DNA from: a virus
Direction: 5' to 3' (one strand)
IMG/VR virus record: IMGVR_UViG_3300020396_000365
Coordinates: 1 to 36,519 of that record
Length of the DNA: 36,519 nucleotides
In this document: positions 1 to 36,519 of the stretch, piece by piece
Layout of the letters: every line of letters begins with the position of its first letter
Numbering within the stretch: the stretch's first letter is position 1
The notes under the pieces: generated by a model
Told to the model about the DNA's origin: nothing
The model's database searches: none
The model's input: the letters and a program-made list of their open reading frames with translations, nothing else
Position numbers and translations under genes: made by a program

Positions 1-1914
1 AAACCAGGTGGACTTGCAACAGCGTCGTACGAAACGCCTAAAGTTGGAGCAGATCAAGTTAATATTTTTCCACCATCACCTGCACTTATAGAAGCTATAA
101 AACCAGGAAATCCACTAAATGCTAATCTAGCTACTAATCCTACACAGTTTACTAATATTGGAAATACTAATCCATTAAGCGGTAGATTTGATTTTGGTAA
201 AGCCATTGCTCAAGACTATTTAGATGCAGTTAAAGGTGCGGCTATGACACCAGTTGCAGCAACACATACAAATAACGGTGCAGCTGAACAATTATTATTA
301 AATGGATATGGTTTAGTATTTGAAAGACTACTAAAAGAAGGTGACATACCGTTAATGGATCAAAAAGACGAAGACGGAAATGTAATTGAGGCTGGTAAAG
401 AGTCACACCCTGATTATGCTGATCTTTGTCCTGAACCTATAGAAATTCCAGATCCAATAGAAGAAGAAAAGAAAATTCAGAAAAAATTTAATAAGTTTAT
501 TGAGGAATCTAAAGAAGATCCATTTTATGACCTACACAAATTTAAGTTTTTTGAGTTCCATTGTTTAGACGGTAAAGAATCTGCAAGTGATATTATTGTT
601 TTATTTACCAATAGGCTTTTACAAAAATTTGATTCTCTTAATACTACAGGTAGCTGGAGTAGTACTGTAAACAGAAGATTTAACTATATTAGATGGGCTA
701 CTAGTTTAGGTAAAGATCTTTATGAAGATTTTAACGCTAACGACTATTATTATGCTGACTTTCAATGGAAACAAAGATTCCCTTATGTCAATGTTACTAA
801 CGAAACTCGTACAGGAATTAAAAATGCAGGTTACGATAATTGGGAAGGAATAGTAGATGGAGTTTCTAGAGCATTTAAAGAAGCAATGGATGTTGTATTT
901 CCAGTATATGAAGTTTCAGTTGCAGCAACTGGTAATAGAGAGTCATACACATATGATGAAAATGACTTAAAGAAAAGAGTGTCTAATGGTAGAATGGCTC
1001 CAACGCCGATGCCTCAACCTGGTACGTTCGCTAAAACAGGTGAAGTACTTTGCCCACTAGTGCAATATAAATGTCAAACTTCTTTTGATAGAGAAAGAGA
1101 TTTACCGCAATACGAAAGTAAAAGACCCAGAATATTGACAGATCATGTTGTTGCTTTCTTCTCGTATGACAATGACGCAATTAGTGCTATTCAAAAATTT
1201 ACAGGTATAGGTAGTGTTCCATCTTCTGCTTTAGATGAAGGTGAAGCTGAGCAAATTATTTTAGACAATATTGCTGGAATATTATGGTATGATAAAACTT
1301 CTCAGTATGTTGAAAACAAATATGTCAACTTAGAATACAAAAGACGTTGGACTAAAATACCACCTGGAATTACAAGTATTACTCCAAGTATTAGTAGTGC
1401 AGAAGCTGCTTTAACTAAATTTTTATCATTAGATCCTAAAGACGGCGGAACTGTTTTTAAATTTCAATACAATCAAGCTGCTAAAGCAAAAGAGGCTGCA
1501 GAAGAATGTGATGGATTAGAAGATGGCGCTGAAATTGCATTTACTTGGCCAGGTGGAGATCCATATGAAGAAATGGCGGCAATAACTATTAATTATTGGT
1601 ATGCATGTATTGTGAAACCCTTTGCGCCAACGACATCTATGCCTCCTGCATTAATAGCCCCACCGCTTACTGGTATTTATGTACCTATTTATTATGGTGG
1701 TAAAACTAGATTAGCTAATAATTTAAGAAGAGCTTGGAATTCAGGAAAATCATTTACGATACCACCAACAAAACCACCAGCAACTGTTGTTGCGACAGCA
1801 TTAGCTGCCACGTATGCTATGCATTTACTAGAATTCAAATTACTTTATTTAGGTGGAATTCCGACACCTGCTGGACCTGTCCCTATGGTGGGTTTTGTGC
1901 CTGTCGTGTTCTAA
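1..1914 (+). CDS. Large virion-type protein, 5'-truncated, function unknown
   Basis: The reading frame is open from the first base of the window, so the gene starts upstream; 637 residues are visible. The first in-frame ATG, at 244, is unlikely to be the true start because the preceding 81 codons are open and read as ordinary protein with Pro/Asn-rich stretches such as NPLNANLATNPTQF. The middle is charged and rich in aromatics (DPFYDLHKFKFFEF; YYYADFQWKQRF). The last 100 residues are rich in Pro, Ala and Thr and rather hydrophobic (IPPTKPPATVVATALAATYA, then GIPTPAGPVPMVGFVPVVF). I recognise no domain. Its position ahead of the virion cluster, and its size, suggest a structural or virion-associated protein, but that rests on context only. 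It is followed by a 45-base gap holding a promoter-like motif. Confidence 0.75.
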   Translation, partial: KPGGLATASYETPKVGADQVNIFPPSPALIEAIKPGNPLNANLATNPTQFTNIGNTNPLSGRFDFGKAIAQDYLDAVKGAAMTPVAATHTNNGAAEQLLLNGYGLVFERLLKEGDIPLMDQKDEDGNVIEAGKESHPDYADLCPEPIEIPDPIEEEKKIQKKFNKFIEESKEDPFYDLHKFKFFEFHCLDGKESASDIIVLFTNRLLQKFDSLNTTGSWSSTVNRRFNYIRWATSLGKDLYEDFNANDYYYADFQWKQRFPYVNVTNETRTGIKNAGYDNWEGIVDGVSRAFKEAMDVVFPVYEVSVAATGNRESYTYDENDLKKRVSNGRMAPTPMPQPGTFAKTGEVLCPLVQYKCQTSFDRERDLPQYESKRPRILTDHVVAFFSYDNDAISAIQKFTGIGSVPSSALDEGEAEQIILDNIAGILWYDKTSQYVENKYVNLEYKRRWTKIPPGITSITPSISSAEAALTKFLSLDPKDGGTVFKFQYNQAAKAKEAAEECDGLEDGAEIAFTWPGGDPYEEMAAITINYWYACIVKPFAPTTSMPPALIAPPLTGIYVPIYYGGKTRLANNLRRAWNSGKSFTIPPTKPPATVVATALAATYAMHLLEFKLLYLGGIPTPAGPVPMVGFVPVVF

Positions 1915-1924
1915 AAAATAGAAG

Positions 1925-1934
1925 GATATATAAT
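1925..1934 (+). promoter_or_regulatory. Candidate phage promoter motif GATATATAAT
   Basis: An exact copy of a 10-mer that also occurs at 3275, 17096, 25233 and 33470. It lies in the short gap before the S1-domain gene, with 25 bases between its end and the ATG at 1960. If it acts like a -10 or T4-late-type element, transcription would begin near 1940 and give a leader of about 20 A/T-rich bases. Promoter activity is inferred from recurrence and position. Confidence 0.45.
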
Positions 1935-1959
1935 ATGTTACACTCTTAATATAAAAAAA

Positions 1960-3258
1960 ATGACAAACAAATCAAAAAGAGCTAGAATCGGCGAAACTAC
2001 GGTCACTTTAGCAGAAAACACAGTACAATCGAATACTGAAATAGTAGTAGAATCAACAACTAAGAAGGAAGAATTAGAAGATACCAAAGATCCATGGTAT
2101 AATGCAGATGGAGAGTTCATGTGGGAAGAATATGAAGCTACTTGTGTAACCAGACTTAGAAAACCAAATCCACATATTAAAACACGAAACGGAGATAAAG
2201 TATTCTCCAGAGAATTGTACGCTCAAGAGTTGTACGATAAGATGGAAGAGTATGAGTCTAATGTCAATATGTTGCCTGAATTAACAGAAGGTGCAATATA
2301 TGATGGTACTGTATTTGCGGTGACCTCAGACTTTATCACTGTCGACATCGGTTACAGAGAATCAGTTTATATTAAGTTTGAAAAAGAAACTGAGGCAGTT
2401 CAAGCCCTTAGACCAGGTGAAGCTACCTCGGTGTTAATTACAACATATCAACCAGGATCACATGTTATTGGAAGCATCAGCGGTGGTGTTAAACAAAAAA
2501 CATTTATGGATCTTAGAGATGGTGTTGAAAAAGGTGACACTGCTTGGGTCGGTACAGTAGTAAATATGATTGAAAATGGAGGTTACATAGTAAGTGTTCA
2601 AGGAATTGATTGCTTTATGCCTGGATCATTAGCGGGTATTAATAAACTTCATGATTTTAGTTCTATCATAAATACTGAAATGTATGTTGTTCCTGTTAGT
2701 TTCTCACCAGATAGAGGTACTTTAGTAGTATCACATAGAAAATATCTACAAGCATTGATTCCTACTCAAATAGAAGAATTAAAACAAACTATTGATAACG
2801 AACAAACAGGACATGTTACTGGAACCGCTAAATATGGTGTATTTGTTGAGTTTAATAAGTGTTTAACTGGAATGATTCACAATAATGATTTAGACGAAGA
2901 AACATTAGTTAAGTTTAAAGCTAGAGAAATTAAGCCAGGAGACGCCATTGCGTTTAAAGTTAAAGATATAGTAAGTGAGAAGAAAATAACACTGACTCAG
3001 AAAGCAAACGTAGAAACAAATCCATGGGTAGATATTCAGTCTAGATACCAAATTCCTTCAAATGTAACTGCTAAAGTTAAAACTAAAAAGGACTATGGTT
3101 TATTTATTACAATAGAAGATGGTGTAACAGGATTGTTACATATAAGCGAAATAGGAGAAGATACAATGTCAGTATTTAAACCAGGAGATGAGATCACTGT
3201 ACAAATTACAAGGATCGATGTCGACTCAATGAAAGTATTTCTTAAACTACCACAATAA
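1960..3258 (+). CDS. S1-domain RNA-binding protein (ribosomal protein S1-like)
   Basis: A 432-residue protein with an acidic, probably disordered N-terminus (about 1-105) followed by four S1-type OB folds at roughly 108-175, 191-262, 284-348 and 366-432. Repeats 3 and 4 are the clearest: GHVTGTAKYGVFVEF followed by GMIHNNDL and KPGDAIAFKVKDI, and AKVKTKKDYGLFITI followed by GLLHISEI and KPGDEITVQITRID. These are the usual S1 strand and loop signatures. Bacterial S1 has six such repeats and delivers mRNA to the 30S subunit. A four-repeat version could bind phage mRNA and favour its translation on host ribosomes, which fits the near absence of Shine-Dalgarno sequences here, but that role is inference. 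The ATG at 1960 follows an A-rich leader with no ribosome-binding purine run. Other possibilities are an RNA-degradation modulator or a virion-packaged RNA-binding protein. Confidence 0.88.
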   Translation: MTNKSKRARIGETTVTLAENTVQSNTEIVVESTTKKEELEDTKDPWYNADGEFMWEEYEATCVTRLRKPNPHIKTRNGDKVFSRELYAQELYDKMEEYESNVNMLPELTEGAIYDGTVFAVTSDFITVDIGYRESVYIKFEKETEAVQALRPGEATSVLITTYQPGSHVIGSISGGVKQKTFMDLRDGVEKGDTAWVGTVVNMIENGGYIVSVQGIDCFMPGSLAGINKLHDFSSIINTEMYVVPVSFSPDRGTLVVSHRKYLQALIPTQIEELKQTIDNEQTGHVTGTAKYGVFVEFNKCLTGMIHNNDLDEETLVKFKAREIKPGDAIAFKVKDIVSEKKITLTQKANVETNPWVDIQSRYQIPSNVTAKVKTKKDYGLFITIEDGVTGLLHISEIGEDTMSVFKPGDEITVQITRIDVDSMKVFLKLPQ

Positions 3259-3268
3259 GTTTAAACGG

Positions 3269-3304
3269 GAGTGTGATATATAATCAAACGGTAATATCAT
3301 ACTC
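3269..3304 (+). promoter_or_regulatory. Inverted repeat over start region, containing promoter motif
   Basis: GAGTGTGATAT (3269-3279) can pair with ATATCATACTC (3294-3304) to give 11 pairs, one of them G-U, around a 14-base loop. The 3' arm ends three bases before the ATG at 3308. The motif GATATATAAT (3275-3284) begins in the 5' arm and runs into the loop. In RNA read through from the S1 gene the hairpin would abut the start codon. RNA initiated from the internal motif, near 3290, would lack the 5' arm. There is no T-run after it, so it does not look like an ordinary intrinsic terminator. Confidence 0.55.
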
Positions 3305-3307
3305 TAG

Positions 3308-4618
3308 ATGCAAAAACTTAATATAAAATCTACAAAAGAACAGATCCTGAACTCCGCGCAAATAGGCGTGGAGTTTGAGTTCTATTCTAACATGGGGCTT
3401 GAAGATACACAAAAGTCTCTTTCTGATCTATTGAATAGAAAAATTCAACTGGAAGAAAAGGCCCATTCAGATTTCGTACCTGATGACAAAGTCTTTAAAA
3501 TGGAACCTGACATGTCAGGTGGTAAGGGACTTATAGAGCTTGTTACTGGTCCAATTCCTTACAGAAACGCCAGAATAATTATTATTAAAATGTTAGATTG
3601 GATTGACAAAAACGGTTATACTACTGATCGTGCAAGTATTCACTTGAATATGTCCTTTCAAAAAGATTATTTAGAAGATCCATTAATGGTTTCTAAAATG
3701 AATATACTTAAATTTATTTTAGAGTTTGACGAGCAGCAGATTTATAATTTCTTCCCAGAAAGAGAAGGCTCAACATATGCTAAAAGTATAAAATGGGTTA
3801 TGCCATCAAGAGAAGCATATTACTTCGATGAAGATCATATTTCACCGCTTAATTTTAAATATGCAGATTCCAAATATTACGGGATTAATTTCTCTAAGGC
3901 TGAAAAGAACTATCTAGAATTTAGATATATTGGAGGTGTAGATTATCAAAAGAGTAAAGAACAAATTTTGTACTTATGTGAAAGGTTTATTATGCAAATG
4001 TGGAAATCATGCAATGACACTAGATTTACACTACAAAATAGAATAGAACTTAAAAAAATTCTTAATAAGAACAAACCTTTTATAGAATCACTAAAAGATC
4101 ATACTAAATTAAACAAATATTTCCCTAATATTCACGTATTAGTTGATTTACAAGATAATGATCAAGTTGTTAAAGTTCAGTGGCCTAGAATAAAAGATAG
4201 AGTAATTGATTTAATATCAAATGGTACTATGGAAAGAGGAATTATTAATTATGATTCTGATTATGGTACACTTCAAATAAAGGACGGAGTTTTCCCGGCA
4301 GTATTCATTTTAGATGGATATGAATTTATAGATTGCGACATTAGAGGTAATGTAGAAAACTCTGCAATGTATAATTGCAACATAGAAGGATCTATGATTA
4401 AAAGGTGCAACGTTTATAGTAGTACAGAAATAAAAGATAGTAAAATAGAATCATGTTATGTTCATGGTAGCGCTACAGCTACTAATTGTTTTATATTTGG
4501 ACGCGATGGTGTATTTAAAGGTAGAACAATTGGTGGTATATACAGAGAAGGCTTCTTGGGAAAAGATGCCAGAATAGGAGATACTACTGAAGTTGTAGTT
4601 AGTAAAAAAATAAATTAA
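3308..4618 (+). CDS. Amidoligase-like (ATP-dependent carboxylate-amine ligase) enzyme with C-terminal beta-helix
   Basis: A 436-residue protein. The N-terminal part carries the pattern of glutamine-synthetase-fold amidoligases: IGVEFEF at 19-25 (E22, E24 as likely metal ligands), EPDMSGGKGLIELVTGP around 66-81 (D68, E77), SIHLNMSF around H112, and YLEFRYIGG with E204 and R206. Enzymes of this group form amide bonds between a carboxylate and an amine using ATP, for example in peptide tagging or glutamate-cysteine ligation. The substrate here is unknown. From about 315 to 436 the sequence changes to short repeated strands (YEFIDCDIRGNVENSAMYNC, then EGSMIKRCNVYSSTEIKDSK), typical of a left-handed or pentapeptide-like beta-helix. 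The gene sits in a virion cluster behind the hairpin at 3269-3304 and stops three bases before the next gene. Protein or cell-wall modification is possible; I cannot choose between them. Confidence 0.65.
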   Translation: MQKLNIKSTKEQILNSAQIGVEFEFYSNMGLEDTQKSLSDLLNRKIQLEEKAHSDFVPDDKVFKMEPDMSGGKGLIELVTGPIPYRNARIIIIKMLDWIDKNGYTTDRASIHLNMSFQKDYLEDPLMVSKMNILKFILEFDEQQIYNFFPEREGSTYAKSIKWVMPSREAYYFDEDHISPLNFKYADSKYYGINFSKAEKNYLEFRYIGGVDYQKSKEQILYLCERFIMQMWKSCNDTRFTLQNRIELKKILNKNKPFIESLKDHTKLNKYFPNIHVLVDLQDNDQVVKVQWPRIKDRVIDLISNGTMERGIINYDSDYGTLQIKDGVFPAVFILDGYEFIDCDIRGNVENSAMYNCNIEGSMIKRCNVYSSTEIKDSKIESCYVHGSATATNCFIFGRDGVFKGRTIGGIYREGFLGKDARIGDTTEVVVSKKIN

Positions 4619-4621
4619 GAA

Positions 4622-5491
4622 ATGAGTGAAATTAGAAGCGGTGGTTATACCGGAAACGATAAGAATTTAGTAACGCCTAGGGATTTTGGAACTACATGTC
4701 TAAACGATTTCTTAACAGAAATTGCCGAAGAAATTACAGGTGCATGTATGTTGCCTGTAAATCTGCCACAAAAAGAAATTATTAACATAATTAATAGGGC
4801 TAAAAAATGGATGTATAAGAAATATGAAGACTCTGTTAGAGAAAACTATTATCATATTCCCTTTGAGACTTTTAATTCAGATTATTTTATAAACAACAGA
4901 TGCCTTAATTTACCAGCACCAGCACCTTCAGGTACACCTGGAGCAGGTGGAGGTGGAGTATTTTCAGTATATGGTGTATATGATTTAACATCTGGATGGA
5001 ATTCAGTTGGATCTGGAATGGATCTTAGATTCCAACCCGGTGCGGATTTTGCATTAGAAAGAATGTTATTTAGAAATATGTATAATGGATCAGGTCCTGC
5101 TGAAGCTGCAGAAGAATTACAATACTATGTATTAAATGCTTCGTTAGCCGATATGTCTAGACAGATTCTAGAAAATCCTATTTCTTATCAGTACCAAAGA
5201 AATACTGGTGAATTAAAGATTATGGGTGATACACCTAAGGGTGACGTTATATTAGAACTTTATGAGACTATTCCAGACTGTGCCTTATTTGACGATGAGA
5301 TATTCTTTAGATATGTTAGTGCTAAAATAAAACAATCATTAGGTGCTAAATTAGGTATCTTTAAATTTGCATTACCCGGTAATGTTGAATTTGATTATAG
5401 TGCTATTAAAGATATGGGTGATAGTGAATTAGAAGCAATAGAAGAAGAAATCAAAGGAGATGAAGGTGTAGACTTCATGTTCCATAGTTAA
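4622..5491 (+). CDS. Virion structural protein, possible neck or tail-connector component
   Basis: A 289-residue protein. Recognisable features are an early helical segment ending in IINIINRAKKWMYKKYEDSV (about 53-74), a Pro/Gly-rich spacer (APAPSGTPGAGGGGVFSVYG, about 98-118), and an acidic C-terminus (ELEAIEEEIKGDEGVDF). It lies directly upstream of the gp25 and gp6 wedge genes, starts three bases after the amidoligase stop, and has no Shine-Dalgarno sequence. The size is near that of T4 neck proteins gp13 and gp14, but no motif proves this. The spacer suggests two separately folding parts. I regard it as a probable structural gene on context, with identity open. Confidence 0.6.
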   Translation: MSEIRSGGYTGNDKNLVTPRDFGTTCLNDFLTEIAEEITGACMLPVNLPQKEIINIINRAKKWMYKKYEDSVRENYYHIPFETFNSDYFINNRCLNLPAPAPSGTPGAGGGGVFSVYGVYDLTSGWNSVGSGMDLRFQPGADFALERMLFRNMYNGSGPAEAAEELQYYVLNASLADMSRQILENPISYQYQRNTGELKIMGDTPKGDVILELYETIPDCALFDDEIFFRYVSAKIKQSLGAKLGIFKFALPGNVEFDYSAIKDMGDSELEAIEEEIKGDEGVDFMFHS

Positions 5492-5512
5492 AAAATTGAG
5501 ATACATATATAA

Positions 5513-5869
5513 ATGGATTTTTATATAAAAACTTTAGGAGACCCGAATTACCAGGACACACAAGTCCAAACTAACGGTGAAATAGAACAGCTCGTTCAAC
5601 AGATCGAGACTGTTTTGTTTACTGGAAAGGCTGATGTTTTAGGATCACCTGGATTTGGATGTGATCTAGAAAGTTACATATATTCTTTAGGATATAATGA
5701 AGGTCAATTAAAGGACGTATTAGATACGCAAATCAAATACTATTGCCCTTTAGCACAAAAATACAGCGTTTCAACTAAGGTTAACTTCCTTAAGGGTAAC
5801 GTTAGAGATATTGCATATATCGACATAACAGTAGATAGTAAATATCTCGTACAATTAAACATTAGATAA
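5513..5869 (+). CDS. 25: Baseplate wedge protein gp25 (GPW/gp25 family)
   Basis: A 118-residue protein, close to the 132 residues of T4 gp25. It has the family layout: an N-terminal strand region, the helix EIEQLVQQIETVLFT (about 23-37), the conserved turn GSPGFGCDLESYIYSLG at 44-60, and a C-terminal beta stretch ending in TVDSKYLVQLNIR. T4 gp25 is part of the inner wedge around the hub and links the baseplate to the sheath. It is followed one base after its stop codon by the gp6 gene, a pairing common in contractile tail clusters. ATACATATATAAATGG spans the start codon and resembles the promoter motif, but it is placed too close to the ATG to drive this gene and no later Met is available, so I treat it as chance. 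Confidence 0.85.
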   Translation: MDFYIKTLGDPNYQDTQVQTNGEIEQLVQQIETVLFTGKADVLGSPGFGCDLESYIYSLGYNEGQLKDVLDTQIKYYCPLAQKYSVSTKVNFLKGNVRDIAYIDITVDSKYLVQLNIR

Positions 5870-5870
5870 A

Positions 5871-7706
5871 ATGGCAGAATTAAAATTTATAAGTACACTA
5901 AGAGCAACCGCAAAACAGGTCAGCGATGATGCTAGAGTTTTTATTTCTAGGGTTTATGGAAGAGCAGGTACATTATTTACTGAAGCGTCGCCATTTGCTC
6001 AAATTATAGGCGTAGTAACAGAAATTCAAGAATTAATATTATTTTATCTTGAAGATGCAGTAGTTGAACAGAACATATACACTGCTCAACATCCCGAGTC
6101 AATATATGGTATGAGTAGACTTACTGGTCATGACTCTACAAGAGGATTTGCTGCAACTGGCGAAATAGAATTTAGATGGAAGCCAGGTGTAGACTTTGAT
6201 AAAATATCAGGTGCTGGAATTACAATAGAAAATAGAGCTGAATTAAAGTTTGATCTTAACGGGTTAACTTATACTTTGCTAACAAGTAAAGATAGATTTA
6301 GATTAGAGAAAAGTAACAACAAAATAATTAATACTGCAATCATTCAAGGTAAATTTGAAATACAAACATTTACGGGCGATGGAGAACCACTACAGTCGTT
6401 TAATGCACAAACAGCTGGACTATCTGATCATAGTAAAATAAGTGTCAGCGTTAACGGTGAATTGTGGACAAAACAAGAATCTCTTTATGACTTACAAAGA
6501 AATGAAAAAGCATATCTTGTTAAAACAGGTATTTCAGGTGGATTAGATGTTTATTTTGGAAACACTGCATTTGGTATGGCACCTCCACAAGGTTCTAAAA
6601 TAGAATTAGAGTATGTTACACATGATGGTAAAAAAGGAAACTTAGATGATTCTAATGATTTAACATTAAAGTGGCAAGCAACCGGTGTAGATTCTGTAGG
6701 TACGCAACATGACTTAAATAATTTCTTAGATATTACGGTTACATCATCTCCTAAAATGGGAACGGATAGAGAATCTACTCAGTTTACTAAAATTATGACG
6801 CCGCTTGCTAGTAAGTCATTTGTTTTAGCAACACCTGATAACTACGAATACTTCTTATCAAGATACGGAATATTCTCTTATTTGGATGCATACAATACAA
6901 CTGACGATCAATATTTAGATGATGATAATGTAATTTATATTTTTGCAATACCAGATGTTAGAAAGAAATTAGCTAAAAACCAAGATTATTTTTCTATTCC
7001 TCAAGAAGAAATGTTTTTCGATGATCAAGAATATGAAAAAATGCGTAAAGTGTTACAAGATAGCGGACAACAAATGGTAACTACTGAGGTTGTTTTTGTT
7101 AAACCTAAGGTTAGAAAATATAGTATGGACGTAAACGTTAGATATTTCGAAGGGTTTACAAAAGATGAGCTATCTATAGATATTAGATCTAAAATAGACG
7201 AGTACTTGTTAAACGTAACACGAAGAGATAAATTACCTAAGTCTGATATTATTTATATATTAGAAGAAATAGAAGGTATCGATGCTGTTAATGTTAAATT
7301 TATATCTGAGACTGAAGAAACTGCTAGAAGATTAGGTTATTTTGAATCTAAAATAGTATCGGTTGTACCACAGGATCCTGTAACTTTAGAAAATGTTGGA
7401 AATGGAAAACAAAAATACGTGTTCTTTAAAAGAATAGAAGAAGTTAGTGTAGTAACTGTTGATGAAACAACTGTTATACCTGAAACTGTAGTTGGTTTAG
7501 ACAGATGGGGAGATATTATTATGGAGAAAGAAGAAGTTGCAGTATTTAGAGGTGGTTGGCAAGACAGAGACGGTGATGATATTACTGATGATGTTCTAAT
7601 TAATGCAGAAGCTGCTCTAAGTATTAATTTCGAAGGCGATCCTGTTCCTAGGACAATATATACTAGGTTACAAGCCGGCGATAGAAAAGCACTAAAAAAG
7701 TCATAA
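5871..7706 (+). CDS. 6: Baseplate wedge protein gp6-like (baseplate J family)
   Basis: A 611-residue protein, near T4 gp6 (660 residues). The N-terminus has a helical segment (ASPFAQIIGVVTEIQELILF, about 39-58) followed by beta-rich domains. The region around 411-480 carries the J-like signature: KPKVRKYSMDVNVRYFEGF, then SIDIRSKIDEYLLN, DKLPKSDIIYILEEIEGIDA and VNVKF. gp6 dimers form the iris-like ring of the T4 baseplate and hold neighbouring wedges together; the partners are gp7, gp53 and gp25. Here it directly follows gp25 with a TAAAATG junction, which suggests coupled translation. The last 80 residues (VGLDRWGDIIMEKEEVAVF onward) are acidic and not obviously part of the core fold. Assignment rests on motif and neighbour agreement. 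Confidence 0.8.
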   Translation: MAELKFISTLRATAKQVSDDARVFISRVYGRAGTLFTEASPFAQIIGVVTEIQELILFYLEDAVVEQNIYTAQHPESIYGMSRLTGHDSTRGFAATGEIEFRWKPGVDFDKISGAGITIENRAELKFDLNGLTYTLLTSKDRFRLEKSNNKIINTAIIQGKFEIQTFTGDGEPLQSFNAQTAGLSDHSKISVSVNGELWTKQESLYDLQRNEKAYLVKTGISGGLDVYFGNTAFGMAPPQGSKIELEYVTHDGKKGNLDDSNDLTLKWQATGVDSVGTQHDLNNFLDITVTSSPKMGTDRESTQFTKIMTPLASKSFVLATPDNYEYFLSRYGIFSYLDAYNTTDDQYLDDDNVIYIFAIPDVRKKLAKNQDYFSIPQEEMFFDDQEYEKMRKVLQDSGQQMVTTEVVFVKPKVRKYSMDVNVRYFEGFTKDELSIDIRSKIDEYLLNVTRRDKLPKSDIIYILEEIEGIDAVNVKFISETEETARRLGYFESKIVSVVPQDPVTLENVGNGKQKYVFFKRIEEVSVVTVDETTVIPETVVGLDRWGDIIMEKEEVAVFRGGWQDRDGDDITDDVLINAEAALSINFEGDPVPRTIYTRLQAGDRKALKKS

Positions 7707-7712
7707 CAAATA

Positions 7713-7985
7713 ATGAATTTATTTAAAGACTTATTAAAATACAACAAAAGTAAAATATATGATGCTGCTAAAACTAGACATGATTCTAGGTTAAATGTAG
7801 GTAATCAATATATGAAAGAGCGATTTATGACAAAGATGTTGTCTAAACATATTATTAGAAATAGAATATTGCGTGACTTTTTAACATTTTTAGATGATGG
7901 TTTTTTTGTAATGATCAGAGGCGTTAGGACGCTTAAGGGATATAAAAACTATACAGTTAAAAAAGGAGATAAACATATTAGATAA
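7713..7985 (+). CDS. Small basic protein between wedge genes, unknown
   Basis: A 90-residue, Lys/Arg-rich protein with no recognised domain. It contains a predicted helical stretch (YMKERFMTKMLSKHIIRNRI) and a short hydrophobic run (FLTFLDDGFFVMIRG). It starts six bases after gp6 and its stop codon overlaps the next start by one base (TAATG), so it is almost certainly translated with its neighbours. A small wedge or assembly component in the position of T4 gp53 is conceivable, but T4 gp53 is about twice as long and I see no specific resemblance. Confidence 0.65.
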   Translation: MNLFKDLLKYNKSKIYDAAKTRHDSRLNVGNQYMKERFMTKMLSKHIIRNRILRDFLTFLDDGFFVMIRGVRTLKGYKNYTVKKGDKHIR

Positions 7986-10735
7986 TGTACAATAATTTAA
8001 GATTTTTTAACGGCTTAGACAATGATCTAAATTTACTTCAAGACGTAGAAGGTATCTGGAAAGGTACTCTCTATTTAGATGAGGTTTCTGAGCAGCTATA
8101 TGAAACCGTTAACCTTTTTGTATTAGAGGAATGTAAACATTTAGGTGATTTAGCTGCTAATACACCAGTTGCCGAGACGGTTGATGCTACAAAATTTATT
8201 TTTAGATGGCAAAAAGATGTTTTAGGAATGTCTAATGACATTATAATGTACAGTACTAAACTATCAGAAGGCAAAATTCTAGTAGACAACAAAGAGTTTG
8301 TTGAATTTGAAGCAGAAGATAACTCAATAATAGATTCGATTGATGCAAATGGTATAAAAGAATTATCTGTTGCAAATCAAGTTGCACTACAGGTAAACTT
8401 AGCTTTAAGTTCTAAAATAGCAGGACCACATAAAAGATCATTAAACATGTATCAGTCTGTTGCTGGTGTAGAAACAAAAATAGCAGAGATACAAATATAC
8501 GGTGAAGTTATTGAAGAAGACGAAAGACTTAGCGTTTTACTTTCTAACTTTGGCGCAACACTAGATGTTGGCGATTTTATGTTGTTTAAAACACATGACA
8601 TTAGTGAAATGTCTCCAGATTTTAAGCTACTTAATAAGAAGCGCAAAGAACTACTCCTAGAGCTACATAACATTAAGCCATTCGTAGGAACTTATAAAGC
8701 TATATTGAATGCTATAGATTTCTTTGGCTATGACAGAATCACTCTAAAGGAATACTGGCTTAACGTTGATAAATCAGCAGAAAGTTTCGGTAAAATGTAT
8801 GCTGTTCCTGTGCCTAACGCATCTAAGCGAGGTGAAATGATTCGTAAAAGATTAAAGTTTAATGTTCCTAGTAATACAATTAAGAAAACTAGTAGATTTA
8901 GCTTGGTTTATAGAATTAATGAACCTAATGGTACGTTTGATCAATGGGATATTCCTAATGTACAGGAAGTATTTGATTTTACACCCGAAGAAGTTCTAAT
9001 AAAATTATACGGGCTTAAAAATAGATTACAAAAAGATTTCTTACCATTAAACGCTAAGATTATTGATATTACAGGTGAAGCTGATTATTTTGCTCAGAAA
9101 AACTTAAATGTTTGGAATATTCAAAATGGAGTTAGTTTCTTTACAGAAGGACATGATATAAAATTTGAAGCACATCCAAAGGGAAGACCTATATTTATAG
9201 AAGACACATCAATGGTTCTTAAAAGTCATTTAGATCAAAATAACGATGCTTCTAATTACAACACATTATTAAATTTAGAGTATGGAAATGAAGATACTCT
9301 TGAACAAAATGAAAGAGAAGATTTAATAGCGGCTCATTCTAAATTTTATCAAAACTATTATGACACAGAATTAAATTCATATAATCAAAATATTCCAATA
9401 GGTGCTCCTATTACTTTGGACGGCACATTAACATTTGATGACATATGGGACGAAGCTAAATTTACATGGGATGATGCAGTTGATGCAAATGAAAATCTTA
9501 AAGTAACTTGGGATAATTGGTGGAAAAGATGGGTATATGAAGTTGAATGGATCATAACTAATAAAGATCAAGGATATGATCAGACATTTAGAGGTCCAAT
9601 AGACAACTTCTTAGTATTTCCAATAACACTGCCATTTGTTGGTAATTATTCTGTTGAAATGAGAACATATGATCTTTTTGGACATAGATCACATTTTAGA
9701 ATGGACGATTTAATTAATATTAGATTAAAAGATTTAGAATTATATGGCATATATAAGTGGAAAGAACTAACTGATTGGGATTCTAAGAAATTAGATTGGT
9801 CCAAATCAGGTGGTTATTGGGATTTTCCTCAAGACAACTTGACAAAGGTTGAAGATGATATAGCTACGCTTTACTTAACATTAGACAGAGCAAATTATGT
9901 ACACAGAGAAGATGATCAGGGTATTAGATTCTCAACAGTACAGAGATTTGTTGATGTTTATTCAGAAATTGGTTTTAGTGAAAATACAGGACCGTACACA
10001 TATGATGAATCTACATTTAGATGGAAAGATACTGAACACTTGTGGTGGGAAGCAATGAGAGTTGGAACAGATTTATCTTCAAGTTTTAAAATAAACGACA
10101 TATCTCAAGGTGAAACATTAAAAGTAACACACGTTGATAGATCTGGTCAATCATTTATAGGTAACCACACAATACTTTCTACTACGCCAACTAGTACTTC
10201 TGATTTATTCGCATGGAATGCAATAGCTCAAGAATTAAACGACAGTACTGATCCTATTATAAGTAAATTTAATTATAACCCAGTACTTGAAGACGTTGAT
10301 GGAGTTGATCCATTAGAAAGCGACATATTCAGATTCATTTTGGCAACAGGTGAAGAATATTCATACACTTATGATTTTGATCAGGTTCAAATAAAAACAA
10401 GTAATCCATCAAGTACTTCTAGTGTTAGTGGTGAAAATCACACAGTACATTATAATCCAACATGGGATGATACTAAAGTATTTAAAGATTATGCTGAGGT
10501 TGAAAGATCTACGCACGTGACTATTTCTACTGACATTTCTAAGTTCCCAGGAGCAAAGAATTCAAAGTGGACTATTCAGAATATAAGTAATCCAGAAATC
10601 ACTGATATATACTATAATAATATGTGGTTGACTTACATATTCAAGCAACCTGGATATTACTCCATATCGCTCGAAGCAGAAGACACATATGGAAACAAAA
10701 ACGTTGTAAAACGAAATATGCTAAAAGTAAAATAA
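7985..10735 (+). CDS. Large baseplate wedge protein, gp7-like candidate, with PKD-like domains
   Basis: A 916-residue protein directly downstream of gp6, the position and size class of T4 gp7 (1032 residues), which forms the outer rim of each wedge. The first half is mixed alpha/beta, with a helical motif around LLNKKRKELLLELHNIKPFV. Around 507-582 there is a PKD/Ig-like unit: YEVEWIITNKDQGYDQTF, FPITLPFVGNYSVEMRTYDL and FGHRSHFRM. A second one ends the protein at about 855-916: NSKWTIQNISNPEITDIYYN, FKQPGYYSISLEAEDTYGNK. Such domains are common in tail spikes and fibres and may face outward. Identification as gp7 is by synteny and size only; the PKD-like units are read from the sequence. Confidence 0.62.
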   Translation: MYNNLRFFNGLDNDLNLLQDVEGIWKGTLYLDEVSEQLYETVNLFVLEECKHLGDLAANTPVAETVDATKFIFRWQKDVLGMSNDIIMYSTKLSEGKILVDNKEFVEFEAEDNSIIDSIDANGIKELSVANQVALQVNLALSSKIAGPHKRSLNMYQSVAGVETKIAEIQIYGEVIEEDERLSVLLSNFGATLDVGDFMLFKTHDISEMSPDFKLLNKKRKELLLELHNIKPFVGTYKAILNAIDFFGYDRITLKEYWLNVDKSAESFGKMYAVPVPNASKRGEMIRKRLKFNVPSNTIKKTSRFSLVYRINEPNGTFDQWDIPNVQEVFDFTPEEVLIKLYGLKNRLQKDFLPLNAKIIDITGEADYFAQKNLNVWNIQNGVSFFTEGHDIKFEAHPKGRPIFIEDTSMVLKSHLDQNNDASNYNTLLNLEYGNEDTLEQNEREDLIAAHSKFYQNYYDTELNSYNQNIPIGAPITLDGTLTFDDIWDEAKFTWDDAVDANENLKVTWDNWWKRWVYEVEWIITNKDQGYDQTFRGPIDNFLVFPITLPFVGNYSVEMRTYDLFGHRSHFRMDDLINIRLKDLELYGIYKWKELTDWDSKKLDWSKSGGYWDFPQDNLTKVEDDIATLYLTLDRANYVHREDDQGIRFSTVQRFVDVYSEIGFSENTGPYTYDESTFRWKDTEHLWWEAMRVGTDLSSSFKINDISQGETLKVTHVDRSGQSFIGNHTILSTTPTSTSDLFAWNAIAQELNDSTDPIISKFNYNPVLEDVDGVDPLESDIFRFILATGEEYSYTYDFDQVQIKTSNPSSTSSVSGENHTVHYNPTWDDTKVFKDYAEVERSTHVTISTDISKFPGAKNSKWTIQNISNPEITDIYYNNMWLTYIFKQPGYYSISLEAEDTYGNKNVVKRNMLKVK

Positions 10736-10744
10736 ACAAATAAA

Positions 10745-11305
10745 ATGGCAAACATTACAGAAATCTTAGGAACTGACTCGGTATCATCATCGAGACCAAC
10801 TATTAATAATAACTTTGAGTTATTAAACGATGAGTTAGCTAGTGTAACTGCTCTATTAAATCCGACAACTTCGGTTTTAAGTGGAGTAACTAACATTACT
10901 ACTTCAGCTATTACAGTTTTGCAAAACAATTTAACGTTATTACAAGTTAATTCAAACGGTGGAACAGTAGGAACAGACTTTACATTCAACAATGCTATCA
11001 CGGCCGCAGGCAATGTGATATTTAGCGGCGTTGTAGGTTCAGCTGCAACTGCTACGACAATCGCTGCACCAACTACAATTGAAAAATCAACATACTTTAT
11101 AGGTGATGGTTTTACAATGCCGGCTGCAACTGATGGTCATGAAGTTATGCTTATCGCAACAGAAGCGGTTACTCTTTTAGTAGCTGCAGGCGTTTCTTTA
11201 GGAGCAACTTCAATTGCACTTATCGGACTTAACTCAACAATTACATTAAGATGTTTTGGAAATACTTGGTACGTAGTTAGCTCACATAAAGCAACTATCG
11301 TTTAA
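10745..11305 (+). CDS. Short fibre-like virion protein
   Basis: A 186-residue protein rich in Thr, Ser, Ala and Asn with low charge, typical of beta-structured trimeric fibres. Its first 35 residues (NITEILGTDSVSSSRPTINN and NFELLNDEL) resemble the start of the collagen-like fibre at 25298 (NIREILHPSDSDSIKFEKIN and YNFDQIL). This suggests a shared attachment or trimer-nucleating module. The remainder alternates Ala/Thr-rich strands and ends in a compact domain (STYFIGDGFTMPAATDGHEV to FGNTWYVVSSHK) of the kind found at fibre tips. Start: ATG after AAACAAATAAA, with no Shine-Dalgarno. It could be a short tail fibre, fibritin-like whisker or baseplate spike decoration. Confidence 0.6.
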   Translation: MANITEILGTDSVSSSRPTINNNFELLNDELASVTALLNPTTSVLSGVTNITTSAITVLQNNLTLLQVNSNGGTVGTDFTFNNAITAAGNVIFSGVVGSAATATTIAAPTTIEKSTYFIGDGFTMPAATDGHEVMLIATEAVTLLVAAGVSLGATSIALIGLNSTITLRCFGNTWYVVSSHKATIV

Positions 11306-11325
11306 TAAACAAAATTAATAAATAA

Positions 11326-13263
11326 ATGGCGACTCCTTTAGTTAGAATACCTCAACCGCAAGGCGGCACAATGTACGCATTCGCATCGGCTGCGAGAGAC
11401 ATAACTAGGGCCTTTAATAATCCTGATCTAAAATTTGAATTTAGCAAGTATGCATTACTTGACTTACCAGATTTTACACAATCAGTAAATGGTTCTAATG
11501 TTATTGACTATGAACTTGGTTTAAAACAAGCATCTGGTCAATCTTATGTTGCATCGATGCCAAATGTCGATTTCGCACAAACTTTTCAAAATTATGCGCT
11601 TAACTTAGAAGAACTTCTTTTAAGAGATGACGACTATGATCCGATTATTTTGCAATCAGATGCTGAAAAGGTATTCTTTAAATGGATGTCAAAACTAGGT
11701 GCTGTAGATTTTAGACCAACTGACTCTAATGAGAGTGTTAATGGTTTATATGCAGAAAATGACAATGCTATATTAGGTGGTGCAAATTACGAAAGATTAG
11801 TTAAATATCTTGGTACTATTGACGCAGAGAACGACGTAACATATTCTGATAATACATATCATGAAGTTTATGTTAACGTTCCGACATCAGTAGGTTTTAC
11901 ACCGACTGTATTATTTAGACCAACTAATTATAATACAACTGCTACTAAATTATATGCAGATGATTATATTAAAGGAAGAGAAGGTCAAGCACATCCAGAT
12001 CCAAATATTAACATTGATTCAGTTGTTGATCAATATAATGCCGAAAGTGGACCATATTACGATATACAAACTAACGCAACCAATTCTGTACAGATTGAAT
12101 TTAATGCTGGAAGTTATGCGGCAATAGAGCAAGACCCAGACACTTCTTCTATTTTAGAATTTTCTAAAAAAGGACAGGACTTTAGATTTAATGCTATATT
12201 AATTTATTATGATCTTTACAGTGAATCAGTACCAGCAAATAGAGCTACTAATTTATATGGTGTTCTAATCTTAGATGATATTAAAGATGCATTCGGTCCT
12301 GGTACAAAAATACATGAACAAATTAAGTATAAGCCAAATGAAGTTACTGGACTTAACGGTAATGCATACTCATTAAAGCTAAACTTAAAATTTAATTCTT
12401 CTCTCGATAATGTAGGTGTTGAAACTTCAATTAATGATTTTACAACATTTTCTATGGATTTATTCATGGACACAACTACTGCACTTGAGAATGCAACACA
12501 ATTGCTTTTAGAGGCAAATACAAGATACTTAGGAATTAACACACGACTATATGATATAGAATCATTAGTTTTAAGTTCTAACGATAGTGAAGACCTTGTT
12601 AATAGAATTACCGCAGTAGAGTCTGACTTTGAAGATGCATCTATTCAATTACAAGATTCAAAATCTTTATTACAATTAATAACTAAGGCACACGATAAAA
12701 TTAATAGATTAATCGATGGCACGGTTCCAGTAGAATTACAATACAACACTGATGTTATATTTAATGGTAAAGGTACTGCAGTTGATAAAACTATTGAGAA
12801 TAAAATAAAAATTAATAACACAGTATATGGTTATTCTTTATGCGAAGCTTGGATATACAATATAGCTGCAGAAGCTCTAGCTGCAAGATTATCTACAGCT
12901 GAGCCATTCGATGCAAATGTCAATGGTCAAGGTGCTGATAAGTTTGCAATCTGGACAAAACTACAAGAATATACTAATAGACTAAGCTTAAACGGCTTGT
13001 TATCATCGGATCCTAATAATGATCTGAATATATACATTGACGACAGTTCTATTTCATGGAAAGTTGGTCAAACACTTAAGATAGTATTTGATACGATAGA
13101 CATGCAGGGTAACAATATTAAAATCTATTCTGATAAAGTTAATAGATTTGATAAATTAGTTGCTGAAATAGATGTTAGTCAACTTTTAACAAATAAACCA
13201 TATATTGAGATAATATGTGTAGATCCTACAACCTATCTCTTTGAAGCAGATATTTTAAGATAA
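11326..13263 (+). CDS. Large virion structural protein with C-terminal coiled coil
   Basis: A 645-residue protein beginning ATPLVRIPQPQGGTMYAFAS and rich in Asn, Asp, Tyr and Thr. Residues about 385-475 form a probable coiled coil (LENATQLLLEANTRYLGINT, then DLVNRITAVESDFEDASIQL and LLQLITKAHDKINRL). The last 170 residues return to beta structure. It lies between the fibre-like gene and a 1267-residue structural gene in the baseplate/tail cluster, with a TAATATG junction to the next gene. A baseplate wedge or fibre-attachment role (T4 gp8 to gp10 positions) is plausible from order, but no family motif confirms it. Confidence 0.6.
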   Translation: MATPLVRIPQPQGGTMYAFASAARDITRAFNNPDLKFEFSKYALLDLPDFTQSVNGSNVIDYELGLKQASGQSYVASMPNVDFAQTFQNYALNLEELLLRDDDYDPIILQSDAEKVFFKWMSKLGAVDFRPTDSNESVNGLYAENDNAILGGANYERLVKYLGTIDAENDVTYSDNTYHEVYVNVPTSVGFTPTVLFRPTNYNTTATKLYADDYIKGREGQAHPDPNINIDSVVDQYNAESGPYYDIQTNATNSVQIEFNAGSYAAIEQDPDTSSILEFSKKGQDFRFNAILIYYDLYSESVPANRATNLYGVLILDDIKDAFGPGTKIHEQIKYKPNEVTGLNGNAYSLKLNLKFNSSLDNVGVETSINDFTTFSMDLFMDTTTALENATQLLLEANTRYLGINTRLYDIESLVLSSNDSEDLVNRITAVESDFEDASIQLQDSKSLLQLITKAHDKINRLIDGTVPVELQYNTDVIFNGKGTAVDKTIENKIKINNTVYGYSLCEAWIYNIAAEALAARLSTAEPFDANVNGQGADKFAIWTKLQEYTNRLSLNGLLSSDPNNDLNIYIDDSSISWKVGQTLKIVFDTIDMQGNNIKIYSDKVNRFDKLVAEIDVSQLLTNKPYIEIICVDPTTYLFEADILR

Positions 13264-13264
13264 T

Positions 13265-16200
13265 ATGAATACTAACAACTCACTTTCTAACACGCTCAAG
13301 AAGCTTCTTGAAATCAATGCTAACTCTTTAAAAATATATGAAAGAGTTAACGAAGCGGTAACCACTGAAAAGAAAGATATTCCTTTGGAAATCTTAGCAT
13401 CAGATGGTACAACTACTACAGTTTATGTACCTGCGTTCGGTTATATGAAACGCGAGTTAGATAGATTAGACACAAACTTAAAGGCACTTACAGGTTTAGG
13501 TAAAGGTAATACTAAAATTAAATTACCAGATGGTAGTTTTCAAAGTATTATTACTTCAGCTTTAAAAACACCAGCTAATGACATTACTAGTGTAATTAGA
13601 CCTGAACGTTTTGCTACCAAAAGTAATTATTTCTTTGAAGATTTCTTAAATCCATTATTGACAACATCTTTAGATGTTTCTGGACAAGTTCCAGACGATA
13701 CTGAAAGAGTGTTAATTAAAAGAATTATTTTTGATTCTACCAACGAAACTACAGTTGAATTTTTTAAAGAAAACTTTAAGAATAGAGAAGAGCTTGATTA
13801 TTATAGTGTTATTAGAGATGTTGTAAATAATAATTTAACATATGTTGTTGACGAAGAGGTAAGAGATTTACCTTTTAGAAATAGCCAATATGCTGGTAAG
13901 TTTGATATTACTTCTATCGATACAATGAAAAAAGATGTTGTTGTTAAAGGTGTTACCAAAAAGAAAGCAGTTAAACTAATAACTGTAGATAAATTAACAT
14001 ACTCTGATAACGGTAAAGATTTAGATGATACTGAACTTCTTAAAATTGGTGATGAACTAATGCTTAATAATGGCAATAAGAACACTAGATATAAGATTTC
14101 AAAAATAGATGGATCTACAAGACAATTAGAACTAGAATTAATAGAAGGTTACGAAGCACTTAAGATAGGTGCTGATTCGTTGTCTATTTATAAGTACATT
14201 AAAGGTGGACTATCTGTACAAGTTAATTGTGGATTCAATGAAAGAGTTTTAGTATTTATTAAAGCTATTGATCCTGATTCAAACATGTTGGCAGAAAAAT
14301 GGTCACCTGGTGTTGGATTATATACAAATGAATTAACTCTTTTACAAGAAGACGGAACGTTCATTAGATTAGATGATTATTACAAGGAAAATGTTGCAGA
14401 CTTTGGTCAGTATATCAAGGCACTTAAAGATGACGCTATCCCACCTGCAACCATAGGTGTGACACCTGATGCTCCAACATTGAACAACAGTAACTTTAAG
14501 GTTGTACAAATTAACAGACACCTGACTAAGAATGACGCATCTGATAAGATTAAAAAGTTCTCGGCAGATAAAACCTCGGTTGAAGAAACAATTAAGAAAT
14601 TAGACGATACTATTTCTAAGAAAAGAACTGAAATTTCAACTAAGAAATATGAATCTGAGGTTCAAAGAGATAAAGATAAAAGTGAACTTAATGCATTAAT
14701 AGAAGAAAGAGCAAGTGAAACTAAACTCTACAATAGTTTAGTAAATCAAATTCAATCATTATCTTCTAGTACTAATGCTACAAATATTTCCCCTAAATTT
14801 AGAGTTAGAGGTTTTTGGGCTGTTCCTGCGCCTAAGAAAGTTGCAGACACAGTTCCTCAAAGCGTAGTACAATTCTCAGTACAATATAGGTACTTATCAA
14901 CAAATGGTAAATCAGGAGAAGTTTCTCAGTTACCGTTTACAGATGGTACCAGAGAGAAAACTGCAGTATTCTCAAATTGGAATGAAATTAAAACTAGCGT
15001 TAGACCAAGAGGAAGAGTTACTAAAGTAACTAATGCACGCCTTGGACAAAGATTAAGAAAATTTGAGTGGAAAGAATCTTTAGTAGAAGATGCACAAGAA
15101 ATTAACTTTAATCAATTAGATATTGCAATTAATCAAAACGAACTAGTTGAAATTAGAGTAAGATCTATTTCTGAAGCAGGTTATCCTGCAAACCCAATAT
15201 ATTCTGATTGGTCAGCACCAATTACTATTGATTTTCCAGAGGCTGAGATAGACACAACTGATTTAGATGGATTAGTTCAGAAAAACTTAGCGGAAGTAGC
15301 TGCGGTTAAAATATCTGAAGAATTAACCTCTAAAGGAGTATTTACACACGTTGATGAAAGCTTTGTAGCTAATGAAAAGTTTTATGCTCACAATGCGGCA
15401 TCAATTGCATCAGGTTTCTTATCAGCAGAACAAAAACCTATTTCAGTATTTGACAAACTAATTGCATTAGAATCTCAAATAGCTGCACTTAAAGAAGGTA
15501 TTGAAGCTGAAGTTGGTGAATTAGTAGTTACAATGAGAGCAGAAGACGGTACGGTATCAGTTATACAAAACAACACTGTTAACCAAGTATTTGCTGGTTA
15601 TTATGTTGACGAAGTTGCAGAACTTACAGTTAAGAAAGGTCACATTGTTACTAAGACATTCAAATTATTATTAGAAAATACTAAAGCAACGAAATTAGAA
15701 CTAGTTGCAAGATTAACAGGTGATAGAACTAAACCAGTTTACAAATCATCAGGTTCAGGTTCTATAGAACATGGTAATGGATTCGGTGTTCAGTTAAATG
15801 ATCAAGAAACATCAAGCATTGATACTAAGGTTGCAACTGATACTTATTACACATCACAAGGTAAATACGATTTAGCCCCGATACAATATCAAAACGTGGC
15901 TCCATCTGCAATTGCTAATGTAGAAGATTTATTATTAGAGGCGCCATACCAGTCTGCACAAAGAAGGGGACAATTTATATACAATAGATATATGGACGTT
16001 GCTAATCAAAATCCTCTTTATGTAACTGAATCATTAATAGACGGAGCAAATGCTAGTCTAACTAATTACGAATATGTTTTAAGCTATGCTTCATTTGAAG
16101 CCGATCCAGCAACTATTCAATTAAACACACCAACAGGTAACGGAGCTTCAAATGACTTTATTTGGACTGGAACATTTGGTGTACATGCAAATGCATCTAA

Positions 16201-17068
16201 CTTAAATTCTGATTTTGATACAAATATGGTAGATGTGTGTTCTGTTGGAACAATAGGTGCAGCAGCGTATAACACGGGTATTTATATGCATAAAGATCAT
16301 CCTGATTTAGAAAACCAATACAGTAACTGGATGGTAGACGGAAGTGGAAATGCAATTTCATATTCAGAAACTACACAAAAGGAGGCATTACAAGTTCTTG
16401 TAAATCAAGCTACACATACAATGCCAATAACTTCTACGTTTGTATCAGGTAAATCGTTTAGATCTGTTGGTGCTTTTGGAGCAAGCTTTATTAATATTAA
16501 TAATGTTAAAGCTAAACAACAATTAGGATTTCAAGATACAAAAGATAGCCAAATTATAGCAGCTGGTGACAGAACATTTAAAATGTCATTCGATTCTAAT
16601 GATCAATTCTTATTAGGTGGAAGATCATGTGGATCTTTCTTATTCATGTCTCCTATTAATTTAGCTACATTATCTGTTGATGGAGAAACTAAACAATCTA
16701 GAAAGTCTATTAAAGGTAGAGATAAATCAGGTTTAGATAATTCTAATGCACTTACAGTTGATGTTGTATTCCAATATAGAATGACAGATTATTTTGGTAA
16801 TGATGCAGCTTCTGATAGAGGAAGAATTGGTGGACAAGCTAAATTAACTTTCCCTAACTTAACGTATACAAAAAAGATTGGTTTTGATATTTTTGATAAA
16901 TTTGATCAACACTTTACATTTGATTTAGAAATATTTGCCAAGTACAGTGCAAAGGGTAAAAACTTAAACTCAATAAGAGCCGCTCAACTAGTTAGAAACG
17001 TACCTAGTACGAATACATCTGCAGTTGATAGAAGAATGTACGACTTTAAAGGTTATTCTGTAAGGTAA
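13265..17068 (+). CDS. Very large virion structural protein with coiled coil and FN3-like domain
   Basis: A 1267-residue protein. The first 420 residues are mixed alpha/beta with repeated charged helices. A long coiled coil spans about 420-505 (SADKTSVEETIKKLDDTISK, KRTEISTKKYESEVQRDKDK, SELNALIEERASETKLYNSL). It is followed by a fibronectin-III-like segment at about 515-665 (VQFSVQYRYLSTNGKSGEVS, LVEIRVRSISEAGYPANPIY, SDWSAPITI). A second short coiled coil occurs near 727-745 (VFDKLIALESQIAALKEGIE). The C-terminal 500 residues are Asn/Ser/Thr-rich beta-type sequence. This architecture suits an extended tail or baseplate protein holding fibres. It lies just upstream of the giant adhesin and its stop is followed by an 83-base gap with a hairpin and promoter motif. 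No specific T4 counterpart recognised. Confidence 0.6.
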   Translation: MNTNNSLSNTLKKLLEINANSLKIYERVNEAVTTEKKDIPLEILASDGTTTTVYVPAFGYMKRELDRLDTNLKALTGLGKGNTKIKLPDGSFQSIITSALKTPANDITSVIRPERFATKSNYFFEDFLNPLLTTSLDVSGQVPDDTERVLIKRIIFDSTNETTVEFFKENFKNREELDYYSVIRDVVNNNLTYVVDEEVRDLPFRNSQYAGKFDITSIDTMKKDVVVKGVTKKKAVKLITVDKLTYSDNGKDLDDTELLKIGDELMLNNGNKNTRYKISKIDGSTRQLELELIEGYEALKIGADSLSIYKYIKGGLSVQVNCGFNERVLVFIKAIDPDSNMLAEKWSPGVGLYTNELTLLQEDGTFIRLDDYYKENVADFGQYIKALKDDAIPPATIGVTPDAPTLNNSNFKVVQINRHLTKNDASDKIKKFSADKTSVEETIKKLDDTISKKRTEISTKKYESEVQRDKDKSELNALIEERASETKLYNSLVNQIQSLSSSTNATNISPKFRVRGFWAVPAPKKVADTVPQSVVQFSVQYRYLSTNGKSGEVSQLPFTDGTREKTAVFSNWNEIKTSVRPRGRVTKVTNARLGQRLRKFEWKESLVEDAQEINFNQLDIAINQNELVEIRVRSISEAGYPANPIYSDWSAPITIDFPEAEIDTTDLDGLVQKNLAEVAAVKISEELTSKGVFTHVDESFVANEKFYAHNAASIASGFLSAEQKPISVFDKLIALESQIAALKEGIEAEVGELVVTMRAEDGTVSVIQNNTVNQVFAGYYVDEVAELTVKKGHIVTKTFKLLLENTKATKLELVARLTGDRTKPVYKSSGSGSIEHGNGFGVQLNDQETSSIDTKVATDTYYTSQGKYDLAPIQYQNVAPSAIANVEDLLLEAPYQSAQRRGQFIYNRYMDVANQNPLYVTESLIDGANASLTNYEYVLSYASFEADPATIQLNTPTGNGASNDFIWTGTFGVHANASNLNSDFDTNMVDVCSVGTIGAAAYNTGIYMHKDHPDLENQYSNWMVDGSGNAISYSETTQKEALQVLVNQATHTMPITSTFVSGKSFRSVGAFGASFININNVKAKQQLGFQDTKDSQIIAAGDRTFKMSFDSNDQFLLGGRSCGSFLFMSPINLATLSVDGETKQSRKSIKGRDKSGLDNSNALTVDVVFQYRMTDYFGNDAASDRGRIGGQAKLTFPNLTYTKKIGFDIFDKFDQHFTFDLEIFAKYSAKGKNLNSIRAAQLVRNVPSTNTSAVDRRMYDFKGYSVR

Positions 17069-17076
17069 TATGGAAA

Positions 17077-17118
17077 AGCTACTGCTATTATGTTAGATAT
17101 ATAATAGAGAAAGTAGTT
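17077..17118 (+). promoter_or_regulatory. Promoter motif GATATATAAT inside a two-part hairpin
   Basis: The 83-base gap before the giant adhesin gene holds GATATATAAT at 17096-17105. CTATTAT (17085-17091) pairs with ATAATAG (17101-17107) around a 9-base loop, and an outer stem AGCTAC (17077-17082) pairs with GTAGTT (17113-17118), including one G-U. The 3' arm of the inner stem overlaps the motif, as at 3269-3304. Here the structure ends 33 bases before the ATG at 17152, so direct masking of the start is less likely. Confidence 0.45.
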
Positions 17119-17151
17119 AGTACTCTATTAATAAAACAAGTAACACGATAA

Positions 17152-20100
17152 ATGGCAGCACAAAGTTTTAAATTATTTCTAGCATCAGCAAGCTCTACTT
17201 CGGCATGTGGCTTTGATCGTACTGATGTGTCAGAAGTCGAAGTCTTCTATGACGACAACAATGGTGTGATTACTACACCAACACTTCCTAGTGGTTTACA
17301 ATTATATAAAGATGCTACTTTAAACACGTCGGCTGGCAACGAAATTGACGCAACAGACCTTAACAGTCAAGCTGGAACTAATTGGTGGGCAATAAAGAGC
17401 GCTACCTATTTCGGTGAAATACAAATTAATAGTGCAACTGGACAGACTACGAGTGTCTTTACAAACTGTCAAGTATCATATCTAGATATTAGATTTATTG
17501 ATGGTAATGGCACTACACTGACACAAGCAAGTGAAGGCGAGGCCGTAAAACTTGATATTACAGCAGTAGGTGATTTAAACGGTGTTTCTGTTAATTATGA
17601 TATAGATGCGAACAGTCAGGCAGAATATGACGATATTAACTTATCAACAGGTGGACAAATATCGCTGACAAATACAGGGTTTAATGCAGATCCATTTAAA
17701 TGGGGAGCATCATTTAACATCGTTCTTGAAAATGATAGTCTTGCTGAAGGTACAGAAGAATTAATATTTTCTCTGACAGATAGCGCTGGTAATAGCATGA
17801 GTCCTTACGATACTGTAGCTATAGATATTCTAGATGTATCACCAACGCCAACACCAAGTAATAGCCCAACACCTTCACCATCGCCAACTCCTACACCAAG
17901 TAGTTCAGGTCTTATAGGTTTTGCATGTAGTGATGTTAACTTAGACCTAAGTGCTTTATCAGGATTATCTGTTGGTACAACAATTGACATTAGTTTAATA
18001 GTAACCGATGCTGGTGTAGTAACAGCCGTATCGCCAGTTGACATTCAAAGTGGTTCTGCAACATACGCTGTTACAGTTTCTGTGCCTCCAAGTGGTTGGA
18101 GTAATTCTGGACAAGATATATCATGTGACGGAGTTATTGTAGGTGATAGTGCACCGACCGCTAGTAATTTAACTATAAGTCTTGATTCAGAAGAAGATCA
18201 AGTTATTAACATATTTACACTAGTAAGTGATGATACAGATGCTGACACTGCCCTTACAATTACACTGGGTAATTTAAACCCTATAATATCAGGATCATCT
18301 CTTACACCTCTTACTAACGGCGAAACAACATATCAAGCACCTCAGTTGGTGTTTGCTGACGGTGACAAGACACAGACATTTGATTATACCGCAGTAGATA
18401 CTGCTGGTAATTCATCTACTGGAACAGTTACTATTAATATAACAGCTGAAACCAACATTGCTCCAGTATTTGTCGATGCAAATGGAAACAATATAACAGA
18501 ATATTCAATATCTACTAGTCTAAATCAGACAACTGCTGTAAGTACTGCATTTGACGCAACAGATCTAGAAAATCATAGTATTACATATCAGATTGCTCAA
18601 GGTGTTAAAGGAGTCGCAACACTAGACCAAACTAATAAAACAGTTTCATATATACCAAACACAGGTTCTACTTCACAAGATACTGTAGTATTAACTGCTA
18701 CAGATTCTGAAGGAGCTAGTACTGATATTAATATTGCAATAAATATTTCATTTCCTGCATTCTTTGAAATTGATACAACTTCATTTTTTAATAATGAAGA
18801 TGATGCATGTTTAGAGCCAACAAATACCTCAGCATGGTTCGCAACACAAGAGGCAACACAATTAAGTGATCTTGAAGTAGGTGATACTTTATATACTAGC
18901 TCTTCATTCTCAGCAACTAAGGGATCTACTGGGGCTGCAACATACTGTAAACTAGTATCGGGAAATCAAGAACAAGTAGTAACATTAGACCAAGATGGTA
19001 AAATACTAACTATCGGAGCATGTCAAGCACAATCAAATTTATTCGAAAAAACCAGAGTTAGGTATTCTGGATCAGAGACTAATCTTTGTAATGATCTTGG
19101 AGGCGAAGTAGTAGAGGTGTTTTATGGAGTTAACGCTCCCGGTGATCCTTCAAAAAACCTACAAACACTTGTCATAGACAACACATACTTGTTTGTTAGT
19201 AGTTATAGAGCAAACCAATTTGCTAATGGCTTTAATGTTGAATTAGAGGGATTAATCCCAGCTGGTTTATATCAGGCTGAAACCGAGCCCGTAACTTATT
19301 ATAAAAGAGGCGTCAATAATGAATGGACTCAAAACGGTGGATCATTATCATGGGATTGTCCTGAACCACTAGATTATAACACATATAGTTTAGGTCAATT
19401 AACATATGCGACAAGTGTCGATGAAGTATGCGGTTCATATGCCGATACGCAAGATATTTACTATAGACTCCCAGAAGTTAATAGTGGACAACCTGCACCG
19501 GCTATAACATTTCTTGAGCTGTCTCAAGGAAATATTCCAATATTCGTAAGCCAACTTGCTGCAGATGAAAACCTAATAGAAGGTTTGGCACCTGCAGGTG
19601 TATACGCAGATACTAATGGTGATTATTTAGTATGGGACAACGAAGGCGATGGGTTTGGATTTAACTGGTTTGGATTTAACAATCAAAATCAGTTTGTAAA
19701 GAATTCTGAAATATCAAAATTAGGTAGTTGTGCAACATATATTAGACCAACATCTGATACTTCGCTGCAATTTACGGCTGGTGATGGTGGTATAAATGAC
19801 ACTAACGTATATTATGTATTCTATGCTTGTAATTCGAACACAGATCAAATTAATTCAGGATCATCGGCTGGAACACTTTCTCAATATTGGAATCTATATG
19901 TAGTTGATGCTGGCTTCGATATTACAATGACAGATGAAGGTAATTCTGTTGCAGTAAATGAAAGTCCACTTAAGGGTTTAATCGATAGTTTTACAGGCAC
20001 AGATGTACAAACAATACAACCCAGAGGATATGATTGCTTAACGTTTATACACACTGTATGGTCTGAAACAATGGCAGATGCGGTAAACATCATTAAAGAC

Positions 20101-23100
20101 AAGCACACATCACAATATATTAAAGTATCTGGTATCAACTCTGTTGACATAGGACTTGGAAGTGAACAAGAAATAAGTATTTACACTGGTGATAATTGCG
20201 ATTTATGTGGAGATCCTACCGAAAACCCAAACTATACATATAATATGCCTATAATGGATGATTCCATTATTGAAGCTCTAGGCCCTAATTTTGAATTGGA
20301 GTCTAATTACAAATTAGATAACGTTTCTAAACCTCTTTTAAGAACAAATCCTAAGCTTACTACTAATGTTAAGTTAGTTGTTAGCAAAGATGATAATCTA
20401 TACCTAGAAAGTATAAATGCCAGTAAAGAATTGGCGGCAATAGAATATAAGAAGTTTTCAATTAACAAGGATGGTAGATATGCGTACGATATTGCTAATT
20501 TCTATAATGTGAACTCAACTCCAAACGAGCTCATGTTCCAAACAAAAAGAGACTATTCAGATATTACCGTTTTAGATAGTTATGAAAAACAAATAGAAGA
20601 ATCATATCAATATGGTACAAACTATAATTTTTCTAAATCTCACACAGAAGATTTTAGAATATTTGCACCAATATGGTTAGATACTCATATACCTAGAAAC
20701 TTTGTTATCTATAGAATTAATGATCCTGTAGGATCTTTACAATTTAAAGATAATGCTGCAGACAACTTAAGTAGAATCAAAAGCCTTCTTAAAAATTCAG
20801 AAATTATCAAATCATTTGATTTAACTAGAAATTCTAACATAGGTACATATTTAAGGAATCACGTACAAGACGAAACTTTTCCTTCAGCTCCAATTACTGT
20901 AAACTTTGAAAAGTCTGAGAAATCTAATTTTAACGGAATCGATCTTATCAAAGGAGGATTTACATCTAAAGGAGAATATTTATATAAAGACTATGTACTA
21001 ACTGATAAGCCATTAATTGAAGCAAATGACTATATAACTGATGCATTTAGAAGAAATCAAATAGCTTCGGCAAACTTAATTAATTTAGAGTTTTTATTTG
21101 ATGATGATCTAGCATCGGAATACAGTGTAAATAGATACTTCGGATTATTTGTAGATGAAATAGATTCAGGTTATGGTAGAATATTCTCTATTGATGGTAA
21201 AATACACCATTTTAAAGAATTAAATTCTTTAGTCGATGCAATAAAGCCCGAAACTGCAATACCATCATATAAACAAATTACTACGATGCCGATGTTAGCA
21301 TACGCTAGCGCTGGAAATAAGTTATTTAATATCTCAAGTAATACAGTATATGATGCTAAAGAATGGAAAGTTGCCATAGAAGATGGCGGCAATTACATAT
21401 CTGATCAATTAGGTATAAAAGACACTGGTAGATCAATTGACCTGGTTGAAAACAATGATCACGGCTACGACTTTATAAAGCTAAACATAACTAATACACC
21501 ATCTACTAATGATTCATTAGGAATCACGAATATTAAAGAGGAGGCCAACAAATTTACGTTCATTAAGCATGTTGAAGGAGAAACGATTGTATTTGCAATT
21601 GATGACCCTACAAATCCAAATACACCTAAAACATTTTCGATAGTAGCTGCGGCAGATATGCCAAACACTATTAAAACTATTTACAACAAGGTAACATTTG
21701 GTACTAGTGTTAATGATATTCCTCTTACTGTTTTAGAAGATTCAGAATTATTCCGAGACATTTTTGATATTACATACGATACTTCAGTTTCGGTTGGTGT
21801 TAAAAGTTTATTTTTTACTGAAAGACATGCCAACTTAGGAGATCTAAATTTAAGAATACTTTCACAGGGTGATTGTATTGTTAGAAATGATGAAATTCAA
21901 ACCAATCTAAATTTACAAAATAGTATATACAGAGCAGAATCTCAAATCGATGCTGGTAGATTTGAAGGGTACAGGTATTCTAATCAAGGTACAACAACTA
22001 ATGTTGCTGTCGCATTAGCAGCATGTATCGATAGTAATGAAACTAGATTTTCTGCACACAACGTTGGATCAATAGTTTATATAGTTAGTAAAGTATCTGG
22101 ATATGAGTTAATGCAATCTTGTTTATTATTAGGTAAAGGTAATGTTAATGAATTCTTAACACTAGAAAATGCGGATCTATATAATAGATTACAACTTAGA
22201 GAGACAATAGATTTATTACCAGGACAATCGATATTAGAAAGATATGATGCATATTTCCTTTCAGGTGGTAATGCTCCTAGGAAATCAGTATTTATAAATA
22301 ATGAAACGTTAAGTGAAGTAAATGTAAATGATTACATAGAAACCAGATACGCTAATGTTTATAATAAAGTAATAGATGTTGTAGAAGATATTACAAGGAC
22401 TAACAGTGATTTTTCTAAAGTAATTTTAGAGGATAAGAATGATTTAACAGATGGTGATAGTAAAGTGTATTATGAAAATGAAGTCAGATTGGGTTTATTT
22501 TCAGCATATGACATGTACGACTTAAACGTTGATTTTTATGACACTTCTAATTCAGATATAAAAGAATTAGTGTATGAGACTCAATCTGAAATAGATTATG
22601 AACCTTATACAAATGCTGTAAACAATATCGATGAAACTACTGGACTTGAAACTACTATATTAAGTGCTAGAGATATTTTTAGTGAAGATTTTGAATTGAA
22701 TCCAATTGATTACTTCTCTAATTTATCTAAAATATTAACAGAAGAATCGGTAGATGACGAAGAAAATGATCAAATAACTTCAGAGTTCGATAGACTTAAA
22801 GAGAATAACTTAAAGAAATATGCTACTAATTCTAGAGTAGTGCCTAACATTAACAAGTGGGTACTCAAAGATGCTGTGACAGTTAGAGAACAGCCATATT
22901 ATTTAAACGTTAACGAAGCTTTTGGTAGAACTAATTTCTCCCCAGATTTAACAACTTCTGAAAGAGACAGAGAATCTATGACACATGAGTGGTTCTATAT
23001 GGAAAAACCACCTAAGTATTTAAAGTACAATGAAATTAACGATACATTTAGTTATGTTAACTTTATTGAAGGATTTGACTTAAGCGCTAATTTATTTAAA

Positions 23101-25296
23101 AGTACCGTCAATAATTACTTTGATATGTTTATGATTAGTGATGGGTTTGAAAAGAAACTCACATCAGAAGATCTAGTAGACATATATGACGATATTTTTG
23201 AAAATGATCCAGAAATAAATTCACTAGAAGATTCTATTACTTCATACATTAAGACTAACCTTTTAAAGAAATATTCGCTAGTAGATGGTGGTAATAATAT
23301 ATCACATGCAAGCACAGTATTTAAAGGTATTAAAGTTGATTTTAAAAACAGAAAAGAATTTGTAAACACAACAGCTAGTGAATTTGTAAACAGCAGTGAA
23401 TTTAATGGCTATAAATTCAGTGTACTTCTTAAAGTCAATGAAGATGCTGAAACTAATAGTATATCATATGAGGTAATTCAAAACAAACAATTTAAGTTTG
23501 TTATCATGTATATTACTTTAAACCTAGGTGATTTTTGGATTGACAATAACATGAATAGAAAACTACTTTATCAATTAAACCATAAAATAGTATTTGATTC
23601 TAATCTAAATGATTTTACATATGCTGATACTAAGTTTAACGGTGCATTACAATTCAATGATTCTTCAATAAACTGGTCAGACGAAGGACCTTACACTATT
23701 CCTGGTATTTCTCATATTACAGGGACATTACCTCAATTTGATTCTCAAATAACACTAGGTGATAATGGTTTATATGGTGACATTCATATAGATTTATTCC
23801 CTAATGATAGTACTAATTCGATTTATAAAGTTTCTGTAACAGCAGTAGACTCAGATAATTCATTAAAAATATCAGGAAAACCAATTAACGTTGTTGACGA
23901 AAACGATATATTAGATATTGAATTTTTACCAAACTCTATTCAAGGTGGTGCAGTTTATACATATGTTGGTGGTGGTGCAAATGCACACAAAGTCATTTTA
24001 GAAGATTTGACTGCAAAATCAGTTGCAGACTTAGTAAACCTAAACAACGACGAAATTACATACACAACAGTTGATGTCGACGGAACTGTTTTAAACAATA
24101 GATTTGTTATTAATTTTAGTGACGGTACAGAAATAATTCAAAGATCTAATCTTAACATTGAGGAAGATACTGATAAGCCTAAAAGTTTTAAATTATTTAA
24201 AGGTAACATTGGTTATAACTTGATGTCTGATTCTGAATATTATCCATTCTTAATAAGACACAATGGAAATTATACAGTAGATATGAAACCTATTGTTACA
24301 TTTACAGATGCATATTCTCACTTTAAAGTTAACAGATTACATTTGACTAATAATACTAACGAGCTTAGATTCGAAGAGTCTTTATATAAACATTCATTAA
24401 CTAAACTGGATGAGTTCAACAGGGCAGATGCATATTATAGAAGATATAATAAGTGTGGTATCACGTTTAATTTAGGTTTTATCAGTGACGATGGTACACA
24501 TGATTCTATGTGGGGATTAATTAAAAACCACTTCTATCATAAGGTAAATGAAATAAATCCTAGTGGTGTAACTAAACTTTCAAGTACAAGTGATAAGTTG
24601 CCTTTATATCCGCTTATTGGAGAAATAGCCATTGATAAAAAAGATATTAATGTATTTAGATCCTCTTGGGATTCTGAATATTACACAAGATCTTTGGCAG
24701 GTGGAAATTCTACAAATGTTCCGGGTACATTAGACACTCACGAAGAAAGATCATATTTAGCGTCAACTGTAATGAAGCCTAAGGATTCATACAATCTTCT
24801 TGATTTCAATACATCGTATGTTACTTCGGAAGAAGAACTTGATGATATTTTAAGAAATAGCGCAAATACAAGTAACGTTGTCTTGTATGAGAATAAAAAT
24901 CATATTATAGCCGATTTTTACATAACAGACACATTAATTACTAAACTCGCAAAAGACGGCGTATTAGAGAGTATTTCAAGATATGTTTCTCCTGTTAATT
25001 CAGCTGGAAATAAAGAGACATTGACTGATGATGCATTACTATATGCTGAAAATAATTTAATAGAAACATATATACTTGATTCTATTCAATTATACACTAA
25101 ACAATTTAAGGGTAAAGGTTCTAAGATTATAAATGCAGTAACTATTGATCAATTAGACAGTGATGGTTTCACACTTGATAAGAATAATTTTGCATATAGA
25201 AGTCACGTCCAAAAGCCAATGAATTTTAGGTTGATATATAATAAAAGATTAGGCTACTCTTATGATATAAAACCTATGATAAAAATAAAGTCATAA
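17152..25296 (+). CDS. Giant adhesin/virion structural fusion protein
   Basis: A 2714-residue protein. Residues 1-1020 are modular and adhesin-like: a Cys-bounded module (C19-C106), a Calx-beta-like domain (about 107-228; EGEAVKLDITAV, NDSLAEGTEELIFSLTDSAG), a Pro/Thr/Ser linker (230-253), an Ig-like segment, and two cadherin-like tandem units at about 335-430 and 437-530 (EEDQVINIFTLVSDDTD; FDATDLENHSITYQI). More Cys-bounded modules follow at C646-C736 and C760-C860, then a CDLC motif at 1016-1019. From about 1035 the style changes to a long Asn/Asp/Tyr/Lys-rich structural sequence with no modules I recognise (LLRTNPKLTTNVKLVVSKDD, then SVNRYFGLFVDEIDSGYGR). Calx-beta and cadherin-like units often bind calcium and serve adhesion. 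I infer a tail-associated receptor-binding protein whose adhesin half was joined to a core structural protein. The next gene starts one base after the stop codon. Confidence 0.7.
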   Translation: MAAQSFKLFLASASSTSACGFDRTDVSEVEVFYDDNNGVITTPTLPSGLQLYKDATLNTSAGNEIDATDLNSQAGTNWWAIKSATYFGEIQINSATGQTTSVFTNCQVSYLDIRFIDGNGTTLTQASEGEAVKLDITAVGDLNGVSVNYDIDANSQAEYDDINLSTGGQISLTNTGFNADPFKWGASFNIVLENDSLAEGTEELIFSLTDSAGNSMSPYDTVAIDILDVSPTPTPSNSPTPSPSPTPTPSSSGLIGFACSDVNLDLSALSGLSVGTTIDISLIVTDAGVVTAVSPVDIQSGSATYAVTVSVPPSGWSNSGQDISCDGVIVGDSAPTASNLTISLDSEEDQVINIFTLVSDDTDADTALTITLGNLNPIISGSSLTPLTNGETTYQAPQLVFADGDKTQTFDYTAVDTAGNSSTGTVTINITAETNIAPVFVDANGNNITEYSISTSLNQTTAVSTAFDATDLENHSITYQIAQGVKGVATLDQTNKTVSYIPNTGSTSQDTVVLTATDSEGASTDINIAINISFPAFFEIDTTSFFNNEDDACLEPTNTSAWFATQEATQLSDLEVGDTLYTSSSFSATKGSTGAATYCKLVSGNQEQVVTLDQDGKILTIGACQAQSNLFEKTRVRYSGSETNLCNDLGGEVVEVFYGVNAPGDPSKNLQTLVIDNTYLFVSSYRANQFANGFNVELEGLIPAGLYQAETEPVTYYKRGVNNEWTQNGGSLSWDCPEPLDYNTYSLGQLTYATSVDEVCGSYADTQDIYYRLPEVNSGQPAPAITFLELSQGNIPIFVSQLAADENLIEGLAPAGVYADTNGDYLVWDNEGDGFGFNWFGFNNQNQFVKNSEISKLGSCATYIRPTSDTSLQFTAGDGGINDTNVYYVFYACNSNTDQINSGSSAGTLSQYWNLYVVDAGFDITMTDEGNSVAVNESPLKGLIDSFTGTDVQTIQPRGYDCLTFIHTVWSETMADAVNIIKDKHTSQYIKVSGINSVDIGLGSEQEISIYTGDNCDLCGDPTENPNYTYNMPIMDDSIIEALGPNFELESNYKLDNVSKPLLRTNPKLTTNVKLVVSKDDNLYLESINASKELAAIEYKKFSINKDGRYAYDIANFYNVNSTPNELMFQTKRDYSDITVLDSYEKQIEESYQYGTNYNFSKSHTEDFRIFAPIWLDTHIPRNFVIYRINDPVGSLQFKDNAADNLSRIKSLLKNSEIIKSFDLTRNSNIGTYLRNHVQDETFPSAPITVNFEKSEKSNFNGIDLIKGGFTSKGEYLYKDYVLTDKPLIEANDYITDAFRRNQIASANLINLEFLFDDDLASEYSVNRYFGLFVDEIDSGYGRIFSIDGKIHHFKELNSLVDAIKPETAIPSYKQITTMPMLAYASAGNKLFNISSNTVYDAKEWKVAIEDGGNYISDQLGIKDTGRSIDLVENNDHGYDFIKLNITNTPSTNDSLGITNIKEEANKFTFIKHVEGETIVFAIDDPTNPNTPKTFSIVAAADMPNTIKTIYNKVTFGTSVNDIPLTVLEDSELFRDIFDITYDTSVSVGVKSLFFTERHANLGDLNLRILSQGDCIVRNDEIQTNLNLQNSIYRAESQIDAGRFEGYRYSNQGTTTNVAVALAACIDSNETRFSAHNVGSIVYIVSKVSGYELMQSCLLLGKGNVNEFLTLENADLYNRLQLRETIDLLPGQSILERYDAYFLSGGNAPRKSVFINNETLSEVNVNDYIETRYANVYNKVIDVVEDITRTNSDFSKVILEDKNDLTDGDSKVYYENEVRLGLFSAYDMYDLNVDFYDTSNSDIKELVYETQSEIDYEPYTNAVNNIDETTGLETTILSARDIFSEDFELNPIDYFSNLSKILTEESVDDEENDQITSEFDRLKENNLKKYATNSRVVPNINKWVLKDAVTVREQPYYLNVNEAFGRTNFSPDLTTSERDRESMTHEWFYMEKPPKYLKYNEINDTFSYVNFIEGFDLSANLFKSTVNNYFDMFMISDGFEKKLTSEDLVDIYDDIFENDPEINSLEDSITSYIKTNLLKKYSLVDGGNNISHASTVFKGIKVDFKNRKEFVNTTASEFVNSSEFNGYKFSVLLKVNEDAETNSISYEVIQNKQFKFVIMYITLNLGDFWIDNNMNRKLLYQLNHKIVFDSNLNDFTYADTKFNGALQFNDSSINWSDEGPYTIPGISHITGTLPQFDSQITLGDNGLYGDIHIDLFPNDSTNSIYKVSVTAVDSDNSLKISGKPINVVDENDILDIEFLPNSIQGGAVYTYVGGGANAHKVILEDLTAKSVADLVNLNNDEITYTTVDVDGTVLNNRFVINFSDGTEIIQRSNLNIEEDTDKPKSFKLFKGNIGYNLMSDSEYYPFLIRHNGNYTVDMKPIVTFTDAYSHFKVNRLHLTNNTNELRFEESLYKHSLTKLDEFNRADAYYRRYNKCGITFNLGFISDDGTHDSMWGLIKNHFYHKVNEINPSGVTKLSSTSDKLPLYPLIGEIAIDKKDINVFRSSWDSEYYTRSLAGGNSTNVPGTLDTHEERSYLASTVMKPKDSYNLLDFNTSYVTSEEELDDILRNSANTSNVVLYENKNHIIADFYITDTLITKLAKDGVLESISRYVSPVNSAGNKETLTDDALLYAENNLIETYILDSIQLYTKQFKGKGSKIINAVTIDQLDSDGFTLDKNNFAYRSHVQKPMNFRLIYNKRLGYSYDIKPMIKIKS
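17840..17868 (+). repeat. 29-bp direct repeat, copy 1 (Pro/Thr linker)
   Basis: The 29 bases here are identical to 27412-27440. Both encode the core of a Pro/Thr/Ser linker (PTPTPSNSP) in the same frame, one in the giant adhesin and one in the BACON-domain fibre. Similar linker sequence continues on both sides with mismatches. Exact nucleotide identity across 9.5 kb suggests recent exchange or gene conversion. Confidence 0.85.
25233..25242 (+). promoter_or_regulatory. Candidate promoter motif inside end of adhesin gene
   Basis: Exact GATATATAAT, 55 bases upstream of the collagen-like fibre start at 25298 and within the last codons of the giant adhesin gene. It could give the fibre genes their own transcript, separate from the 8.1-kb gene before them. 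This is the only copy found inside coding sequence, so chance cannot be excluded. Confidence 0.3.
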
Positions 25297-25297
25297 A

Positions 25298-27076
25298 ATG
25301 GCAATCAACATTAGAGAAATATTACATCCGAGCGATTCTGATTCTATCAAGTTTGAGAAAATTAACTACAACTTTGATCAGATACTAGCAAATGGCGGTG
25401 GGCCAAGAGGCCTAAAGGGTCAAAAAGGTGATCAAGGAAATCCAGGTTTAACTGGAGCCAAAGGTAATCAAGGTTTAAAAGGTGAACAAGGTTTAAAAGG
25501 TGAAACTGGAACTACTAATACTCCGTGGTCTTCTGTAGATCCAGCTGGAGCTAACTCAGCTGCTTATAAAATTTTAAAGCCAAAAAGATTAGGTTTAGCT
25601 TATACTCCTATTGTATTTATAGGTGATGAAGGATTTGACGAAACATCTTCACTTGACGGCACAAACGCAGGTATTAATGCAAAATTAACTATTAAAAAGG
25701 ATTCAATTGCTTTTGATAATTATTTTACATTAATAGATGATGTTAGTGGAGAGGAGATAGTATTTACAGGAACATACGATGCAAATACTTCTATAACTAG
25801 ATTTGCTATTCAAAATGCATTTCAAGCAACAAATATTCAATTTGCAATAAATGTTGATTCTATTGATTTGGATTCTAACAACACTACTACCATAACAGGT
25901 GGATCAGGTGTTATAGTTCAATCAGGAGGAGACACTAATATTAAATTAGAAACATTAGGTGCTGGTATATTAGATATTGATTCTAATGCTGAATTTAAAG
26001 GGTTTGTTAAATTAAACAATACTTCAGATCCTGTAACACCAACTGCAGGTATGCTTAGGTATAACTCAAATACAAACGTATTTGAAGGTTACTTTTCAGA
26101 TAACGAGTGGAAAGAATTATGTACAACATGCGGTGCTGCTGTTCCTAACTCAATAATAATAGGAGGTGGAAACATTAATGCAAATGCAGATGGTACACCA
26201 GTTAATAATAATAGTATTTCTATAGGAGGCGGAAACATTGACGCAAATGCAAACGGTACTCCTGTTGGAAGTTCACAAATGAACACATACTCTATAGACT
26301 TTGCTGCTGGAACTACTACTTCTGATTGGAGTTTTGATTCTGCAGAATTAGTAATTGCTAGCTCTAATGGTGCAACTCAAACTTCTTGGTCAACAATTGG
26401 AAATGGAGGTACATTAGTATTTGAAGCCGAAGATAGTACTTCAGTTCAAGTTAAAATTAATGCAACCGCTGGTACAAACAGACAGTTTGACGGTGATGTA
26501 GAAAATACATTCTCAATTACAGAAAGCGGAACAGCTGATATACAAAACATAACAATTGATGCTACCGTTGCCGAATACATAATTACATTTAATACAACAG
26601 GAGCTTTAAGTGATGGTAATTGGGCATTAACTGTAGAAGCTACTACCCAGCTTGTACTTTCTAGCATAAACTTTGATTTTGGTGATTACACTGATGCGCT
26701 TTCGCAATTTGACGGAGGCGTAGACGGTGCTAACTTCCCAATCACAGTACCTTATACTTTAACTAACGTACCACTTAATACATCTCCAGCTGCACCGGGA
26801 TCTGTATCAGATACGTATGTCTCTGGAGCAAATGCAGGTGGGCCTTACGCTCCAACTGGAAAAGGCTCAAACTGGACGGGTAACTATGAATTCACAAATA
26901 TTGCTAACAGTAACTCTATTCAGACAGACAGTATTGAGGTTACTGATCTTAACGGTAATTTATATGATGCGGGTAGTTTAAGCAGCTTTTTCTATACAAT
27001 AGATACTTCTTATTCTCCTCCAGGTGGATTTGAAGAAGAAGCTGACGAAGGTGGAGGAGAGTACTCCTTTGGATAA
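25298..27076 (+). CDS. Collagen-like tail fibre protein
   Basis: A 592-residue fibre. The N-terminal 33 residues match the module at the start of the 10745 gene. Residues about 34-70 form some 13 Gly-X-Y triplets (GPRGLKGQKGDQGNPGLTGA, KGNQGLKGEQGLKGETG), a collagen-type triple helix used by phage fibres for trimerisation. A middle section ends in the common fibre signature LRYNSNTNVFEGYFSDNEWK, followed by a 21-residue tandem repeat (288-329) starting IGGGN. The distal part is Thr/Ser/Asn-rich beta structure, and residues about 484-560 are related to the C-terminal domain of the next fibre gene (SGANAGGPYAPTGKGSNWTG and NYEFTN). The protein ends with an acidic, Gly-rich tail. It probably contacts the host surface; trimeric state and receptor are inferred. 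Confidence 0.8.
   Translation: MAINIREILHPSDSDSIKFEKINYNFDQILANGGGPRGLKGQKGDQGNPGLTGAKGNQGLKGEQGLKGETGTTNTPWSSVDPAGANSAAYKILKPKRLGLAYTPIVFIGDEGFDETSSLDGTNAGINAKLTIKKDSIAFDNYFTLIDDVSGEEIVFTGTYDANTSITRFAIQNAFQATNIQFAINVDSIDLDSNNTTTITGGSGVIVQSGGDTNIKLETLGAGILDIDSNAEFKGFVKLNNTSDPVTPTAGMLRYNSNTNVFEGYFSDNEWKELCTTCGAAVPNSIIIGGGNINANADGTPVNNNSISIGGGNIDANANGTPVGSSQMNTYSIDFAAGTTTSDWSFDSAELVIASSNGATQTSWSTIGNGGTLVFEAEDSTSVQVKINATAGTNRQFDGDVENTFSITESGTADIQNITIDATVAEYIITFNTTGALSDGNWALTVEATTQLVLSSINFDFGDYTDALSQFDGGVDGANFPITVPYTLTNVPLNTSPAAPGSVSDTYVSGANAGGPYAPTGKGSNWTGNYEFTNIANSNSIQTDSIEVTDLNGNLYDAGSLSSFFYTIDTSYSPPGGFEEEADEGGGEYSFG
26159..26284 (+). repeat. Two tandem 63-bp units within fibre gene
   Basis: Units 26159-26221 and 26222-26284 each encode 21 residues beginning IGGGNI(N/D)ANA(D/N)GTPV. 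The 5' two thirds of the units match with a handful of mostly synonymous changes; the 3' ends differ. A 63-base period keeps the frame, so unit number could vary between relatives by slippage or recombination. Confidence 0.8.
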
Positions 27077-27134
27077 ACATAATATTAAGATAATAAAATT
27101 AAAATATATAAATTAGAAACAAACAAAATTAAAA

Positions 27135-27833
27135 ATGGCATATACATACACAAGAACAGTAACAGTAGTTCCAGCAGATGATAGTTATCTATGGGATAAA
27201 CAAGGTGCTACGTGGATTAATATTGTACAACAAGGTACATCTGACACTTGGGATATTGAAGTACTAGATAATGCAACTAGTAGTAGCAGATCAGCAGTAT
27301 TATCAGTTAATCACTCTGACGGATCAACTACTAACTCTATTACAGTTCAACAGGCAGGTGATGGCGGAGTACAGGCTTCTCCAACGCCAAGTCCAAGTGC
27401 AAGTGGTAATCCACCAACGCCAACACCAAGTAATAGCCCACAACCTTCACCGACGCCATCTCCGTCTAGTTCAACTCCGTTGACTCCGACGTTTACGTTC
27501 GATACTGGAGACACACCTGCAGGAAGACAGACCATGACCGGTAATGATGCTTACTTAGACGTATCATATACCATTACTAATGATGGATCTACTTCACCGA
27601 TTGCCCCAAGCAACATGGGAGTGGAAGATTGTTCACCTAGTGGATGGGTTTCAGGTGCTAATGAATCGGGCCCTACGGGAACGAACGATCCAACTACATT
27701 TACAGGAGTTTACAGGTTTACTAAAATGCAATCAGGAAATACTAATATAAATGTTGATTGTCCAGTTGATGGCCCATACGGAACGACTGATACATGGTAT
27801 GTAATGCTGCAATTCATTTCAAATCCTAAATAA
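27135..27833 (+). CDS. BACON-domain fibre/adhesin protein
   Basis: A 232-residue protein with three parts. Residues 1-75 fit the BACON pattern seen in Bacteroidota proteins and crAss-like phages: YLWDKQGATWINIVQQG, a variable strand, NATSSSRSAVLSVNHSDG, and a closing ITVQQAG. BACON domains are thought to bind carbohydrate or mucin. Residues about 76-119 are a Pro/Thr/Ser linker whose coding DNA includes the 29-bp repeat shared with the giant adhesin. Residues about 120-232 form a beta domain related to the C-terminus of the preceding fibre (YTITN, SGANESGPTG, TGVYRFTKM). Small size, modular build and location after the collagen-like fibre suggest a host-binding tip or virion decoration. A 58-base AT-rich gap precedes it with AATATATAAAT at 27102-27112, a loose promoter-like match. 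Confidence 0.72.
   Translation: MAYTYTRTVTVVPADDSYLWDKQGATWINIVQQGTSDTWDIEVLDNATSSSRSAVLSVNHSDGSTTNSITVQQAGDGGVQASPTPSPSASGNPPTPTPSNSPQPSPTPSPSSSTPLTPTFTFDTGDTPAGRQTMTGNDAYLDVSYTITNDGSTSPIAPSNMGVEDCSPSGWVSGANESGPTGTNDPTTFTGVYRFTKMQSGNTNINVDCPVDGPYGTTDTWYVMLQFISNPK
27412..27440 (+). repeat. 29-bp direct repeat, copy 2 (Pro/Thr linker)
   Basis: Identical to 17840-17868 and in the same coding frame, inside the linker of the BACON-domain protein. It marks a probable exchange point between host-contact genes. Confidence 0.85.
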
Positions 27834-27845
27834 TTTAGTTAATAT

Positions 27846-28649
27846 ATGGAATTTATAAAGAAAATATTTGGAAATAAGAACACCCTAACATTTGTATTGG
27901 GTGCTCTTTTTGTACTGTTGTTTTTAAGACAGTGTGACCAGGTATCATCTTTGAAACAGGATGTTAAGTATGCAAAAGAAGACGCTGAAATTTCTTTAAA
28001 TAATATGATGGCTTCTCAGGATTCTGTTAATATTCTAAGAAATGATAACGGTGATCAGTTAGCGCAGATAAGATCTTATAAGGTTGATTTATCAATTAAA
28101 GATAATAAACTTATTAAGATGACTAACAGGTATAAAAAGGCGTTGGACTTAAACGATGATTTATCAGATGTTAATTCTTTAATCTCTGCTGAGTTAGAAA
28201 TTCAAGATAGCTTACTGGCAAATACTAACGTAACACAAATAGATTCAACTTCAGCGGAAGTAAAATATGAATCGTTTAAAGATTACGGTGGAGGTAATAG
28301 TAGATCTCTATTTGGAACTTCTACTTTAAAATATGACTTTGGTCAATTTAAAGTGTTAGACAGCAGATTTGAATTAAAACAAACATTAAGCTTATTCGCT
28401 GCAATAGAAAATGTAGACGGAGCTGATAAACTAAAATTAAGTACTAGTTATCCAGGTATAGAAATTAAAGACATTGAAAATATAAATTTAATCAATACAA
28501 GACTAAATAGAAAGAATGAGAAGAAATCAGGATGGTCTATTGGAATTGGAGTTGGTTATGGTATAAACTTAAATAATAATCAAGTAATTAGCACTGGTCC
28601 TTCTATTGGTTTAGGAGTGTATTGGTCACCTAAATTTTTGAGATTCTAA
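27846..28649 (+). CDS. Membrane-anchored coiled-coil protein, possible spanin-like
   Basis: A 267-residue protein with one N-terminal membrane segment (LTFVLGALFVLLFLRQC, about 14-30) preceded by Lys residues, predicting N-in topology. A coiled-coil or helical region follows to about 125 (LKQDVKYAKEDAEISLNNMM; LIKMTNRYKKALDLNDDL). After a middle beta region the C-terminus is glycine-rich with alternating hydrophobics and ends in Phe (SGWSIGIGVGYGINLNN, then GPSIGLGVYWSPKFLRF), which resembles outer-membrane beta strands. The preceding residues LRQC do not make a good lipobox. A protein reaching from inner to outer membrane would suit a spanin, the last step of phage lysis in Gram-negative hosts. 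No endolysin or holin is nearby, so lysis function is a hypothesis. A membrane-anchored assembly factor is the alternative. Confidence 0.65.
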   Translation: MEFIKKIFGNKNTLTFVLGALFVLLFLRQCDQVSSLKQDVKYAKEDAEISLNNMMASQDSVNILRNDNGDQLAQIRSYKVDLSIKDNKLIKMTNRYKKALDLNDDLSDVNSLISAELEIQDSLLANTNVTQIDSTSAEVKYESFKDYGGGNSRSLFGTSTLKYDFGQFKVLDSRFELKQTLSLFAAIENVDGADKLKLSTSYPGIEIKDIENINLINTRLNRKNEKKSGWSIGIGVGYGINLNNNQVISTGPSIGLGVYWSPKFLRF

Positions 28650-28655
28650 AACAAT

Positions 28656-30722
28656 ATGGCAAAATCATCAAGATATTTCAGAATAGACGAAGACGTTTTA
28701 TTAGAATTCATATATCACGATCAAAGTAATCCAGATGCAACTAAAATTGAGGTGGATGATAATGGTAGTGAGGTAAAATTCTTAGATACTGTCAAAAACG
28801 TAACTACAGCACCTAGACATTTAATAAATGAATTAGGTAGCGATGTTGTAAACTTTGACGTTACAACAAATAGTGGTTATTTGTCTATTGAAAACTTTGC
28901 GGCAAGAACTTTACTTTTACAAAACGGTAAAACGTATAAATTCGACTTATCTGCATTAGATAATCCTGGAGATTTTACTATTAGTGGATCATTAGGCATA
29001 TATTCTTATTCTGGTACTACAATGATAGGACAATACATTCCTAATCAAAACGGAACTGTAGAATATAATTATCCAAACCTTATAGGTGGTAAAATAATAG
29101 TAGACACTAGAGCAAATCCTTTATTTTCTACTCCAGACGAAGTTACAGGTAATGACATTAATCAGCCAATAGGACGATACCACGGTATCAAAGTCCCTAA
29201 TGACGAATCAAGATATGCATTATTAGGGTATGACTCGACTGGATATTATGAGATGTTTAATTATATCAATAATGCTTCATCATGGACTGGCGGTAACGAA
29301 GCTGATCTTATTAACTACCAAGTAGAAGCCACACAAAATATTAATTACATTCAATATGATTCTGTAAGACTTCACTTAAAAAGTGGTTATAGTTTTTCTG
29401 CTAGAAATTATGAAGGTTTCTTATTTGAAGTTACAACCGAGAGAACGACAGGAATAAAAAATTACTTGACACAATTAGTATATCTTAATACTAGTAATTA
29501 TGAGTATGCAAATCCAAGACCTTTTATTTTAGGTGAAACACTATGGAGTAAATTTATTGAAATTAAAATTCCTTCTATCATTGGACAAAACTCAGAATTT
29601 AGAGATAGGTTTTACGGAGATGGTACTATAGGTTCAAGTGATTTAGATATAACTTCAAACTACGGTGTAAGCTTTAAGCTAATAGATAAATTAGAAGTAG
29701 GAAATGGCTTTGATTATTTCTATGTAGGTGAAGAAAATAAGTTTACAGTTTCTAGAGAAGACGAATATCAAGATTTTACAGTTGTAATAGAAGATGCAAA
29801 TGACGGAGACTATTTTAAGATCTATGGTGAGAAAGATAATTCTATAGGTGCATTTGAAGCATATGTTCTTAATAGAATTCAAACAAGTTCGGATGATATT
29901 ATAGCAATATTTGACGTTGATGTGTTTGAACAGATAGGATCTACATATGTAAAAACCAATGAAATAACATTTACACAATATGAAGATTTTAATGATCCTA
30001 TATTGTTTAGACCAATAATAAAAAATGCAAACGTTGCTGTTAACTTTTCTATAGAAGTAACTATGAGAATATATAATCAAACAGATAACACGCAAATAGT
30101 AAAAAGAGCTAGCATGATTTTAAATCAAGCTGGTAAGTACGGTAAAAAACTTTCAGCATTAAAGATTAATAGTCCAAATATAATGACTGAGGTTTATAAT
30201 ATACTGCCAAATCTTTCAGGTAATAAAGTAATTAAAAGCTTACTTATGGACAGTGTACCTCGATCTGTTAAAGTTGTACCTGCATTTATAGAAAGACACA
30301 ACATAATAGCAACATCTTCCAAGGTCAAACTAGAAGGTGAAGGCAATAATTTAATGATAAAGGATGTTGAAGAAATTGAAACTTCTGCATTTATGGAAGA
30401 GGGAAATATTAAAATTAGTATTCCACCATTTGCATGCTACTTTAAGTTTGTTATATCAAAAAAGATTGGAGATGATATTCAGTTTATTTCATTTGAAAAT
30501 GCAGAGAGATTAGTATTATCATTTGGAGATGGAACTAATAAATTAGTATTTAATCATATATCTAATAAAGATATTGACATGGGTGAAGGTGAGGTTTTAT
30601 TTAAAATAAATGAAGCTAATGCCAAATCAATCAGAAACATGACAAATAGTAAATTTTATATCAGTGTAGATAATGGTACTGAACAAACTTATGTAACCTC
30701 TGGACAATTTATAAAAGCTTAA
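28656..30722 (+). CDS. Virion structural protein, unknown
   Basis: A 688-residue protein starting AKSSRYFRIDEDVLLEFIYH. It is beta-rich with many Tyr, Asn, Asp and Ile and no coiled coil, signal peptide or membrane segment. The middle has strand-turn patterns (YFYVGEENKFTVSREDEYQD, FTVVIEDANDGDYFKIYGEK) of a jelly-roll or Ig-like kind. It sits six bases after the membrane protein and one base before the tail-tube-fold gene, so it is likely part of the tail. I recognise no family. The ATG follows TCTAAAACAAT, with no Shine-Dalgarno. Confidence 0.6.
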   Translation: MAKSSRYFRIDEDVLLEFIYHDQSNPDATKIEVDDNGSEVKFLDTVKNVTTAPRHLINELGSDVVNFDVTTNSGYLSIENFAARTLLLQNGKTYKFDLSALDNPGDFTISGSLGIYSYSGTTMIGQYIPNQNGTVEYNYPNLIGGKIIVDTRANPLFSTPDEVTGNDINQPIGRYHGIKVPNDESRYALLGYDSTGYYEMFNYINNASSWTGGNEADLINYQVEATQNINYIQYDSVRLHLKSGYSFSARNYEGFLFEVTTERTTGIKNYLTQLVYLNTSNYEYANPRPFILGETLWSKFIEIKIPSIIGQNSEFRDRFYGDGTIGSSDLDITSNYGVSFKLIDKLEVGNGFDYFYVGEENKFTVSREDEYQDFTVVIEDANDGDYFKIYGEKDNSIGAFEAYVLNRIQTSSDDIIAIFDVDVFEQIGSTYVKTNEITFTQYEDFNDPILFRPIIKNANVAVNFSIEVTMRIYNQTDNTQIVKRASMILNQAGKYGKKLSALKINSPNIMTEVYNILPNLSGNKVIKSLLMDSVPRSVKVVPAFIERHNIIATSSKVKLEGEGNNLMIKDVEEIETSAFMEEGNIKISIPPFACYFKFVISKKIGDDIQFISFENAERLVLSFGDGTNKLVFNHISNKDIDMGEGEVLFKINEANAKSIRNMTNSKFYISVDNGTEQTYVTSGQFIKA

Positions 30723-30723
30723 T

Positions 30724-31275
30724 ATGATTTTAAATAGTAGGAATAACACATTTGACTTTAAGTTCCCTAGGAATTTTATACCTGAAGAAGTTTCTGCAAA
30801 ATATAAACAGTATCTTACTAAGGTACCTGGATCTGTATTGGCAGAGCCCATAGATTTTATTAACTATTCTGTTCAAGGCGTAAATATTCCAGGTGTTTCT
30901 TTTGATCCAATATCACAAGCGGATAATGACGGTTCTATAAGATACCAACGAGGAGCAGTTCCAATTCAAAATACTATAGAAAGACAATTTACTGTTACTA
31001 TGCAATTATTAGATGGTTTTATAAACTATTGGATAATGATGGACACTTTATTATATTATTACGCAAGATCTACTACTGATCCATATACAGAGCCATTAAC
31101 ATTAAGGATATTAGATTCTGAAGGTGCTTCAGTTGCATATATGCAATTTGCTAAACCTATAATGAATTCTATCAACGAACTTAATTTAAACTTTTCAGAT
31201 AACGTTTCTGAATTTAGTACATTTGAAATTAATTTTTATTACAATCAGCTTAAACTAAGAATAGAATTAGACTAA
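30724..31275 (+). CDS. Tail-tube-fold protein (tube or baseplate tube-initiator candidate)
   Basis: A 183-residue protein whose pattern fits the contractile-tail tube fold: an N-terminal strand (NTFDFKFPRNFIPEEV), INYSVQGVNIPGVSFDPISQ (the conserved strand ending in a PG turn), ERQFTVTMQLLDGFINYWIM, an extended loop, LTLRILDSEGASVAYMQFAK, and the closing INELNLNFSDNVSEFSTFEI and NFYYNQLKLRI strands. T4 gp19 is 163 residues with the same order of elements. Since other tube-fold proteins (gp54, gp48, gp3-like caps) look alike and no sheath gene adjoins, I cannot say whether it is the main tube or a baseplate tube protein. The TAATATG junction with the upstream structural gene suggests coupled translation. 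Confidence 0.5.
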   Translation: MILNSRNNTFDFKFPRNFIPEEVSAKYKQYLTKVPGSVLAEPIDFINYSVQGVNIPGVSFDPISQADNDGSIRYQRGAVPIQNTIERQFTVTMQLLDGFINYWIMMDTLLYYYARSTTDPYTEPLTLRILDSEGASVAYMQFAKPIMNSINELNLNFSDNVSEFSTFEINFYYNQLKLRIELD

Positions 31276-31291
31276 TATATACAATATGAAA
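31275..31291 (+). repeat. Shared 17-base leader/start sequence, copy 1
   Basis: ATATATACAATATGAAA here is identical to 32326-32342. In both places it runs up to and across the start codon of a small gene whose product begins Met-Lys. It may be a shared translation or promoter signal. Confidence 0.6.
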
Positions 31292-31837
31292 CATTTACTT
31301 ACATTAGAAAGTTACTATTCTTATAAAGATTTTGAAAAAGGAAGATGGGGAACTCCATCTGAAATAGAAGAAGATTTACGTATGAGTATTATTAAGTTAC
31401 TAACATATGGCGGGATTGCAGATAACTTAGATGATGTTATATATGTAGATCAATCAAGTGATAAAGGTATTAAGTGGGAAATTACTATTAAACACTCTGA
31501 AGGTAAAGATATTGTACACGCATATAAAAGAACTAATTGGAGAGGGCAATATGAATTCTATTTGAATAAGAAAAAATCTTCTGAATATGAAATTCAACAA
31601 ATGTTCTTACAAAAGTTTGTATCACCGCTAGATCAATACTTGGCATCTATGAAATCTTTTGATAAACATCACGCATACGCAGATGATCATAATGCATGGA
31701 AGAGAGGAAAGGCACATGCTGACAGACTAAGAGAAATGTATAACATTTTAAAAAGCGCTGAAAAGAAAAAGGCATATAAAGCATTTACAAAACAACACAA
31801 AACAGATCTTCCATTTAAGGATTTCGTTGGAGCATAA
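31286..31837 (+). CDS. Small protein with possible capsid-targeting N-terminus, unknown
   Basis: A 183-residue hydrophilic protein. The N-terminus MKHLLTLESYYSYKDFEKG resembles T4 capsid-targeting sequences (T4 internal proteins begin MKTYQEFI), with a possible prohead-protease site after LTLE. The rest is charged and alternates helices and strands (SEIEEDLRMSIIKLLTYGG; GIKWEITIKHSEGKDIVHAY). It closes with a basic helical region (ADRLREMYNILKSAEKKKAY) that could bind nucleic acid. It shares a 17-base start context with the gene at 32337 and lies ten bases after the tube-fold gene. An internal head protein is suggested, not shown. Confidence 0.6.
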   Translation: MKHLLTLESYYSYKDFEKGRWGTPSEIEEDLRMSIIKLLTYGGIADNLDDVIYVDQSSDKGIKWEITIKHSEGKDIVHAYKRTNWRGQYEFYLNKKKSSEYEIQQMFLQKFVSPLDQYLASMKSFDKHHAYADDHNAWKRGKAHADRLREMYNILKSAEKKKAYKAFTKQHKTDLPFKDFVGA

Positions 31838-31854
31838 AATAAATATATAGTATC

Positions 31855-32310
31855 ATGGCAAAACAAAAAGTATACACAGTATGGGGATCTAACCCAGAAA
31901 AAGGAAATGATTTCGATAAAGCTGAGGAATGGATAGCGGCAATATTTGAATCTGAAGAAGAAGCGGATGCATTTAAAGCAGATGAAGATAAGAATTACAA
32001 ATTTCTAACGAAAGTAGTTTATGAAACTAATACAGGTATTCGCGTAGCTAGTGGATTTCACAGTGCTAGAATTTTCTGTGAGGACATGTCTGAAAACAAA
32101 GCTAAAAAAGAATTACAGAATTTAAATACAAGGTGTTCAGCTTACTTTAAGAAACCTATAAAAGGCGGAAGCTATGTTAAGTTTGATAAAGATGGGTTTG
32201 TTGAGGGTACAGGATATAAGTTTTACTCTAACGAAGATAATAAGGTCCAAGAATCTAAGAAGACATTAAATCACATAATGTTGTTCGAACAATTCGTTGA
32301 TAAATCTTAA
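31855..32310 (+). CDS. Small acidic/basic mixed protein, unknown
   Basis: A 151-residue hydrophilic protein with no recognised family. The first 60 residues read as a small alpha/beta unit (KVYTVWGSNPEKGNDFDKAE, EEADAFKADEDKNYKFLTKV). The last residues, LNHIMLFEQFVDKS, look like the short Met-Lys-His leaders common in this gene group, placed at the C-terminus instead. The gene is flanked by the two genes with capsid-targeting-like starts. Start: ATG after AAATATATAGTATC, no Shine-Dalgarno. Confidence 0.6.
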   Translation: MAKQKVYTVWGSNPEKGNDFDKAEEWIAAIFESEEEADAFKADEDKNYKFLTKVVYETNTGIRVASGFHSARIFCEDMSENKAKKELQNLNTRCSAYFKKPIKGGSYVKFDKDGFVEGTGYKFYSNEDNKVQESKKTLNHIMLFEQFVDKS

Positions 32311-32325
32311 GCATAACAATTAAAG

Positions 32326-32342
32326 ATATATACAATATGAAA
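32326..32342 (+). repeat. Shared 17-base leader/start sequence, copy 2
   Basis: Identical to 31275-31291 and in the same relation to a start codon. Here it is extended upstream by a G, giving GATATATA, close to the promoter-like 10-mer found elsewhere. Confidence 0.6.
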
Positions 32343-32705
32343 ACATTTAATAAGTACTTAGTTGAAGAGAAGATTACTGAACAGGATATGAATATTCTTA
32401 AAGAAAATTTAAACTCTGAGTGGACTCCGGATTTAGAAGCTAAAATAGATGCAGCTATAGAAGAATTTTGTAAAACTTATCAAAAAGAAGATGGAACATA
32501 CGATCTAGATAAGTTAAACGAAGAAATGACAAATGAAGGTCTTTTAGGATCTATCATTGGTGGTCTTACAGGTTTTGCTTTAGGGAAATCAGTTGGAAAA
32601 TTATTAGCCAGAGTATTAGGTATTCAAAAAGGTATACTATTTGATTTATTAACCTCAAGACTTGTTGGTGCCGCATTAGGTGCTAGTCTTGGTAAAAGAT
32701 TCTAA
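32337..32705 (+). CDS. Possible internal head protein with glycine-zipper tail
   Basis: A 122-residue protein in two parts. The start MKTFNKYLVEEKITEQD closely matches the T4 internal-protein targeting sequence (MKTYQEFIAEA, cleaved after the Glu), so cleavage after VE is predicted. An acidic helical region follows to about 68. Residues 69-122 are hydrophobic and glycine-spaced (LLGSIIGGLTGFALGKSVGK, LLARVLGIQKGILFDLLTSR, LVGAALGASLGKRF), a glycine-zipper pattern of membrane-inserting peptides. A second possible protease site, MTNE before GLL, lies exactly at the junction. A protein packed in the head and released with DNA, acting on the cell membrane, would fit; a small holin-like or membrane protein is the alternative. 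The next gene starts at the base after its stop. Confidence 0.6.
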   Translation: MKTFNKYLVEEKITEQDMNILKENLNSEWTPDLEAKIDAAIEEFCKTYQKEDGTYDLDKLNEEMTNEGLLGSIIGGLTGFALGKSVGKLLARVLGIQKGILFDLLTSRLVGAALGASLGKRF

Positions 32706-33359
32706 ATGAATTACGTTTCTGTAGATTTTTCTTTAAATTCCCCAGGTATTTGTATTTTTAATACAGAATCCAACACACATCATTATATAAGTTACGTTAA
32801 GCCAGGTTTAGGTACTAAAAAAGAACAAAAGCTTCAAGAAGATATTAGTCTATTGGACGATGTTACTTTAGTATATCAACAAGACTGGAAAACTACATTT
32901 GGAGATTATTCAAAGAATGAGTTAGCAAAAGTAAGAAGATATATGGCAACTGCTGATGCTATTATTAATATTATTTTAGATATTACAAAAACTAAGGATG
33001 ATTATATTATTGCATTTGAGGGAACTTCTTATGGTTCTAAAATGGGAACTAACAATATAATTGATATGGCTGCAGGTGCCGCTATCCTTAAAGAACAGAT
33101 GATTTCTCAACTTCACGTTAAAGACATATTAACTGTGGCTCCTACAACTATTAAGAAGTTTGCTGGTAAAGGTAATATGAATAAGCTTCAGTTGTTTGAG
33201 GCTTATCAGCAAAATGTGAACGATGACCCGATCTTAGCTCGAAGTCCCTTGCATTCAATGATTAAAAACTTGGAAATTGGGAAAAAGATCCCGAAGCCGT
33301 TAGATGACCTAGTCGACGCTTATTTTCTAGTTACATACGTTTCAAACCCCTCGACCTAA
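32706..33359 (+). CDS. RuvC-fold (RNase H-like) Holliday-junction resolvase candidate
   Basis: A 217-residue protein with the RuvC active-site plan: an N-terminal strand VSVDFSLNSPGICIF with D7, a second strand YIIAFEGTSYGSKMG with E105, and the C-terminal KPLDDLVDAYFLVTYV with D200, D201 and D204. The intervening helix NNIIDMAAGAAILKEQM and the segment VAPTTIKKFAGKGNMNKLQL match the usual order in RuvC-like phage and poxvirus resolvases. Such enzymes cut branched DNA before or during packaging. T4 uses the unrelated endonuclease VII for this. It starts directly after the preceding stop (TAAATG). The last 60 codons look richer in G and C than neighbours, although I have not measured this. Confidence 0.72.
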   Translation: MNYVSVDFSLNSPGICIFNTESNTHHYISYVKPGLGTKKEQKLQEDISLLDDVTLVYQQDWKTTFGDYSKNELAKVRRYMATADAIINIILDITKTKDDYIIAFEGTSYGSKMGTNNIIDMAAGAAILKEQMISQLHVKDILTVAPTTIKKFAGKGNMNKLQLFEAYQQNVNDDPILARSPLHSMIKNLEIGKKIPKPLDDLVDAYFLVTYVSNPST

Positions 33360-33410
33360 TCTTTCCTCCAGACTTAGATAACATTTGTTATATGCTAGTT
33401 GCGAGAAACT

Positions 33411-33467
33411 GTTTCATAATTTAATTATTTATTTTCAATAAGTCTCTCCATGAAACAAAATGAGACT
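33411..33467 (+). promoter_or_regulatory. Two competing inverted repeats over a start codon
   Basis: GTTTCAT (33411-33417) can pair with ATGAAAC (33450-33456), which includes the ATG at 33450. AGTCTC (33441-33446) can pair with GAGACT (33462-33467), placing the same ATG in the loop. The two pairings are mutually exclusive. They are short and AT-rich, so function is uncertain. The region 33360-33449 otherwise holds no gene I can support. Confidence 0.3.
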
Positions 33468-33677
33468 AAGATATATAATATGTATAATAACAAAAGTATT
33501 AATTACATGTTAATTACAAAAGATTACCTTCGTCTAGTTGACATCCTACAAAGAATGGTGATAGCGAACCAGCTTACCGAAAGGGAAGCGTCAGAGTTAC
33601 TTCACAAATCAGGACTGATTAAGTTAAAGGATAATAGATGGAAGGAACCTTCTGGAGTAATATTAACACTTAGTTGA
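33450..33677 (+). CDS. Small hypothetical protein at the late/replication boundary
   Basis: A 75-residue ORF from the ATG at 33450. The core is LITKDYLRLVDILQRMVIAN, then QLTEREASELLHKSGLIKLK, which reads as a small helical, possibly helix-turn-helix-like unit, too short to assign. GATATATAAT lies at 33470-33479 inside the first codons. If that is a promoter, the working start is more likely the ATG at 33510 (55 residues, MLITKDY), which would leave a spacing to the motif like that at the S1 and amidoligase genes. It stands alone between the RuvC-like gene and gp32. A regulator or host-takeover protein is possible. Confidence 0.5.
   Translation: MKQNETKIYNMYNNKSINYMLITKDYLRLVDILQRMVIANQLTEREASELLHKSGLIKLKDNRWKEPSGVILTLS
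33470..33479 (+). promoter_or_regulatory. Candidate phage promoter motif GATATATAAT
   Basis: Exact copy of the recurring 10-mer, 30 bases ahead of an in-frame ATG at 33510. It is followed by the bases ATG, as at 1925-1937. It falls in the gene-poor boundary between virion and replication genes. Promoter role is inferred. Confidence 0.4.
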
Positions 33678-33763
33678 AACAATTTATTATTATACATTAT
33701 AAGGTAACGAAAGAACATTAAAGTAATTTCAAGTATTAACAAACTAAACAATTTAAAGGTATT

Positions 33764-34684
33764 ATGAGCGAATCATTTGACATTTTTAATTTGGGCGTGG
33801 AAGATGTGGAAACACACCAGCCTGAAAGAACAACAGTAAACGAAGTTTACAAACCAACAGCCGACGACGGCAAAGACGGAACTTATAAAGCGCTAATCCG
33901 CTTCGTTCCAAATCCAGAGAATCCAAGAAATTCTCTAATTCAAAAATACGTACACTGGTTAACTAATTCTAGTGGTGACGGTAAATTGGTAGATTCACCA
34001 TCTTCTATAGGTGAAAAATGCCCAATTGCAGATGTATTCTGGAAACTGAGAAAATCAGATTCAGCAGTAGATCGCAAGTCATCAGAGAAATTAAAGAGAC
34101 GTCAGCAGTACTATTCTTTAATTAAGATCGTAAAAGATCCACAGAACCCAGAATTAGAAGGTACTTATAAAGTATTCAAATTCGGTTACAAAATTAAAGA
34201 AAAAATCGATGCTGAATTAAAGCCAGATTTCGGTGAACCAACACAAGTATTTGACTTGTTTGAAGGTAAGAACTTCGAATTGATCATTACTCGTCAAGGT
34301 GAATACAATAACTACGACAAATCTAAGTTTTCTGCTAGCACTTCTGCAATCTTAATGGGTGAAAATCCTGCAGAAAGAAACAAAGAGACTATGACTGCAA
34401 TTAAAGCTGAGCTTGAAAGTGCACCATCTCTTGTAAACTATGACTATAAGGCATGGGACGAAGATACTAGATCTTTTGTGAATGATGTATTAAGAATGTA
34501 CTTAAACCCTGGAGATTCTATCTCTGCGATGACAAGTAGTTCTACTTCTACACCAAGGAAAGCTACTACAAGCGCAACAACTGTAGTTGAAGCAGAGGCG
34601 CCTGTAAAGACAGAATCAAAACCAGCTGCAGCAGTTAGTACAGATGACGATCTTGATTCTTTCTTGAATGACCTCGACATCTAA
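33764..34684 (+). CDS. 32: Single-stranded DNA-binding protein gp32
   Basis: A 306-residue protein (T4 gp32: 301). The core keeps the T4 plan: KALIRFVPNPENPRNSLIQK, a loop ending in EKCPIADVFWKLRKS, then SLIKIVKDPQNPELEGTYKV and FKFGYKIKEKID, matching the T4 stretch that covers strands of the OB fold. After a Thr/Ser/Ala-rich linker the protein ends in the acidic tail DDDLDSFLNDLDI, used by T4 gp32 to recruit primase, polymerase and recombination proteins. C86 is the only cysteine, so the T4 Cys3-His zinc site is absent. The start has a short purine run (AAAGG, 33755-33759), unusual in this window. Its 3' end overlaps the primase gene by 17 bases. An 86-base leader precedes it with no other gene visible. 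Confidence 0.9.
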   Translation: MSESFDIFNLGVEDVETHQPERTTVNEVYKPTADDGKDGTYKALIRFVPNPENPRNSLIQKYVHWLTNSSGDGKLVDSPSSIGEKCPIADVFWKLRKSDSAVDRKSSEKLKRRQQYYSLIKIVKDPQNPELEGTYKVFKFGYKIKEKIDAELKPDFGEPTQVFDLFEGKNFELIITRQGEYNNYDKSKFSASTSAILMGENPAERNKETMTAIKAELESAPSLVNYDYKAWDEDTRSFVNDVLRMYLNPGDSISAMTSSSTSTPRKATTSATTVVEAEAPVKTESKPAAAVSTDDDLDSFLNDLDI

Positions 34685-35750
34685 TAATAACATAGAGCTA
34701 ACACAAGAGCTAAAGGAAAGAATAGAGTACGCACTTATACAAGTAACTACTCAACAACATTCTAATCCAAATAAGCAATCACTAAAGAGCATGCATGGGC
34801 GAATAACCCTTGCATGCCCTTATTGTGGTGATTCTCATAAAGACGATACTGCAAAACGTGGTAATGTATTCTGGGACACACTACAATATCATTGCTACAA
34901 TTGTGGGCACCACACAAATTTACACACATTTCTAAAGGATCATGACATTAGACTTAGTAAGAGTGGTGATTCATTTGCTGTAATAGATTATATACAACAA
35001 AACAAGTTACAGGTAAGGGCAGATAACGTTCTTAAACCTACTTTGTTTGAAGATGTACAAAAACATGCAATAGACATTGATTTATTCAAATCAAAATTTA
35101 AGGCCAAATCTATTGAACCAGGTGAATGGATATGGTTTCAACTTAAAGATAGACTATTACATAAAAAATTAGACGAGTTCTTATATTCTGCAAAAGAACA
35201 CAGGTTGTGGATATTGAACTTAAGCACTGATAATAAAATCATAGGTGCACAAACAAGAAGAATGAAAGGTTATGGTCAAAGATACCTTTCGTATGATTTA
35301 CCCAAACTCTATGAAGAGATGGGTCAGCCATTACAAGTTGGCGAAGCTGAATCTAATCAACTGGCAAAGATTTCTACATTGTTTGGAATTATGCGAGTTT
35401 CGTTTCAGAGGCCAGTGACATTATTTGAAGGACCATTAGACGCTAAGTTTATGTCAAACTCATTGGCATTAGCAACCGCAGGGAGATCTACTGAAGAATT
35501 CGATGAAATAGAAACAGTAAGGTACATGTTCGATAATGATGATACTGGTAAAAAGAAAATGATAGAGAAGCTTAAGAAAGGAAGACCAGTTTTTATGTGG
35601 TCTAAATTTCTAAAGGACAGTAATTTAGATACATATAATATCAAAGATCTTAATGATTTGATGATTAAATGTTTTGAATTAAAGTCAGACGCCTTTAAAA
35701 ATATCAATAACTATTTTACATCAAGTCAATTAGACCTATGGTACATTTAG
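34668..35750 (+). CDS. 61: DNA primase, gp61-type
   Basis: A 360-residue protein (T4 gp61: 342). An N-terminal zinc-binding domain has C50-x2-C53 (ACPYCGDSH) and C76-x2-C79 (YHCYNCGHH). A Toprim domain follows, with the catalytic Glu in TLFEGPLDAKFM (E254, D258) and the acidic motif FDNDDTGKKKM (D289, D291, D292). The role is synthesis of RNA primers for lagging-strand DNA with a gp41-type helicase, which is not in this window. The start lies 17 bases inside gp32 in another frame, so the two are likely translationally coupled; gp32 and primase also act at the same fork. Its own 3' end overlaps the next small gene by 13 bases. Confidence 0.88.
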   Translation: MTSTSNNNIELTQELKERIEYALIQVTTQQHSNPNKQSLKSMHGRITLACPYCGDSHKDDTAKRGNVFWDTLQYHCYNCGHHTNLHTFLKDHDIRLSKSGDSFAVIDYIQQNKLQVRADNVLKPTLFEDVQKHAIDIDLFKSKFKAKSIEPGEWIWFQLKDRLLHKKLDEFLYSAKEHRLWILNLSTDNKIIGAQTRRMKGYGQRYLSYDLPKLYEEMGQPLQVGEAESNQLAKISTLFGIMRVSFQRPVTLFEGPLDAKFMSNSLALATAGRSTEEFDEIETVRYMFDNDDTGKKKMIEKLKKGRPVFMWSKFLKDSNLDTYNIKDLNDLMIKCFELKSDAFKNINNYFTSSQLDLWYI

Positions 35751-35965
35751 AAGAACTAACATTTATGGTTGAAGAAAACCTAGAAGATTTTTATAACGAC
35801 AGAGACCGATTTAAAGGGCATAAACTACTCATAGACTTTGAGGCAGTAGAAATTCCTGATGAGCCGAATACACCTGATATTGAGTTTAGTAAACCTAAAT
35901 TTAAGAAAAGACAAACAACTTCCAAGCACATCAAACCAGATCCTAACAAAAAATCACTATTTTAA
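35738..35965 (+). CDS. Small charged protein between primase and UvsY, unknown
   Basis: A 75-residue protein with an acidic N-terminal half (HLEELTFMVEENLEDFYNDR) and a basic Lys-rich C-terminal half (KPKFKKRQTTSKHIKPDPNK). It has no cysteines or hydrophobic core, so it is probably extended or partner-bound. It overlaps primase by 13 bases and its stop abuts the ATG of the next gene, so it belongs to the replication operon. A second in-frame ATG nine codons in is an alternative start. A small accessory factor of the replication fork is possible. Confidence 0.6.
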   Translation: MVHLEELTFMVEENLEDFYNDRDRFKGHKLLIDFEAVEIPDEPNTPDIEFSKPKFKKRQTTSKHIKPDPNKKSLF

Positions 35966-36394
35966 ATGAGCAGTAATAAAGAAAAAATACTAGCACTGGA
36001 CGAAAGATTAAGTTCTCAAAGAACAAGCTGGTCAAAGAATATAAAAGAATTAGCTCAAGCACTTAGAGACATTAATGCAATGGAATCAACTATTTCAGGC
36101 GTGTTATCTTCAAGACAAACTATGGTAGAGCAAATAGCATATTTGAATACTAAAATAAGAGAGCAAAAAAACAACATAAACTCTAGATGGAGAGAATCGT
36201 ATATCAAGTATTTTGAGTATGATTATAAACTCGGAGAGAAACAAAAAGAACGTTTTATTGAAAACGATCTAGTACAAGAACATACAAAATTATCACTTTT
36301 AGAAAATCAATTAGATTTTATGAAAGAATCGGTAAAAACCCTAGATAATATGGGATTTGCCATTAGAAACAGGTTAGCACTTAAAGACCTGTAA
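35966..36394 (+). CDS. uvsY: UvsY-like recombination mediator
   Basis: A 142-residue, helical, charged protein (T4 UvsY: 137). The C-terminal pattern LLENQLDFMKESVKTLDNMG and FAIRNRLALKDL matches the end of T4 UvsY, where a leucine-rich helix is followed by a GFAIK motif. The central part (LNTKIREQKNNINSRWRESY) has the same helix-rich, basic style. UvsY helps load the UvsX recombinase onto gp32-coated single-stranded DNA and is needed for recombination-dependent replication. The setting agrees: gp32 and primase lie just upstream and a UvsW-like gene follows, as uvsY and uvsW are close together in T4. A remote coiled-coil protein with chance resemblance is the alternative. Confidence 0.65.
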   Translation: MSSNKEKILALDERLSSQRTSWSKNIKELAQALRDINAMESTISGVLSSRQTMVEQIAYLNTKIREQKNNINSRWRESYIKYFEYDYKLGEKQKERFIENDLVQEHTKLSLLENQLDFMKESVKTLDNMGFAIRNRLALKDL

Positions 36395-36395
36395 C

Positions 36396-36403
36396 TATAA
36401 ATA
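36396..36403 (+). promoter_or_regulatory. T4-type late-promoter octamer TATAAATA
   Basis: Exact TATAAATA, the T4 late-promoter consensus, begins one base after the UvsY stop and ends 16 bases before the proposed start of the UvsW-like gene. In T4, uvsW is transcribed late. The octamer is AT-only in AT-rich DNA, so chance is possible. Confidence 0.4.
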
Positions 36404-36419
36404 AAAAGTCCCATTAAAT

Positions 36420-36519
36420 GTGGAACTTAGTTTAACAGAAAATAGACAGTTGCTGCGCATTGACGATGCAACTGAAATGGAGCTTGAACAACTTAATATC
36501 TCTCTCAACAAGAGAATTG
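36420..36519 (+). CDS. uvsW: UvsW-like helicase, N-terminal fragment cut by window end
   Basis: The frame from the GTG at 36420 stays open to the window edge, giving 33 residues: an initial strand VELSLTENRQLLRI, then DDATEMELEQLNISLNKRI. This start resembles the N-terminal domain of UvsW-type superfamily-2 helicases, in which an ATE-x-E-x-E-Q-L helix is followed by a Lys/Arg pair before the HPLVKKG region, here missing. UvsW unwinds branched DNA and R-loops and helps switch from origin to recombination-dependent replication. The ATG at 36418 overlaps the GTG out of frame and meets a stop after five codons, and no in-frame ATG lies between the upstream stop at 36402 and the GTG. The first in-frame ATG comes 19 codons later. 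Confidence 0.55.
   Translation, partial: MELSLTENRQLLRIDDATEMELEQLNISLNKRI

Follow-up and report, generated by a model that had tools for sequence, protein, structure and literature searches.

The leader of an amidoligase-family gene in a virus record of 36,519 bases (the window, meaning the whole stretch of DNA analyzed here) is, as we read its sequence, quite probably a self-cancelling translation mask: RNA reading through from upstream would hide the start of the gene, whereas RNA from the gene's own promoter could not. The amidoligase would thus probably be translated only from its own promoter. The features concerned are listed below.

1925 to 1934, plus strand: the same motif as in the amidoligase leader, here in the leader of the S1-domain gene with no masking hairpin, serving as a natural control (sequence; S1 leaders of relatives)
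1960 to 3258, plus strand: S1-domain gene, the likely source of read-through (Pfam PF00575)
3269 to 3279, plus strand: 5' arm of the hairpin, GAGTGTGATAT (sequence and RNA fold; pairing kept in relatives)
3275 to 3284, plus strand: probable late promoter box GATATATAAT, overlapping the 5' arm and the loop (leader enrichment; retention in relatives)
3287 to 3291, plus strand: predicted 5' end of the own-promoter RNA, in the loop (T4 late spacing, and the other leader class)
3294 to 3304, plus strand: 3' arm of the hairpin, ATATCATACTC (sequence and RNA fold; pairing kept in relatives)
3308 to 4618, plus strand: amidoligase-family gene of 436 aa, whose start would be masked (Pfam PF12224, Amidoligase_2)

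The match to PF12224 scored 27.7 bits against a cut-off of 22. The T4-type neighbours of this gene in the window include a baseplate wedge family, a head-tail adaptor family and a gp32-like single-strand binding protein. Against solved structures, the C-terminal part of the amidoligase gave three weak sequence matches to designed proteins (E 0.0026 to 0.0095), and this part may form a repeat domain that follows the enzyme.

The first-pass annotation had described an 11-pair inverted repeat with one G-U pair that ends three bases before the amidoligase ATG at 3308, and the hairpin is present in the window exactly so. The 49-base gap between the S1 and amidoligase genes contains GAGTGTGATATATAATCAAACGGTAATATCATACTC, and its outer 11 bases on each side are the two stem arms. 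RNA folding of 3240-3330, the stretch proposed for this purpose, gave a stable structure of -17.8 kcal/mol (z -4.38) that none of 200 shuffles equalled. Counts over the whole window were close to those in shuffled sequence: 11-pair stems with at most one G-U pair and a loop of 3-20 nt occurred three times against a mean of 2.1 in 20 shuffles, and once against 0.7 in 10 shuffles when at least three G-C pairs were demanded. Stems of this kind are therefore about as frequent in the window as expected by chance, so that relatives are needed to judge the hairpin; how rare the stem is within the window says little, and the case rests mainly on comparison. The 3269-3304 hairpin was not listed in a repeat search of the window with a 9-base exact seed, no terminator-like site (G+C-rich stem followed by a T run) was found at 3269-3304, and Rfam 15 covariance models gave no matches in 1800-4700 at E up to 1. 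A terminator-like 12-pair stem was also observed inside the amidoligase gene at 3348-3377; it is strong only in relatives of at least 80% identity (median -20.8) and weaker farther off (-8.6 and -7.6).

The motif in the 5' arm had been called recurring. By count alone this did not hold in the window, where TATATAAT occurred 11 times against 9.2 expected, which is not clearly above chance, and GATATATAAT with at most one mismatch occurred 17 times against 12.5 expected, a count matched by 7 of 100 shuffles. By position it did hold, as was seen when, instead of counts in the window, enrichment by position was examined in three large contigs of relatives (G001, G002 and G005). In these, GATATATA was found in the last 50 nt of 25 of 233, 19 of 166 and 20 of 149 leaders, compared with 0.94, 0.58 and 0.68 expected, and it ranked first or second among leader 8-mers in each contig. 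Furthermore, among the amidoligase leaders of at least 46% identity in the matches listed, 90 of 91 retained GATATATA or GAATATATA, L427 being the sole leader that lacked the motif. A gp55-like late sigma family, phrog_234, gave one match each in 13 of 16 related records (E 4e-13 to 6.5e-9) and none in G017, G019 and W02; the search covered these 16 records, a set outside which the window record lies, and at the loose cut-off of E 1 it also matched 7 of 14 control genomes. This family ranked first when two sigma ORFs were analyzed by hmmscan. Weak matches to phrog_12791 were found in 8 of the 16 records (best E 0.001). The leader enrichment together with the phrog_234 matches makes it probable that the motif functions as a T4-type late promoter box. 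The enriched box is GATATATA(A) and not the T4 late box TATAAATA, which it resembles in place and A/T make-up but not in letters; it would work like a T4 late promoter box without being classed as one.

Shine-Dalgarno 5-mers were rare, occurring in 5 of 233, 3 of 166 and 3 of 149 leaders of the three contigs, and the amidoligase leader of the window lacks such a site. This agrees with the earlier statement that leaders in this phage lack Shine-Dalgarno sequences, and it indicates that translation mostly starts without them.

Several further observations were made on leaders and loci of the three contigs. GATATATA lay in the last 80 nt of 28, 19 and 22 leaders; in 6, 1 and 4 of these it stood exactly 4 nt before the ATG, and in the others at least 18 nt before. 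The former constitute a second leader class, with an example in the window at 32325-32339 and loci L316, L319, L323, L325, L334, L335, L337 and L339 in the contigs, whose messages may be leaderless. By eye, 9 of the 11 second-class ORFs start like MKHIKxxExFxNE or MKTFNKYLVEE, resembling the N-terminus of the T4 internal head protein IpIII, which we take to be a capsid-targeting signal in T4. Other leader 8-mers in G001 (L314-L324) fit GTGGTATATTAGTACT, with TATATTAG in 16 of 233 and GTATATTA in 15 of 233 leaders; this set is perhaps another promoter class. In the same contig, the amidoligase ORF (L317, from 16733) ends early after 211 codons, and the sigma match (L465) contains two stops; both may be sequencing errors.

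The proposed mechanism is as follows. GATATATA would be a T4-late-type promoter box used by the phage's gp55-like sigma. RNA arriving from upstream would hold both arms, and the stem would fold onto the leader beside the AUG, denying the 30S subunit access to a start that lacks a Shine-Dalgarno sequence and would need an open leader. RNA from the gene's own promoter would start in the loop without the 5' arm, leaving the leader open to translation. The start in the loop was placed from the T4 late spacing and from the other leader class, whose ATGs lie 12 bases after the G of the motif.

We then compared how costly the start region (-18 to +12) is predicted to be to open in read-through RNA and in RNA from the predicted own start. 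The median cost for amidoligase leaders was 11.8 kcal/mol in read-through RNA versus 2.7 kcal/mol from the own start, and read-through RNA was costlier to open in all 90 motif-bearing listed leaders. For 50 other motif leaders of the three contigs, the corresponding values were 3.5 and 2.3 kcal/mol; comparison of 17 cluster representatives with controls gave p 3e-8. When the assumed start was varied from G+9 to G+16, the result still held in 90 of 90 leaders, with a smallest difference of 3.1. Starting at the motif thus cuts the predicted opening cost by about 9 kcal/mol. The difference between read-through and own-start RNA was larger for the amidoligase leader than for any other of the 22, 23 and 20 motif leaders in the three contigs, and by absolute opening cost it ranked 5th of 233, 3rd of 166 and 27th of 149 leaders.

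Read-through into the amidoligase gene is expected from the arrangement of the upstream region. No terminator-like site was found on the plus strand in 1800-3347, and a separate GATATATAAT precedes the S1 gene, ending 25 bases ahead of the S1 ATG; messages of S1 should therefore run into the amidoligase gene. Many relatives share a strongly conserved S1 leader (1925-1959 in the window; GATATATAATATGTTACAC.TTTAATATAAA) that is weakly structured, indicating that something other than a hairpin conserves it. Because S1 carries the same motif, read-through RNA may itself be late, and the term "late-only" used in the first-pass annotation goes too far; "own-promoter-only" is the safer wording. The T4 e/soc-type switch that it had proposed is otherwise well supported by comparison, through the pairing kept across lineages, the enrichment of the motif in leaders, the gp55-like family and the rarity of Shine-Dalgarno sites.

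Relatives were taken as the best 80 matches per scan in three scans, plus a further listing. The first IMG/VR scan yielded at least 23 loci of close kin. Among the matches listed, 50 distinct leaders were obtained from the first set of at least 189 locus rows; all 43 with an amidoligase of at least 61% identity had the element, which was not seen in the 7 whose amidoligase was at most 41% identical. In its close-family form, TGATATATA-N(4-24)-ATATCATA, the element occurred once per contig in 10 of 10 large contigs. A wider set of at least 361 locus rows, many sharing contigs, gave 108 distinct leaders, of which 91 had an amidoligase of at least 46% identity and 17 fell below. In the former group, all 90 motif-bearing listed leaders formed at least six pairs between the promoter side and the start side (median 17.5), compared with 20 of 50 control motif leaders (median 3). 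The probable promoter box lies in or beside the 5' arm of a predicted hairpin at the start region, as in a masked leader of the T4 type. The outermost masking pair reached the start codon or the next codon in 61 of 90 folds; masking would depend on the stem hiding the leader and, in those 61, one of these codons. Under a stricter definition of a pair, L414 kept two pairs and the remaining 16 cluster representatives at least seven. Below 46% identity, one of nine motif-bearing leaders paired its motif strongly. Amidoligases of 33-41% identity were found in six phage records of 462-735 kb, and the hairpin was absent from the five that were compared (L025-L029), LR756503 being listed outside the compared set. 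In three of four L376-related distant leaders (L376, L448 and L449), which have no hairpin, a GGGGC/GCCCC stem with a T-rich tail lies upstream of the promoter; in this one small group, it is possibly a terminator in place of the mask and another way to block read-through.

The comparison also bears on whether the hairpin belongs to the upstream message, as a 3' end stabiliser, a processing site or a terminator of the mRNA of S1 or another gene. The hairpin directly follows the S1 stop, and S1 is the upstream gene in all 48 listed leaders of at least 60% identity. However, among the 43 listed leaders at 46-60%, S1 is upstream in 25, another ORF in 17 and none was found in one, and the hairpin stays before the amidoligase where the directly upstream gene differs. 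At three inspected loci, a same-strand ORF (123, 267 and 76 residues) lies between an S1-like ORF, recognized by eye, and the amidoligase. The hairpin thus follows the amidoligase and not S1, which argues against a role for the 3' end of the S1 message, as do the position of the promoter motif in the 5' arm and the lack of a terminator-like site with a T run at the hairpin. We consider such an origin unlikely. A mask kept under different upstream genes would instead separate own-promoter RNA from all upstream RNA, whether early or late.

Distant lineages have arms of other letters that still pair: GCGGTAGATAT with GTGTCTACTGC (L366), AGACTGATATAT with ATATATCGGTCT (L401), TTGGATATA with TATATCCAA (L434) and TCGAATATATA with TATATATTCGA (L432). 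It would be conceivable for the inverted repeat to act as DNA, that is, as an operator at which a dimeric protein blocks or helps the promoter, since it surrounds the promoter and, in the close family, its inner half-sites TGATAT/ATATCA do not vary. The change of arm letters under kept pairing, the widely varying innermost loop lengths of the 17 representatives and the G-U pairs in the stem would be incompatible with recognition of the sequence by one protein, and we regard this reading as very unlikely. Just as improbable is an RNA operator, in which the hairpin would be bound by a protein of the phage, such as the one with the S1 domain, and the amidoligase would be repressed or activated irrespective of the transcription start. 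A gene with an RNA-binding domain does adjoin, and T4 gp43, which binds an operator hairpin ahead of the start of its gene, offers a parallel; yet both loop and arm letters vary across lineages, the hairpin is kept where another gene is directly upstream, and the constant position of the promoter motif on the 5' side would be left unexplained.

Pairing between the two sides of the leader was then analyzed by a swap test, in which the 5' half of each lineage (14 bases plus the motif) was folded with the 3' halves of other lineages. With 17 clusters at 70% identity, native pairs gave -10.35 kcal/mol versus -6.49 kcal/mol for exchanged pairs, and none of 20,000 permutations was as good as native; the same was observed with 33 clusters at 80% identity (0 of 20,000). 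Clustering at 60% and 55% left four and three clusters and says little (850 and 3,334 of 20,000). In 5 of 17 rows no other 3' half paired as well as the native one, which on average did better than 80% of the exchanged halves. When the motif was left out, 39 of 20,000 permutations were as good. The S1-leader control, comprising 9 clusters after 29 of 115 distinct leaders with no motif at the chosen start were dropped, went in the opposite direction (native -3.46, exchanged -4.26). A small native excess was also seen for 56 other motif leaders (-2.17 versus -1.73; p 0.0034 in 10,000 permutations), and the difference for amidoligase leaders was about nine times as large. L427, which lacks the motif, was excluded from the swap and opening tests, so that 90 of 91 leaders were used.

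The swap test and the opening costs replaced a shuffle test of single leaders, which saturates because ATATATA pairs easily. In that test, the motif pairing of 0 of 6, 26 of 42, 5 of 7 and 20 of 35 leaders, from near to far, was reached by at most 5 of 100 shuffles, and 0 of 9 leaders passed below 46% identity; the motif site used was too near the ATG in L421 and L432.

Column covariation within the close family was weak. Among 11 pairs in 15 sequences, six were invariant and one changed on both sides; stem positions 3, 4 and 5 were unpaired in 4, 6 and 3 of the 15 sequences, and of these only position 3 showed a two-sided change (in three sequences). The 15-row alignment omits L401, L413, L405, L356 and L342, which have another stem register, and L085, which has a bulge, and it adds L081 and L045 to rows from a 19-row alignment. 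The paired changes looked for in the stem are thin in the close family; among distant lineages, the arm letters differ and the swap test shows the pairing to be kept. Similarly, uncompensated variation of the arms, which the first-pass annotation had named as speaking against its proposal, is partly seen in the close family, at positions 3, 4 and 5, and not across distant lineages.

Least probable of all is that the stem has no function and arises from AT-rich repeats, a conserved promoter and a conserved leader. In its favour, the window holds about as many such stems as chance would give, ATATATA pairs readily and makes single-leader shuffle tests weak, the unstructured S1 leader is conserved too and the 56 other motif leaders show their small native excess. 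This reading is opposed by the swap test with its S1 control, by the uniform shift in opening cost and by the better native pairing outside the motif.

A translation mask of this design has precedents. Two reviews describe that longer transcripts of T4 e, soc, 49 and I-TevI fold a hairpin at the start, that late transcripts lack its 5' part, that a 100-fold reduction is cited for e, and that close T4 relatives have similar e leaders with the late promoter in the 5' strand (PMC3014915, PMC2988022). The former also states that an operator hairpin lying upstream of the T4 gp43 start is bound by gp43 itself (PMC3014915), and the latter assigns a promoter and a start-masking hairpin to I-TevII, I-TevIII, segB, mobE and seg43(25) (PMC2988022). 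When the T4 e and I-TevII leaders were taken from the T4 record, the same layout as in the amidoligase leader was found. The T4 leaders of e, soc, 49 and I-TevI thus resemble that of the window in having a start-region hairpin whose 5' part overlaps a late promoter, but they precede other genes and carry the box TATAAATA instead of GATATATA. In T4 e, an arm contains the Shine-Dalgarno sequence, whereas here there is none and the leader and AUG region would be masked instead. In T4, the 5' ends and the repression have been mapped, whereas those of the amidoligase leader are predicted. The stem of seg43(25) lies just upstream of the ribosome site, like the window hairpin. Homing endonuclease genes are mobile, whereas the amidoligase gene is a fixed neighbour of structural genes. 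Overall, the amidoligase leader appears by its anatomy to be a T4 hairpin-masked late leader with different box letters and no Shine-Dalgarno sequence.

Flavobacterium johnsoniae likewise has A-rich leaders without Shine-Dalgarno sequences, and structure in the start region is reported to tune initiation in part (PMC6847099). Structure near the start would matter in both, but that tuning is general and subtle, whereas here one leader is proposed to be masked only in read-through RNA. Our guess is that these phages infect Bacteroidota.

We found no report in the open-licence literature of such an arrangement at an amidoligase or in these phages, and no account there of the role of amidoligase in phages. 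Early expression of T4 lysozyme would be harmful, and a parallel can be drawn: the mask may have been kept through repeated replacement of its arms because the amidoligase harms the cell unless it is made late and from its own promoter, an idea that we put forward tentatively and with some doubt.

In the reviews cited, the logic of e, soc and I-TevI has been described for T4 and T4-related phages, where it masks the Shine-Dalgarno sequence or the AUG. Here, the same anatomy was found at another gene, in phages that are far from T4 and have few Shine-Dalgarno starts. These results suggest that embedding the promoter in a hairpin is a portable device by which a gene can ignore transcription coming from upstream, and that it matters when, or from which RNA, the amidoligase is expressed.
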